Assembly: GCA_937872325.1 (NCBI GenBank)
Contig: CALMSN010000183.1
Coordinates: 1 to 59,596, forward strand
Origin: an uncultured Xanthobacter sp.
GTDB lineage: Bacteria; Pseudomonadota; Alphaproteobacteria; Rhizobiales; Xanthobacteraceae
Direction of reading: 5' to 3'
Length of the DNA stretch: 59,596 nucleotides
The position numbers were made by a program, and so were the translations under genes. Of the stretch, positions 1 through 59,596 are shown in pieces. Under the pieces are notes generated by a model. That model was not told where the DNA came from, ran no database searches, and worked only from the letters and a program-made list of their open reading frames with translations. Position 1 is the first letter of the stretch. Every line of letters begins with the position of its first letter.

Positions 1-1
1 C

Positions 2-76
2 TACGACAGGCGACCCGACAACTTCCTCGCAGCCCTCAAGCTCGCCGCAACACGCATCTGGATCAACGCGTTATGA
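2..76 (+). CDS. IS5-family transposase, C-terminal end (cut by window edge)
   Basis: The reading frame entering from the left edge ends YDRRPDNFLAALKLAATRIW followed by INAL and a TGA stop. This tail is typical of IS5-family DDE transposases. Only 24 residues are visible, so the group and intactness of the element cannot be judged. Its right end probably lies in the next few tens of bases, just before the truncated protease that follows. It marks the left border of a region rich in broken genes. Confidence 0.6.
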   Translation, partial: YDRRPDNFLAALKLAATRIWINAL

Positions 77-103
77 GCCCGCTCCCTAGGGGCCACTGAG
101 CCT

Positions 104-538
104 ATGCCGTTGACGCTGATCGAGCCCGCTTCCACGTCCGACGGCGTCGTGGCGATTTCGGCTGCGGATCAGGTCGCCTGGGGTGTGAAGGCTGTAGGCG
201 CGTCAACTTCGCCGTTTAGCGGAAAGGGAGTGACGGTCGCGGTGCTCGATACCGGGATTGATAAGGACCATCCCGCGTTCTCGGGCATCGAGATCATCGG
301 CCGGAACTTCACGGGCGGGGATGAACAGGATTTCAGCGATACCAAGGGCCACGGCACCCACTGCGCGGGAACGATCTTCGGCCGGCCTGTCAGCGGGACG
401 CAGATCGGGGTCGCTCAGGGAATCACGAGAGCCGTCATCGGCAAGGTGCTTGGGCCGGGTGGAGGCTCGACGGCGACCCTCTTCACCGCGATTAACTGGG
501 CGATCGAGAGCAAGGCTCAGATCATCTCTATTTTTTAA
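104..538 (+). pseudogene. Subtilisin-like (S8) serine protease, truncated before the catalytic serine
   Basis: The 144-residue product has the S8 catalytic Asp in VAVLDTGID (D49) and the catalytic His in GHGTHCAGT (H83). It runs through the conserved stretch ending AQIIS, where the family normally continues MSLG, but reads IF and stops. The whole second half, with the Asn oxyanion residue and the Ser nucleophile, is missing, so the product cannot be an active protease. The break coincides with an A/T-rich run (about 528-556, a T run then AAATTAAAAAG) quite unlike the GC-rich surroundings. This suggests a deletion or insertion scar. The frame is open upstream only to a stop at 74-76, so the 5' end may also be lost. 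Confidence 0.8.
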
Positions 539-668
539 ATTAAAAAGAAAAAATTTACAACGATCAGCGATCGTGACGGCATGTATATGCGCGTTGCACC
601 GCTTTATTGCGATATGCCGGGTGTATCAGAGCGACGACACCGATCGATAGGATTGCTTCGGGCGCGCG

Positions 669-1580
669 TCAGGAGGCCGCTTGGTGACGCGCGCAGGCCC
701 CCAGCCGCTGGATGAGCCATCTTCCGGCAGGCCCAGGCGGGTCATCAGCGCGATAGGCAATGGACATCGGCAGCTTCATTTCGCTTGGTGGAATATCCTC
801 GATTTGCAGCGAGACCAGACGCCCTTCCTCGATATCCGCGTTCACGGCATGGGCTGGCATGCCGCCCCAGCCAAGCCCGTTCACGAGGAACGTGTGCTTG
901 GCGAAGAGATCGGCGAGCCGCCACGTCTGCGGCGAGATCACGCCGAACTCCCGGCCCTGCGAAAGATCCGTCCGGTCGGTCAGAACGAGCTGGATGTGTT
1001 TGCCGAGCTCACGGCGGGGGATCGGCCCCTTGATCGATGCAAGCGGATGATTCGCGGCTGCGACCACCTCGAAGTCCACGGTGCCCAGCGGCTCGGTCGA
1101 TATGCCGGCGGGCATCACGGGGAGAGTCCCGACGATTCCCACGTTTGCCCGGCGATCGAGGATCGGTTGAACGGTGCCACCGAGCGCCTCGACAAAAAGC
1201 CGAAGCGGGACTGTGGGAAATTGCTCGCGGAAATCCCGGGCGGACTCTGCGATGACGCTGATGGGGAAGAACACGTCGATGACGACGGACAGTTCCGGCT
1301 CAAGGCCGGATGCCATGCCCTTGGCTTGCGATTTGAGCGCGTCGACCCTGGCGACGACCTCGCGGGCGCCTGCCAGCAACATCCGTCCTGCGTGCGTTAG
1401 CTGCGGATAGCGGCCGCTTCGGTCGAAGAGCTCGACGCCGAGCTGATGCTCGAGCCCCCGGATAAGCTCGCTGACGGCAGACTGGACCCGCCCGAGCTTG
1501 CGGGCAGCGGCAGAGAAGCTTCCCTCCTCGACCGTAGCGATGAACGTTCGGATCTGGTCGAGCGACAAGCCATCCAACAT
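669..1580 (-). CDS. LysR-family transcriptional regulator
   Basis: A 303-residue LysR-type regulator. The N-terminal winged helix-turn-helix is seen at LSLDQIRTFIATVEEGSFSA and continues to about residue 65, followed by a periplasmic-binding-like effector domain. The ATG at 1580 is preferred over an upstream in-frame TTG at 1592, because the DNA-binding domain begins right after it. The gene is divergent from the azoreductase at 1720, with about 140 bp between them, and a 9-bp inverted repeat of LysR-box form lies in that gap. Control of azoR, and of itself, is therefore the simplest inference. The effector is unknown. Confidence 0.88.
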   Translation of the reverse strand: MLDGLSLDQIRTFIATVEEGSFSAAARKLGRVQSAVSELIRGLEHQLGVELFDRSGRYPQLTHAGRMLLAGAREVVARVDALKSQAKGMASGLEPELSVVIDVFFPISVIAESARDFREQFPTVPLRLFVEALGGTVQPILDRRANVGIVGTLPVMPAGISTEPLGTVDFEVVAAANHPLASIKGPIPRRELGKHIQLVLTDRTDLSQGREFGVISPQTWRLADLFAKHTFLVNGLGWGGMPAHAVNADIEEGRLVSLQIEDIPPSEMKLPMSIAYRADDPPGPAGRWLIQRLGACARHQAAS

Positions 1581-1591
1581 GAGCAGATTCA

Positions 1592-1614
1592 ATCCATCTC
1601 AGGTAGAGATGGAT
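1592..1614. promoter_or_regulatory. Probable LysR-family binding site
   Basis: ATCCATCTC (1592-1600) and GAGATGGAT (1606-1614) form a perfect 9-bp inverted repeat around AGGTA. The core has the ATC-N9-GAT form of the classic LysR-type recognition box. It lies in the divergent gap between the LysR gene and azoR, directly in front of the LysR start. Confidence 0.6.
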
Positions 1615-1719
1615 AGTATCTTATAATAACGGCTATTCAGATGGCAATGGCAGGGACAAGGTCGAAGGGAGCCCACTGGGCATGGACCAGTCCGGCACCT
1701 GTCAACTCGGAGACTATTG

Positions 1720-2334
1720 ATGACGACCATTTTGCAGATCGACTCCAGTATTCTCGGCGCAAATTCTGTCAGCCGCCTCCTTACGGCAGAAATCGTGGCG
1801 CACCAGCTCGAGCTCCATCCCGGCGCGACCGTCGTCCATCGTGATCTGGGCGCAGACCCGGCATTACATCTGTCGGGTCTTCATCTCGCCGCCTTTCAGG
1901 GCGCTTCGCCGGAATCGGCTGAGCTTGGTGCCGATATCGCCCGCGGCGGCCAGTATATCGAAGATCTTTTCGCCGCTGACATCATGGTCATCGGCGCACC
2001 GATGTACAACTTCACCATTCCCTCGCAGTTGAAGGTTTGGATCGACCGGGTGCTCGTGGCCGGACGCACGTTCCGTTATACGGCGAATGGTCCGGAAGGT
2101 CTGGTGCCGAATAGCAAGAAGGTGATCATCGCCTCGGCTCGCGGCGGCATCTACACGGGAGACAGCCCCGCAGCTTCGCTCGATTTCCAGGAAAGCTATC
2201 TCAAGGCTGCGCTCGCGTTCATCGGCCTGACTGATGTCGCCATTGTTCGCGCCGAAGGCCTGGCGATTAGCGAAGATGCCAAGGCCGCAGCCTTGGCGAA
2301 CGCCAAAGCCTCCATCAAAGCGCTTGCCGCATAA
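1720..2334 (+). CDS. azoR: FMN-dependent NADH-azoreductase
   Basis: The 204-residue product is a flavodoxin-fold quinone/azo reductase of the AzoR family. Such enzymes use NADH to reduce azo bonds and quinones by two-electron steps. Visible family features are the N-terminal TTILQIDSSILGANSVSR phosphate-binding loop, the flavin-contact segment APMYNFTIPSQLKVWIDRV and the later ASARGGIY segment. Length and order of motifs match the family. The ATG at 1720 is chosen over the adjacent TTG at 1717. The divergent LysR gene and the inverted repeat between the two suggest induction by a quinone-like or electrophilic compound. Confidence 0.9.
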   Translation: MTTILQIDSSILGANSVSRLLTAEIVAHQLELHPGATVVHRDLGADPALHLSGLHLAAFQGASPESAELGADIARGGQYIEDLFAADIMVIGAPMYNFTIPSQLKVWIDRVLVAGRTFRYTANGPEGLVPNSKKVIIASARGGIYTGDSPAASLDFQESYLKAALAFIGLTDVAIVRAEGLAISEDAKAAALANAKASIKALAA

Positions 2335-2536
2335 GCGAGCCGAAGCGGGTCCGTTAGTCCCGCGCAAAGGCGACGCGGGCCGCACCCATCTCCCGCGTAC
2401 CGTTCCGAACGCCCCCTGCCCCCAGCCGCAGGTCGTTCGGCTGTGCCGGGCGAGCCGCCCCGCTCGCCCGGCACATGAACCGATATCAGACCAAGAGGTT
2501 CGGCGCGAGCAACACGCGGCTGGGAGATCGATCACT

Positions 2537-2812
2537 ATGCAGTTTGGAATTTTCAGCGTCGGCGACATCACCAGGAGCCCGTTGACGGGCATCACACCAA
2601 GTGAGGCGGAGCGGATCGACGCGATCGTGAAGATCGCCCGGCGCGCCGACGAGGTCGGGCTCGATGTCTTTGCTATCGGCGAGCACCATAATCCACCGTT
2701 CTTACCGTCGTCGCCGACAACCCTGCTTGCCTCTATTGCTGCCAGGACCGAGCGTATCATCCGGAGCACGGCGGTGTCGTTGATCACCACGAACGATCCA
2801 GTGCGGATGACT
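2537..2812 (+). pseudogene. LLM-class flavin-dependent oxidoreductase, N-terminal fragment
   Basis: From the ATG at 2537 the frame reads MQFGIFSVGDI, then VGLDVFAIGEHH and SLITTNDPVRM. This is the start of a luciferase-like (LLM) monooxygenase: first strand, the conserved GEHH turn and the DPVR segment. Recognisable sequence ends after about 91 residues near 2812. The frame then runs on through unrelated, low-complexity codons. Family members are about 300-350 residues, so roughly three quarters are missing. The break looks like a recombination join, not a point mutation, because what follows is a different small gene neighbourhood. Confidence 0.75.
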
Positions 2813-2856
2813 TCATCGTCGCAGCTTTTTGACCCTCCTGAAAGCACTTGCCTGAA

Positions 2857-2882
2857 GCCCCCCGCTTTTTCAAGAGGGGGGC
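2857..2882. other. Inverted repeat just after the LLM fragment
   Basis: GCCCCCC (2857-2863) and GGGGGGC (2876-2882) form a 7-bp stem around a 12-nt loop that contains a T run. It could be a weak terminator or a join marker. No poly-T tail follows on the plus strand. Confidence 0.35.
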
Positions 2883-2948
2883 GCAGACGCGGGCGGGCAC
2901 AACTGGGCATTCCCCAATGCGAGCAGACACAGCCCACTGCAATTGAGG

Positions 2949-3266
2949 TCAAAAATGGTTCGTTTCGCTGCCTTTTGCGTCGTCGCGCTGGTACTCTCCG
3001 GTTGCCACACTACCGATCTCGGTCGGTCGATCGGGTTCCCCGCGCCACAACGCAGCGCCCCCTCCGACTCGTATTGAGGCGAATAAGTCTCTGGACGGGA
3101 GTGAGCATTTGGAAATTGGTATCGACAGGTTCGCGATGCTCGCGACCGATCCCAACTCGCCCCGTTGGTCCATTTCGTAGATCGTGCCGTCAGCCAACGG
3201 CACCGTCTCGCGCAGTTCATTCCGTCTGATAGCTCTTCTGATTAGCGGATTGGTGACAGCCGTCAT
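2949..3266 (-). pseudogene. AlpA-like phage/island regulator, N-terminal remnant
   Basis: From ATG 3266, preceded by GAGAGGAG, the product begins with NPLIRRAIRRNELRETVPLA and continues DGTIYEMDQRGEL. This matches the first helices of AlpA/excisionase-type helix-turn-helix regulators, which activate or excise integrated elements. In the family the next part is usually a basic beta-hairpin and a WDLAEVEAWL-type tail. Here the sequence changes to unrelated residues after about position 40. The remnant suggests that a mobile island once ended here. The ORF stays open to 2949 and overlaps the small lipoprotein gene antisense, so its C-terminal part is probably not native. Confidence 0.45.
2955..3077 (+). 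CDS. Very small lipoprotein (40 residues)
   Basis: The ORF starts at ATG 2955, preceded by GAGGT at 2945-2949, a well-spaced ribosome binding site. The product begins MVRFAAFCVVALVLSGC: a two-residue start plus Arg, a hydrophobic core and an LSGC lipobox with the lipidated Cys at position 17. The mature part is only about 24 residues (HTTDLGRS..., ending SDSY). Size and layout resemble lysis/entericidin-like peptides or VirB7/TrbK-like conjugation lipoproteins, but I see no specific family signature. It overlaps, on the other strand, the tail of an AlpA-like ORF. The good start site and intact lipobox argue that it is real. Confidence 0.5.
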   Translation: MVRFAAFCVVALVLSGCHTTDLGRSIGFPAPQRSAPSDSY

Positions 3267-3458
3267 GATGCATCTCCTCTCGATTAGAGTTGAGAAAACA
3301 GAATTTGATTGATCTAGAAATATGAATTCATCACGCGGGCCTAGAGAATAATATCTGGCCTTAGCGCACACATCGGATAGCCGCCAATAAAACAGAAGCT
3401 ACCGTGTAACGCAGTAAGCCGCATTTGCGGCACGAATTGCATACTAACGACATAGCGT

Positions 3459-4328
3459 TCACGCCACGTCTGGCGAACGCGAATCCCTTAAGATGACATT
3501 GGCCAGCACCGACCAGTCGCGTTCGCCCCAACCGGCGTCGATAGCCTCGGCCATTTGTTCGCGCACCGCGTCCAGCATCGGCAGTTTGTGTCCGGCCGCC
3601 TCCGCTGCGGCAGTCGCGAGCCGGAGGTCCTTCAGGCCCAGCCGGGCCTTGAAGCCGGGCTCATACCTGCATTGAGCGATGTTGGAGCTGTATGTCTGGT
3701 AGGAACGCCCGCCGAACAGCGTGTTCAGGATCAGATCGAAGAACGCGGCGCGGGGAAGGCCGTTCGATTCGGTTATGGCGACGGCTTCGGCCATGGCCTC
3801 GATCGCCATGGTGATCATCATGTTTGCGGCGAGCTTTGCGGCATTGGCGCGCTTGGGCTGCTCGCCCATGTCCCACACTTTCTTTCCCAGGACATCGAGC
3901 AGCGGGCGGACGCGATCGACGGCGTCGGGCTTGCCAGCGGCGAGAATGTTCAGCTCGGCTCTCGCCGCAACGTCCGGCCGGCCCATCACGGGAGCTGCGA
4001 CATAGCCGATGCCCGCCTTCTCGTGCAGCCCGGTCAGTTCCTCAGCAAAGGCGACGGAGATTGTCGCCGTCATCACATGCACCAGTTCCGCCCGGGCCTT
4101 TGACAGCGCCCCGCTGTCGAGAAGGACCGCCCGGATCGCGGGGTCGTCGGACAGCATGGTGAAGGTGGCCTCGCCCAGAAGCGCGTCGGCCGGCTGGGGC
4201 ACCATCGTGATGCCGTCAATGCCGGGATTGCCTGAGCGATTCCATGCGCTGACGGAATGGCCGGCAGTGATGAGATTGCGCGCCATGGCAGTGCCCATGG
4301 CGCCGAGGCCGATAAAACCAACCTTCAT
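3459..4328 (-). CDS. NAD(P)-dependent beta-hydroxyacid dehydrogenase family protein
   Basis: The 289-residue product starts MKVGFIGLGAMGTAMARNL, the Rossmann dinucleotide-binding loop of 3-hydroxyisobutyrate/6-phosphogluconate-type dehydrogenases. The all-alpha C-terminal domain includes GEQPKRANAAKLAANMM, the region of the conserved lysine (family motif GxGxxxKxxxN, here altered at the glycines). Length is normal. AAGGAG lies a few bases upstream of the ATG. The substrate cannot be named: the family includes 3-hydroxyisobutyrate, tartronate semialdehyde, glyoxylate and imine reductases. The gene stands alone, with no operon partner on its strand. Confidence 0.82.
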   Translation of the reverse strand: MKVGFIGLGAMGTAMARNLITAGHSVSAWNRSGNPGIDGITMVPQPADALLGEATFTMLSDDPAIRAVLLDSGALSKARAELVHVMTATISVAFAEELTGLHEKAGIGYVAAPVMGRPDVAARAELNILAAGKPDAVDRVRPLLDVLGKKVWDMGEQPKRANAAKLAANMMITMAIEAMAEAVAITESNGLPRAAFFDLILNTLFGGRSYQTYSSNIAQCRYEPGFKARLGLKDLRLATAAAEAAGHKLPMLDAVREQMAEAIDAGWGERDWSVLANVILRDSRSPDVA

Positions 4329-4804
4329 GGCGAATGCTCCTTATCGTTCGATGGCCGCATCGGCCGCCCATGCATCGAGCCGGCCGATGCACGACGTGAA
4401 AAGGGATCGATCACGACAGATGGTTTGCCGGTATCGCTGCCCGCTCGCCGCTTGTGGCCGAGCCGGGCCTTGATGCCGGCAAGCCTTGAGAGGCGGACAA
4501 CCCAGCGGGGGCAAACGTCTCACGGTGACGGCGCCACCACTTGTCCTTTACAATGCGATCCCAACTCCCTGCTTGCGAGACCTTGCCGGATCATCAGCAT
4601 TGGCTGGGCGGGCTCTCTGAGGCGTCAGCCCCATCTTCCGCCAGCCTGGGATAAGGGGGCTCGGGCGAGCGAGATTTCAGAGTACCCGGCTTGAGTCAGG
4701 CGGAGTCGCTGCCAACCGCCCGGCTGGTCCAGGGCGCTTCCGCAAGGGCGGCATCCCGTCTTGCGCGCCTCGCTTTACGTGCCCACCCCTTCCGGGGCCC
4801 CACC
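4329..4804. other. Intergenic stretch, no supported gene
   Basis: About 476 bp between the dehydrogenase start and the end of the IclR-type gene. Short open frames on both strands lack ribosome binding sites and recognisable motifs. The first part must carry the promoter of the minus-strand dehydrogenase. I see no RNA gene, IS end or long repeat. Confidence 0.5.
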
Positions 4805-5560
4805 TCAGTTCATCAGCGGCCGCAACTCCGCCTGGAGATGCCTCAGCCCGGCCAGGTAGCGCGCGCGCACTTCCGATGCGGCCATTTGCACGGCCGGGGC
4901 ACCGATATTCACCGCGGCCACCACGCTCCCGCGCGTGTCGAGAAGCGGCACCGCCATCGAGCACAGCCCCAGCTCAAGCTCCTGATCGACAAGCGCAAAA
5001 CCCTGCTCGCGCACCAGATCGAGTTCGGCAAGCAGCGCCTGGATCGACACCTTGGTCGAGGGCGTGTTGGCCTGGATGGTCGAGCGTTCCAGCACGGCAC
5101 GCGCCTCCGACACCGGAAGCGCCGCCAGCAGAACGCGCCCCATGGAGGCGCACCAGGCCGGAAGACGCGAGCCCGGCACGAGATTGATCGACATCACCCG
5201 CCTTTGCGACGCCCGCGCGATGTAGACAATCTCCGTACCCTCCAACACGCTTGCCGAAGCGCTCTGGCCGACGTCTTCGGAGAGATGGTCGAGAAGCGGC
5301 TGGATGAGCCGCGGCAGCGGCGTCGCCGCCAGATAGGCGTGGCCGAGCCGGAGCACCTTCGGCGTCAACTCGAAGTATTTGCCATCGTAGCGGGCGAAGC
5401 CAAGCTCGACCAAGGTGAGCAGGCATCGTCGTGCGGTGGCGCGATCAAGGCCGGTGGAGACAGCGATATCCGCGATGCTCAGACGAGGGCTTTCGGCATC
5501 GAACGCCTCGATCACCTTCAGCCCCTTGGCAAATCCGCCCACGAAATCAGTCTGTTTCAA
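4805..5560 (-). CDS. IclR-family regulator of the adjacent pca genes
   Basis: A 251-residue IclR-type regulator. The N-terminal winged helix includes LSIADIAVSTGLDRATARRC, and the C-terminal effector-binding domain contains GSRLPAWCASMGRVLLAALP, as in PcaR/PcaU/PobR relatives. Homology begins KQTDFVGGFAKGLKVIEAFD, and the best-placed start is a TTG at 5560 with AAGGGACGG upstream; no suitable ATG exists in frame nearby. The gene is divergent from pcaI, with an inverted repeat between them. Members of this family usually activate beta-ketoadipate genes in response to beta-ketoadipate. That role here is inferred from position. Confidence 0.85.
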   Translation of the reverse strand: MKQTDFVGGFAKGLKVIEAFDAESPRLSIADIAVSTGLDRATARRCLLTLVELGFARYDGKYFELTPKVLRLGHAYLAATPLPRLIQPLLDHLSEDVGQSASASVLEGTEIVYIARASQRRVMSINLVPGSRLPAWCASMGRVLLAALPVSEARAVLERSTIQANTPSTKVSIQALLAELDLVREQGFALVDQELELGLCSMAVPLLDTRGSVVAAVNIGAPAVQMAASEVRARYLAGLRHLQAELRPLMN

Positions 5561-5574
5561 GATCCGTCCCTTAA

Positions 5575-5609
5575 TGTGCGATATATGAACAAATATCAAA
5601 TAGCGCACA
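5575..5609. promoter_or_regulatory. Inverted-repeat operator between the IclR gene and pcaI
   Basis: TGTGCGATAT at 5575-5584 faces TAGCGCACA at 5601-5609. The outer hexamers TGTGCG and CGCACA are perfectly complementary and the inner part is A/T-rich. Position in a divergent promoter and the palindromic form fit an IclR/PcaR-type binding site. Part of it lies just upstream of the TTG start of the regulator, which suits autoregulation. Confidence 0.55.
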
Positions 5610-5683
5610 AATAACTTGATGTCGAGATGCGGCAGATTTATCCGTCGAGCATCAGAACAGGACGGCAAGCGGGAAGGGTGAAG

Positions 5684-6391
5684 ATGGACAAGACGGTCGA
5701 GGCGCTTGCGGACGCTGTATCCGACATCGGCGATGGCGCGAGCGTGATGATCGGGGGCTTCGGCGGAGCTGGCGCGCCGATCGAACTGATCCATGCACTG
5801 ATCGACAAGCGCTTGAAGAATCTCACCGTCATCAACAACAACGCAGGCAACGGAAGCATCGGCATTGCCGCGATGATTGATGCCGGCATGGTCGCCAGGA
5901 TGATCTGCTCTTTCCCGCGCTCGTCCGATCCGAGAGCCTTTACTGAACGCTATCTTGCCGGGAAGATCGAACTCGAACTGGTGCCGCAGGGCACGCTCGC
6001 CGAACGCATCCGTGCGGGAGGGGCCGGCATCCCGGCCTTCTACACCCCGACCACCTACGGAACCGAGCTCGCCGAGGGCAAGCCTGTCGCCGAGTTCGAG
6101 GGACGCCATTACGTGCAAGAACGCTGGCTAAAGGCGGACTTCGCGCTGGTGAAGGCGCAACTGGGCGATACGCAGGGCAACCTCACCTACAACCAGGCGG
6201 CGCGCAATTTCAGCCCGCTGATGTGCATGGCGGCGGCCACCACCATCGCCCAGGTTTCGAGGATCGTGCCGCCCGGCGGCATCGACCCGGAGAACGTGAT
6301 CACCCCCGGCATCTTCGTCGACCGCGTCGTTGAAGTCGCCGATCCCCAGCAGGAAGAAGACCTCATCCGGGCCGGAGCGGTATACGCATGA
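5684..6391 (+). CDS. pcaI: 3-oxoadipate CoA-transferase, alpha subunit
   Basis: The 235-residue product is a family I CoA-transferase alpha subunit. The glycine-rich DGASVMIGGFGGAGAPIELI loop binds CoA, and the GIPAFYTPTTYGTELAEGK segment is typical of PcaI/CatI. With PcaJ it moves CoA from succinyl-CoA to beta-ketoadipate. The ATG at 5684 is used because GGGAAGGG lies just upstream; the frame is open further 5' without family sequence. The stop overlaps the ATG of pcaJ (ATGA), so the two are translationally coupled. Regulation by the divergent IclR-type protein is likely. Confidence 0.93.
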   Translation: MDKTVEALADAVSDIGDGASVMIGGFGGAGAPIELIHALIDKRLKNLTVINNNAGNGSIGIAAMIDAGMVARMICSFPRSSDPRAFTERYLAGKIELELVPQGTLAERIRAGGAGIPAFYTPTTYGTELAEGKPVAEFEGRHYVQERWLKADFALVKAQLGDTQGNLTYNQAARNFSPLMCMAAATTIAQVSRIVPPGGIDPENVITPGIFVDRVVEVADPQQEEDLIRAGAVYA

Positions 6392-7077
6392 CCCTCGCAC
6401 TCTCTCACAACGCCAAGCTCTCCAACGCCCAGATCGCGTGGCGCGCGGCGCAGGACATCGCCGACGGCGCCTATGTCAATCTCGGCATCGGTTTCCCGGA
6501 AATGGTGGCGAGCTATCAGTTGCCCGGGCGCGAGGCGATCTTCCACACCGAGAACGGCATTCTCAACTTCGGCGAGCCGCCCGCGCCGGGCGAGGAAGAC
6601 TGGGACCTGATCAATGCCGGCAAGAAGGCGGTGACGCTGAAGCCGGGCGCATCTTTCTTCCACCATGCCGACAGCTTCGCGATGGTGCGCGGCGGCCATC
6701 TCGACGTGGCGATACTCGGGGCCTACCAGGTGTCGCAGAATGGCGACCTTGCCAACTGGCGCGTCGGCAAGAAGGGCGTGCCGGCGGTGGGCGGCGCCAT
6801 GGACCTCGCGCATGGGGCCAAGCAGGTTTTCGTCATCACCGAGCATCTGACCAAGACGGGCGAGCCGAAGCTGGTGGAGCGCTGCAGCTTTCCGCTCACC
6901 GGCGTCGCCTGCGTCACCCGCGTCTATACGAGCCATGCCGTCATCGACATTGCGGCGGGGAGGTTTGTGCTGCGCGAGAAGCTCCCCGAGCTCTCTCTTG
7001 ATGAGCTTCAGAAAATAACGGGCGCACCGCTGCACCTCGATGGGCCGGTCACCGATCTCGTCGCGCCGGAACTGTGA
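6388..7077 (+). CDS. pcaJ: 3-oxoadipate CoA-transferase, beta subunit
   Basis: The 229-residue beta subunit carries the catalytic glutamate in HTENGILNFG (E55), which forms the glutamyl-CoA thioester. The later GGAMDLAHGAKQVFVITEHL segment is also characteristic. It pairs with PcaI to make 3-oxoadipyl-CoA in the cytoplasm. The start overlaps the pcaI stop by four bases, and pcaF follows within about 10 bp. The set pcaI-pcaJ-pcaF, without pcaGHBCD nearby, covers only the last two steps of the beta-ketoadipate pathway. The ring-cleavage genes must lie elsewhere, or the module serves another ring-cleavage route. Confidence 0.93.
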   Translation: MTLALSHNAKLSNAQIAWRAAQDIADGAYVNLGIGFPEMVASYQLPGREAIFHTENGILNFGEPPAPGEEDWDLINAGKKAVTLKPGASFFHHADSFAMVRGGHLDVAILGAYQVSQNGDLANWRVGKKGVPAVGGAMDLAHGAKQVFVITEHLTKTGEPKLVERCSFPLTGVACVTRVYTSHAVIDIAAGRFVLREKLPELSLDELQKITGAPLHLDGPVTDLVAPEL

Positions 7078-7085
7078 GGGCCGCC

Positions 7086-8288
7086 ATGACCGAAGCCTTT
7101 ATCTGCGACTATATCCGCACCCCGATCGGCCGTTTCGGCGGCGCGCTTGCGGGCGTTCGCGCCGACGATCTTGGTGCCGTGCCGCTCAGGGCGCTGATGT
7201 CGCGCCACACCGCTCTCGACTGGGAAGCGGTGGACGACGTGATCTTCGGCTGCGCCAACCAAGCGGGCGAGGACAACCGCAACGTCGCGCGGATGTCCGC
7301 GCTGCTCGCGGGCTTGCCGGTCTCGGTGGGCGGCACGACCGTCAACCGGCTGTGCGGATCGGGCATGGATGCCGTCATCATGGCGGCCCGCGCCATCAAG
7401 GCCGGAGAGGCCGAGCTCGTCATCGCAGGCGGTGTCGAGAACATGAGCCGTGCGCCGTTTGTGCAGCCCAAGGCCTATGCCGCCTTCTCCCGCAATACCG
7501 AGATCCACGACACCACGATCGGCTGGCGCTTCGTCAATCCTCTGATGAAGGCGCAGTACGGCGTCGATTCCATGCCCGAAACCGGCGAGAGCGTAGCGGA
7601 AGACTACAAGGTCAGCCGCGACGATCAGGACGCCTTCGCCGTGCGCTCGCAAGCCAAGGCTGAAGCGGCGCAGGAGAGTGGCCGGCTGGCGCGGGAGATC
7701 GTCGCGGTGACCATCCCGCAGCGCAGAGGGGATCCGATCGTCGTCGGGAAGGACGAGCACCCGCGCGCGACGACGCTGGAGACGCTGGCCAAGCTTCCGA
7801 CGCCGTTCCGAGCGGGCGGCACCGTCACCGCCGGCAACGCCTCAGGCGTCAACGACGGCGCTGCGAGCCTGATCATCGCCTCCGAGGCGGCGGCGAGGAA
7901 ACATGGCCTGACGCCGATCGCCCGCATTCTCGGTGGCGCGGCAGCTGGGGTGCCGCCGCGGGTGATGGGCATCGGCCCTGTTCCGGCCACGCGCAAGCTG
8001 ATGGCGAGGCTGGGCATGAAGCAGGAGCAGTTCAGCGTTATCGAGCTCAACGAGGCCTTTGCCTCCCAAGGGCTTGCCGTGTTGCGCGAACTTGGGATCG
8101 CGGATGACGATATCCGCGTCAATCGCAACGGTGGCGCGATCGCTCTCGGGCATCCGCTGGGAATGTCCGGTGCGCGCATCACCGGCACAGCGGCGCTGGA
8201 ACTCGCGGAGGCCAGTGGCCGTTTCGCGCTTGCCACCATGTGCATCGGCGTCGGACAGGGCATCGCGATCGCCCTCCAACGAAGCTGA
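7086..8288 (+). CDS. pcaF: 3-oxoadipyl-CoA thiolase
   Basis: A 400-residue thiolase that splits 3-oxoadipyl-CoA with CoA into succinyl-CoA and acetyl-CoA. The nucleophilic Cys is in NRLCGSGMDAV (C90). GGVENMSRAPF follows, then the C-terminal GGAIALGHPLGMSGAR with the general-base His, and CIGVGQG with the second catalytic Cys. Length is normal. ATG 7086 is chosen: the frame opens 12 bases earlier with GTG, but family sequence begins TEAFICDYIRTPIGRFGG. It is the last gene of the pca operon. The next gene is on the opposite strand. Confidence 0.93.
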   Translation: MTEAFICDYIRTPIGRFGGALAGVRADDLGAVPLRALMSRHTALDWEAVDDVIFGCANQAGEDNRNVARMSALLAGLPVSVGGTTVNRLCGSGMDAVIMAARAIKAGEAELVIAGGVENMSRAPFVQPKAYAAFSRNTEIHDTTIGWRFVNPLMKAQYGVDSMPETGESVAEDYKVSRDDQDAFAVRSQAKAEAAQESGRLAREIVAVTIPQRRGDPIVVGKDEHPRATTLETLAKLPTPFRAGGTVTAGNASGVNDGAASLIIASEAAARKHGLTPIARILGGAAAGVPPRVMGIGPVPATRKLMARLGMKQEQFSVIELNEAFASQGLAVLRELGIADDDIRVNRNGGAIALGHPLGMSGARITGTAALELAEASGRFALATMCIGVGQGIAIALQRS

Positions 8289-8335
8289 GGCATGCCGCTC
8301 CAATCGAGCGGCGACACTCGGGCGTGTGCCGGCGA

Positions 8336-9019
8336 TCAATCCGTTACCAGTGCCACGATGCCGGCAGCAGCAAAGCGGACGAGCAGTGCGTAAGGCTTCT
8401 CGCCGCTGCTCTTGGCGCCGAGCCGTTCGGCGCGACCGCTCGGTGAGTGCGCCTGAAGGCGGGCGCCGATTGCGAAAAGATAAGCCCAGGCCGCTTCCTC
8501 TTGCGTCAGGCCGGGCACGACCCTGCGAAAGGCCACCATGAAGTTCTGCGCGGATGGATCGTAAAACTTGCGAACGATCGCAATTGACCGCTCATCGGCG
8601 GAAATGGTGACCGCGGCAAGCATCTGAACATAATAACGAAGCTTCCCCTTCGATTCACCAAGAAGATCGTCGAGCGACATGAACAGGATCGACAGGACAT
8701 CTTCCAGCCGGACGGAAGCCTCGTCCGCAAACAATTTGTCGAGCCGGTTGAGGCGAACCTCACGGATGACCTTCGCGCGCCGTTCGAAGACGGCCTCATA
8801 GAGGGTCGCCTTGTTCCGAAAATGATAGTGGAGGAGAGACTGCGCGATGCCGGCTTGCTCGGCGATCGCACGCATCCCGCCTCCATCGAAGCCGTGGATG
8901 CCGAAGATCTGCTCTGCCGCATCCAATATGGCATGCAGCGTCCCCCTCTGCGTGTCGTTTGCCGCAGACGACGCAGGCTTGGCGGCGGTGATCGTGGCCA
9001 TGCTGTTTTTCTTCTTCAT
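8336..9019 (-). CDS. TetR-family transcriptional regulator
   Basis: A 227-residue TetR-type repressor. The N-terminal helix-turn-helix is clear: AILDAAEQIFGIHGFDGGGM, then RAIAEQAGIAQSLLHYHFRNK and ATLYEAVF. The ligand-binding C-terminal part is variable, as usual. The ATG at 9019 (MKKKNSM) is used; an ATG at 9001 is also possible. The gene is divergent from the MFS-transporter operon. A 16-bp palindrome sits within the putative promoter of that operon, so repression relieved by the transported compound or a metabolite is a reasonable inference. Confidence 0.88.
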   Translation of the reverse strand: MKKKNSMATITAAKPASSAANDTQRGTLHAILDAAEQIFGIHGFDGGGMRAIAEQAGIAQSLLHYHFRNKATLYEAVFERRAKVIREVRLNRLDKLFADEASVRLEDVLSILFMSLDDLLGESKGKLRYYVQMLAAVTISADERSIAIVRKFYDPSAQNFMVAFRRVVPGLTQEEAAWAYLFAIGARLQAHSPSGRAERLGAKSSGEKPYALLVRFAAAGIVALVTD

Positions 9020-9153
9020 CACTATACTTACGCGGTCCATCCAAATCGGTGCGGCCTGAAAATAGCAGACTTTGCCCGCTTTTAGGACCCACAACGCCGT
9101 GCCGAACCGCTCGGAACGACGACAAACAAGAGCGCAGAATGCCACCTTACTAC

Positions 9154-9181
9154 TTGACTGATCGACCGATCAGGGTATGTT
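9154..9181 (+). promoter_or_regulatory. Promoter of the MFS operon with embedded TetR-type operator
   Basis: TTGACT (9154-9159) and TATGTT (9176-9181), 16 bp apart, form a plausible sigma-70 promoter. CTGATCG-AC-CGATCAG (9158-9173) is a perfect palindrome filling the spacer. A repressor bound there would exclude RNA polymerase. The TetR gene lies just to the left on the other strand. Confidence 0.6.
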
Positions 9182-9407
9182 TACGATTGTGAGGCCACGC
9201 GACGCCATTAGGTTAAGGCCTCGAAAATGATCCGCAGCGGACCGGCCTGGAGTTTTTACGGAAGTCGGAGGCGTTCCAACCGACGTTGATCCGGCAGGCG
9301 ACGACTTCAAGTCCATGCGCCGACATGGTCCGCGAAATCGTAAAGGCCCGCGCTGACGGGCCGAGACGAAGTATAAAAAACAATATACGCCCCTTGGGAG
9401 GAGAGCG

Positions 9408-10742
9408 ATGTCGGGAATTATTACTGCTGACCAATCAATCGACGCCGGAAAAGCAAAAATTATCCGAGACGTGTATCGAAAGATAACACTCCGGATTCTG
9501 CCCCTCATGTTCATTTGCTATGTGGCGGCCTATCTCGACCGGATCAATGTCGGTTTCGCCCAACTGCAGATGAAGTCTGAACTTGGCTTCAGCGATGCTG
9601 TATATGGCTTCGGAGCGGGCATCTTTTTCCTCGGCTATTTTCTGTTCGAGGTGCCAAGCAATCTTTGGCTCCAAAAAATAGGCGCCCGCAAGACGATTAC
9701 CCGCATCATGGTCATGTGGGGCCTGATCTCTGCCTTGATGGCGTTCGTCCACGAGCCATGGCTATTCTACGTCCTGCGCTTCATGCTCGGCGTCTTCGAA
9801 GCCGGATTCTTTCCAGGCGTGATCCTCTACTTCACCTTCTGGTATCCGGCGAAATACAGGGGGCGCGTCATCGCCCTGTTCAGCAGCGCCTTTGCGGTGG
9901 CCGGCATTCTCGGCGGTCCGATCTCCGGATGGATCATGACCGACATGGGAGGCGTCATGGGCCTGCAGGGCTGGCAATGGATGTTCATCCTTGAAGGCCT
10001 GCCTACGGTGCTGCTTGGGCTGTTCGTCTTCTTCTATCTTGACGACCGGCCGGATGACGCCTCCTGGCTTTCGGACCAGCAGAAAGCCGTCGTGCGTGCC
10101 GATCTGGAGCGGGAGAATGCCGGCGCGCCCAGCAGCCACGGTCTCGGGGCCTATCTCACCGCCATGCGCGATCCGAAGGTCTATGGGCTTGCGCTGAGCT
10201 GGTTCTGCTTCATATGCGGCATCTACATGATCAGCTTCTGGCTGCCGACCATCATCAAGGAGATGGGGTTCTCCAACGCCTTGCATATCGGCCTTCTCGC
10301 AGCAATCCCGTATGGTGTTGCAACGCTCGGCATGATCCTGGTCGGCATGAGTTCGGACCGCACGCTGGAACGCCGCTGGCATTGCGCGATACCGGCCTTC
10401 ATCGGCGCGGCTTCGCTCGTGGCGCTGCCGCAGGTGCAAGGAAACCTGATCGTCTCCTTCATCCTGCTCTCGGTCGGCGCGCTCGGCATCTTCACCACCG
10501 TGCCGCTCTTCTGGACGATCCCGACCGCCTATCTGAAGGGCACGGCGGCGGCCGGCGGCATCGCGTTCGTCAACAGCCTCGGGCTCATCGGCGGCTTCGT
10601 CAGCCCGTTCGTCCTTGGCTGGATCAAAACCGCAACGGGGACACTGGTGATCGGCAATTGGCTGGTGGCCGGCGTGCTCGTCGTTGGCGGCCTGTCCTTG
10701 CTGATCACCGTGAGTGCGGAATCGCTCCGCCAGACGCGTTAA
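9408..10742 (+). CDS. MFS transporter, anion:cation symporter (ACS) type
   Basis: A 444-residue major facilitator protein with about 12 hydrophobic segments in the inner membrane. The first half has YLDRINVGFAQLQMKSELGF and GAGIFFLGYFLFEVPSNLWL, which are signature stretches of the ACS family (phthalate, tartrate, glucarate and 4-hydroxyphenylacetate uptake). GGGAGGAGA stands before the ATG. The TetR-type operator lies about 235 bp upstream and the catabolic genes follow in the same direction, so it probably imports the organic acid on which the operon acts. The exact substrate cannot be read from sequence. Confidence 0.88.
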   Translation: MSGIITADQSIDAGKAKIIRDVYRKITLRILPLMFICYVAAYLDRINVGFAQLQMKSELGFSDAVYGFGAGIFFLGYFLFEVPSNLWLQKIGARKTITRIMVMWGLISALMAFVHEPWLFYVLRFMLGVFEAGFFPGVILYFTFWYPAKYRGRVIALFSSAFAVAGILGGPISGWIMTDMGGVMGLQGWQWMFILEGLPTVLLGLFVFFYLDDRPDDASWLSDQQKAVVRADLERENAGAPSSHGLGAYLTAMRDPKVYGLALSWFCFICGIYMISFWLPTIIKEMGFSNALHIGLLAAIPYGVATLGMILVGMSSDRTLERRWHCAIPAFIGAASLVALPQVQGNLIVSFILLSVGALGIFTTVPLFWTIPTAYLKGTAAAGGIAFVNSLGLIGGFVSPFVLGWIKTATGTLVIGNWLVAGVLVVGGLSLLITVSAESLRQTR

Positions 10743-10774
10743 GGGCAGCGCGCCTCAATCCGAAAGGAATAGCC

Positions 10775-11554
10775 ATGCGCTTTATCGACCTGTCCATGAC
10801 GCTCGAGAATGACGTGCCGTCGGACCCTCCCGGATACGAGTTCCGGATCGACTACATCAGCCATGCCGATATGGTCCCCGTGCTGCAGAAGCGCTACGAC
10901 GGCCTGAAGGCGGAAGAGCTGATCGGCGGCGAGGCGTTCGCGTTGGAGCGCATCACGCTCTCCAGCCACAACGGCACACACGTCGACGCGCCCTGGCATT
11001 ACTCCTCGAAGATGACCGATGGCTCACCCTCCCGGACCATCGAGGAAATGCCGCTCGACTGGTTCTTCCGGCCAGCATTCAAGCTTGATTTCCGCAGATT
11101 TCCGGATGGCTACATCGTCACGCCGGATGATATCGACCGCGAATTGGCCCGCATCGGCTACACTGTGCAGCCCTTCGACATCGTGGTCGTCAACACCTCG
11201 GCCGGCGAGCGCTTCGGAACGCCTGCCTATCCCGAAAGCGGTTGCGGCATGGGACGCGCGGCAACCCTCCACCTGGTGGGCATGGGCGTGCGCGTCGTCG
11301 GCACAGACGCCTGGAGCTGGGACGCGCCCTACAAATACGTCGCCGAACGTTACGCGCGCGACCGCGACGCCTCCATCATCTGGGAGGGGCACAAGGCCGG
11401 GCGCGATGCGGAATACTGCCAGATCGAGAAGCTGCGCTTCCTCGATCAGCTGCCCGACCACGGTTTCCGCATCGCCTGCTTTCCCGTGAAGATCCACGCC
11501 GCTTCTGCCGGGTGGACACGCGCGGTCGCCATTTTGGACAACGAAACCCGCTGA
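10775..11554 (+). CDS. Cyclase/kynurenine-formamidase-like metal-dependent hydrolase
   Basis: A 259-residue protein of the cyclase family (arylformamidase KynB, isatin hydrolase and relatives). The metal-binding signature is SSHNGTHVDAPWHY, with His, Asp and His ligands to Mn or Zn. Family members hydrolyse amide bonds of aryl formamides, isatin or other cyclic substrates. AAAGGA stands before ATG 10775. The gene lies 32 bp after the MFS gene and 12 bp before the crotonase gene, so it belongs to the operon. Kynurenine formamidases are usually about 210 residues; this longer form with the insert before the His motif is more like isatin-hydrolase-type members. Confidence 0.8.
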   Translation: MRFIDLSMTLENDVPSDPPGYEFRIDYISHADMVPVLQKRYDGLKAEELIGGEAFALERITLSSHNGTHVDAPWHYSSKMTDGSPSRTIEEMPLDWFFRPAFKLDFRRFPDGYIVTPDDIDRELARIGYTVQPFDIVVVNTSAGERFGTPAYPESGCGMGRAATLHLVGMGVRVVGTDAWSWDAPYKYVAERYARDRDASIIWEGHKAGRDAEYCQIEKLRFLDQLPDHGFRIACFPVKIHAASAGWTRAVAILDNETR

Positions 11555-11566
11555 GGAGCAGACATC

Positions 11567-12349
11567 ATGAGCATGAGCCAGATCGAGCGCCCGGAAACCA
11601 CGTTCGACACCTACAAGGACCTCTTCAAGACGATCCGGATGCGGCGTGAGGAGGGCATCCTGGAGATGCAGCTTCACACCGATGGCGGGCCGCTGCGCTG
11701 GAGCCTGCTTGCACACAACGAGCTTGAAAGGGCGTTCCTCGAGGTGGGGCGCGACCCCGCCACCGGCGTCGTCATCCTCACCGGGACGGGGGACGAGTTC
11801 TGCGGACCGGCGATCGAGCCGGGCAAGCACCCCAATCGGAATATCATGACGCCCGAGACCTACGACCCGATCTTCTGGGAGAGCAAGCAGCTCCTGCCGC
11901 ATCTGCTTTCGATCGAGGCGCCGGTGATCTCGGCGATCAACGGACCGGCGGTACGACATGCCGAGATTCCGCTGCTCGCCGACATCGTGCTCGCCACTGA
12001 CGACACCTTTCTGCAGGACACAGCCCACTATCCCGGCGGCATGGTCCCGGGCGACGGGATGCACATCGTCATGCCGCTGCTCATGGGCTTCAACCGCGGG
12101 CGCTATTTTCTGCTGACCGGCCAGAAGGTTTCGGCGGCCGAAGCCCATTCGATGGGGCTGGTGAACGAGGTGCTGCCGCGGGCGGCACTCAAGGACCGGG
12201 CCTGGGAGCTGGCTCGTCAGCTGATGCTGCAGCCCAGGCTGGTGCGCCGGTATACTCGGATCGCGCTGACTGAGGAACTGCGTTCACGCATGCAGGGGCT
12301 GCTCGGCTACGGCCTCGCCCTCGAAGGCATGGCGCGCATGAAATCGTAA
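11567..12349 (+). CDS. Crotonase-family hydrolase, 6-oxocamphor-hydrolase-like
   Basis: A 260-residue crotonase-fold protein. It lacks the usual enoyl-CoA hydratase glutamates in the expected spots. Instead it has APVISAINGPAVRHAEIPLL and TAHYPGGMVPGDGMH, a pattern I associate with 6-oxocamphor hydrolase and other carbon-carbon bond hydrolases that open cyclic beta-diketones by a retro-Claisen step without CoA. Candidate catalytic residues are the His after TA and the Asp of PGDG. GFNRGRYFLLTGQKVSAAEA then follows, as in crotonases. Operon context, between a cyclase-family hydrolase and a molybdenum hydroxylase, favours ring cleavage of a diketone or related intermediate. A CoA-dependent role cannot be excluded. 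Confidence 0.7.
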   Translation: MSMSQIERPETTFDTYKDLFKTIRMRREEGILEMQLHTDGGPLRWSLLAHNELERAFLEVGRDPATGVVILTGTGDEFCGPAIEPGKHPNRNIMTPETYDPIFWESKQLLPHLLSIEAPVISAINGPAVRHAEIPLLADIVLATDDTFLQDTAHYPGGMVPGDGMHIVMPLLMGFNRGRYFLLTGQKVSAAEAHSMGLVNEVLPRAALKDRAWELARQLMLQPRLVRRYTRIALTEELRSRMQGLLGYGLALEGMARMKS

Positions 12350-12372
12350 TTTGAGTCAAGTCGTTAGGGAGG

Positions 12373-14937
12373 ATGGGTGGCGTCATCGGCGCGGTTTACA
12401 GTGCCGAATCCACTCGATGTCGAATGAAAATGTCTACGACAAATGATGCGCCCACGCTGGACTCGAGGTCCATGGCGCAAACGCGAAGGGACGAGAGCCA
12501 GTCTCGTCCCGACAAAGCCGGGGAGCCGCAGGGTCAGGCAAGGCAGACGACGCCTTCGCACGATCACGCTTCGGGTCGAGGCGGAATCGGCGACAGTGTC
12601 CCGCGCATCGACGGTCTTCGCTATACGAAGGGGCTCGTGCGCTACAGCGCCGACCTGATCCCGCAGACCTCGCTTCATCTGGCCCTGGTACGCTCCCCGC
12701 ATCCCCGTGCGCGCCTGGTCGCAATCGACGCGGACGCGGCGCGCGCCATGGAAGGCGTCGTCGCCGTGATCGGCGGGGCGGAGGCGGCAAGCCTCTGCGA
12801 TCCCATGCCGCCGGCGCTGCCGTTCCGTCCGCCACACGCCGACAGGCAGGTCATCGGCCGGTGTCTTGCGGTGGATGAGGTTGCCTACACCGCGCAGCCC
12901 GTCGTCGCGGTCGTTGCCGAGAGTATTCATCAGGCCGAGGCTGCCGCTGAATCCGTCGTGGTGCGATACGAAATCCTCGACCCGGTTCTCGATCCCGATC
13001 GGGCCCTGCTTGCGGATGCGCCGATCGTTCATCCCGGTTGGAGCTCCAATATCGTCGCGCAGGACCGCATCGTCGCCGGCGACGTGGACGCCGCCTTTCA
13101 AGAGGCGGATTGCGTGGTGCGGGGCGAAGTCGTGATGCACGGCTCCACCGCCGCACCCATGGAGACCGTCTGCTATATCGGCGACTGGGACGATCGCGTC
13201 GGCCGGCTGACCATGACGGGCTCGTTCCAGAACCCGCACACCACGCGCTGGCAGATCGCGACCGCGCTGCGGATGAGCGAGGCGGATGTGCGCGTGGTCG
13301 CTCCGGCCATGGGCGGCGGCTTCGGCCTGAAGATGGCCGGGCATGTGGAGGAAGGGCTGGTCGCCCTTCTGAGCCGAATGCTGCGGCGCCCGGTCGCCTA
13401 TGTCGAGAACCGCCGCGACAATCTTCTCGCCCATTCGCGTGAACAGCGCCATGTCTTCGAGATCGCCGGCATGCGCGATGGCCGCGTGGTCGCCTTTCGC
13501 AACAGCTTCGTGGCGGATGTCGGCATCGTCGGGCCCGGCAACGGGTGGACCATGCCGATGGTCACGGCGACGGTGTTTCCCACCGTCTACGACGTCGCGA
13601 ATGTGGAGGTGTCGGCGACCCTGGCCGCCACCAATGCGGTGCCGTGGCAACCCATTCGGGGCTATGGCAAGGAGGCTGCCAATCTCGTCATGGAGCGGGC
13701 GATCGACAGCCTGGCGCGGGAGCTGCGGCTCGACCCCGCTCTCGTGCGCGCCCGCAATCTCCTGCCATCCACGGCCCTGCCCCGCCGGCTTCCTTCGGGC
13801 CTCAACGTCGATAGCGGAGACTATCCCGCGGCGCTGGAAGGGCTGAAGACGCTGTTCGGCTACGACGAGTGGCGCGCCCGGCAGCAGGCGGCGCGCGGGA
13901 CAGGCTACAGCATCGGGATCGGCCTGGGCTTCGAGCTGACGCCGGAAGGCGGAGCCCGCCCCGGTGCCTTTCCCAGCGGGTTCGAGACGGCCAGCATCCG
14001 GATGTCGCCCACCGGCACGGTCCAGGTGGCGATCGGCGTGACCTCTCCGGGCAGCGGCAACGAGACGGGCATCGCGCAGATCGTCGCGGGCGTGCTCGGC
14101 CTGCCTCCGCACGCGATCCGCGTGCTGCAGGGCGACACCGACGTGGTGCCCGTCGGCACCGGCAACGCGAGCAGCCGCGCGCTGCTTTACGGCGGGCCGG
14201 CCGCTCATCTCGCGGCGGAAGATCTGCGGCGCAAGCTCGCGATCTGCGCCGGAAATCTCCTCGCTGTCGCGCCCGAAACGATCTCGTTCGCCGACGGGTT
14301 TGCCATCGGTCCCGATGGCGCCAGCGTCTCGCTCAAGGATATCGCGCTCGGGGTGCACACCGATCCGTTCCGGGTCGGCAAGGGCATCGACTTGCCCCTG
14401 GAGGCCACCCGCAGCTTTCAGCCCAGCAACGTCCAGGTCGTGCCCGACGAGAAGGGGCGGATCGCGACATATTCCTCGTTTCCCTATTCGGTTCACGCGG
14501 CCGCGGTCGCGCTCGACGAGGGCACGGGCGTCGTCAAGCTTCTCGACTTCGCGGCCATGCATGATTGCGGCGTGATGGTGAACCCCGCCCTTGTGACGGG
14601 CCAGTTGAAGGGCGCCATCGCCATGGGTGTCGGCGCCGGGCTGTGGGAAGAGCTGACCTATACTGCTGGCAGGGCCCTCGTCGCCGACCGCTTCAAAACC
14701 TACCTGCTGCCACGCTCCACGGACCTTCCGCCGCTGCGGATCGGTCATATGTGCACGCCCAGCCCGTTCCATCCGCTGGGGATGAAGGGCGCCGGAGAAT
14801 CCGGGCTCGGCGGATCGCTGGCCGCAGTCACCAATGCCGTGGCCGACGCGTTGGGCGCCGCCGCACCTTCCACGACCGTCGTTCCGGCGACACCGCCGCG
14901 GCTGATGGCTCTTCTGAGTGGGAGCGGCACGCCATGA
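12373..14937 (+). CDS. Molybdenum hydroxylase, large (molybdopterin-binding) subunit
   Basis: The large catalytic subunit of a xanthine-dehydrogenase/CO-dehydrogenase-type hydroxylase. It has the N-terminal aldehyde-oxidase domain (GLRYTKGLVRYSADL, LVRSPHPRARLVAID), the cofactor-binding MGGGFGLKM loop and PIRGYGKEAAN, and, near the C-terminus, the segment GMKGAGESGLGG that carries the catalytic glutamate. No CoxL-type selenated-Cys loop is evident, so CO oxidation is unlikely. Hydroxylation of a ring carbon next to nitrogen or of an aldehyde is more likely. Start uncertain: ATG 12373 sits on its own AGGGAGG, so ATG 12424 may be used. The stop overlaps the next gene (ATGA). Confidence 0.88.
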   Translation: MGGVIGAVYSAESTRCRMKMSTTNDAPTLDSRSMAQTRRDESQSRPDKAGEPQGQARQTTPSHDHASGRGGIGDSVPRIDGLRYTKGLVRYSADLIPQTSLHLALVRSPHPRARLVAIDADAARAMEGVVAVIGGAEAASLCDPMPPALPFRPPHADRQVIGRCLAVDEVAYTAQPVVAVVAESIHQAEAAAESVVVRYEILDPVLDPDRALLADAPIVHPGWSSNIVAQDRIVAGDVDAAFQEADCVVRGEVVMHGSTAAPMETVCYIGDWDDRVGRLTMTGSFQNPHTTRWQIATALRMSEADVRVVAPAMGGGFGLKMAGHVEEGLVALLSRMLRRPVAYVENRRDNLLAHSREQRHVFEIAGMRDGRVVAFRNSFVADVGIVGPGNGWTMPMVTATVFPTVYDVANVEVSATLAATNAVPWQPIRGYGKEAANLVMERAIDSLARELRLDPALVRARNLLPSTALPRRLPSGLNVDSGDYPAALEGLKTLFGYDEWRARQQAARGTGYSIGIGLGFELTPEGGARPGAFPSGFETASIRMSPTGTVQVAIGVTSPGSGNETGIAQIVAGVLGLPPHAIRVLQGDTDVVPVGTGNASSRALLYGGPAAHLAAEDLRRKLAICAGNLLAVAPETISFADGFAIGPDGASVSLKDIALGVHTDPFRVGKGIDLPLEATRSFQPSNVQVVPDEKGRIATYSSFPYSVHAAAVALDEGTGVVKLLDFAAMHDCGVMVNPALVTGQLKGAIAMGVGAGLWEELTYTAGRALVADRFKTYLLPRSTDLPPLRIGHMCTPSPFHPLGMKGAGESGLGGSLAAVTNAVADALGAAAPSTTVVPATPPRLMALLSGSGTP

Positions 14938-15785
14938 TCCGCCATGCTTTTCAATATGAGCGCCCGCGGACGCTGCCGGCGGCGGTCGTGCTGCTACGCG
15001 AAGCCGGATCCGAGGCCCGCGTGCTGGGAGGCGGCTCCATGCTGGTTCCCTTCCTCTCCTCTGGCCTCGACAGAGCCAGTCTCATTCTCGATCCGATTTG
15101 GCTCGACCTGGACGGCGTCCATGCCGACGCCAGGACGGTGCGTATCGGTGCCCGCGCGACCTATGCGACGCTTGCCGCGAGTACCGTGATCCGTGAGCGC
15201 CTGCCCCTGCTCGCGGCCATGGTCGCCGATATTACGGGCGGGGCCGGACTGTGGAACCTTGCGACGCTCGGCGGCGCCGTGTGCCTCGCCAACCCTTCAG
15301 CCGACGGTCCGGGCTGCCTTGCCGCCCTCGATGCGCGGTTTCGTCTCGCCTCGGTCGCGGGCGAGCGGCTGGTGCCGGCTGCCGATTTCTTTCTGGGCGC
15401 GTTCTCGACCTGCCGTCGCCCCGATGAGATTCTGATTGAGATGGTGATCCCGGCGGAGACGCCGATGGGGCGCAACAGCTATCGCAAGCTGAAGAATGCC
15501 GCGAGTTCCTGGCCGATCGTGACGGCTTCCGCCTTCACGACGCGGCGGGAGGATGGCGTCCACATCGTGCGGGCGAGCCTCGGTGCTGCGGCACCGGCGC
15601 CTCTGGCCGGCATCTGGACCTTCGACACCACGCCGGACCTATCCGACGCGTCGGCGATCGCAGATGCGCTCATAGCAAGGATGACGGTCGAATGGGCCGA
15701 CGAGTTGGCGGGGCCAGGCTATCGGCGGGCTGTGGCGAGAACCGTCCTCGAGCGCGTCCTTCGTGAGATGGTGGGGATTAGCTGA
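14934..15785 (+). CDS. Molybdenum hydroxylase, FAD-binding medium subunit
   Basis: A 283-residue CoxM/CutM-type subunit. It has ARVLGGGSMLVPFL, the FAD pyrophosphate loop, and GGAGLWNLATLGGAVCLANP, the second FAD-binding motif (usually TIGG, here TLGG), then a C-terminal CO-dehydrogenase flavoprotein domain. It carries electrons from the iron-sulfur subunit to the acceptor. Start and stop codons overlap with both neighbours, giving a tightly coupled large-medium-small order. No frameshift is seen. Confidence 0.9.
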   Translation: MIRHAFQYERPRTLPAAVVLLREAGSEARVLGGGSMLVPFLSSGLDRASLILDPIWLDLDGVHADARTVRIGARATYATLAASTVIRERLPLLAAMVADITGGAGLWNLATLGGAVCLANPSADGPGCLAALDARFRLASVAGERLVPAADFFLGAFSTCRRPDEILIEMVIPAETPMGRNSYRKLKNAASSWPIVTASAFTTRREDGVHIVRASLGAAAPAPLAGIWTFDTTPDLSDASAIADALIARMTVEWADELAGPGYRRAVARTVLERVLREMVGIS

Positions 15786-16276
15786 TGACCCGCAAGTTTA
15801 CTCTCAGTTGTTCGATCAATGGGGTGCAGGTCCGTCACGAGATCGACCCGCGCCTGCTCCTGCCGGAATTCGTGCGCGAGGTCGCAGGGCTCAGTGGCAC
15901 CCGCATGGGATGCCTGACGGGTGATTGCGGCGCCTGCACGCTCCGCATCGACGGAAAGGTCATAAAATCCTGCCTCGTGCCGGCCGTCGCAGCCGAGGGC
16001 CGCGAGATCGTCACGATCGAGGGCGCGTTTGATCTCGACGTCATCCAGCAGGCGTTCGTGTCCGAATACGGTTTCCAATGCGGCTTCTGCACCAACGGGA
16101 TGGTCTTTGCTGCGGGAGAACTGCTCCGCGAAAACCCTCATGCGAACGATGCCGATATACGGCGCGCGATCAGCGGCAATCTGTGCCGTTGCACCGGCTA
16201 TGACAGCATCGTCGCCGCCGTGAGGACGGCGCGGGACAATCTGGGCTCACAATCCCTGGCGAATTCGCCGCCGTGA
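15785..16276 (+). CDS. Molybdenum hydroxylase, 2Fe-2S small subunit
   Basis: A 163-residue CoxS-type subunit with two 2Fe-2S clusters. CLTGDCGACTLRIDGKVIKSC binds the plant-ferredoxin-type cluster (the first Cys of the four lies in this stretch), and CGFCTNGM with NLCRCTGYDSI binds the second. It passes electrons from the molybdenum site to FAD. The ATG shares a base with the stop of the FAD subunit. The enzyme would need molybdopterin cytosine dinucleotide and an XdhC-type maturation factor, neither encoded in this window. Confidence 0.92.
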   Translation: MTRKFTLSCSINGVQVRHEIDPRLLLPEFVREVAGLSGTRMGCLTGDCGACTLRIDGKVIKSCLVPAVAAEGREIVTIEGAFDLDVIQQAFVSEYGFQCGFCTNGMVFAAGELLRENPHANDADIRRAISGNLCRCTGYDSIVAAVRTARDNLGSQSLANSPP

Positions 16277-16462
16277 CCGGTCGGGTGGACCAAGATCCAT
16301 CGACCCGTCGTAGAGCCTTGCCGTCGGTCGAAGCTATTGCTGTCCGCGGGCGAATGGCGAGATCTTAGCGTTCGCCGACAATGTCGACGAAACGGCTGGT
16401 CGCATCGACCTCGATGGTCACGCCTGGGCGGCTCAATTCAACGCGGACTGGAGCGGGCAAGC

Positions 16463-17392
16463 ATGCGTATTCTCATGGTGGGCGCTGGAGGAACAGGCGG
16501 CTATTTCGGCGGACGTCTGGCGGTCGCAGGAAGGGATGTAACGTTTCTCGTTCGCGCGAAGCGGGCGGGCATTCTTCGCTCCGGCGGGCTGTCTATTCGC
16601 AGTCCGCTGGGTGACGTTCATGTGGCCAGGCCGCAGCTTGTCACGGCGGATCAGATCGCGCAGCCGTTCGACCTTATCGTATTGAGCTGCAAGGCCTACG
16701 ACCTGACGAACGCCATTGAATCGTTCGCTCCGGCGGTCGGACGGAACACGGCGATCCTGCCCCTTCTCAATGGCATGGCGCATCTTGCCGTTCTTGAGGA
16801 TCGGTTCGGAGCCGCCAGGGTTCTCGGCGGAATGTGCTTCATCTCGTCGACGACGGCGGCTGACGGCACGATCCTCCACCTGAACGACACCCACAGGCTG
16901 ACATTTGGCGAGCGCGGCGATCCACTGACGCCTCGTATCGAAGCCATAGCAAAACAACTTTCCGATGCCGGCTTTGATGCGGTCCTCAGCGACAATGTCA
17001 TGCAAGAGATGTGGAACAAATGGATATTCATTGCATCAAGCGCCGGCATGACGTGCCTGATGCGATCGGCGATCGGCGACTATGTCGCGGCAGGCGCCGC
17101 TCCGCTGGCCTCGCAACTCGTCGATGAATGCGCGGCGGTCGCTGACGCTGCCGGCTATGCCGCGAGCGACGCCGCGCTGGAGGGTGTTCGCGCATATGTC
17201 ACCCAGGCCGGCTCGACGATCTCGACATCCATGTTGCGCGACATCGAAAACAAATCGGCTATCGAAGCCGATCAGATCATAGGCGATATGCTTGAACGCG
17301 CTCGCAAGCTCGGGGCATCGCCCATCCTTGCCATGGCATATGCTCACCTGAAGTCCTATGAAGCCCGCCGCAAGCGGGAGACATCGAACTGA
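16463..17392 (+). CDS. Ketopantoate reductase (PanE/ApbA) family protein
   Basis: A 309-residue NADP-dependent reductase starting MRILMVGAGGTGGYFGGRLA, the Rossmann loop of PanE/ApbA proteins. It then has DLIVLSCKAYDL, NGMAHL and the C-terminal helical domain with MWNKWIFIASSAGMTCLMRS, which contains the conserved Lys of the family. True pantothenate-pathway PanE is possible. Its place 186 bp after a catabolic operon, however, suggests a paralogue that reduces a 2-keto acid from that pathway. The 186 bp in front contains no convincing gene. Confidence 0.8.
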   Translation: MRILMVGAGGTGGYFGGRLAVAGRDVTFLVRAKRAGILRSGGLSIRSPLGDVHVARPQLVTADQIAQPFDLIVLSCKAYDLTNAIESFAPAVGRNTAILPLLNGMAHLAVLEDRFGAARVLGGMCFISSTTAADGTILHLNDTHRLTFGERGDPLTPRIEAIAKQLSDAGFDAVLSDNVMQEMWNKWIFIASSAGMTCLMRSAIGDYVAAGAAPLASQLVDECAAVADAAGYAASDAALEGVRAYVTQAGSTISTSMLRDIENKSAIEADQIIGDMLERARKLGASPILAMAYAHLKSYEARRKRETSN

Positions 17393-17554
17393 GGGCGGCT
17401 GCGAACTCCGAGCCCGAGACGATTTCGCCGATCTTTAGGACTGCGGGGTGGAGAGCGTTACGTCGCGTGCGCCGAGCGCGCCGCTCCTCCATCGGTCTGC
17501 ACTGCATCGGTTCCCTGCAACAGATCAGCTCATCGGGCAAAAACGGCGAGATCG

Positions 17555-18038
17555 TCATCTTTCGCGTTCGGTCGGCGCCGAGCGCGCCCGAAGCATATCG
17601 ATGAGCGTGCGCAATCCTCCGGAAAGATGGCGGCGGCTTGGGTAGTAGAGGAACAGGTCGTCCGCGACCGGGCACCACTCCTCCAGGCACCTCAGCAGGG
17701 CGCCTGTCTCGATATGCGACCTGACGCGATCCTCTCAGACGAACGCCAAGCCGCAGCCTTGCAGGGCCGCTTCGACCATCAATTCCTGGCTGTCCAGTGT
17801 AACCGGCCGTCGACTGCAACGGCGACCGTCTGATGGCCGCGCTCAAATTCCCAATTATACATCCGGTTGCTCGGATACCGGTATCGGATGCAGTCATGAT
17901 GTTGCAGATCATACGGTGTTAGTGGTTGCGCGCGACCCCGAAAGTAGGCCGGCGACCCAACGACTGCAAAGCGCTGGCCGAACCGGATGCGAACGGCGAT
18001 CACGTCAGCGCCGCGAAGCGCTTCCGGAGCGAGCCCGA
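17555..18038 (-). pseudogene. LysR-family regulator, C-terminal remnant cut off at the CRISPR array
   Basis: Read on the minus strand from the array edge, the sequence encodes the second half of a LysR effector domain. It begins EALRGADVIAVRIRFGQRFA, continues VVGSPAYFRGRAQPLTPYDL and QHHDCIRYRYPS, and then needs one frameshift (near 17805-17815) to go on as VTLDSQELMVEAALQGCGLAFV. An in-frame TGA follows, then EDRVRSHIETGALLRC and DDLFLYYPSRRHLSGGLRTL, to a TGA at 17555. The DNA-binding half is absent, because the first CRISPR repeat starts exactly where the gene should continue. The gene is dead in three ways: 5' loss, frameshift and stop. Confidence 0.8.
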
Positions 18039-23223
<5,185 letters not shown>

Positions 23224-23407
23224 CGTCCCATCTCTAACATCTGGAACCAAAATAGAAAATTCCTCCACATGCGCGATCCTGCTGGCTGAGCGGCGCGGGA
23301 CTGCAAGGTGGATGTCTCGCTCAGGACAAAGCACTGCGATCCGAACGGGATATCGGCTGCGCGAACCCCACGGGCACCACGTGCGCGCTTGGGGTTCGCG
23401 CGGCCAC
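23224..23407 (-). promoter_or_regulatory. CRISPR leader
   Basis: The 184 bp between the cas2 stop and the newest repeat is the leader, read on the minus strand. The part next to the array is relatively A/T-rich (GAATTTTCTATTTTGG, then TTAGAGATGGGACG up to the repeat). Nearer cas2 there is a perfect 12-bp inverted repeat, GCGCGAACCCCA (23359-23370) and TGGGGTTCGCGC (23390-23401), with a 19-nt loop. This could stop cas transcription before the array or bind a factor. No T run follows it. Confidence 0.75.
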
Positions 23408-23698
23408 TCAGAACAGCAAGGGGCCGTCAAGATCCAGGACAGGCTTGGCGCCTACATGTTCGACCCGTCGTCTGCCTTCCGCACCGAGCTTGTAGAAACG
23501 CAGACTGTCGGTCGTGGCATCGATTTCAGCGATTAACCGAGCCCTAAGAGCAACCCATTGCGAAGGGTCGACTTCGCATTCAAATACGGAGTTCTGCACG
23601 CGTTGACCATAGTCGAGGCATGCCCGCGCCACGCGGCGAAGCCGCCGGCGACCTGCTGCGGTCTCGGTGGAGACGTCATAGGCAACCAGCATCAGCAT
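23408..23698 (-). CDS. cas2: CRISPR-associated endoribonuclease-fold protein Cas2
   Basis: The 96-residue product starts MLMLVAYDVSTETAAGRRRL, the first strand of the Cas2 ferredoxin fold with the conserved Asp (D8). It ends with the I-C typical C-terminal strand. With Cas1 it forms the integrase that inserts spacers beside the leader. The start is 3 bp after the cas1 stop. Length is normal for the I-C form. Confidence 0.95.
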   Translation of the reverse strand: MLMLVAYDVSTETAAGRRRLRRVARACLDYGQRVQNSVFECEVDPSQWVALRARLIAEIDATTDSLRFYKLGAEGRRRVEHVGAKPVLDLDGPLLF

Positions 23699-23701
23699 GC
23701 A

Positions 23702-24742
23702 TCATTTCCAGATGAAACCGGGATAGCCATCAAGGTCACCGCGCAGATGGCGGGCAAGAAGCTGCGCCTGCACATACGCCACAAGACCCAGCGGCATCGC
23801 CTCGTCCAGGAAGGGATGGGTCAGTTCATCCCGCTTGCGTTCCTGCCATGCCACCAGTACCCGCTTACGCGCCTCGTCGGTCAGGCGCACGCCGCCGGCA
23901 TCCTCAACCAGAAAGTCCCCCGGCTCGAGTTGCCGACGGTTGATGAGACTCAACATCAGCCGATCCGCAAGTACGGGTCGCAATTCCTCCATCAGGTCCA
24001 AAGCAAGGCTGGCGCGGCCGGGCCGATCAGCATGGAGGAAGCCCACTTGGGGATCGAGCCCATGGGCTTCCAGAGCAGACCGGCAATCATGGCCGAGCAA
24101 GGCATAAAGGAACGACAGCAAGGCGTTGACCCGGTCGAGCGGCGGCCGGCGCGAGCGGCCGCCGAAGACGAAGGCGGGATCGTCGTTCCGCAGGAGATAA
24201 TTGAAGCAGCCGAAATAGATCTGCGCCGCCTCACCCTCCAGCCCGCGCAACAGGTCCACCTCCGATGCGACGAGTGTGCGACGGGCGACATCCGTGAGCC
24301 GCCGTTCGGCCGCTTCCAGCGCTTCCCGGCCGCCCGCCGGCACAGTGCCGCCATGATCGCGCAGAGCGCGGCGGATGACGGTGCGCTGATTAGCGGCCTT
24401 TGCCGCCACGATGCCACGTACAATCGGGACGGCGCGCGCAGGGGTGTCCGCTATACGGAATTGGGTCCGCCGCAGCAGAACGTTGCCGGTGCGCGGTCCC
24501 TCGACGCGGGCCAGGAAGCGGCCATTCGGATCAAGGTGCGACACCGTGACCCCAGCCTCAGCGCAGGCCGCGAGCAGAGCCGGCGACGCACCCGGTCGGC
24601 CGAAACTGACCACACCGTCCAGCATGTGAAGGGGCGCGCGACCGCGCTCGGCGCCATCCACCTCGACCACGAGATTGGCGCCGTCCTTTCTCAGCCAGGA
24701 GTCCTCGCTCGTGACGTAGATGGTGTTGAGCATACGCCGCAT
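23702..24742 (-). CDS. cas1: CRISPR-associated integrase Cas1, type I-C
   Basis: The 346-residue product contains the Cas1 metal site: Glu in LEGEAAQIYFGCFNYLL, His in GFLHADRPGRASLALDLMEE, and the following acidic residues of that helix. It cuts and joins protospacer DNA at the first repeat. ATG 24742 is used because GAGG stands 5 bp before it. A GTG one codon earlier and an ATG three codons later are alternatives. The gene starts 7 bp after the cas4 stop. Confidence 0.96.
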   Translation of the reverse strand: MRRMLNTIYVTSEDSWLRKDGANLVVEVDGAERGRAPLHMLDGVVSFGRPGASPALLAACAEAGVTVSHLDPNGRFLARVEGPRTGNVLLRRTQFRIADTPARAVPIVRGIVAAKAANQRTVIRRALRDHGGTVPAGGREALEAAERRLTDVARRTLVASEVDLLRGLEGEAAQIYFGCFNYLLRNDDPAFVFGGRSRRPPLDRVNALLSFLYALLGHDCRSALEAHGLDPQVGFLHADRPGRASLALDLMEELRPVLADRLMLSLINRRQLEPGDFLVEDAGGVRLTDEARKRVLVAWQERKRDELTHPFLDEAMPLGLVAYVQAQLLARHLRGDLDGYPGFIWK

Positions 24743-24749
24743 CACAGCC

Positions 24750-25403
24750 TCACTTCTCGAGCCTTACGGCCAGCCATCGCGCGACCGAGGGGGGCTTTTC
24801 CAGCCGGGACGGCTGGCACAACGCCTCTAGCGAGCAGCGCCGGCACCCCGGCATGTGGACCGGAGCCGGCGTGACCTCAGACACGATCATGGCACCGGCC
24901 GCTGCAGCCGTGCGGCCTGTCAGCGCCCGCAGGTCGTCGTCGAACGCCACCCTCTGGCGGCGACGGGTCTCGCCATAGAAAAGCGCGCCCTCGGGCACCG
25001 TCACCCCAAATGCCTCTTCGAGGCAGATCGCCTGGGCGCAGAGTTGGACCTCATCCGCCCGGTGCGCCTTCGGCTTGCCCCGCTTGTATTCTACGGGAAA
25101 TGGACGGACGTCCTTGCCAAGCTGGTTCCCGTGGAACTCCACCACATCGGCCTTGCCCGTCACCCTGAGCGCCACGGAGCGCAGGGCCACGCTCCGGGCT
25201 ATGCGCACACCTGGGCGGGTTTCGGATCGCCCGGAATCAGCCTGCTCGTGCAGCAACCGTCCTTCCGCCGTGGCGGCATCCTCGGCCCAGAGCTGCTCCA
25301 AATGGATGAGCGCGCACTGGCGCGGGCAGAACAGATAATGCTGCAGCGCCGACAGCGGGATCAGCGCATCCTCCGTCTCGCTGTCGATAATGGCGGCGGC
25401 CAT
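24750..25403 (-). CDS. cas4: CRISPR-associated exonuclease Cas4
   Basis: A 217-residue RecB-like nuclease. Iron-sulfur ligands are expected from C26 (FCPRQCALIHLEQLW) and the C-terminal CRRCSLEALC. The nuclease core is visible as GKADVVEFHG and VEYKRGKPK, followed by QLCAQAICLEEAFG (QxxxY region). In type I-C systems Cas4 trims prespacers and selects the TTC PAM with Cas1-Cas2. Twelve bases separate it from cas7. Confidence 0.94.
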   Translation of the reverse strand: MAAAIIDSETEDALIPLSALQHYLFCPRQCALIHLEQLWAEDAATAEGRLLHEQADSGRSETRPGVRIARSVALRSVALRVTGKADVVEFHGNQLGKDVRPFPVEYKRGKPKAHRADEVQLCAQAICLEEAFGVTVPEGALFYGETRRRQRVAFDDDLRALTGRTAAAAGAMIVSEVTPAPVHMPGCRRCSLEALCQPSRLEKPPSVARWLAVRLEK

Positions 25404-25414
25404 GGATGCCGCTT

Positions 25415-26356
25415 CTACGGCTCGAGGATCTCAATGCCGTCCGGCAGGGCACCTCGCTCGATGGTGATGGCGTAATCCTCGAAGCTGCGTGGCGGGGGCG
25501 CGTTATCGAGGCGCTCGTCACCGGGCTTATATTTCTCGCCCCGGAACATCCGCCAGGTCTCGACGCGGTCGAACAATCCGCTTGCCTGTGCATTGCCGAG
25601 GGCGGAGGCGTGACGGAAGACGATGAGCTTGCGCGTCGCCATCTCGCCACGCGCGGCGGAGCGGTCGTGCTCGAACATGTTCGCGAGCGCCTCGAACAGA
25701 AGGGCGAGATCGGCATCGGAAAAGCCCGTGCCCTTGACGGGGTGGGAAGCAAGGGGAGCCGAAACATAGCCGTGGGCGCGATAGAGCCCGTAGGGCACGA
25801 TGTGCTTGCGGCCCATGGTGCGCCCGCCCTTGGCATCCGCGTCGGCCTCCGTCGTCGCGGCAAGTCGGGTAATGGAGATTTCAAGCGGCAGGATCGGCTC
25901 CACCGAACGAGCGAAGTTGATCTGCACCGGACCGCGCACTTGGCCGGCATTGACACCGGTGGTCATCACCGCGCCAAAGCTGCGGATGTCCCAGAAGTTC
26001 GCGCACATCCAGCGGGTCAGCTCGCGGGCCTTGGCGTCGTCCTTCGGACCCTTCTTGAGTTCATCCGCCTTGGTTACTTCGGGCATCACCGCAGCCCAGG
26101 CGCGCTTGTGCTCGTTATTGAGGGTCGCACCGTCGCGCATGTAGATCTCGTGGCCGGGGGCATCGGGCCGCGCCAGCGCCACGTAATTGCGGATCTTGCG
26201 CTTCAGCGCGACATCGGAGACCAGCCCCTGGTTGGTCTCCGGATCGAGGCGCGGCATGTTGCCGGCATCGGGGTCTCCGTTCGGATTCCCGTTGATGACG
26301 TCGAAGAAGAGTACGAATTCGTGCCGCCGCGAGAGGCCGGTCGATTCACTCGTCAT
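25415..26356 (-). CDS. cas7: Cascade backbone protein Cas7 (Csd2), type I-C
   Basis: The 313-residue product starts MTSESTGLSRRHEFVLFFDV and contains INGNPNGDPDAGNMPRLDPE, the strongly conserved N-terminal stretch of Csd2. Several copies coat the crRNA spacer. ATG 26356 is preferred; the frame opens 63 bases earlier inside cas8c without family sequence. It overlaps the cas8c stop by 11 bp, so the two are coupled. Confidence 0.95.
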   Translation of the reverse strand: MTSESTGLSRRHEFVLFFDVINGNPNGDPDAGNMPRLDPETNQGLVSDVALKRKIRNYVALARPDAPGHEIYMRDGATLNNEHKRAWAAVMPEVTKADELKKGPKDDAKARELTRWMCANFWDIRSFGAVMTTGVNAGQVRGPVQINFARSVEPILPLEISITRLAATTEADADAKGGRTMGRKHIVPYGLYRAHGYVSAPLASHPVKGTGFSDADLALLFEALANMFEHDRSAARGEMATRKLIVFRHASALGNAQASGLFDRVETWRMFRGEKYKPGDERLDNAPPPRSFEDYAITIERGALPDGIEILEP

Positions 26357-28163
26357 TGGTGGTGTCCTCTGCATCCGTAACGGCGAGCTCAGCCTCGGCC
26401 TCGCGATCGGCGAACTCACCCCTGCGCTGGTGGTAGTAGCCGAGCACGAAGCGGCCCTGTGCCTCGAGCGGAAGCGAGCGCGGCAGGTAGCCGCCGAGAT
26501 GATTGGCGATCTCCTCGACCTCGCGTTCCAGCCAGGCCCCTTTGCCGCCCTTGCGCAGCTTGCCCATATGGTTTTGCGCGCCGCGCATCAGCAGCGGGAA
26601 GACACTCGCCGGCGTGGCCGAGGCCGCACCGAAATAACGGTCGCGAATGGTGGCGTTGATCTTGCCGAGCGCCATGCGCTGCGCCGTCTCGTAGGCGGCG
26701 AACAGGCGGCCGAGTTGATAAGCCGGGTGGGGATTGTCCCTTTCAAGACTCACCGGTGGGTCCTCCTTGGCGAGGTCGAAATTGTCGGATGTCTGCGGGC
26801 CAGCGCTTCGCAGCCGGGCGTCCCGTCTGAGGACAGCCTTGATCACCGCGGCGTGCCAGCCGGTTGAAGGATCGTCACCGGCGCGCACCCGCATGATGGC
26901 TGCCGCAAGCAGAGAACGCGGGTAACGCGTGCCTTCCAACACGGCGCGCGTCACCTCGCCCGCGAGCTGGGGCGGGATGTTCTCATATTTCTCCAGCATC
27001 GCCGTGGTCTTCAACAGCAGCCAGGAGATGGAAGGAGGTCGCTCGCCCCACGGCCGCGGCATGACGGAAAGGTCGCGATAATGCTCTGCCAGGCGCTGTA
27101 CGAAGGCGCCGAAATCGTCGGACAGCCAGTAGCGCACCGACAGCCGCGCGGCATTCGGCGCAAGACCGAGCACATGGAAGCGGGTGCCTGGGCTGAGGCG
27201 GGGATCGAGCATCTCGACCGGGTGCCCCTGCATGACACTTTCGAGCTGCTCGCGGACCTTCCTCGCCTCGTCCGGATCGTCCGGCGGTTCGGCGAAGGCA
27301 GCGAACACGTCTTCCGCCGCCCGCGCTTGCGCCTCGTCGACCGTCTGCGATGTGTCTGCCCAGAACACCACCGTCGCGTCGCCGATGCCGCGCGCAAGGC
27401 GGTTACGGCTGGTGCGCTCCAACATACCGTTCAGTGCCGCACCATAGCGAAAGGCGGCCTCCTGCGAGGTCGGTCCATTCTCGCCCTGCTCCTTGCCATA
27501 GGAAGCGAAGGCATCGAGATTGAACGAGACCAGCGCCGCCCCCGAGGACTGCGCTCCACTGACACCTTTGATGGTGGGATGAAGCCGCTGGGCAATGGAT
27601 AGCCTCCCGGTGACAAGGCAGGGCACAAGTCTGCCTTCGTCTCCGGTCCTTGAGGTCAGCAGCGCATGGGCCGCCGCGCGCTGATGGATGAAGCCGTTTT
27701 CACCCTTGAGGCGAAAGACGATGTTGGCGTCCAGCATGTCTGGATTAAAAGGCGGTGCATCAAAGCCTTCCGGCGCCCAGCCTTCGAGAAAGCGATGCAA
27801 GGCGAGAAGGCCCGGATCGCCAGCGCCTGCGAGCAATTCGATGTGTGTGGTCTTGAAGGCCTCGTGCTCCAGCGCCGTGCGCTTGCCGTCTCCCGCCGTG
27901 CGGCCGAGCACATAGGCGCTTTTATCCCAGAACAGGTTGGGCAGGATGCCGGCGGTTCGTTTCACCGCAGCGGGCACGGAGAGCAATTGCGGAATGAGGC
28001 GCTTGCCGCTCGCCGCCCGAAGGTCGATGACCCCGACCGGCATGCCATCCGGCGCAATCTCGATGGCAAAGCTGATCTTCTCACGAGAGAAGCCCGGCGG
28101 CTCTGCCTCCCCCCGCTCGGCCATGCGGTCGTAATAGCCGTCGAGCGACCGCAGGATGGTCAT
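26346..28163 (-). CDS. cas8c: Cascade large subunit Cas8c (Csd1)
   Basis: The 605-residue product is Csd1, the PAM-recognising large subunit of type I-C Cascade. It begins MTILRSLDGYYDRMAERGEA and contains LFWDKSAYVLG and VSFNLDAFASYGKEQGENGP, both typical of the family. An internal start that makes the small subunit Cas11c is known in I-C systems, and a C-terminal methionine of this frame could serve, but I cannot pick it. The ATG overlaps the cas5c stop (ATGA). Confidence 0.95.
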   Translation of the reverse strand: MTILRSLDGYYDRMAERGEAEPPGFSREKISFAIEIAPDGMPVGVIDLRAASGKRLIPQLLSVPAAVKRTAGILPNLFWDKSAYVLGRTAGDGKRTALEHEAFKTTHIELLAGAGDPGLLALHRFLEGWAPEGFDAPPFNPDMLDANIVFRLKGENGFIHQRAAAHALLTSRTGDEGRLVPCLVTGRLSIAQRLHPTIKGVSGAQSSGAALVSFNLDAFASYGKEQGENGPTSQEAAFRYGAALNGMLERTSRNRLARGIGDATVVFWADTSQTVDEAQARAAEDVFAAFAEPPDDPDEARKVREQLESVMQGHPVEMLDPRLSPGTRFHVLGLAPNAARLSVRYWLSDDFGAFVQRLAEHYRDLSVMPRPWGERPPSISWLLLKTTAMLEKYENIPPQLAGEVTRAVLEGTRYPRSLLAAAIMRVRAGDDPSTGWHAAVIKAVLRRDARLRSAGPQTSDNFDLAKEDPPVSLERDNPHPAYQLGRLFAAYETAQRMALGKINATIRDRYFGAASATPASVFPLLMRGAQNHMGKLRKGGKGAWLEREVEEIANHLGGYLPRSLPLEAQGRFVLGYYHQRRGEFADREAEAELAVTDAEDTTNDE

Positions 28164-28837
28164 GACACGGTGCCCTCGGCGAGGCAGCGTTTCACGTCGA
28201 GCACGCCGCCGATGAGCTGCGCATGAAAGAAGCGCGAGGTCGCATTATCGGCGAAGTCGATGTCGTGGAGCATCCAGCCCAAATCGCGCTCGCGTTGATC
28301 CGGTGGCAGCGTGCTCTCCGGCAGCGGCGCACCGGGTTCGACCAGGGCAAAGTCGGCCACGCACTCGCGGGTGCCGAGGCAGGGGCGATGAAAGCACTGC
28401 CCCGCCGCCGCGCGACGGTTGAACATGCTCAGATGCTTGGCTTCGCTGTCCTCCGCCCCGGCCTTTGCAGTTAGCTCGAAATGCGCCTCGATGACGTAGG
28501 CGACGTCGTTCAGGAACAATGTGGCGCGCTGCTGCCGGTTGTCCTCGACCACGAGGCCGATGCCCGCCGTGGTACGGGCGCGCATGGCGGTCCCGGCGGT
28601 AGCGGCGCTGGCCTTGGCGCCGACCTCGTTTCGCCGGAAGGACTGGAAGCGGATGGGCCTCAGCACATGGATGCTGTCGATGATCCAGCGGATCGCCGGC
28701 TTCCAATGGATCGCCTCGAGAATGCCGCGCGCGGCGGAGGGGGTCATCACGTCATAAGAGACGCGCTCCACCTTCATCTCCGGGCGCGTGAAGCAGGCCC
28801 GTTCGCCCCAGACGTTAAGCCGAACACCATAGGACAT
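28160..28837 (-). CDS. cas5c: Cas5c, crRNA-processing Cascade subunit
   Basis: The 225-residue product starts MSYGVRLNVWGERACFTRPE and has YDVMTPSAARGILEAIHW, the RAMP-fold signature of type I-C Cas5. In I-C it replaces Cas6: it cuts pre-crRNA at the base of the repeat stem and stays on the 5' handle. AAGGGG precedes the ATG. The gap of about 336 bp to cas3 upstream is unusual for an I-C operon and holds the pseudo-crRNA element described here, so cas5c may have its own promoter. Confidence 0.95.
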   Translation of the reverse strand: MSYGVRLNVWGERACFTRPEMKVERVSYDVMTPSAARGILEAIHWKPAIRWIIDSIHVLRPIRFQSFRRNEVGAKASAATAGTAMRARTTAGIGLVVEDNRQQRATLFLNDVAYVIEAHFELTAKAGAEDSEAKHLSMFNRRAAAGQCFHRPCLGTRECVADFALVEPGAPLPESTLPPDQRERDLGWMLHDIDFADNATSRFFHAQLIGGVLDVKRCLAEGTVS

Positions 28838-28916
28838 ACGAATCGCCCCTTGCAGATCAACCTATGCGAGAGCACGAGAGCCGAACAATCAAGTGTCCGA
28901 CGGCATGAAATTGGAT

Positions 28917-28978
28917 CTGGGGGTCTAGTGGCATTACAACGCGCCACAATGTTTCAATCCACGCCCGGTCAGCGTGAC
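28917..28978 (-). ncRNA. crRNA-like RNA with degenerate repeat (CreR/CreA candidate)
   Basis: On the minus strand 28978 to 28951 resembles the array repeat. The last 16 nt, GGGCGTGGATTGAAAC, match the repeat 3' end with one change. The 5' half has diverged but still folds: CACGC pairs with GCGTG around a 7-nt loop, keeping the stem at whose base Cas5c cuts and the GATTGAAAC handle. The next 17 nt, ATTGTGGCGCGTTGTAA (28950-28934), match 15 of 17 positions of a TTC-flanked site at 29138-29122. It is a lone half-repeat inside the cas operon, not part of an array. The 3' end is unknown; the end given assumes a normal 34-nt spacer. Function is inferred from CreR/CreA precedents. Confidence 0.75.
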
Positions 28979-29055
28979 GGAACTGGTATTGGCTCGATGT
29001 GAATCTCAAGCGAACCGTCGGGATGACTCAGAATCGTGATGCGCTGTCGACGCAT
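28969..29055 (-). CDS. 28-codon mini-ORF between the pseudo-crRNA and its target
   Basis: ATG 29055 follows CGGAGG with a 5-base gap, one of the best ribosome binding sites in the window. The product is MRRQRITILSHPDGSLEIHI then EPIPVPSR. Its TGA falls inside the hairpin of the degenerate repeat. The codons after the start are CGU CGA, two Arg codons, the second rare in GC-rich genomes. The CreT toxin of Haloarcula hispanica likewise has tandem rare Arg codons right after its start and acts as RNA by trapping a tRNA. The peptide has no family signature. It may be a CreT-like toxin, a leader peptide, or only translation coupled to processing. Confidence 0.5.
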   Translation of the reverse strand: MRRQRITILSHPDGSLEIHIEPIPVPSR

Positions 29056-29121
29056 GAGAGCCTCCGTTACGTGACCACAAGGCCACTAGGGCGGGGCAAT
29101 ATCAAGCATTGAATACGGCGT

Positions 29122-29141
29122 TTACAACGCACGACAATGAA
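29122..29141 (-). promoter_or_regulatory. Predicted Cascade target site upstream of the mini-ORF
   Basis: On the minus strand TTC (29141-29139, the type I-C PAM) is followed by ATTGTCGTGCGTTGTAA (29138-29122). This matches the pseudo-spacer at 15 of 17 positions, with mismatches only at 6 and 8; position 6 is the flipped-out base in Cascade. Similarity ends after 17 nt, so Cascade could bind and repress but probably not trigger Cas3 cutting. TTGTCG (29137-29132), with TATTCA 16 bp downstream, is a possible promoter that this binding would block. Confidence 0.65.
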
Positions 29142-29173
29142 CTTTGATTTATAAATTGCTGGAATACACACCC

Positions 29174-31498
29174 CTAGAAGACATTCTGGGCCGTATCGCG
29201 ATAGCTCAGATTCTCCAGGTCGACCCCGGTCTCCGGTCGATAATGCGACAGGTCGGCAAACTTCAGCATCGCATCCCCGAGCGCCCGATGGACCGGCGTC
29301 AGCACGCCGCGCTTCAGCCATTCGTCACGCTCCTTCTTCGGGATCGGCACCACATATTGCTGCAACCGCCGCAGGTCCGCGGTGCGTGGTCGCTCTTGCA
29401 CGGCGATGCGCGTCAAAAGCGTCTCTGCGTCGTCATCCTCCGGACCGGCCACCCACGGCACGACGACCGGCTCCATGACGTCCTCGATCATGCGAAAGGC
29501 CTCGGCGATCGACCGGAACGGAAACTCCTGGGTGGCTGTCGTCTCTTCGACAGCCCGCAGGATGCCGGGGTAGGCCCCCACCCTGGCTGTGTCGAACACC
29601 TTCGTGGCGTCGCCCTTTCGCCAGTAAAGCTCCGAGAAATACCCCTTCACCGCTTGAAGATCGAGCGGGTCCGCCTGCTTGTCCAGCACGGGCTGGGCCG
29701 CCTCCCAGCGCAACTTGATATCGTGAGGCAGGTGGCCCTCCGCCGGCTCGAAGACCACCACACGCCCCAATCCGGGCCGGCCGTCTTCATCCTTTAACTC
29801 GCCCTCCCGGTTGGCCCTTCCGGCGGCCTGGGCGATGGCATCCACGCCGGTCGCGGCACGCCATACCTCGGGAAAGCTGATGTCCACGCCCGCCTCGATC
29901 AGCGAGGTCGCGACGAGCCGGACGGGCGCACCGGCTTTCAGCTTGTTCCTCAAGTCGGCCAACACCATGCGACGATGGCGGGCGCACATCTGGGTGGAAA
30001 GATGCACGGCCCCGGGCAGATCGCCAATGGCGTCGAACAGCATCCGCGCGTGTCGGCGCGTGTTGACGATGCACAGCATCTGCGGTTGCTCGACGAAGCG
30101 CGCGGCAATGATGCCGTCAGTGACGGGCTCCTTCATCCGTTCCACCGCCACACGCTTCAGCTTCACGTAGAGCCCGGCGGGGTCCGGTGCCAGTTCCCGC
30201 TCGGGTGGCAGGTCGAGGCCCATGGGCACGTCTCTGGCACCGCGCAGCGCCCCGTCGATCTTGCGCAGCGCCGGCTGGGTCGCCGTGCACAGCACCACGC
30301 TGGTCTGGTAGTTCAGCGCCAATTGTTCGATGGCCGCTAAGCTCGGCAGAAGGAGAGGCAGCGGCAAGGTCTGTACCTCGTCCAGCACGACCACGCTGCC
30401 GACGATATTGTGAAGTTTACGGCAACGCGATGTGCGATTGGCAAACAGGCTCTCGAAGAACTGCACCGCGGTGGTAACGATTATAGGCACATCCCAGTTC
30501 TCGGCCGCCCGTTGTAACTTGGTCAGGACGTCCGGAGCCTCGTCGTCGGCCACGCGCTGGCTGCGCGCTTTCTCCCAGTCGAAACTCGCGTGATGCTCCA
30601 GAATATCGCCGCTGGAACCAAGGGCCTGCTGGAACACATCCGCCGTCTGCTCGACGATGGATGTGTAGGGAATGACATAAATGACCCGCCGAAGACCATG
30701 GCGCACGGCATGTTCCAGCGCGAAGGACAATGAGGCGAGGGTCTTCCCGCCGCCGGTCGGCACGGTGAGGCTGAAAAGTCCGGGCGAAAGGGCCGCCTTG
30801 TCCAGCGCGTGGTCGAGTATGCTGGAGCGCAGTGTATTGAGGGGGGTGGGATCAACGCCAGCGCGCTTGGCTGCCATGTAGGTGCGCAGGCGATCACGCA
30901 GAATGGATAGGTCGGCATGCCCGCCGCGCTCCACTTCCTGGCCCGCCGCCTCGGCATAGAAGCGCTCGGTTGCGATGAAATCGGCATCGACAAGACAGGA
31001 GAACAGCATCCGGATGAGGAAACTCCGCGCGAAACCCTTCGGGCCTCCTGCCGGTAGAGGCACCCGCGCAAGCTCCGCAGGCTCCGGCAGGGGCCCAGTA
31101 TGGTCCTGCCAACCGAACGGAACCAGCCGCTTGGCGGCTTCCATGCGGCGCACCAGATCCTCGCCATCGGCCAAGCCCGAATGGTGAGCGGCGATGATGG
31201 CAAAAAGGATCTTGCCGAAATGTGGGCCATACCGGTCCAGAGCGACACGCGCCCCCGCGGAGGAATGGTCGCCGCCGGAGGTCCGCCGGCCGGCGATATA
31301 GTCCTGGAATTCCGGTGACAGTTTGCCGATATCGTGAAGCCTTCCGGCGAGACGCAGGACCTCCGTCCAGCGCAGAGGCTCAGCGAACTCGGCCGCAAGT
31401 GCGCCAACGGCCTCGTCGTGATCCCACAGGTGCTCCCATCGGTCCACGGGAACGCCGGGCAAGGAATGAGCGTAAACATTGGCCATGCGTTTCGGCAT
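29174..31498 (-). CDS. cas3: CRISPR-associated nuclease-helicase Cas3, type I-C
   Basis: The 774-residue product has an N-terminal HD nuclease domain (WEHLWDHDEAVG, GRLHDIGKLSPEFQDY, AAHHSGL). A superfamily 2 helicase follows: Walker A GGGKTLASLSFALEHA, DExx box VVLDEVQTLP, and TSLIEAGVDISFPEVWRAAT of the second RecA domain. It degrades DNA marked by Cascade. ATG 31498 is used; ATG 31486 is possible. It is the first gene of the operon. A 10-bp inverted repeat lies within 40 bp upstream, and an insertion sequence begins about 100 bp upstream. Confidence 0.96.
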   Translation of the reverse strand: MPKRMANVYAHSLPGVPVDRWEHLWDHDEAVGALAAEFAEPLRWTEVLRLAGRLHDIGKLSPEFQDYIAGRRTSGGDHSSAGARVALDRYGPHFGKILFAIIAAHHSGLADGEDLVRRMEAAKRLVPFGWQDHTGPLPEPAELARVPLPAGGPKGFARSFLIRMLFSCLVDADFIATERFYAEAAGQEVERGGHADLSILRDRLRTYMAAKRAGVDPTPLNTLRSSILDHALDKAALSPGLFSLTVPTGGGKTLASLSFALEHAVRHGLRRVIYVIPYTSIVEQTADVFQQALGSSGDILEHHASFDWEKARSQRVADDEAPDVLTKLQRAAENWDVPIIVTTAVQFFESLFANRTSRCRKLHNIVGSVVVLDEVQTLPLPLLLPSLAAIEQLALNYQTSVVLCTATQPALRKIDGALRGARDVPMGLDLPPERELAPDPAGLYVKLKRVAVERMKEPVTDGIIAARFVEQPQMLCIVNTRRHARMLFDAIGDLPGAVHLSTQMCARHRRMVLADLRNKLKAGAPVRLVATSLIEAGVDISFPEVWRAATGVDAIAQAAGRANREGELKDEDGRPGLGRVVVFEPAEGHLPHDIKLRWEAAQPVLDKQADPLDLQAVKGYFSELYWRKGDATKVFDTARVGAYPGILRAVEETTATQEFPFRSIAEAFRMIEDVMEPVVVPWVAGPEDDDAETLLTRIAVQERPRTADLRRLQQYVVPIPKKERDEWLKRGVLTPVHRALGDAMLKFADLSHYRPETGVDLENLSYRDTAQNVF

Positions 31499-31503
31499 AT
31501 CGC

Positions 31504-31537
31504 TAATCTCGAAATATCGCGCATAAGTTCGAGATTA
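31504..31537. promoter_or_regulatory. Inverted repeat in the cas3 promoter region
   Basis: TAATCTCGAA (31504-31513) and TTCGAGATTA (31528-31537) form a perfect 10-bp inverted repeat with a 14-nt centre, beginning 6 bp from the cas3 start. It could be the operator of a cas regulator or a 5'UTR hairpin. No regulator gene is seen next to it. Confidence 0.6.
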
Positions 31538-31599
31538 CTTTTATCATCGACAATGACGCAAAAAAATATTAATCATAATTTCTTTCTGCCGATTTCTAG

Positions 31600-32430
31600 G
31601 CTCAGGACTCATTGATCAGAGCCAGAAGATGACGGACGCTGCGATGCATATGGCAGAGAAGAAGGTATGGGCGCAGCGGTCGTATCGGGTGGCGATGCGG
31701 CGCCAGTCCTTGAGTTTGGCGAACAGGTTCTCGACCTTGTGCCGCTGCCTGTAGAGGGCCTTGTCGTAGGCGAAGGGCCGCTTTCGGCTCCTGGATGAAG
31801 GAATGCAGGGGGTGATGCCCTTGGTGGCCAGGGCATTTCGGAGCCCGGCGCTGTCATAACCCCGGTCAGCTATCAGGGTTCGGGCCGGCGGCAGGGCGTC
31901 GAGGACAAGGCGGGCGCCCTTGTGGTCGCTCATCTGGCCTTCCGACAACAGCATGATGATCGGCCGGCCCTTATCGTCGCAGACGGTGTGGAGCTTGGAG
32001 TTCAGGCCTCCTCTGGTGCGCCCGATACGGCGGGGAACAGCCCCTTTTTTAAGAGGCTCGCCGCCGTGCGGTGGGCTTTGAGATGGGTGGCATCGATCAT
32101 GATGCACTCGGGTTTCGGCCCTTCGCCGGCGAGGGCGGCGAAGATGCGGTTGAACACGCCGAGCCGGCTCCAGCGGATGAAGCGGTTGTACAGCGTCTTG
32201 TGCGGGCCGTAGCCCTTGGGTGCGTCCTTCCATTGCAGGCCGTTGCGGATGACGTAGACGATCCCGCTCACCACCCGTCGGTCATCGACCCGCGGCACCC
32301 CATGGGCCAAGGGAAAGAACGGCGAAATCCGCGCCAGCTGACGCGCGCTCAACAGGAACAAATCACCCATCGCAGCCTCCGCAACGGAGACTGTGAATCA
32401 CAACTCAACGCAAATTAATAGGTCCTGAGC
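31600..32430 (-). mobile_element. IS5-family (IS427-type) insertion sequence, 831 bp
   Basis: The ends are imperfect inverted repeats: GCTCAGGACTCATTGAT at 31600 and, on the other strand from 32430, GCTCAGGACCTATTAAT, with 14 of 17 matching. Both ends are flanked by CTAG (31596-31599 and 32431-32434), the target usually duplicated by the IS427 group. A single transposase is encoded in two overlapping frames. The element looks complete and so probably recent. It lies between cas3 and the purine cluster and may influence cas3 transcription. Confidence 0.88.
31616..32370 (-). CDS. IS5-family transposase made by -1 frameshifting
   Basis: The first frame (32370-32002) starts MGDLFLLSARQLARISPFFP and carries the N-terminal domain and the first catalytic Asp in CIMIDATHLKAH. 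The second frame (to 31616) has LIADRGYDSAGLRNAL with the second Asp, and RQRHKVENLFAKLKDWRRIA with the Glu of the DDE triad. The frames join at A6-G4 (minus strand 32050-32041), a slippery run where the ribosome can step back one base from reading LLKKG to KKGAV. This is the usual expression mode of the IS427 group. The fused product is about 250 residues. Confidence 0.88.
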
Positions 32431-32447
32431 CTAGCGGGCAGGATGCC

Positions 32448-33722
32448 TCAAGCGGCAGCGGCCGTCTTCATCAGGAAGCCGAGCAGCGCCTGCGCCGCAA
32501 GGCCGATATCGGCCGGGGCGGCGTATTCGCGCGGATTGTGGCTGCCGTTCTGCGAGCGGACGAACAGCATCGCCATGGGCAGCAGGTCGCGGAACACCAT
32601 GGCATCGTGCCCGGCGCCGGAGGGCAGCCGCCGCACCGGCACGCCGAGGTCGTCCACCACGCCCGCCATGCGGTCCATGAAGGCGGGATCGCACGGCGCC
32701 GCCGGCATGGCGTGGCCGATGTCGAAGAAGGCCTTCACCCCGCGCCGCCCCGCGATCTCCTCTACCGCGGCACGGATGTCGGCCACCGCCTGCGCCCGCA
32801 GGGCGTCGTCGAGGGAGCGCACGTCGAGGGAGAATTGCAGCTCGCCCGGCACCACGTTGACCCCGGCGCCGGCGATCACCAGCGTCCCCACCGTGGTGAC
32901 GAGCCGCTCCGCATCGGCCCGGCCGCGGGCTTCCACGGCCAGGATCATCTCGGCGGCGGCAGCCAGCGCATCGTGGCGCATCCCCATGGGCAGGGTGCCG
33001 GAATGCCCGGCCTGCCCGCGCACCCGGATGTGGCCGCGCGAGGCGCCGGAGACGCCGGTGACGATGCCGAGCGGCAGCCCTTCCGCCTCCAGCACCGGGC
33101 CCTGCTCGATATGCACCTCCACATAGCCGAGCACCTTTTCCGGATCGCGCCGGCAGGTGTCGAAGCCCACCGCCGGCGCCCCGAACGAGCGCAGCGCCTC
33201 GGCGCGGGACATGCCCTGGGCGTCGGCATCCTCCAGGCTCGCCGGCGCGAACCGGCCGGCAATGGCCTTGGAGGAGGTCAGGGTGGAAAGGAAGCGCACC
33301 CCCTCCTCGTCGGCGAAGGCCAGCACCTCGATGGCGAACGGCAGGCGCACCTGTCGCCGGCTCAGCTCCGCCACCACGGCGATGGCGGTGATGACCCCGA
33401 GATTGCCGTCATAGATGCCGGCATTGCGCACGGTATCGATGTGCGAGCCGATGAGCAGGGTCTTCGCATCCGGCCGGTCGGCGGCGTAGCGCCCGGCGAT
33501 GGTTCCGGTGGCATCCATGCCCACCGCGGCCATGCCGGCCTCGCGCATCCAGTACGCCACCTGCGCCGCCGCCCGCTTGTGGGCGGGGGAGAGGGTGAGG
33601 CGGGTCAGCTCGCCCGGCACGTCGGTGAAGGCGGCGAGCTCCTTGAGGCGGGCGACGATGGCCGCGCCGTCGACGGGCGAGGCGGCGGCATCCGGAGGGA
33701 AAGCGGGCAGCGGCGGTGTCAT
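32448..33722 (-). CDS. Allantoate amidohydrolase / N-carbamoyl amino acid hydrolase family
   Basis: A 424-residue M20-family dimetal hydrolase. Metal ligands are visible in LLIGSHIDTVRNAGIYDGNL (His and Asp) and ADEEGVRFLSTL (Glu), and VEVHIEQGPVLE follows with a further His. The family includes allantoate amidohydrolase (AllC), ureidoglycolate/ureidoglycine hydrolases and carbamoylases. Being 81 bp from an allantoinase gene that makes allantoate, it most likely hydrolyses allantoate to ureidoglycine, CO2 and ammonia. It begins the block right after the IS element and reads away from the allantoinase gene on the same strand. Confidence 0.85.
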   Translation of the reverse strand: MTPPLPAFPPDAAASPVDGAAIVARLKELAAFTDVPGELTRLTLSPAHKRAAAQVAYWMREAGMAAVGMDATGTIAGRYAADRPDAKTLLIGSHIDTVRNAGIYDGNLGVITAIAVVAELSRRQVRLPFAIEVLAFADEEGVRFLSTLTSSKAIAGRFAPASLEDADAQGMSRAEALRSFGAPAVGFDTCRRDPEKVLGYVEVHIEQGPVLEAEGLPLGIVTGVSGASRGHIRVRGQAGHSGTLPMGMRHDALAAAAEMILAVEARGRADAERLVTTVGTLVIAGAGVNVVPGELQFSLDVRSLDDALRAQAVADIRAAVEEIAGRRGVKAFFDIGHAMPAAPCDPAFMDRMAGVVDDLGVPVRRLPSGAGHDAMVFRDLLPMAMLFVRSQNGSHNPREYAAPADIGLAAQALLGFLMKTAAAA

Positions 33723-33803
33723 TCCAGGGATCCTTCAGCGCCGGCCTGCGGCGGGGGGCGGCGCCACGGGTCGACGGCGCCACGAACCTATGCGTGGCCA
33801 GGC

Positions 33804-35264
33804 CTATGGGGGCAGCATCTGGTCGAGGCGCAGGCGGGCGATGCGGTCCACCTGCGCCAGGGATTCGGCGAGCTCGGTCTCGGCGTCGTTCTTCAGCCGC
33901 CGCTCGAAGGCGTCCAGGATCTCGGCCTTGCTGCGGCCGCGGATGGCCATGATGAAGACGAAGCCGAACCGCGCCACATAAGCGGTGTTCAAGGCGGTGA
34001 ACCGCGCCTTCTCCTCCGCGGTCAGGCGGTCGAGGCCGGCGGAGGCCTGCTCGGCGGTGGAATCGGCGGTGAGCAGCTTCGCCTCGGCCAGCTTGCCGGC
34101 AAGGTCGGGATGGGCGTGGATCACCGCCATCTGCAGCTCCCGCGGCGCCGCCTGCAGCACCCGGCTCAGCGCCGCATGAAGCCCGGCCGCGGTGTCCTCC
34201 TGCGCGGTCAGGCCGCTATCGAAGGCCCCCTCGGCGATCCAGGGCGAATGCTCGTACACCCCGCCGAACCGCTCCACGAACAGCCCGCGCGGCATGGCGG
34301 TGGGCCGATAGCCGCCGGCGGGCGGATGCCGGGCGATCCAGTGGCGGGCGATGTCCACCCGGCGGGCCACCCACACCCCCTCATGGCCGGCGACATAATC
34401 GAGGAAGCGGGCCAGCGCCGCCGCCCGGCCGGGCCGGCCGACGATGCGCGGATGCAGCCCCACCGACATCATCTTCGGCGCCGTCGCGCCCTCGGCATAG
34501 AGCAGGTCGAAGCTGTCCTTGAGGTAATCGAAGAAGTCGGTGCCCGAGCCGAAGCCCGCCGCCGCCGAGAAGCGCATGTCGTTGGCATCGAGGGTGTAGG
34601 GAATGACGAGCTGCGGGCCGTGGGGGCCGGAAATCCAGTAGGGCAGCTCGTCGGCATAGCTGTCGGCGGAATAGAGGAAGCCGCCCTCCTCCATCACCAG
34701 CGGCACCGTGTGCTCGGCCGAGCGGCCCTGGTAGAAGCCCAGCGGCCGGGCCCCCGTCACCTCGGTGTGGATGCGGATGGCCTCGAGGATGTGCTTGCGC
34801 TCGGCCTCGCGGGTATAGTCCTTGTATTCCAGCCACTTGTAGCCATGGCTGGAGATCTCCCACCCGGCCTCCTGCATCGCCGCCACGGCCTCGGGGTTGC
34901 GGGCGAGGGCGGTGGCGACGCCGAACACGGTCACCGGCAGCCCCCGTTCGGTGAACAGCCGGTGGAGCCGCCAGAAGCCGACCCGCGCGCCGTACTCGTA
35001 GATGGACTCCATGTTCATGTGGCGCTGGCGCGGCCAGGGCACGGCGCCGCCGATCTCCGAGAGGAAGGCCTCCGAGGCGTTGTCGCCGTGGAGGATCGAG
35101 CTTTCGCCCCCCTCCTCGTAATTGACCACGAACTGCACGCACAGCCGCGCCCCGCCCGGCCAGCTTGGATCGGGCGAGGTGCGGCCGTAGCCGACGAGAT
35201 CGCGCGGATAGGGGCCGCCGGTGACGGCGTCGCTCACGATGGCGGCCTTGGGAAACTCAGCCAT
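33804..35264 (-). CDS. puuE: Fused allantoinase (PuuE type) and OHCU decarboxylase
   Basis: The 486-residue protein joins two enzymes. Residues 1 to about 310 are a polysaccharide-deacetylase-fold allantoinase (LCVQFVVNYEEGGESSILHG, WEISSHGYKWLEYK, SVGLHPRIVGRPGRAAALA). The last 160 or so are OHCU decarboxylase: RFGGVYEHSPWIAEGA, then MAVIHAHPDLAGKLAEAK with the catalytic His, and FGFVFIMAIRGRSKAEIL. It would turn 2-oxo-4-hydroxy-4-carboxy-5-ureidoimidazoline into S-allantoin and then allantoate. The ATG at 35264 lies 5 bp after the uraH stop. Confidence 0.92.
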   Translation of the reverse strand: MAEFPKAAIVSDAVTGGPYPRDLVGYGRTSPDPSWPGGARLCVQFVVNYEEGGESSILHGDNASEAFLSEIGGAVPWPRQRHMNMESIYEYGARVGFWRLHRLFTERGLPVTVFGVATALARNPEAVAAMQEAGWEISSHGYKWLEYKDYTREAERKHILEAIRIHTEVTGARPLGFYQGRSAEHTVPLVMEEGGFLYSADSYADELPYWISGPHGPQLVIPYTLDANDMRFSAAAGFGSGTDFFDYLKDSFDLLYAEGATAPKMMSVGLHPRIVGRPGRAAALARFLDYVAGHEGVWVARRVDIARHWIARHPPAGGYRPTAMPRGLFVERFGGVYEHSPWIAEGAFDSGLTAQEDTAAGLHAALSRVLQAAPRELQMAVIHAHPDLAGKLAEAKLLTADSTAEQASAGLDRLTAEEKARFTALNTAYVARFGFVFIMAIRGRSKAEILDAFERRLKNDAETELAESLAQVDRIARLRLDQMLPP

Positions 35265-35269
35265 CGCGC

Positions 35270-35623
35270 TCACGAGCCCCGGTAGGTCGAGTAGCTCCAG
35301 GGCGAGCAGAGCAGCGGCACGTGATAGTGCCCCTCCGTCCCGAGGCCGAAGCGCAGCGGCACCACGTCGAGGAAGGCCGGCTCGCCGACCTTGGCCCCGG
35401 CGGCCTGGAAATACGGCCCGATGTGGAAGGCGATCTCGTAGGTGCCGGCGGCGAAGTCGGCGCCGGCCAGCAACGGCGCGTCGGTGCGCCCGTCGCCGTT
35501 GGTTTGCGTTGCGGCAAGCAGCCGGCGCTCCCCGTCTGCTGCGATGCGGAAGAGCTCCACCTTCACGCCCGCCGCCGGGCCCCCCGACACCGTATCGAGA
35601 ACATGCGTCGTGAGCCGCCCCAT
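35270..35623 (-). CDS. uraH: 5-Hydroxyisourate hydrolase
   Basis: A 117-residue transthyretin-like protein. It starts [20 protein letters not shown] with the active-site His in the first strand, continues with [11 protein letters not shown] (active-site Arg), and ends [11 protein letters not shown], the C-terminal YRGS tetrapeptide that distinguishes HIU hydrolases from transthyretin. It hydrolyses 5-hydroxyisourate to OHCU, the substrate of the fused enzyme encoded next. The ATG at 35623 fixes the start. Open frame exists upstream without family sequence. Confidence 0.95.
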
Positions 35624-35848
35624 GGCCTGCCTGCTCCTTATCGAGATGTTGCGCCGCGAAGCATAGCCGAATGCGAGCACCGCGATTTCCCAAAAAAATC
35701 GGAAGATATTCTGATTTCCCCAGCGTTCTCTAAGCCGGCGAAGTGCGTTCTGATGCACTGCAGCGTTCGCACCGCAGCGTGCCGCGCCAGCAATAATCAA
35801 AAGAAACCGCCCAGCTTCCGGATGCGTCGAACCACTCAGGGGATCTGC

Positions 35849-37240
35849 ATGTCACAAGCCGTTCATCCCGTAGACGAGGTATTGCCACCGCCGAAACTTT
35901 TCGTGCTCGGCCTCCAGCATGTACTGGTCATGTATGCCGGAGCGGTCGCGGTGCCGCTGATCATCGGCCGGGCGCTCAAGCTGCCGCCCGAGGACATCGC
36001 CTTCCTCATCAGCGCCGACCTGTTCGCCTGCGGTCTCGCCACCCTCGCCCAGTGCCTGGGCTTCCTGGGGGTGGGCATTCGCCTGCCGGTGATGATGGGC
36101 GTCACCTTCGCCTCGGTGGGCCCGATGCTGGCAATGGCCAACTCGCCCGATATCGGGCTGCTCGGCATCTACGGCTCGGTGATCGCGGCCGGCATCTTCT
36201 CCATCACCGCGGCGCCGTCCACCCCTCGCCTGCTGCCGCTTTTCCCGCCGGTGGTGACGGGCACCATCATCCTCATCATCGGCGTCTCGCTGATGCGGGT
36301 GGGCATCAACTGGGCGGGCGGCGGCCTGCCGTTCCTCACCCAGACCATCGACGGCAAGGTGGTGCAGGTGGCCAATCCCAATTACGGTGGGCTGCAGGGC
36401 ATCGGCATCTCGGCGTTCGTGATGCTGGTGATCGTCGCCCTCATCCGATGGGGCACCGGCTTTCTCGCCAACGTGGCGGTTCTGCTCGGCATCATCGCCG
36501 GCGCGGCGCTGGCGGCGGCGCTCGGCCTCATGCACTTCGAGAAGGTGGCGGCGGCGCCGTGGGTGGACGTGATCGTGCCCTTCCACTTCGGCATGCCGAC
36601 GTTCCACCTGGTGCCGATCGTCACCATGTGCATCGTGATGATCGTGGTGATGATCGAGTCGCTGGGCATGTTCCTGGCGCTCTCGGAGATCACCGGCAAG
36701 CCGGTGGGCCAGACCGCGCTGGCCCGCGGCCTGCGCGCCGATGGCGTCGGCACCTTCATCGGCGGCATCTTCAACACCTTTCCCTACACCTCCTTCTCGC
36801 AGAACGTCGGCCTGGTGGGGGTCACCGGCGTGCGCTCGCGCTGGGTCACCGTCATGGGCGGCGCGATCATGGTGGTGCTCGGCCTGCTGCCGAAGATGGC
36901 GGCGCTGGTGGAGGCGGTGCCCCAGGTGGTGCTCGGCGGCGCCGGGCTGGTGATGTTCGGCATGGTGGCGGCCACCGGCGCGCGCATCCTCACCAATGTC
37001 GACTTCAGGACCAACCGCTACAACCTGTTCGTGGTCGCCATCTCGGTGGGCTTCGGCATGATCCCGCTGGTCTCGCCCAACTTCTTCCGGAACCTGCCGC
37101 ACGAGCTGCATCCCCTGCTGGAGAGCGGCATCCTGCTCTGCGCCATCGTGGCGGTGCTGCTCAACGTCTTCTTCAACGGCGTGAAGGGAACCTCCACCGA
37201 GGACATCGTCGCCGCCGCCAAGCAGGCCGAGGCGCATTAG
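35849..37240 (+). CDS. Nucleobase:cation symporter-2 family purine permease (urate/xanthine type)
   Basis: A 463-residue inner-membrane transporter with 12-14 hydrophobic stretches. The N-terminal [20 protein letters not shown] and [20 protein letters not shown] stretches are diagnostic of NCS2 carriers. The latter is the substrate/cation motif of the xanthine-urate branch, with Gln followed by Asn-Val-Gly. Given its neighbours, urate or xanthine is the likely substrate. It is divergent from uraH, with 225 bp between, so the two sides may share control by the LysR protein encoded downstream. Confidence 0.9.
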
Positions 37241-37405
37241 CGCCTTCCGCCACGGCCACGGCCGAGGCCGGGCGGCCTGCGCTCAGGCGCCGCGCGGGTG
37301 TTCTGCCTTCGGCATCGGCCACGGCCGATGCGGAGTGGGCCTCGCTCAGGCGCCGCGCGAGCTTCGCGGCTTCAGCCGAGGCCGTGGGGGCTTTCGGCGG
37401 GCGGC
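37241..37405. repeat. Short GC-rich direct repeats between permease and LysR gene
   Basis: GCTCAGGCGCCGCGCG occurs twice (about 37280 and 37347), and CGGCCACGGCCGA twice (about 37253 and 37317). The units are about 65 bp apart. They lie in a convergent gap, so may act as a transcription stop or be remnants of a local duplication. Confidence 0.5.
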
Positions 37406-38332
37406 TCAGGCGATGAGCCGCTCGCCGAGGATCGCCAGTTCCTTGGCGATGTGGCGGCGGCCCTGCTCCACCAGCATGTCGGCGAAGGCCTTCCCCTTCA
37501 GCGGCACAAGCTGGCGGGCGGGGTAGAGCACCGCCAGCGTCATCGGCACCGGAGGGAAGTCCTCCAGCACCGGGACCAGGCGGCCCGCCGCCAGGGCCTC
37601 GGCCACCTCGAAGCGGGGCTTCGCCACGATGCCCCGCCCCTCCAGCGCCCACACGGTGAGCACATCGCCGTCGTCGGCTTCCAGCCGCCCGGTCACCGGG
37701 ACGGCGAATTCCTTGCCCTGGTCGCTCAGCATCCAGCGCAGCTCGCGCAGGCTGGCGAAACGGAGGAGGAGGCATTGATGAGCGAGCAGATCCTGCGGCC
37801 GGCGCGGCATCCCGGCCCGCTCCAGGTAGGCCGGAGCCGCGCACAGGATGCGCTGCACATGCGCAACCTTGCGCATGATCATGGAGGAATCCTCGAAGGC
37901 GGCGAGCCGCAGCGCCACGTCGATGGACTCGGCCACGAGGTCCAGCGTGTGCTCGGACAGGCGCAGGCGGACGTCGATCTCGGGATGGGCTTCCTGGTAG
38001 CGGGCGGCCACCGGGGCCACCAGCCGGCGGCCGAGATTGAGCGGGGCGGTGACCCTGAGCGCCCCGCGCGGCAGGGCGCCGAGCTCGGAGATGGAGCTCT
38101 CCGCCGCCTCGATCAGCCGGAGCGCCTCGGTGACGGTCTCGTAATAGACCCGCCCCTGCTCGGTCAGGCTCATCCGCCGGGTGGTGCGGTTGAACAGCCG
38201 GCAGCCCAGGTGCTTCTCCAGCATCTGGATGCGGTGGCTGACCACGTTGGCCGAGAGGCGCAGCCGGCGGGCGGCATCGGAGAAGCTCTCGCTCTCCACC
38301 GACATGATGAATGCCCGCATGTTGTCCAGCAC
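37406..38332 (-). CDS. LysR-family regulator, probably of purine catabolism
   Basis: A 308-residue LysR-type protein. It has the helix-turn-helix MRAFIMSVESESFSDAARRL and RLSANVVSHRIQMLEKHLGC, then an effector domain with LNLGRRLVAPVAARYQEAHP. A GTG at 38332 gives the family-typical start (LDNMRAF); ATG 38320 is the alternative. It is divergent from puuD, 129 bp away, and lies inside the urate cluster, so purine- or urate-responsive control is inferred. Confidence 0.88.
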   Translation of the reverse strand: MLDNMRAFIMSVESESFSDAARRLRLSANVVSHRIQMLEKHLGCRLFNRTTRRMSLTEQGRVYYETVTEALRLIEAAESSISELGALPRGALRVTAPLNLGRRLVAPVAARYQEAHPEIDVRLRLSEHTLDLVAESIDVALRLAAFEDSSMIMRKVAHVQRILCAAPAYLERAGMPRRPQDLLAHQCLLLRFASLRELRWMLSDQGKEFAVPVTGRLEADDGDVLTVWALEGRGIVAKPRFEVAEALAAGRLVPVLEDFPPVPMTLAVLYPARQLVPLKGKAFADMLVEQGRRHIAKELAILGERLIA

Positions 38333-38461
38333 GGTCCCGACCCTTCAAGCCTGCGGCGGCGACAGGATACGCAACGCCGCCCGCAGCACCAAACCCGCCT
38401 TGCCCCGCTTCGCCGCGGGACGAACAGATTTCAACATCCAATTCTTCGGGGCTGATCTGAG

Positions 38462-39694
38462 ATGGAACCTATCCTGCACGAATGGGGCAGCCTGCTGCTG
38501 CGCTGGACCCACATCATCACCGGCATGGCGTGGATCGGCTCGTCCTTCTACTTCATGCACCTCGATGCCCACATGAAGCCGGCGCCGGACATCCCGGCCG
38601 GCAAGGGCGGCGAGGCGTGGGAGGTGCATGGCGGCGGCTTCTACCAGGTGAAGAAGTATCTGGTGGCCCCGGATTTCCTGCCCGACGACCTGATCTGGCA
38701 CAAGTGGCAGTCCTACGCCACCTGGATCTCCGGCTTCTTCCTGCTGATCTGGCTCTATTACTACAAGTCATCCATCTACCTGATCGACCCGGGCGTGATG
38801 ACGCTGCGGCCGTTCCCGGCCTTCGTCATCGGCCTCGGCGGGCTGGCGCTGGGCTGGTTCCTGTATGACCGGCTGTGCCGCTCCAGCCTCGGCAATAATC
38901 CGATGCTGGTGGGGATCATCGTGTTCACCGGCGTGGTGGTGGCGGCGTTTCTCTACCAGCAGGTGTTCTCGCCGCGCGCCGCCTTCATCCATACCGGGGC
39001 GCTGATGGCCACCATCATGACCGGCAACGTCTTCTTCGTCATCATCCCCAACCAGCACAAGGTGGTGGCGATGCTGAAGGCCGGCCAGATCCCGGATCCC
39101 TATTACGGCAAGACCGCGAAGCTGCGCTCCTCGCACAACAACTACTTCACCCTGCCGGTCGTCTTCCTGATGATCTCCAACCACTACCCGCTGACCTACT
39201 CCACGCCCTACGCCTACGTGATCGTGGCGCTGGCGCTGGTGGGCGGCACCGTGGTGCGCTACTTCTACAACGAGCGGCATGCCGGGCGCGGCGACAAGGC
39301 GTGGTGCTGGGCGGTCGCCGCCGCCTGCCTGCTCATGGGCATCCTCATCTCCATGACCACCACCGCCGAGGGCCGCGCGGCGCTGGGCCTGCCGCCCCTG
39401 GTGTCGAGCGCCCACGCCCGCTCCGGCCCGCCGCCCACCGTGCCGGCCGACGTGCAGAACATCGTCATGGGCCGCTGCTCCATGTGCCATGCCAGGGAGC
39501 CGGTCTATGAGGGGATCGCCGTCGCGCCCCGCGGCATCCGCCTCGACAGCGTGGAGGAGATCGCCCGCAACAAGGAGCTGATCGTGATGCAGGCCGGCCT
39601 CACCCATGCCATGCCGCCCAACAACATCACCGAGCTGCCGGCCGAGGACAGGCTGCTGCTGAAGGCCTGGGGCGCCGGCACCCTCAAGGACTGA
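38462..39694 (+). CDS. puuD: Membrane-bound urate oxidase PuuD with C-terminal cytochrome c
   Basis: The 410-residue product has an N-terminal membrane part with about eight hydrophobic segments (LLLRWTHIITGMAWIGSSFY, GFFLLIWLYYYKSSIYLIDP). The C-terminal domain, about 90 residues, carries the haem motif CSMCH and a distal Met in THAMPPNN. This is the PuuD architecture: a urate oxidase that passes electrons to the respiratory chain instead of making hydrogen peroxide as UricaseA-type enzymes do. It makes 5-hydroxyisourate for UraH. Confidence 0.93.
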   Translation: MEPILHEWGSLLLRWTHIITGMAWIGSSFYFMHLDAHMKPAPDIPAGKGGEAWEVHGGGFYQVKKYLVAPDFLPDDLIWHKWQSYATWISGFFLLIWLYYYKSSIYLIDPGVMTLRPFPAFVIGLGGLALGWFLYDRLCRSSLGNNPMLVGIIVFTGVVVAAFLYQQVFSPRAAFIHTGALMATIMTGNVFFVIIPNQHKVVAMLKAGQIPDPYYGKTAKLRSSHNNYFTLPVVFLMISNHYPLTYSTPYAYVIVALALVGGTVVRYFYNERHAGRGDKAWCWAVAAACLLMGILISMTTTAEGRAALGLPPLVSSAHARSGPPPTVPADVQNIVMGRCSMCHAREPVYEGIAVAPRGIRLDSVEEIARNKELIVMQAGLTHAMPPNNITELPAEDRLLLKAWGAGTLKD

Positions 39695-39779
39695 CGCGCC
39701 CCTCTGCCGCGCCCCTTTGCCGCCCATCGACACCACGGCCCCGCCCCGGGCGCCTGCCAACGACAAGGACACGCCGACC

Positions 39780-41015
39780 ATGACCTCCCCCCAGACGCCC
39801 GTCGAACGCCTCGCCGGCCTCATCGCGGCGCGCGCGGCGGACCAGCAGCGCTTTCTCGCCGAGCTGGTGAAGGTGCCCTCCGACAATCCCCCCGGCGATT
39901 GCGCGCCCCACGGCGCCCGCGCCGCCGAACTGCTGGAGGGCCTCGGCTTCACCGTGGAGCGCCATCCGGTGCCGCCGGAGGTGGCTGAGGCCGCCGGCAT
40001 GATCTCGGCCACCAACCTCATCGTGCGCCACCGCTTCGGCGACGGCCCGGTGGTCGCGCTCAACGCCCATGGCGACGTGGTGGCGCCCGGCGCCGGCTGG
40101 ACCCGCGATCCCTATGCCGCCCAGGTGGTGGACGGGGTGATGTACGGGCGCGGCGTCGCGGTCTCGAAATCCGACTTCGCCACCTACGCCTTCGCCCTCG
40201 ACGCGCTGAAGCGCTCCGGCCTGCCGCTCAAGGGCACGGTGGAGCTGCACCTGACCTATGACGAGGAGATCGGCGGCGAGATCGGCCCCGGCCGCATCCT
40301 CGCCGAGGGCCTGAGCACGCCGGACTTCGTGGTCTCCGCCGGTTTCAGCTATGCGGTGGTGGTGGCGCACAATGGCTGCCTGCACCTGGAGGTGGAGGTG
40401 ATCGGCAAGTCGGCCCACGCCGCCATCCCGTCTACCGGCATCGACGCGCTGGAGGCGGCGACCCACATCCTGTCCGCCCTCTATGCCTACCGGCGGACGC
40501 TGTCGGGCAAGGTCTCGGCCATCGCCGGCATCGGCGCGCCGCAGCTCAATGTCGGCCTGATCGTGGGGGGCATCAACACCAACGTGGTGCCCGACCGCAT
40601 CACCTTCCGCCTCGACCGCCGCATCGTTCCGGAGGAGATGCCGGAGGCGGTTGAGGCCGAGGTGCGCGGGGTGATCGCCGAGGCCGCGGGCGCCTTCCCG
40701 GCGGCGAAGGTGGAGGTGCGGCGGGTCCTGCTCGCCCGGCCGCTGGTGCCCACCGAGGCGGCGTCGCGCTTCGCCGACATCCTGTGCCGCAACGCCTCGG
40801 CGGCGGTCGGGAGCGAGGTGAAGCCCACGGGCGTGCCGCTCTACACCGACGCCCGGCTCTATGCCGAGGCCGGCTGCCCGGTGGTGCTCTACGGCGCCGG
40901 GCCGCGCACCATCGAGGAGGCCAACGGCCACCGGGCGGACGAGAACCTGAAGCTCTCCGACCTTCACAAGGCCACCTGCGCCATCGCCGCGACCCTGGCC
41001 GAGGTGCTGTCCTAG
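39780..41015 (+). CDS. M20-family peptidase/deacylase (ArgE/DapE type)
   Basis: A 411-residue M20 enzyme. VALNAHGDVVAPGAGWTRDP gives the first His-Asp metal-binding stretch, MYGRGVAVSKSDFATYAFAL the bridging Asp, and LTYDEEIGGE the catalytic and metal Glu pair. A later NVVPDRITFRLDRRIVPEE lies in the lid domain. ATG 39780 is chosen over upstream open frame. It follows puuD by 85 bp, so it may act on a ureido or acyl amino acid from purine breakdown, such as ureidoglycolate, but general deacylases look the same. Confidence 0.82.
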   Translation: MTSPQTPVERLAGLIAARAADQQRFLAELVKVPSDNPPGDCAPHGARAAELLEGLGFTVERHPVPPEVAEAAGMISATNLIVRHRFGDGPVVALNAHGDVVAPGAGWTRDPYAAQVVDGVMYGRGVAVSKSDFATYAFALDALKRSGLPLKGTVELHLTYDEEIGGEIGPGRILAEGLSTPDFVVSAGFSYAVVVAHNGCLHLEVEVIGKSAHAAIPSTGIDALEAATHILSALYAYRRTLSGKVSAIAGIGAPQLNVGLIVGGINTNVVPDRITFRLDRRIVPEEMPEAVEAEVRGVIAEAAGAFPAAKVEVRRVLLARPLVPTEAASRFADILCRNASAAVGSEVKPTGVPLYTDARLYAEAGCPVVLYGAGPRTIEEANGHRADENLKLSDLHKATCAIAATLAEVLS

Positions 41016-41367
41016 ACGGAAACGCGTCATCCGGCCGCGGGTCGGGTGCGCCGGCGCTGCGGCCTTGGCGGGAAAGGCTGAAGGGGAAGTCTTTCCCGAT
41101 GGCCCGCAGGCCTCGAAGGGCAGAGGATGCCGCGCCTCCCTCCCGGCCCTTTCCCGCAGGCGGGTGAGGGCGTTCGATCGGATGTCCCTGATCCTGCTCC
41201 CCCCGAACACGGGCTCTTCCGGCTCCGGGCACCCGGCATCCAAACAGCCGGCAGGCAAGCCGGGCTTCAACCCAACCGGACGCTCCGTTAGACTGGAACC
41301 ATCGATTCGGGCGGGAGCTGCGGAGGCGCCAAACGCCGGCCGCCGCGGGGGAAGGACACCGGGACGG
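41016..41367. repeat. GC-rich intergenic stretch with REP-like hairpin
   Basis: About 350 bp upstream of the kinase. Near 41142 lies CCCTTTCCCGCAGGCGGGTGAGGG, written here only as its arms CCCTTTCCCGC and GCGGGTGAGGG, a hairpin of the same family as those at 46321, 46541 and 46765. The frame of the kinase stays open here, but codon content looks non-coding. Confidence 0.45.
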
Positions 41368-44031
41368 ATGGGCGCAGGCCTCCGGACTTCAGGCATCGGC
41401 GCATCCGCCGGCGATCGCGCCGCGGCAGGCGATGCCGCGTCCGGCCGGATCGGGCCTGATGCTGCCGCGCCGGCAGGCTCGCAGCCCTCTGCCCTCCCCT
41501 GTCCGCAGGTCCGCCTGCAAAGCCTCCCTGCGAGCAGGGATCCGCCGGTCCGGCTGCGCCACCTCGGCCGCGGCAGCGCAGCTTGGGGAGGATCCGCCCG
41601 GCATCGCCTGCTGGCCGCCACGGCGCTCGGCGCGACGATGATCTCGGCGGCCCCTGCCATCGCCGCGACCGAAATCCCCGCCGAACCGACCGGAACCGGC
41701 CTGTGGCTGCCCCTCGCCGCGGCGGCCCTGGCGGCGGCGCTGGCCGGCGGCCTCACCCGCCTGCGCAGCCGCCAGCATCACCGGGCGACCCAAGCCGCTG
41801 GCCCGCAGCCCGAGGCCGCGGCGGCGCGCGCCGCCGCCCGGGCCCGCGCCGATGCCCATGCCTTCAAGTCGCTGCTGGGAGAGGGCGCCGCCTGCGGCGT
41901 CTTCTGGAGCGCCGCCGATGCCGCCCCCGAACCGTTCGGGCTGGCCGCCGACGCCCGCGCCCATTGGCTCGGCCCCGATGCGACCGCGCAGTGGGATGCC
42001 GCATTGGCCGCGCTCAGGAGCGTGGGCCGCGCCGACGATGCGGCGCTGACCCTCGCCGACGGCAGCCGCGCCCGGCTGGAAGGCCGGACCGCCGACGGCG
42101 CCGGCCTCCTGCTGGTGCGCCCGCTTTCCGGCGCATTCGCGCCCGCCGCCGCACCGGGCATCCGCCCCCTTGCCGGGCATGCCGGCCCGCTCCCGGCGGA
42201 GGCGGTGGGCGCCCTGCTGGAGGACGCCACCGCCCCGGCCTGGCTGCGCGACGCCGACGGCACCCTCACCTATGCCAACCCGGCCTTTCTCGCCGCGGTG
42301 GGCGCGACCTCCGTGGAGGAAGCGCGCACCGAGGGGCTCGACCTGGTGGACGGCGCCGCCGCCGCCGGCCCCGACGGGCGGTTCCGCGGCCGGGTCCGCA
42401 CCGTGGCCGGCGGGGTGCGCCGGCAGTTCGACGTGATGGAGGTGTCGGGCGCCTTCGGCCGGGCCGGCCTCGCCATCGACGCCACCGCCGCCGAGACCGC
42501 CCAGGCCGAGACCGTTCGCATCCAGGCCGCTCACCGCGACACCCTGGACCAGCTTTCCACCGCGGTCGCCATCTTCGGCGCCGACGAGCGGCTGGTGTTC
42601 CACAATGCGGCCTACGAGCGATTGTTCGACCTCGCTCCTTCGCTGCTCGCCCAGCGCCCGTCGGACAGCGAGGTGCTCGACATCCTGCGCACCCGCCGCA
42701 AGGTGCCCGAGCAGGCCAATTTCGCCCGCTGGCGGGCCGAGATCCGCAAGGCGTACCACTCGCTCACCCCGGTGAACGACTGGTGGCACCTGCCCGGCGG
42801 CGAGATGCTGCGGGTGGTCATCACCCCCAATGCCGAGGGCGGCGTCACCTATTTGTTCGACGACCTGTCCGAGCACATGGCGCTCGAGGCCCGCTACAAC
42901 ACCCTCATCCGCATCCAGGGCGAGACCCTGGATGGCCTGGCCGAGGCGGTGGCGGTGTTCGGCAGCGACGGCCGGCTCAACCTCTACAATCCCGCCTTCC
43001 TGGCGCTGTGGTCGCTGACCCCGCAGGCGCTGGGGCAGAAGCCGCACATCGACGCGGTGGCCGCGCTCTGCCGGCCGCTGCACGGCGAGACCTCGGCCTT
43101 CGCCCAGATCCGCGCCGTGGTCACCGCCCTCGACCAGCGGGAGCCGCGGGCGCTGCGGCTGGAGCGGCCCGACGGCAAGGTGCTGGACGGCACCGCCCAG
43201 CCGCTGCCCGATGGCGGCACGCTGGTCACCTTCCGCGACGTCACCGACAGCGTCCGCGTCGCCCGCGCCCTCACCGAGCGCGCCGACGCGCTGGAGGCGG
43301 CGGACAAGCTCAAGGACGCCTTCGTCGGCCACGTCTCCTACCACCTGCGCACCCCGCTCAACACGCTGATGGGCTACGCCGACATGCTGCGCGAAGGCCT
43401 CGCCGGGCCGCTGAACGATCGCCAGCGGGAATTCCTCGATCACATGCGGGCCTCCTCCGATCAACTGCGCGCCCTCATCGACGACATCCTCGACCTCGCC
43501 TCCATCGACGCCAACACCATGGCTCTCGACCTCGCCGAGGTGGAGGTGCGCGAGGTGATGGACGGGGTGGCGGAAGCGGTTCGCGACCAGGTGGAGGCCG
43601 CCGGCGTGCGCCTGGTGCTGGTCGGCGCCGCCGATGCCGGCCGCTTCGTCGGCGATGCCCGGCGGGTGCGCCAGATCCTGTTCAACCTGCTCGCCAACGC
43701 CATCGCGGTCTCGCCGGAGGGCGGCACGGTGACCCTCGGCGCCGAGCGCCGCCCCGGGGCGCTGGCGCTGAGCGTCCGCGACGAGGGCTCCGGCGTGCCG
43801 GCCGAGGTCAAGGACACCCTGTTCGAGCGGTTCGAGAGCCGCAGTGCCGGCCCGCGCCATCGCGGCGTCGGCCTCGGGCTCGCCATCGTGCAGTCCTTCG
43901 TAGCGCTTCACGGCGGCACCGCCAGCGTCGTCGCCACCGGCCCGGGCACGCCCGCCGGCGGGGCGCCGGGCACGCTCGCCACCTGCATCTTCCCGCTCGA
44001 CGGGACCCCCCAACGCGAGGCGGCGGAATGA
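41368..44031 (+). CDS. divL: DivL-like PAS sensor kinase with tyrosine at the phospho-acceptor position
   Basis: An 887-residue protein. A membrane segment lies near residues 100-130 (LWLPLAAAALAAALAGGLTR). PAS-like regions follow (AIFGADERLVFHNAAYERLF, AVFGSDGRLNLYNPAFLALW), then a dimerisation and ATPase region. The H-box reads GHVSYHLRTPLNTLMGYADM: Tyr (Y658, codon 43339-43341) replaces the usual phospho-His, as in Caulobacter DivL, which works as a cell-cycle regulator of CckA. The N-box (LFNLLANAIAVSP) and G boxes are intact. Start is uncertain: ATG 41638 would shorten the product to 797 residues. The stop overlaps the next start. Confidence 0.82.
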   Translation: MGAGLRTSGIGASAGDRAAAGDAASGRIGPDAAAPAGSQPSALPCPQVRLQSLPASRDPPVRLRHLGRGSAAWGGSARHRLLAATALGATMISAAPAIAATEIPAEPTGTGLWLPLAAAALAAALAGGLTRLRSRQHHRATQAAGPQPEAAAARAAARARADAHAFKSLLGEGAACGVFWSAADAAPEPFGLAADARAHWLGPDATAQWDAALAALRSVGRADDAALTLADGSRARLEGRTADGAGLLLVRPLSGAFAPAAAPGIRPLAGHAGPLPAEAVGALLEDATAPAWLRDADGTLTYANPAFLAAVGATSVEEARTEGLDLVDGAAAAGPDGRFRGRVRTVAGGVRRQFDVMEVSGAFGRAGLAIDATAAETAQAETVRIQAAHRDTLDQLSTAVAIFGADERLVFHNAAYERLFDLAPSLLAQRPSDSEVLDILRTRRKVPEQANFARWRAEIRKAYHSLTPVNDWWHLPGGEMLRVVITPNAEGGVTYLFDDLSEHMALEARYNTLIRIQGETLDGLAEAVAVFGSDGRLNLYNPAFLALWSLTPQALGQKPHIDAVAALCRPLHGETSAFAQIRAVVTALDQREPRALRLERPDGKVLDGTAQPLPDGGTLVTFRDVTDSVRVARALTERADALEAADKLKDAFVGHVSYHLRTPLNTLMGYADMLREGLAGPLNDRQREFLDHMRASSDQLRALIDDILDLASIDANTMALDLAEVEVREVMDGVAEAVRDQVEAAGVRLVLVGAADAGRFVGDARRVRQILFNLLANAIAVSPEGGTVTLGAERRPGALALSVRDEGSGVPAEVKDTLFERFESRSAGPRHRGVGLGLAIVQSFVALHGGTASVVATGPGTPAGGAPGTLATCIFPLDGTPQREAAE

Positions 44032-45581
44032 GCGGCTTCATCCAGCGTGTGGCCGGCCAGCCCCTCGCATTCCAGGTCGAGCTGCCGGATGTGGCCGCCA
44101 CCGACCGGCTCGGCCGCCGGCTCGCCGCCTGGTTCGGCACGGGCGACACCTTCGCCCTCGCCGGCGACCTCGGCAGCGGCAAGACCGAGCTCGCCCGCGC
44201 GCTGATCCGCGCCTATGCCGGCGAGCCGCTCCTGGACGTGCCGAGCCCCACCTTCCCCCTCATCGTCTCCTACGACTTTCCCCGCGGCCGGGTGGTGCAT
44301 GCCGACCTCTATCGCATCACCGGCGAGGACGAGCTGGACGAGATCGGCTGGGACGAGGTGGGCGACGACGCCCTGCTGCTGGTGGAGTGGCCCGACCGCG
44401 CCGACGGCCGCCTGCCCGCCGACCGGATCGACCTCGTCCTCTACATGGCGCCCGAGATCGGCCCCGATGCGCGGGTCGCGGTGCTCACCGGCCACGGCGC
44501 GGCGGCGGCACGGCTCAGCCGGCTGCACATCGCCGAGGGGCTGATCGAGGTCGCCGGCTTCGATCCGGCCGAGCGGGTGCACCTTCAGGGCGACGCCTCT
44601 AGCCGCTCCTACACCCGGCTGGTGATGGCCGAGCGCTCGGCCATCCTGATGAATGCCCCCGCCCAGCCGGACGGGCCGCCGGTGCATCGCGGCCTGCCCT
44701 ACAGCCGGCTGGTCCACCTCGCCGAGGACGTGAAGCCGTTCGTCGCCATGGACCGGGCGCTGCTGGCGCAGGGCCTGTCCGCGCCCACCATCTATGCCGC
44801 CGACATCGATGCCGGGCTGCTGGTGCTGGAGGATCTCGGCCGCGAGGGCGTGGTGACCGGGGATCCGCCGCAGCCGATCCGAGAGCGCTACGAGGCCGCC
44901 ATGGGCGTGCTGGCGGCACTGCACACCCGCACCCTGCCGCAGACGCTGCACGTGGCGCCGCGGGTGGAGCGCACCCTGGCCCGCTACGACGTCGCCGCCA
45001 TGCTGGCCGAGATCGACCTGATGCTCGACTGGTACCTGCCCTGGCGCAACATCAAGCTCGACGGCGTGGTGCGCGAGGAGTTCCACCTGCTGTGGCGCTC
45101 GGCGCTGAACCCGGTCCTGGCCGAGCCCTCCACCTGGGTGCTGCGCGACTATCACTCGCCCAACCTGATCTGGCTGGACGGGCGCGAGGGGCTGCGCCGG
45201 GTCGGCCTCATCGACTTCCAGGACGCGGTTCTGGGGCCGGCGGCCTACGACGTGGTCTCGCTGGCCCAGGATGCGCGCATCGACATGCCGGAGCAGATGG
45301 AGCTGCATCTCGTCGGGCTCTACGCCAAGGCCCGGCGCGAGGCCGATCCCACCTTCGACGTGCGCAGCTTCGCCCGCTCCTACGCGGTGATGGGCGCGCA
45401 GCGGGCGAGCAAGATCCTCGGCATCTTCACCCGCCTCGACCGGCGCGACGGCAAGCCCCAGTATCTGAAGCACCTGCCGCGCATCCGCCGCTACCTGGCG
45501 CGCTGCCTCGGCCACCAGGAGCTGGGCTCGCTGCGTACCTGGTACGAATCGGTGCTGCCGGCGAAGGATCTCGGCCAGTGA
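44028..45581 (+). CDS. tsaE: Fused TsaE ATPase and aminoglycoside-phosphotransferase-like sugar kinase
   Basis: The 517-residue product begins with a TsaE domain of about 160 residues: Walker A LAGDLGSGKTELARAL, then VPSPTFPLIVSYDFPRGRVV and LLLVEWPDRADG. TsaE helps make the threonylcarbamoyl group at tRNA position 37. The remainder is an APH-type kinase with the catalytic loop LRDYHSPNLIW and the metal site IDFQDAVLGPAAYD, as in AmgK (N-acetylmuramate/GlcNAc kinase of cell-wall recycling). The following murU gene supports that. Similar fusions occur in rhizobia. ATG overlaps the divL stop. Confidence 0.92.
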   Translation: MSGFIQRVAGQPLAFQVELPDVAATDRLGRRLAAWFGTGDTFALAGDLGSGKTELARALIRAYAGEPLLDVPSPTFPLIVSYDFPRGRVVHADLYRITGEDELDEIGWDEVGDDALLLVEWPDRADGRLPADRIDLVLYMAPEIGPDARVAVLTGHGAAAARLSRLHIAEGLIEVAGFDPAERVHLQGDASSRSYTRLVMAERSAILMNAPAQPDGPPVHRGLPYSRLVHLAEDVKPFVAMDRALLAQGLSAPTIYAADIDAGLLVLEDLGREGVVTGDPPQPIRERYEAAMGVLAALHTRTLPQTLHVAPRVERTLARYDVAAMLAEIDLMLDWYLPWRNIKLDGVVREEFHLLWRSALNPVLAEPSTWVLRDYHSPNLIWLDGREGLRRVGLIDFQDAVLGPAAYDVVSLAQDARIDMPEQMELHLVGLYAKARREADPTFDVRSFARSYAVMGAQRASKILGIFTRLDRRDGKPQYLKHLPRIRRYLARCLGHQELGSLRTWYESVLPAKDLGQ

Positions 45582-46300
45582 TCGCCATCAGCCGCGCCAT
45601 GGTGCTCGCCGCCGGCATGGGCACCCGCATGCGCCCGCTCACCGACACCATCCCCAAGCCGCTGGTGCCGGTCGCCGGCAGGCCGCTGGTGGACTGGGTG
45701 CTCGACAGCGTCGCCGAGGCGGGCATCCCCGAGGCGGTGGTGAACGTGCATCACCACGCCGACCTGCTCGAGGCCCATCTCGCCGGGCGCGGCGGGGCGC
45801 CGAGGATCACCGTCTCCGACGAGCGCGGCGTCCTGCTGGAGACCGGCGGCGGGGTCCGGAAGGCGTTGCCGCTGCTCGGGACGGCGCCGATCCTCACCAT
45901 CAATTCCGATACCATCTGGATCGAGGGCGCGCGGGCCAACCTCGTCCGCCTCGCCGAGCATTTCGATCCCGCGCGGATGGACGCGCTGCTGCTGCTGGCG
46001 CCGAGCGCGCTCTCCATCGGCTATGACGGGCTCGGCGACTTCCTGATGGACACCAACGGCCGCCTCATCCGCCGGGGGGAACGGCTGGTGGCGCCGTTCG
46101 TCTATGCCGGGGCGGCGATCCTGAAGCCGGAGCTGTTCGCCGGCACGCCGGACGGGGCCTTCTCCCTCAACCGCATCTTCGACAAGGCCATGGCGGCGGA
46201 GCGGCTGTTCGGCCTCCGGCTCGACGGCATCTGGATGCATGTGGGCACGCCCGACGCCATCGCTTTGGCCGAGGAAGCCATCCAGCGCTCCAGCGACTGA
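45578..46300 (+). CDS. murU: N-acetylmuramate-1-phosphate uridylyltransferase-like nucleotidyltransferase
   Basis: The 240-residue product starts with GTG 45578, inside the overlap GTGA with the preceding stop. It has VLAAGMGTRMRPLTDTIPKP, the sugar-1-phosphate nucleotidyltransferase signature, then LLETGGGVRKALP and TINSDTIWIEGA with the metal-binding Asp. With the AmgK-like kinase it would turn recycled MurNAc into UDP-MurNAc, bypassing fosfomycin-sensitive MurA. The substrate is inferred from the pair. Confidence 0.87.
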   Translation: MIAISRAMVLAAGMGTRMRPLTDTIPKPLVPVAGRPLVDWVLDSVAEAGIPEAVVNVHHHADLLEAHLAGRGGAPRITVSDERGVLLETGGGVRKALPLLGTAPILTINSDTIWIEGARANLVRLAEHFDPARMDALLLLAPSALSIGYDGLGDFLMDTNGRLIRRGERLVAPFVYAGAAILKPELFAGTPDGAFSLNRIFDKAMAAERLFGLRLDGIWMHVGTPDAIALAEEAIQRSSD

Positions 46301-47133
46301 GGCGCCAAGCCGGCAACGGCCCCCTCTCCCGCTTGCGGGGGAGGGCTGGGGAGGGGAAACGGGCCGGGCCGCCTGGGCCGGCGGAATGGAAACAAAGCTC
46401 TCATCGCCGCCTGGGGGCGGGAGCGGGCATTTCCTCCCTCCGGGCCGCCCGCCCTGGATGCGTCAGCAGGGGGCGCCGCCGCCTTGGCGGACAAATCCAA
46501 TCGGGAGGCGCGCAACGGAGGCGCCAGCGGGCGCGATGGTCCCCTCTCCCGCTTCCCGGGAGACCTGGCGATGGAGAAAACCGGCCGGGCAATCTTGGGC
46601 CGGCGGAATGAAGAGGCAGCCCTCTCGCCGCCTGCGCGCGGGAGCGGGTGTTTCATCCCGCCCGGGCCGCCCGCCTTGGATGCGCCAGCCGCAGGAAGCC
46701 GCTGCTTTGAAGGCAAGGCCATTCCGGGAGCGCCAGCGACCGTCGCGCCAGCCGGGGCAATACCCCCCTCTCCCGCTTGCGGGGAGGGCTGACGAGAGGA
46801 GAAGGGCCGGGCCGCCCGGGCCTGCGGAATGGAACGGGAGCCCTCTCGCCGCCTGCGTGCGGGAGCGGGCATCCCCCGGGACCGCCCGCCCTCAATGCGT
46901 CAGCCGGGGGCGCCGCCGCCTTGGCGGACAACCCCATCCCGGGGAGCGGGAGGCCAAGGCTGCGCCTCCCTCTTCCCCGCGCCGCGAGGCGAGACAACGC
47001 CGGCCCCGTCTCCTATTTTGCCGGAGGGAAACGGGGCCGAGGCGTTCGCAGGCCCCCACCCTCGCCCTCCCCCGCACGCGGGAGAGGGGAAACCGCCGGG
47101 GGCAAGCCCCCAACCTGCCAGCCCGGAGACAGC
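46301..47133. repeat. Three imperfect tandem repeats of about 222 bp, REP-like
   Basis: Units start at 46321, 46541 and 46765 with CCCCTCTCCCGCTT, followed by a hairpin (GCGGGGGAGGG in unit 1). Each contains GGGCCGG, a GCGGAATG core, CTCTC-TCGCCGCCTG with a GCGGGAGCGGGC tail, and CCGCCC-TGGATGCG or a close variant. A fourth partial hairpin, CCCTCCCCCGC and GCGGGAGAGGG, is near 47073. No ORF here has a ribosome binding site. The block separates murU from addB. Confidence 0.75.
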
Positions 47134-50100
47134 GTGCCGCGGATCCTCACCCTCCCGCCATCCGCCGCGTTCCTGCCGGAACTGGCGCGGGCGCTGCTCG
47201 ACGGCGCCCTGGTGCCCGGCTTCGCGCCGCGCGGGGATCCCATGGCGCTGGCCGGCGCCACCATCTTCCTGCCCACCCGGCGCGCCGGCCGGCTGTTCGC
47301 CGAGGCCCTGCTGGCCGAAGCCGGCGGTGACGCGCTTCTTCTGCCGCGGATCCTGCCCCTCGGCGATGTGGACGAGGATGCCCTCGCCTTCTCCGAGGAC
47401 GCCCCGACGCTGGCCGCGCCGCTGGCCGTCTCGCCGGTGCATCGCCGGCTGGTCCTCGCCCGGCTGGTGGGCGCCTGGCGCGACAGCCTGGCCGCCGGCG
47501 ACGGCCGGGCCGCGGTGGCCGCCGGGCCCGCCGCCACCTTCGCCCTCGCCGATGCCCTCGCCCGCCTGTTCGACGACCTCACCACCGCCGCCGTGCCGCC
47601 CGCGCGGCTCGATGCCCTGGGTCCCGAGGAGCATGACGACTATTTCCGCCTGAGCCTCGATTTCGTCCGCATCGCCCGCGCCGGCTTCGCCGACTATCTC
47701 GCCGCCGCCGGCTGCGTGGAGCCGGCGGTGCGGCGCGATGCGCTGGTGCTGGCGGAAGCCCGCCGCCTCGATGCGCTGGGACCGGACGCCGGGCCGGTGA
47801 TTGCCGCCGGCTCCACCGGCTCGCTGCCGGCCACCGCGCAATTGCTGAAGACGGTCTCCCGCCTGCCGCAGGGCGCGGTGGTGCTGCCGGGGCTCGATCT
47901 CCACCTCGAGGACGCCGCCTTCGCCCGCCTCGCCGATCCGGCGACCGGGGCACCGGATCATCCCCAATACGGCCTCGCCCGGCTGCTGCGCACCCTGGAG
48001 GCGACCCGCGCCGACGTGCGCCCCCTCGCCCCGCCGGCCCCGTTCGGCCGCGAAAGGCTGGCGAGCGAAGCCATGCGCGAGGCCGAGACCACCGATCTCT
48101 GGGCCAGCCTCGACATCCGCCTGCCCCCGGAGACCCGCGCCGCGGCGCTGGACGGCATCGCCGTGGTGGCGGCGGACGATCCGCGCGAGGAGGCTCTATG
48201 CGTCGCCGTCGCCCTGCGCGAGACGCTGGCGACGCCGGGCGCCACCGCCGCCCTCGTCACCCCCGACCGCGACCTCGCCCGCCGGGTGGCCGGGGAGATG
48301 GCGCGCTTTGGCCTCGTGGTGGACGATTCCGCCGGCACCGCGCTGGCCGAGACCGGCCCCGGCCGCCTCGCCCGCCACCTCGCCGATGCCGCCGCGCAGG
48401 GGCTCGCGCCGGTGGCGCTGTTCGCCCTCGTCAGCCATCCCGGCGCCGGCTTCGGCCTGGATCCGGCGGCCAAGGCCCGGGCCGTCGCGGCGCTGGAGCT
48501 CGCCGCCCTGCGTGGGCCGCGGCCGCGCCTCGGCATTGCCGGCCTTGCCGCCACCCTCGACGCCTTCGATGCGGACCGCTTCGGCCCCGCCGATCCCCGC
48601 AGCCGGCTCGACGGTGCCGCCATCGCCGCCGCCCGCGACCTCGTCGAGCGCATCGCCGCCACCCTCGGCCCCCTCCTGGCGCTGGATGCGGCCGGCGGGG
48701 CGGTGCCGCTGGCCGACCTCGTGGCCGCCCATCGCAGCGCCCTGGAGAGCGTCGCCGGCCCGCTCGATCCCGACGCCGAGGATCCCGCGGAAGCCGCGCT
48801 CGCCGCCGCCTTCGCCGAGGTCGCCGAAGTGGCGACCAGCGGCCCGGCCTTCACCCTCGCCGACTATGCCGAGATCCTCCCCTCCCTGCTCGGCGAGCGG
48901 ATCGTCCGCCCCCTCGCCGATCCCGGCGCCCGGGTGCGCATCCTCGGGCCGCTGGAGGCCCGCCTCGTCGGTGTGGACCGGATGGTGCTCGGCGCGCTGG
49001 CCGAGGGCACCTGGCCGCAGCAGCAGGAGACCGACCCCTGGCTCAGCCGGCCGATGCGCACGGAGCTGGGCCTCGACCTGCCGGAACGGCGCATCGGCCT
49101 GTCGGCGCATGACTTCGTGCAAGGCCTCGGCGCCCGCGAGGTGGTGCTGACCTATGCCGCCAAGGTGGGCGGCGCGCAGCAGGTGCGCTCGCGCTTCCTG
49201 CACCGGCTGGAGACCGTCGCCGGCCCCGCGCTCTGGGCGGAAGCGAAGGCGAAGGGCGAGCGGCTGCGCACCCTGGCGCGCGCCCTCGATGTGCGCCCGC
49301 CGGTGCCCCGCGCCACCCGCCCCGCCCCCGCCCCGCCGATGGCGCTGCGGCCGCGGCGGCTCTCGGTGAGCGACGTCGAGACCCTGCTGCGCGATCCCTA
49401 TTCCATCTATGCCCGCCACATCCTCGGGCTCGCCGTGCTCGACGGCCTGGACGAGGCCCCCGGCGCCGCCGAGCGCGGCACGGCCCTGCATGCCGCGGGG
49501 GGCGCCTTCCCCCGCGACTTTCCCGATGCGCTGCCCGAGGATGCCCGCGGCACGCTGCTGGCCTATGGCCGCGCCGCCTTCGCCCCGCTGGAGGCGTTCC
49601 CGGCCGAGCATGCGATCTGGTGGGCGCGCTTCAGCCGCGCCGCCGATTTCCTGGTCGCCTTCGAGCGGGCGCGGCGGCCGGAGCTGGCCGCCCTCGCCGC
49701 CGAGGTGCGCGGGCGGCTGGAACTCTCCATCGCCGGGGCGCCGTTCCATCTCGTCGCCCGTGCCGACCGCATCGAGGCCCGGTCCGACGGCCGCCTCGCC
49801 ATCCTCGACTTCAAGACCGGGACCGCCCCCACCCCGGCCCAGGCGGCCTCGCTGGCGCCGCAGCTCACATTGGAGGCCGCCATGGCGGCGCGCGGTGCCT
49901 TCGCCGACATCCCCGCCGCCGAGGTGGCCGACATCGCCTATGTGGAGCTGAAGGGCAGCGGCGAGGGCGGGGCGGAGAAGCCGGTCCGTCTGCGCAACCG
50001 CACCACCATGGACCTCGCCGAGACCGCGCTTTCCGGCCTCACCGGGCTGCTCACCGCGCTCGCCGATGAGGCCCAGGGCTACCGGGCGCTCGCCGCCCCG

Positions 50101-50181
50101 CAATGGCGCGGCCGCTTCGGCGACTACGACCATCTCGCCCGGGTCCGCGAATGGGCCCTGGGCGGAGAGGAGGCGGAATGA
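47134..50181 (+). CDS. addB: Double-strand break repair helicase-nuclease subunit AddB
   Basis: The 1015-residue alphaproteobacterial AddB starts with GTG 47134 after GGAG. It opens with the inactive helicase-like part (ATIFLPTRRAGRLFAEALLA). Conserved stretches include RILGPLEARLVGVDRMVLGA, LAEGTWPQQQETDPWLSRPM and RRLSVSDVETLLRDPYSIYA, then the RecB-family nuclease core LAILDFKTGT. It resects DNA ends and, with AddA, loads RecA. Upstream in-frame codons cross the repeat block and are not used. The stop overlaps addA by four bases. Confidence 0.92.
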   Translation: MPRILTLPPSAAFLPELARALLDGALVPGFAPRGDPMALAGATIFLPTRRAGRLFAEALLAEAGGDALLLPRILPLGDVDEDALAFSEDAPTLAAPLAVSPVHRRLVLARLVGAWRDSLAAGDGRAAVAAGPAATFALADALARLFDDLTTAAVPPARLDALGPEEHDDYFRLSLDFVRIARAGFADYLAAAGCVEPAVRRDALVLAEARRLDALGPDAGPVIAAGSTGSLPATAQLLKTVSRLPQGAVVLPGLDLHLEDAAFARLADPATGAPDHPQYGLARLLRTLEATRADVRPLAPPAPFGRERLASEAMREAETTDLWASLDIRLPPETRAAALDGIAVVAADDPREEALCVAVALRETLATPGATAALVTPDRDLARRVAGEMARFGLVVDDSAGTALAETGPGRLARHLADAAAQGLAPVALFALVSHPGAGFGLDPAAKARAVAALELAALRGPRPRLGIAGLAATLDAFDADRFGPADPRSRLDGAAIAAARDLVERIAATLGPLLALDAAGGAVPLADLVAAHRSALESVAGPLDPDAEDPAEAALAAAFAEVAEVATSGPAFTLADYAEILPSLLGERIVRPLADPGARVRILGPLEARLVGVDRMVLGALAEGTWPQQQETDPWLSRPMRTELGLDLPERRIGLSAHDFVQGLGAREVVLTYAAKVGGAQQVRSRFLHRLETVAGPALWAEAKAKGERLRTLARALDVRPPVPRATRPAPAPPMALRPRRLSVSDVETLLRDPYSIYARHILGLAVLDGLDEAPGAAERGTALHAAGGAFPRDFPDALPEDARGTLLAYGRAAFAPLEAFPAEHAIWWARFSRAADFLVAFERARRPELAALAAEVRGRLELSIAGAPFHLVARADRIEARSDGRLAILDFKTGTAPTPAQAASLAPQLTLEAAMAARGAFADIPAAEVADIAYVELKGSGEGGAEKPVRLRNRTTMDLAETALSGLTGLLTALADEAQGYRALAAPQWRGRFGDYDHLARVREWALGGEEAE

Positions 50182-53100
50182 GCCCGAAGCCGCCCGCCGA
50201 CCGGCCTGACGCCCCGCACCAACCCGCCTCCGATCCGCGCGCGGAGGCGACCCGCCGGCAGGGGCTGGCGTCGGATCCTGCCGTCTCGGCCTGGGTCTCG
50301 GCCAATGCCGGCTCGGGCAAGACCCATGTGCTGGCAAGGCGGGTGATCCGGCTGCTGCTGGCCGGCACCCCGCCCGCCCGCATCCTCTGCCTCACCTATA
50401 CCAAGGCCGCGGCCGCCAACATGGCGAACCGGGTGCTCGACATCCTCGCCGCCTGGGTCGGCCTCTCCGACGCCGACCTCGACGCCGCCCTTCTCGCCAC
50501 CGCCGGCACCCGGCCCACGCCGGAGCTGCGGGCGCGGGCGCGGCGGCTGTTCGCGGCGGCGCTGGAGACCCCCGGCGGGCTGAAAATCCAGACTATCCAC
50601 GCCTTCTGCGGCGGCCTGTTGCATCGCTTCCCGTTCGAGGCCGAGGTGGCAGCCGGCTTCTCCGAGCTGGACGATACTGGCCGCGCGGCTCTGTTCGCCC
50701 GCATCCGCGCCGCCTTGGTGGTGGAGGCGGCGGCCGATCCCGAAGCCCCGCTGGGCGCGGCGCTCGCCCGGCTGATGACCGAGATGTCCGACTTCGCCAT
50801 CGACCGGATGCTGGAAGCGGCGATCGGCGCACGGGCGCGCATCCTCGCCCTCGGCCCCTCGGCTGCGGCGCGGCGGGCGCAGGTGGCGGCCCGGCTCGAC
50901 ATCGATCCCGGTGCATCGAGCGCGCGGGTCGGCGCCGAGATACTGGAGAGCTGCTTCCTCCCCCGCACCGAATGGCCGGGCATCGCCGACGAGATCGCCC
51001 GCTCCGACAAGAAGACCGACCAGGACCGCGCCAACGCCCTGCGCGCCGCCTTCGCCGCCGGGACCGACGCCGAGGCGCTGGCCGCCTATCGCGACGTCTT
51101 CTTCAAGAAGGACCAGACGCCGCGCTCCGACAAGGACCTCGTCACCAAGGCCGTCGCCGAAGCGTTTCCCGACCTTCATGCCGGCCTGATCGCCGAGCGC
51201 GACCGCCTCGCCGCGCTCGACGATGAACTGCGGGCCGCGCTGGTCCTGGAGCGCACCGAGGCCGCCCTCATGTTGGGTGCCGAGCTGTGCCGGCGCTACG
51301 CCCGCGACAAGGCGGTGCGCGGCCTGCTCGATTTCGACGACCTCATCGCCCGCGCTGTCGCCCTGCTGGAGCGGGTGCCGGCCTCCTTCGTCCACTACAA
51401 GCTCGACCAGGGCATCGACCATGTGCTCGTGGACGAGGCGCAGGACACCAGCCCCGAGCAGTGGAAGGTGGTGCGCGGCCTCACCGACGACTTCTTCTCA
51501 GGCGCCGGCGCCCGGGCGGGAGTGACCCGCACCATCTTCGTGGTGGGCGACGAGAAGCAGTCCATCTTCTCCTTCCAGGGCGCCGATCCGCGGGCCTTCG
51601 GCGAGATGCGGGCGCTGTTCGCCGGCCGTGCCGGGGCCGAGGGCTTCCGGCGGGTGGAACTGCCCCATTCCTTCCGCTCCGCCCCAGGCGTCCTGGAGGC
51701 GGTGGACACCGTGTTCCGCCCGCCGGCCGCCCATGCCGGCCTGTCGCTGGATGCGGTCGCCCCCGCCCATGCCGCCATCCGCGCCGACGCTCCGGCCCTG
51801 GTGGAGATCTGGCCCACCGTCACCCCCGAGCCGCGCGATCCGGTGGACGACTGGCGCCGGCCCCTCGACGCGGTGCCGGCGGACGATCCGGCCAATGGCC
51901 TTGCCCGGCGCATCGCCGGCTTCATCCGGGCCGGGATCGAGGCCGGCCTTGCCATGCCGGCGCGCGGCGGACGGGCCATGCAGGCCGGCGACGTGCTGGT
52001 GCTGGTGCGGCGCCGCGGCAAGGTCTTCGAGGCCGTCATCCGCGCCCTCAAGGAGCTGAAGGACCCGCGCATCGCGGTGGCCGGCGCCGACCGGCTGGTG
52101 GTGACCGGGCACATCGCCGCCCTCGATCTGATGGCCCTGGGCGATGCCCTCGTCTCCCCCGACGACGATTTGGCCCTGGCCTGCGTGCTGAAGAGCCCGC
52201 TGTTCGGCTTCACCGACGACGATCTCATCGCCTTGTGCCCGAACCGCGGCGGCCGGCTGCTCTCGGCCCTTGCCGCCGCCCCCGGCCGCCCCGCCGCGGC
52301 GGCGGCGCGCCTCGCCCGCTGGCGGCGCGATGCTCTGGCGCTGCGGCCGTTCGACTTCTACGCCCGGATCCTCGGCCGCGACGGCGGCCGCGCCGCCATT
52401 CTCGCCCGGCTCGGCCCGGAGGCGGCGGACGTGCTGGACGAGTTCATGACCCTCGCCCGCACCTACGAGCAGACCGAGGCGGCGAGCCTTGCCGGCTTCC
52501 TCGCCGCGCTCCGCGCCGGCGCCGCCGAGACCCGCCGCGACATGGATTCCGGCCGCAACGAGGTGCGGGTGATGACCGTGCACGGCGCCAAGGGCCTGGA
52601 GGCGCCGGTGGTGATCCTCGCCGACACGGTGGATGTGCCCCGCCCGCGCACCGAGGGCGGCTTCGTCGGGCTCGGCACGGAGCCGGCGGTGCCGGTGCTG
52701 GCCCTGCGCCAGGGCGAGGATCCGCTGGCCCTCACCGCCGCCCGCGCCGAGGCGGCGACCCGCGAGATGGCGGAATACCGGCGCCTGCTCTACGTCGCCC
52801 TGACCCGGGCCGAGGATGCGCTCATCGTCTGCGGCGCCGAGCAGCGGCTGCCGGGCAAGGACAAGCCCCACGCCCGCGCCGAGGGCTGCTGGTACGACCT
52901 GGTGGGCGACGCGCTCGGCCCCGATCTTTCGCCCGCCCCGGCCCTCGGCTTCGCCGGCGAGGTGCTGCGCTGGGCCAAGGGTGCAGGTGTCGGTGCCGGC
53001 GCTGGCATCGGCGCGGCCATGGCGCAGGCCGCCTCGCCGGCAGAGGCCGCGACCGCCCTCGCGCCCCTGCCCCCGTCGGCCCCGCCGCCGCGACGCCTGC

Positions 53101-53723
53101 GTCCCTCGGCCGCCCACGGCGTCGCCTCGCAGGAGCGCGCCGGCCCCGCCGCCGGACCGGCCGAGTCGCTCTCGCCGCTGATGCGCGGCGATCTCGTCCA
53201 CCGCCTGCTGGCCGCCTTGCCGGAGGTGCCCGAGGCGGCGCGGGCGGGACTTGCCGGCCGCCTCCTCGCCTTCGCCGCCCCGGGGATCGGCGAGCCCGAG
53301 CGGGCGGGGGTGCTGGCGGAAGCCATGGGGGTTCTGGGTCATGCGCCGTGCGCAGAACTGTTCGGCGCCGGCAGCCGGGCTGAGGTGCCCGTCATCGGCC
53401 GGCTGGTGGCCGCCGACGGGAATCTCGTCGAGGTTTCCGGCCGGCTCGACCGGCTGATGGTGGCCGGCGATCGGGTGATCCTGATCGACTTCAAGACCGA
53501 CCGTGTGCCGCCCGAAACCCCGCAGGCCATTGCCGCCGGCTACGTGGACCAGCTCGCCCTCTATGGCGCGCTGCTGCGGCGGATCTATCCCCGCAAGCAG
53601 CTGGAGGCCCGGCTCGTCTTCACCCGCGGGCCCCGCGTCTTCACCCTCGAACCGCAGGTTCTGGAGGCGGCGCTGGCCCGCCTGCTGGCGTCCCCGGCTT
53701 CACCCCGGCGTGACGCGCCTTGA
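50178..53723 (+). CDS. addA: Double-strand break repair helicase-nuclease subunit AddA
   Basis: A 1181-residue UvrD/RecB-type helicase: Walker A SANAGSGKTHVLARRVIRLL, motif II HVLVDEAQDTSPEQW, motif III VVGDEKQSIFSFQGADPRAF, motif V VMTVHGAKGLEAPVVILAD and the end motif EYRRLLYVALTRAEDAL. The C-terminal nuclease core is VILIDFKTDRVPPETPQ. It drives 3' to 5' unwinding and cuts the 3' strand. ATG 50178 overlaps the addB stop. Both subunits keep nuclease motifs, as in AddAB and unlike RecBCD. Confidence 0.95.
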   Translation: MSPKPPADRPDAPHQPASDPRAEATRRQGLASDPAVSAWVSANAGSGKTHVLARRVIRLLLAGTPPARILCLTYTKAAAANMANRVLDILAAWVGLSDADLDAALLATAGTRPTPELRARARRLFAAALETPGGLKIQTIHAFCGGLLHRFPFEAEVAAGFSELDDTGRAALFARIRAALVVEAAADPEAPLGAALARLMTEMSDFAIDRMLEAAIGARARILALGPSAAARRAQVAARLDIDPGASSARVGAEILESCFLPRTEWPGIADEIARSDKKTDQDRANALRAAFAAGTDAEALAAYRDVFFKKDQTPRSDKDLVTKAVAEAFPDLHAGLIAERDRLAALDDELRAALVLERTEAALMLGAELCRRYARDKAVRGLLDFDDLIARAVALLERVPASFVHYKLDQGIDHVLVDEAQDTSPEQWKVVRGLTDDFFSGAGARAGVTRTIFVVGDEKQSIFSFQGADPRAFGEMRALFAGRAGAEGFRRVELPHSFRSAPGVLEAVDTVFRPPAAHAGLSLDAVAPAHAAIRADAPALVEIWPTVTPEPRDPVDDWRRPLDAVPADDPANGLARRIAGFIRAGIEAGLAMPARGGRAMQAGDVLVLVRRRGKVFEAVIRALKELKDPRIAVAGADRLVVTGHIAALDLMALGDALVSPDDDLALACVLKSPLFGFTDDDLIALCPNRGGRLLSALAAAPGRPAAAAARLARWRRDALALRPFDFYARILGRDGGRAAILARLGPEAADVLDEFMTLARTYEQTEAASLAGFLAALRAGAAETRRDMDSGRNEVRVMTVHGAKGLEAPVVILADTVDVPRPRTEGGFVGLGTEPAVPVLALRQGEDPLALTAARAEAATREMAEYRRLLYVALTRAEDALIVCGAEQRLPGKDKPHARAEGCWYDLVGDALGPDLSPAPALGFAGEVLRWAKGAGVGAGAGIGAAMAQAASPAEAATALAPLPPSAPPPRRLRPSAAHGVASQERAGPAAGPAESLSPLMRGDLVHRLLAALPEVPEAARAGLAGRLLAFAAPGIGEPERAGVLAEAMGVLGHAPCAELFGAGSRAEVPVIGRLVAADGNLVEVSGRLDRLMVAGDRVILIDFKTDRVPPETPQAIAAGYVDQLALYGALLRRIYPRKQLEARLVFTRGPRVFTLEPQVLEAALARLLASPASPRRDAP

Positions 53724-53798
53724 CGGGAGGGGGAGGGGCTTCCTACCTTCCAAATCCAGATTCAGTGGTTTCCCACAGTTTGCCCCACGAGGTATGCC

Positions 53799-54119
53799 AT
53801 GGCGGTCGATAAGGTGTCCGATCAGAATTTCGAGGAGGACGTGATCAAGTCCTCCGCCCCGGTGATCGTCGATTTCTGGGCGGAATGGTGCGGCCCCTGC
53901 CGGATGGTCGGCCCGATCCTCGACGAGGTCTCCGGCGAGATGGGCGACAAGGTGCGCATCGTGAAGCTGAACGTGGATGAGAATCCGCAGACGGCCTCGA
54001 AGTACGGCATCATGTCGATCCCGACCCTGCTGCTCTTCAAGGACGGCAAGATCGCGTCCCGCCAGGTGGGCGCCGCCCCCAAGGCGAAGCTGGTGCAGTG
54101 GATCAACGGCGCCATCTGA
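53799..54119 (+). CDS. trxA: Thioredoxin 1
   Basis: The 106-residue product has the redox site FWAEWCGPCRMVGPILDEVS with C31 and C34, and the cis-Pro segment IMSIPTLLLFKDGK. It reduces protein disulfides in the cytoplasm. It lies 75 bp after addA and is followed by a strong terminator, so it is the last gene of the divL-addA run, perhaps with its own promoter. Confidence 0.97.
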   Translation: MAVDKVSDQNFEEDVIKSSAPVIVDFWAEWCGPCRMVGPILDEVSGEMGDKVRIVKLNVDENPQTASKYGIMSIPTLLLFKDGKIASRQVGAAPKAKLVQWINGAI

Positions 54120-54166
54120 CGGTCCGGCGGCCACCGCCGCCCAGCGCCGGTATTTTCTGAAGAAAG

Positions 54167-54207
54167 AAGCGGCCGGGGCCATCAGGCCCCGGCCGCTTTT
54201 CTTTTCG
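54167..54207 (+). terminator. Rho-independent terminator after trxA
   Basis: AAGCGGCCGGGGCC (54167-54180) and GGCCCCGGCCGCTT (54185-54198) form a perfect 14-bp stem with loop ATCA, followed by TTCTTTTC. It ends the long operon. Confidence 0.93.
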
Positions 54208-54893
54208 CTCACGTGTCGCGGGGTCTGTGACGCTTGGCCGGCGCTGCAAGTCGACTAGGCGCGATGCGGCAATGCCTCGCGGCCGAGGCGGCGGGTCACC
54301 GATCCGGCGTTTTCATGCGGCCCGGTGCAGCGTTTCGCGGCGGTCGTTCTTGAAGCGGTCGGGATACGGGGGGTCGGGTTGATCGGTACCATCCGGGCCG
54401 GGGCAAGGCTGAGAAGGCCGGATCACAGATCCGCTGTTTGATCACCCCGGCGCGGGGTCTCTGAGCCATCGCGCTTGAAGCGATCGGCATGCTGGGGATT
54501 GGGCAGATCGGCGCGATCATGTTGGACAGCGCGGACGGTATCTTATGGGCCGGGGCACGGCCCCATCGCATTGCTCGGATCCGACCGGCAGATCCAGGGC
54601 CGGATGCAGTCGATGATTTGGCGCGATCTCGCTGAAACGGTGCTCGCTTGGGCTCCGGAGGCTGCGCCGATGCATCGACCCATCATCCCTTCCCTCGCTT
54701 GGGTGCGGGGAAAGGCGCCGGCTCCATGAGGCATCGCGCTTGATTCACGCAATGCCGGTTCGAAAAAACACCTCGCGGCCCGATGCACGCAAACCCGCAC
54801 CGGGCATCGCTTCTTCTGGCAAATGAAGCCGCCACGCGGCTCCATCTGGTCGGCTCGCTCTCGATCAGACTGATCCGCAGAGGAGACCGGGCG
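54208..54893. repeat. Intergenic stretch with two diverged direct repeats, no supported gene
   Basis: CTTGAAGCGGTCGGGATAC (about 54349) and CTTGAAGCGATCGGCATGC (about 54473) begin two related segments of about 60 bp. Each continues GGG-TCGGG or GGGATTGGG, then GATCGG. A related GGCCGGGGCA motif occurs near 54396 and 54549. Frames crossing the stretch lack family sequence. It contains the 3' flank of the DUF4167 gene. Confidence 0.45.
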
Positions 54894-55889
54894 TCACTCG
54901 AACAGGTCGGCGCTCTGCTCGCCCACCGCTTCCGGAGCGCCCTCGCCGGCCGCCTCGCCCTCGGCTCGATCGGCCCGGCTGCGGAAACGGCGACGGCGGC
55001 GGCCCAGCCGCGGATCGGCGGCGGCGTCGGCATCGACCACCGCTTCCGGCTCGCGCTCCACCCGCGGCTGCTCCTTGGCCGGAGCACCGGTGATGAAGGA
55101 CGGCAGGGCGATGTCCGGCTGCTCCTCATCCACCCGCGCGGTGCGGGCCGGACGGGGGGGCGCCTCGCGCGGCGCCTCTGCATCCTCGCGCGGCGGGCGG
55201 GCACGGGGGGCGTAGCCGCCCTCCCCGGCATCGTCGCCACGGTTGCGGCTGCGATACTCACGGGGCTCCCGCGGTTCGCGGGGCTCGCGGGCCTCACGCG
55301 GCTGGAAGCTCTCGCGCGGCTGCCCGTCCTGGGCGTCCTCGTCGCGGTTGCGGCGGAAGCTGGTGCGGTCGCGGCCGCGGCCTTCCCGCGCCGGCTGCCC
55401 CTCGCGCGGCCCACCGTCCCGCGAGCCCTGCCCGTCCCGGGAGCCTTGCCCGGCCCGCGAGCCTTGCCCGTCGCGGGAGCCCTGCCCCTCGCGAGAGCCC
55501 TGGCCCTCGCGGGGCTGGATCTCGCGCGGCGTGTACGAGTCGAAGCGGTTGAAGCCGGGCTGGGGCGCATCGAGGGCGGAGACGTCGTCCATCTCCTCGT
55601 CGTCCATCTCGTCCTCACGCCCATAGCCGGCCTGCGGGGCGAACTGGCCCTGCACGGCAGCGATGATCCTGAGGTAATGCTCGGCGTGCTGGAGGTAATT
55701 CTCGGCCGCCACCGGATCGCCGGAAGACTGGGCGTCGCGGGCGAGCTGCTGATACTTTTCAGCGATATGATGCGCGGTGCCGCGAACCTTCACGTCGGGT
55801 CCGTTGGACTCGTAGACGCGCGTCAGGGGATTCGAGCTGCGGCGGTTGTTGTTCCGGCCGCGCAAACGCTTCTGCTGACCATTTCTCAT
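54894..55889 (-). CDS. DUF4167 protein with long charged, repetitive tail
   Basis: A 331-residue alphaproteobacterial protein. Residues 1 to about 85 are the DUF4167 domain (RNGQQKRLRGRNNNRRSSNP, LTRVYESNGPDVKVRGTAHH, YLQHAEHYLRIIAAVQGQFA). The rest is Arg/Glu/Gly/Pro-rich and probably disordered, with five tandem GQGSR-type pentapeptides near residues 128-152 and PREPREP runs. The basic N-terminus suggests nucleic-acid binding, but the function is unknown. It lies downstream of prfA and prmC, as in many alphaproteobacteria, about 780 bp after prmC. Confidence 0.88.
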   Translation of the reverse strand: MRNGQQKRLRGRNNNRRSSNPLTRVYESNGPDVKVRGTAHHIAEKYQQLARDAQSSGDPVAAENYLQHAEHYLRIIAAVQGQFAPQAGYGREDEMDDEEMDDVSALDAPQPGFNRFDSYTPREIQPREGQGSREGQGSRDGQGSRAGQGSRDGQGSRDGGPREGQPAREGRGRDRTSFRRNRDEDAQDGQPRESFQPREAREPREPREPREYRSRNRGDDAGEGGYAPRARPPREDAEAPREAPPRPARTARVDEEQPDIALPSFITGAPAKEQPRVEREPEAVVDADAAADPRLGRRRRRFRSRADRAEGEAAGEGAPEAVGEQSADLFE

Positions 55890-56668
55890 CTGGATCGTTC
55901 TCTACCCGCTCGGCGTCTCACCCGCCGTCTGCGCCTGCATGGCGCCGCCCACGCGGTGCGTAAAACGCAACCATCGAGGCCGGCCCCGGACAGGCCGGGG
56001 GACGGCGGGCGGCGACTTCAAGGCCCGCAACGCTCCGCGATGGCGGAACCCTGGGGCATGGACCATCCGCATCGCATCGCGACCCGGCCGGCCAACATCC
56101 GGAACCCTCGACGTTCAGGGCAGCAGCCGCGCCGCTCGCCCCCGCCGGAAATTCTGCGTCCCGCAAACCCTGCGTCGGCTTCCGCGAGGACGGACAGCGC
56201 AGCCGATACGGGACCGCACCGCATGCCAGACGGATTGCGAAAATCCCTCTGCAGACCTCAGATCGCCGCCCAATCCGGCGACCGCGCGATGCCTTCGGTG
56301 CGGAAACCGGCGTACAGCGACGCCACGTCCGACACCGCCGGCAGGTCAGTCACAACGTCTGGATCTCTGTCCGGTCATCGCGCCTCGTTCGGCACCTCTC
56401 GGCCCGGCTGCCTCGTCCTGACCCCACCATCGGGATCACGCGGCGGAGCATGCTCCAACCGGTGAGGCACCGATATTCGGTGATCGATCGCGCCGATGAA
56501 GGGAATTCCGGGCGCTGCAATAAACTGCGCGTCGCCGGACCTCGCCACTCGCATCTCCGGATCCCGACTTCGGGACCTGAAGGCCGGCTCAAGCCTGTAA
56601 AGGCATGTGCCTCGGTTCGATTCCTGCGAGGACACTACCCACTTCCGCTTTGGGTTCCAAGTGAATTT
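55890..56668. other. Intergenic stretch between prmC and the DUF4167 gene
   Basis: About 780 bp without a supported gene. Small open frames on both strands have no ribosome binding sites or motifs. The left end must carry the DUF4167 promoter. A short segment near 56610-56640 recalls a tRNA T-arm, but does not fold as a tRNA. Confidence 0.5.
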
Positions 56669-57592
56669 TTACGCATCGCCGCTGCAGTTGCCGCAGGTGT
56701 CATCGGCCGGCGCGGCCGGGCGGCGGGCGACCAGCGCGCGCGGGATGCCGCCGAGATCGCAGCGCGGCGATCCTTCCGGCGGCAGGCCGGCGGCGGCGAG
56801 CAGCCCGGCAACCGCCGCCGCCTGGCCGATGCCAAGCTCCAGCACCGCCACGCCGCCGGGCGCCAGCAGGCCGGGCAGCGCCGCGGCAAGGGCGCGGTAA
56901 GCGTCGAGCCCGTCCACCCCGCCGTCGAGGGCGAGGCGCGGATCGTGGTCGCGCACCTCCGGGTCGAGCCCGTCGAGATCGGCGCGCGGGATGTAGGGCG
57001 GGTTGGACACCACGAGGTCGAAGACGCCGGACAGGCTCCCCGCCCAATCGCCGACGATCACGGCGCTGCGCCCGCCGAGCCCGGCACGCCGCAGATTGTC
57101 CCGGGCGGTCCGCGCCGCGCCCTCGGCCCGGTCGACGCCGATGCCGAAAGCGGCCGGCCGCTCGCTCAGCAGGGCCGCCAGCAGGGCGCCGGAGCCGATG
57201 CCGAGATCGAGGATCCGCAACGTCGCCCCGCGCTCCGGGCAGGCGGCCAGCGCCGCCTCCACCACCGTCTCCGTATCGGGACGCGGCACCAGGGTCTCGG
57301 CGGAGAGGTGGAAGTCGAGGCTCCAGAACTCCCGGCGCCCGAGGATGCGGGACACCGGCTCACCGGCGCGGCGCCGGGCCAGCATCCCGGTCGCCGCCGC
57401 GAGCGCTTCCGGTGCGACGGCCTCATCGCCGCGGGCCAGCAGTTCGCCAGGCTCGCAGCCCAGAGCCGCGGCCAGCAGCAGGCGGGCATCGAGCCCGGGC
57501 GTCGGCACCCCGTCCGCGGCGAGCGCCGCCGCCATCCGCCGGCCCAAAGCCGCAACGGTCTCCCCATCCCCACTCATATTGCGACCGCTCAT
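56669..57592 (-). CDS. prmC: Release factor glutamine methyltransferase
   Basis: The 307-residue product methylates the GGQ glutamine of release factors. An N-terminal helical domain is followed by the SAM-binding loop RILDLGIGSGALLAALL and the catalytic NPPY in FDLVVSNPPYIPRADLDGL. LVPRPDTETVVEAAL is the usual linker. ATG 57592 is used; ATG 57577 is equally possible. It lies directly downstream of prfA, whose product it modifies, 195 bp away. The C-terminus carries an extra Cys-containing tail (DDTCGNCSGDA). Confidence 0.93.
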   Translation of the reverse strand: MSGRNMSGDGETVAALGRRMAAALAADGVPTPGLDARLLLAAALGCEPGELLARGDEAVAPEALAAATGMLARRRAGEPVSRILGRREFWSLDFHLSAETLVPRPDTETVVEAALAACPERGATLRILDLGIGSGALLAALLSERPAAFGIGVDRAEGAARTARDNLRRAGLGGRSAVIVGDWAGSLSGVFDLVVSNPPYIPRADLDGLDPEVRDHDPRLALDGGVDGLDAYRALAAALPGLLAPGGVAVLELGIGQAAAVAGLLAAAGLPPEGSPRCDLGGIPRALVARRPAAPADDTCGNCSGDA

Positions 57593-57787
57593 GACGCCGA
57601 TCGTGCTCAAGATTATTGATGGAGGATGCGCCCTCCAGGGATTTGTTTGACAAGCCCCTGAAACAGCCTGGGAACAGGTGGCGGGCGTCATCACGAACGG
57701 TCAGGCCGGATCCGATGGCGGTTCCCACCCCCATCGCGACGTTTCAAGCGCTCTTCAACAACGCCGCAGCGGTGAAGGCCGGCGGCC

Positions 57788-58861
<1,074 letters not shown>

Positions 58862-58870
58862 GGCGGGATG

Positions 58871-59596
58871 CTACAGCGGCAGGCCGCTGGTGTGGGCAAA
58901 GGCGCGCAGCGCCGTGCGCACGTCCACCATCCCGCTGGTGTCCTCCAGCAGCGGGAGAAGCACGCGGCGGGCGGCGCCAACGTCGAGCTCCAGCAGGGTC
59001 GCCTTCACCGGCCCCAGCGCTGCGGGCGAGACCGAAAGCGCCCGGTAGCCCACCGCGGCCAGCGCAACCGCCTCCAGCGGGCGGGAGGCCAGCTCGCCGC
59101 ACAAAGTGATGGGCTTGCGATGCCGCGCCCCGGCCTCGGCCACCATGCGGAAGGCCCGGAGCGCCGGCGGCGAGAGCGGGTCGAACCGGTCCGCCACCCG
59201 CATGTTGGAGCGGTCGGCGGCGTAGAGGAACTGCACCAGGTCGTTGGAGCCCACCGAGAGGAAGTCGGCCCGGGCCAGGATCTCGTCGAGCTGGAACAGC
59301 AGCGAGGGCACCTCCAGCATGGCGCCGAGCTTGAGGCTGGTGGGCAGATGGTGGGCGAAGCGCGACAGGTGCCGCACCTCGCGGTCGATGATCTCGCGCG
59401 TCTGGGCGATCTCGCCGAGTTCCGTCACCATCGGCAGCATCAGCTTCAATTCGCGCCCGCCCGCCGCCTTCAGAAGCGCGCGAATCTGCGTGCGCAACAG
59501 GCCGGGCCGGTCGAGCGCCAGGCGGATCGCGCGCCAGCCGAGCGCCGGGTTCTCCTCCGCCGCGGCATTGTCGAAATAGGGCAGCACCTTGTCGCC
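58871..59596 (-). CDS. ptsP: PTS system enzyme I (PtsP type), C-terminal part, cut by window edge
   Basis: The frame enters from the right edge as GDKVLPYFD and runs 241 residues to a stop at 58871. It holds the PEP-binding barrel of enzyme I: ENPALGWRAIRLALDRPGLL, LKLMLPMVTELGEI, LSVGSNDLVQFLYAADR and the catalytic Cys in ITLCGELASRPLEAVAL. Together with GAF-domain N-termini this is the nitrogen-PTS form (EINtr) in alphaproteobacteria. The N-terminal part is outside the window, so PtsP over PtsI is inferred from gene order with prfA. Confidence 0.9.
   Translation of the reverse strand, partial: GDKVLPYFDNAAAEENPALGWRAIRLALDRPGLLRTQIRALLKAAGGRELKLMLPMVTELGEIAQTREIIDREVRHLSRFAHHLPTSLKLGAMLEVPSLLFQLDEILARADFLSVGSNDLVQFLYAADRSNMRVADRFDPLSPPALRAFRMVAEAGARHRKPITLCGELASRPLEAVALAAVGYRALSVSPAALGPVKATLLELDVGAARRVLLPLLEDTSGMVDVRTALRAFAHTSGLPL

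Follow-up and report, generated by a model that had tools for sequence, protein, structure and literature searches.

The 336-bp gap that separates cas3 from cas5c in the type I-C locus of an uncultured Xanthobacter sp. probably holds a CreTA-like addiction module, to judge from its sequence: Cascade, loaded with a crRNA-like guide from the gap, would silence a mini-ORF that likely acts as a toxin gene, and loss or inhibition of Cascade would release the predicted toxin. We analysed this locus within the window, by which we mean the whole stretch of 59,596 nucleotides (contig CALMSN010000183.1). The locus lies on the minus strand, with cas3 (29174..31498) upstream of the gap and cas5c (28160..28837) downstream of it, followed by cas8c, cas7, cas4, cas1 and cas2 (together 23408..28163) and an array of 76 exact 32-nt repeats (18039..23223). 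Just upstream of cas3 there is a fragment of an IS5-family transposase (31616-32233), the best match of which spans positions 89-258 of 258.

The gap contains a pseudo-repeat (minus strand, 28951..28978) that consists of a 5-bp stem (CACGC/GCGTG) and a crRNA-like handle; the 16 nucleotides at 28966-28951, GGGCGTGGATTGAAAC, agree at 15 positions with the end of the repeat in the array. A 14-nt handle pattern, searched with at most one mismatch in the 4.0-Mb genome, gave 85 matches, of which 77 exact and two one-mismatch copies belong to the array and five one-mismatch copies lie elsewhere, the remaining match being the pseudo-repeat, the only exact copy outside the array. The pseudo-spacer that follows (28934..28950, minus strand) matches a protospacer-like site at 29122..29138 on the same strand in 15 of 17 positions. 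Mismatches fall at positions 6 and 8, so that nine of the ten seed positions (1-5 and 7-11) are paired, and by eye the pairing ends after 17 nt. The site adjoins a TTC at 29139..29141, read directly from the sequence, and TTC is reported as a type I-C PAM (PMC8406640). The original prediction had described both this half-repeat and its 17-nt match to a TTC-flanked site, and its coordinates, mismatch positions and counts proved right.

This match is difficult to obtain by chance. A pattern made of TTC plus the site, with any base allowed at positions 6 and 13 and up to three mismatches, matched only the site and the pseudo-spacer, and the reversed control pattern gave one match. When the upstream DNA was shuffled 500 times by mononucleotides, no TTC-flanked match exceeded 10 of 15 positions, compared with the 14 of 15 observed. 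An Rfam search of positions 28700-29300 with E values up to 1 matched nothing, nor did a search of plasmids with the gap DNA.

We then compared cas5c loci from other genomes. Relatives of cas5c were collected from overlapping draws of genomes, in which matches were found in 24/391 genomes of the family, 25/249 of the order, 14/385 of the class, 23/398 of the phylum and 27/369 of another class; further loci came from six plasmids and from named genome contigs, of which the 80 best among 587 relatives were kept, so that the set is not a random one. Together with the window this gave 194 loci, or 188 distinct ones once six duplicates had been dropped. In one of these, on a plasmid of Rhizobium sp. 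Q54 (L194, 3404-8446), cas3 and cas8c of type I-C are each annotated as two separate genes. A handle was scored where at least 13 of 16 positions agreed with a consensus that allowed some alternatives, within 300 bp of cas5c; by this measure, which more diverged handles would escape, 33 of the 188 loci carry a handle and 155 do not. For the 17 nt after each handle, both strands of 900 bp were then searched for the best match, whatever its flank, with positions 6 and 12 excluded.

In 24 of the 33 handle loci (the window and 23 others) the guide matches a nearby site in at least 12 of 15 positions. Although no PAM was required, 23 of the 24 sites are flanked by TTC and the remaining one, in Inquilinus limosus (L028), by TTT. 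When the 33 guides were compared with the 187 other loci as a control, 127 of 6171 pairs reached 12 of 15, only two of them with TTC. Mismatches in the 24 modules are concentrated at position 12 (18 modules) and position 6 (16), followed by position 17 (six) and positions 9 and 15 (five each), with at most four at any other; position 8 is mismatched in four, including the window, and positions 1-5 are fully paired in 23. The 10-nt seeds are distinct in 23 of the 24 modules and differ at a median of 8 of 10 positions, although the modules are partly non-independent, since five pairs, including the window (L001) and L028, have seeds that differ at no more than three of 10 nt. Persistence of pairing while the guides differ between loci is what a working guide-site pair predicts. 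In the comparison of the window with L028, guide and site have both changed at positions 2, 5 and 15. Conservation of the repeat and target pairing in relatives, compensatory changes included, had been proposed as a check on the original prediction, and its outcome was positive. The prediction that a crRNA-like RNA brings Cascade to an adjacent PAM-flanked site through short pairing is likewise well supported by the frequency of pairing and of TTC, and it is very likely, as far as sequence can tell, that Cascade is guided to and bound at this site.

The distribution of the module is uneven. The closest relatives of the window (L002-L006, with 85-89% identity in cas5c) have a shorter gap, and the same handle search found no module in them; three of these five are identical to Xanthobacter and Ancylobacter loci. 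A locus of the same genus with 80% identity (L007) has a module with another guide, which suggests that the module comes and goes. Nine of the 33 handle loci fell below 12 of 15. Four of them (L110, L107, L104 and L090), with a TTC and 11 of 15 positions matched, joined the 24 in a survey of 28 modules, and L057, L021, L075, L030 and L185 were left out.

Between site and guide, the window contains a mini-ORF of 28 codons plus stop (87 nt, 28969..29055, minus strand), which we predict to be a creT-like toxin gene. It is preceded by a ribosome-binding site, GGAGG, at 29061..29065 (five of six positions of AGGAGG, spacing 5). Its start lies 67 nt past the site, which is itself 301-284 bp upstream of cas5c, and its stop codon falls inside the loop of the pseudo-repeat hairpin. 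We counted as mini-ORFs those with an ATG, at least 22 codons, a ribosome-binding site and a start between site and handle. Such an ORF is present in 21 of the 28 modules, whereas 7.1 are expected when the intervals are shuffled by dinucleotides; some of the 21 are questionable, namely L174 (22 codons), L106 (partly masked), L090 (distant site) and L103, where the reading from -243 to -63 relative to cas5c appears broken in comparison with L124 and L187. The seven modules without a qualifying ORF are L149, L143, L094, L109, L108, L110 and L104. Eight of the 21 ORFs have a stop codon whose end is no more than 4 nt from the start of the handle.

Conservation of the encoded proteins is confined to some lineages. 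Four loci that belong to two phyla according to their record titles (L054, L070, L085 and L089) have ORFs for related proteins, 50-54 residues long, that include a hydrophobic stretch. A membrane-type protein of 33 residues is common to L124 and L187, which represent two families within the window's order. In neither group does the similarity extend beyond the ORF frame. A profile of the four-member family found one match in each of the four source genomes and none in six other genomes with modules. Applied to 79 further genomes (49 with cas5c and 30 without), it recovered one module locus (E value 1e-22); a second match, at 0.009, covers part of a 342-residue frame, comes from a genome that lacks cas5c and is likely due to chance. 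The 54-residue protein of L089 matched one entry in a protein database, itself. The window mini-protein shows weak similarity to the mini-ORF of L007 (p about 0.01 among 171 pairs) and no significant similarity to those of L028 and L009; the score between L009 and L028 includes the translated pseudo-repeat. Relative to seven genes of the window, the mini-ORF uses rare codons early (CGT CGA) and late (CCA ATA CCA GTT). These may simply mirror the base composition of the gap; sequestration of tRNAs, as in haloarchaeal CreT, is a possible alternative.

In L039 and L040, a hicA toxin gene lies in the cas3-cas5c gap, downstream of the guide, between it and cas5c (3344-3583 and 3379-3591, respectively), with matches to the HicA family (PF07927) at E values of 1.9e-14 and 1.1e-14; the ORF on the opposite strand after hicA had no Pfam match. 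The guides of both loci match their sites at 13 of 15 positions, with TTT and TTC flanks, respectively. By eye, the same region of L041 is like that of L039 and L040. The module counts do not include these three loci, which fall outside the 300-bp limit.

Signals for transcription were next compared. Strict scans of the window gap found no consensus promoter and no terminator, including between the guide and cas5c; by eye, TTGATA at 29100..29105 (minus strand) is a weak candidate for the -35 box of the mini-ORF and guide. Of the 28 modules, 13 have TTGAC in the 60 nt that follow the site, with 1.4 expected, and 17 have a stem of at least 7 bp after the guide, with 0.7 expected; such a stem also occurs in five of the 155 handle-less loci. 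The same scan found neither TTGAC past the site nor a 3' stem after the guide in the window. Where present, the stems may stop transcription ahead of cas5c. In L054, L143 and L145 the 3' stem, which lies within about 60 nt downstream of the pseudo-spacer, resembles a further degenerate repeat (GTCGCGCCC...GGGCGCGTGGATT), like that of creA genes with two repeats.

These features can be combined into a model for the window. A single transcript would bear both the mini-ORF and the guide, from a promoter that the site would overlap or adjoin. Processing of the guide is likely a job for Cas5c, since Cas5 is reported to be the processing enzyme of type I-C systems (PMC10651486), and Cas5c would thus release from the mini-ORF transcript a candidate RNA with a ATTGAAAC-type handle starting near 28960. 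With pairing limited to 17 nt, Cascade would bind the site without cutting by Cas3, and repression of the mini-ORF would end once Cascade is lost or inhibited. The weakest step is the presumed harmfulness of the mini-ORF, whether as protein or as RNA. We favour a CreTA-like unit on account of the placement of the mini-ORF, the protein conservation in some lineages, the HicA in others and the published counterparts in types I-E and I-F. Against it stand the lack of a consensus promoter, TTGAC and 3' stem in the window, the weak conservation of the mini-protein, the seven modules without ORF, the absence of the module from the closest relatives and the guide mismatch at position 8, given that in H. 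hubeiense any single change at positions 1-5 or 7-11 is reported to have abolished CreA function (PMC8501985), although four of the 24 modules have this mismatch in common.

CreTA has been described in types I-B, I-F and I-E (PMC8501985, PMC9458426, PMC10097628, PMC12055562, PMC12737573), and the reported I-F and I-E modules repress a toxic mini-ORF in the equivalent gap (PMC10097628, PMC12055562). The I-E module of Citrobacter rodentium resembles the window in its position between cas3 and the first Cascade gene, its crRNA-like guide with a PAM-flanked partial match and its short ORF, which has 96 bp and lies behind a promoter; toxicity there is reported to require translation, and loss of Cascade to be costly only when the gap is present (PMC12055562). 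Its guide, however, is on the opposite strand and upstream of the ORF, whereas in the type I-C window it is on the same strand and downstream, with the ORF stop inside the pseudo-repeat. The I-F module of Acinetobacter likewise has a mini-ORF with a ribosome-binding site and a mini-CRISPR guide with a PAM-flanked match, in the cas3-csy1 gap, and is missing from some close relatives (PMC10097628). It differs in having two repeats and an ORF divergent from the guide, where the window has a same-strand layout and one repeat was found; its mini-ORF is described as toxic in the form of RNA, independent of a protein product (PMC10097628).

In haloarchaeal I-B systems the promoter under repression by the guide drives a mini-ORF gene, the toxins being RNAs that sequester rare tRNAs, and the TTC-flanked site, the pairing at positions 1-5 and 7-11 and the tolerance at 6 and 12 recall the modules described here (PMC8501985, PMC9458426). 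These are archaeal systems with Cas6, whereas the window has a Cas5c system with pairing up to 17 nt and a mismatch at position 8. In CrePA, too, a toxin is repressed by Cascade and a crRNA-like guide, and the hicA loci L039 and L040 recall this arrangement (PMC12737573). CreP typically has a KilA-N domain (PMC12737573), for which the window ORF appears too short: the longest same-strand ORF with a ribosome-binding site between site and guide in the 336-bp gap was the one of 28 residues.

The original prediction had Cascade, loaded with the guide RNA, repress a promoter for the mini-ORF, the RNA itself and perhaps cas5c-cas2, as a sensor of Cascade or crRNA supply. On a CreR reading, guide and Cascade would repress the promoter of their own cas5c-cas2 genes, and the mini-ORF would be a bystander or encode a leader peptide. 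Guidance of Cascade to the adjacent site is the part of the original prediction that is supported; the cas operon as the repressed unit is called into question by the mini-ORF that intervenes in 21 of 28 modules, and we consider the CreR reading as a whole rather unlikely for the window. CreR RNAs are crRNA-like, with a partial match near a cas promoter and the kind of Cascade-dependent repression predicted here (PMC13131331, PMC12737573), and they are known from types I-B, I-E and V-A (PMC13131331). The position of the site upstream of cas5c agrees with this, and since no terminator was found between guide and cas5c, read-through and regulation of the cas genes are possible. Some of the related modules without ORF fit CreR better: only 36-80 bp separate site and handle in L149 and L108-L110, which leaves no room for a long ORF, and these are likely CreR-like type I-C modules. 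CreR is, however, described as uncoupled from a toxin gene (PMC12737573), whereas the window has a mini-ORF, which may be a toxin gene, between site and guide, and both the enrichment of mini-ORFs and the conservation of their proteins in related modules speak against it. So do the stems after the guide in many modules, if they end the transcript before cas5c, although the window has none. The module-less L002, of the same genus, has a short gap in which the stretch just before cas5c is, by eye, similar to that of the window, so that cas5c may have a promoter of its own. Under a CreR reading, cas expression would track free Cascade and increase whenever Cascade is taken up by anti-CRISPRs or by abundant crRNAs; the CreTA-like reading likewise predicts that anti-CRISPRs lift the repression. 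Both kinds may exist in type I-C, and one module could do both.

Two explanations without a functional guide-site pair appear very improbable. The pseudo-repeat is degenerate and its segment folds no better than shuffles (z -0.93), as would suit the remnant of a repeat and spacer from an old array with an accidental match to the site, but this is contradicted by the pairing statistics with a TTC that was not required, by the compensatory changes relative to L028 and by the 500 shuffles, none of which gave a match by chance. Solitary repeat units with an anti-CRISPR effect are known for type I-C (RacrIC1, PMC10651486), and the half-repeat could by analogy yield a Racr-like RNA that titrates Cas proteins and has no DNA target. 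Such a decoy is equally hard to credit, given that the half-repeat lies inside a cas locus rather than on a mobile element and that pairing with a PAM-flanked site has been kept in most of the handle loci.

A 2023 study by Shmakov is said to describe mini-arrays, crRNA-like and present in many type I systems, of which some target cas promoters or toxin-antitoxin genes. In the literature searched, which consisted mostly of titles and abstracts, we recognised no CreTA- or CreR-like module of type I-C, and Liu 2023 and Shmakov 2023 may hold cases. A 2025 review poses as questions the breadth of CreTA-like mechanisms in other CRISPR types and the existence of other coupled toxins (PMC12737573). 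The present work provides a concrete type I-C set of 24 modules with a handle and a matched PAM-flanked site, or 28 with the weaker four, of which 21 have a candidate mini-ORF. On this basis we tentatively suggest a widespread type I-C addiction family, in which the 3' end of a toxin mini-gene would contain the guide, Cascade would silence the promoter common to both, and Cas5c, in excising the guide, would also sever the toxin mRNA at its stop codon. The slot would hold varied toxins (membrane mini-proteins, basic mini-proteins and HicA), and in at least two phyla type I-C systems would make it costly to lose them or to inhibit them with anti-CRISPRs. If true, this would explain cas3-cas5c gaps without an annotated gene, removal of single type I-C cas genes may harm the cell, and a common subtype would carry a built-in alarm against anti-CRISPRs.
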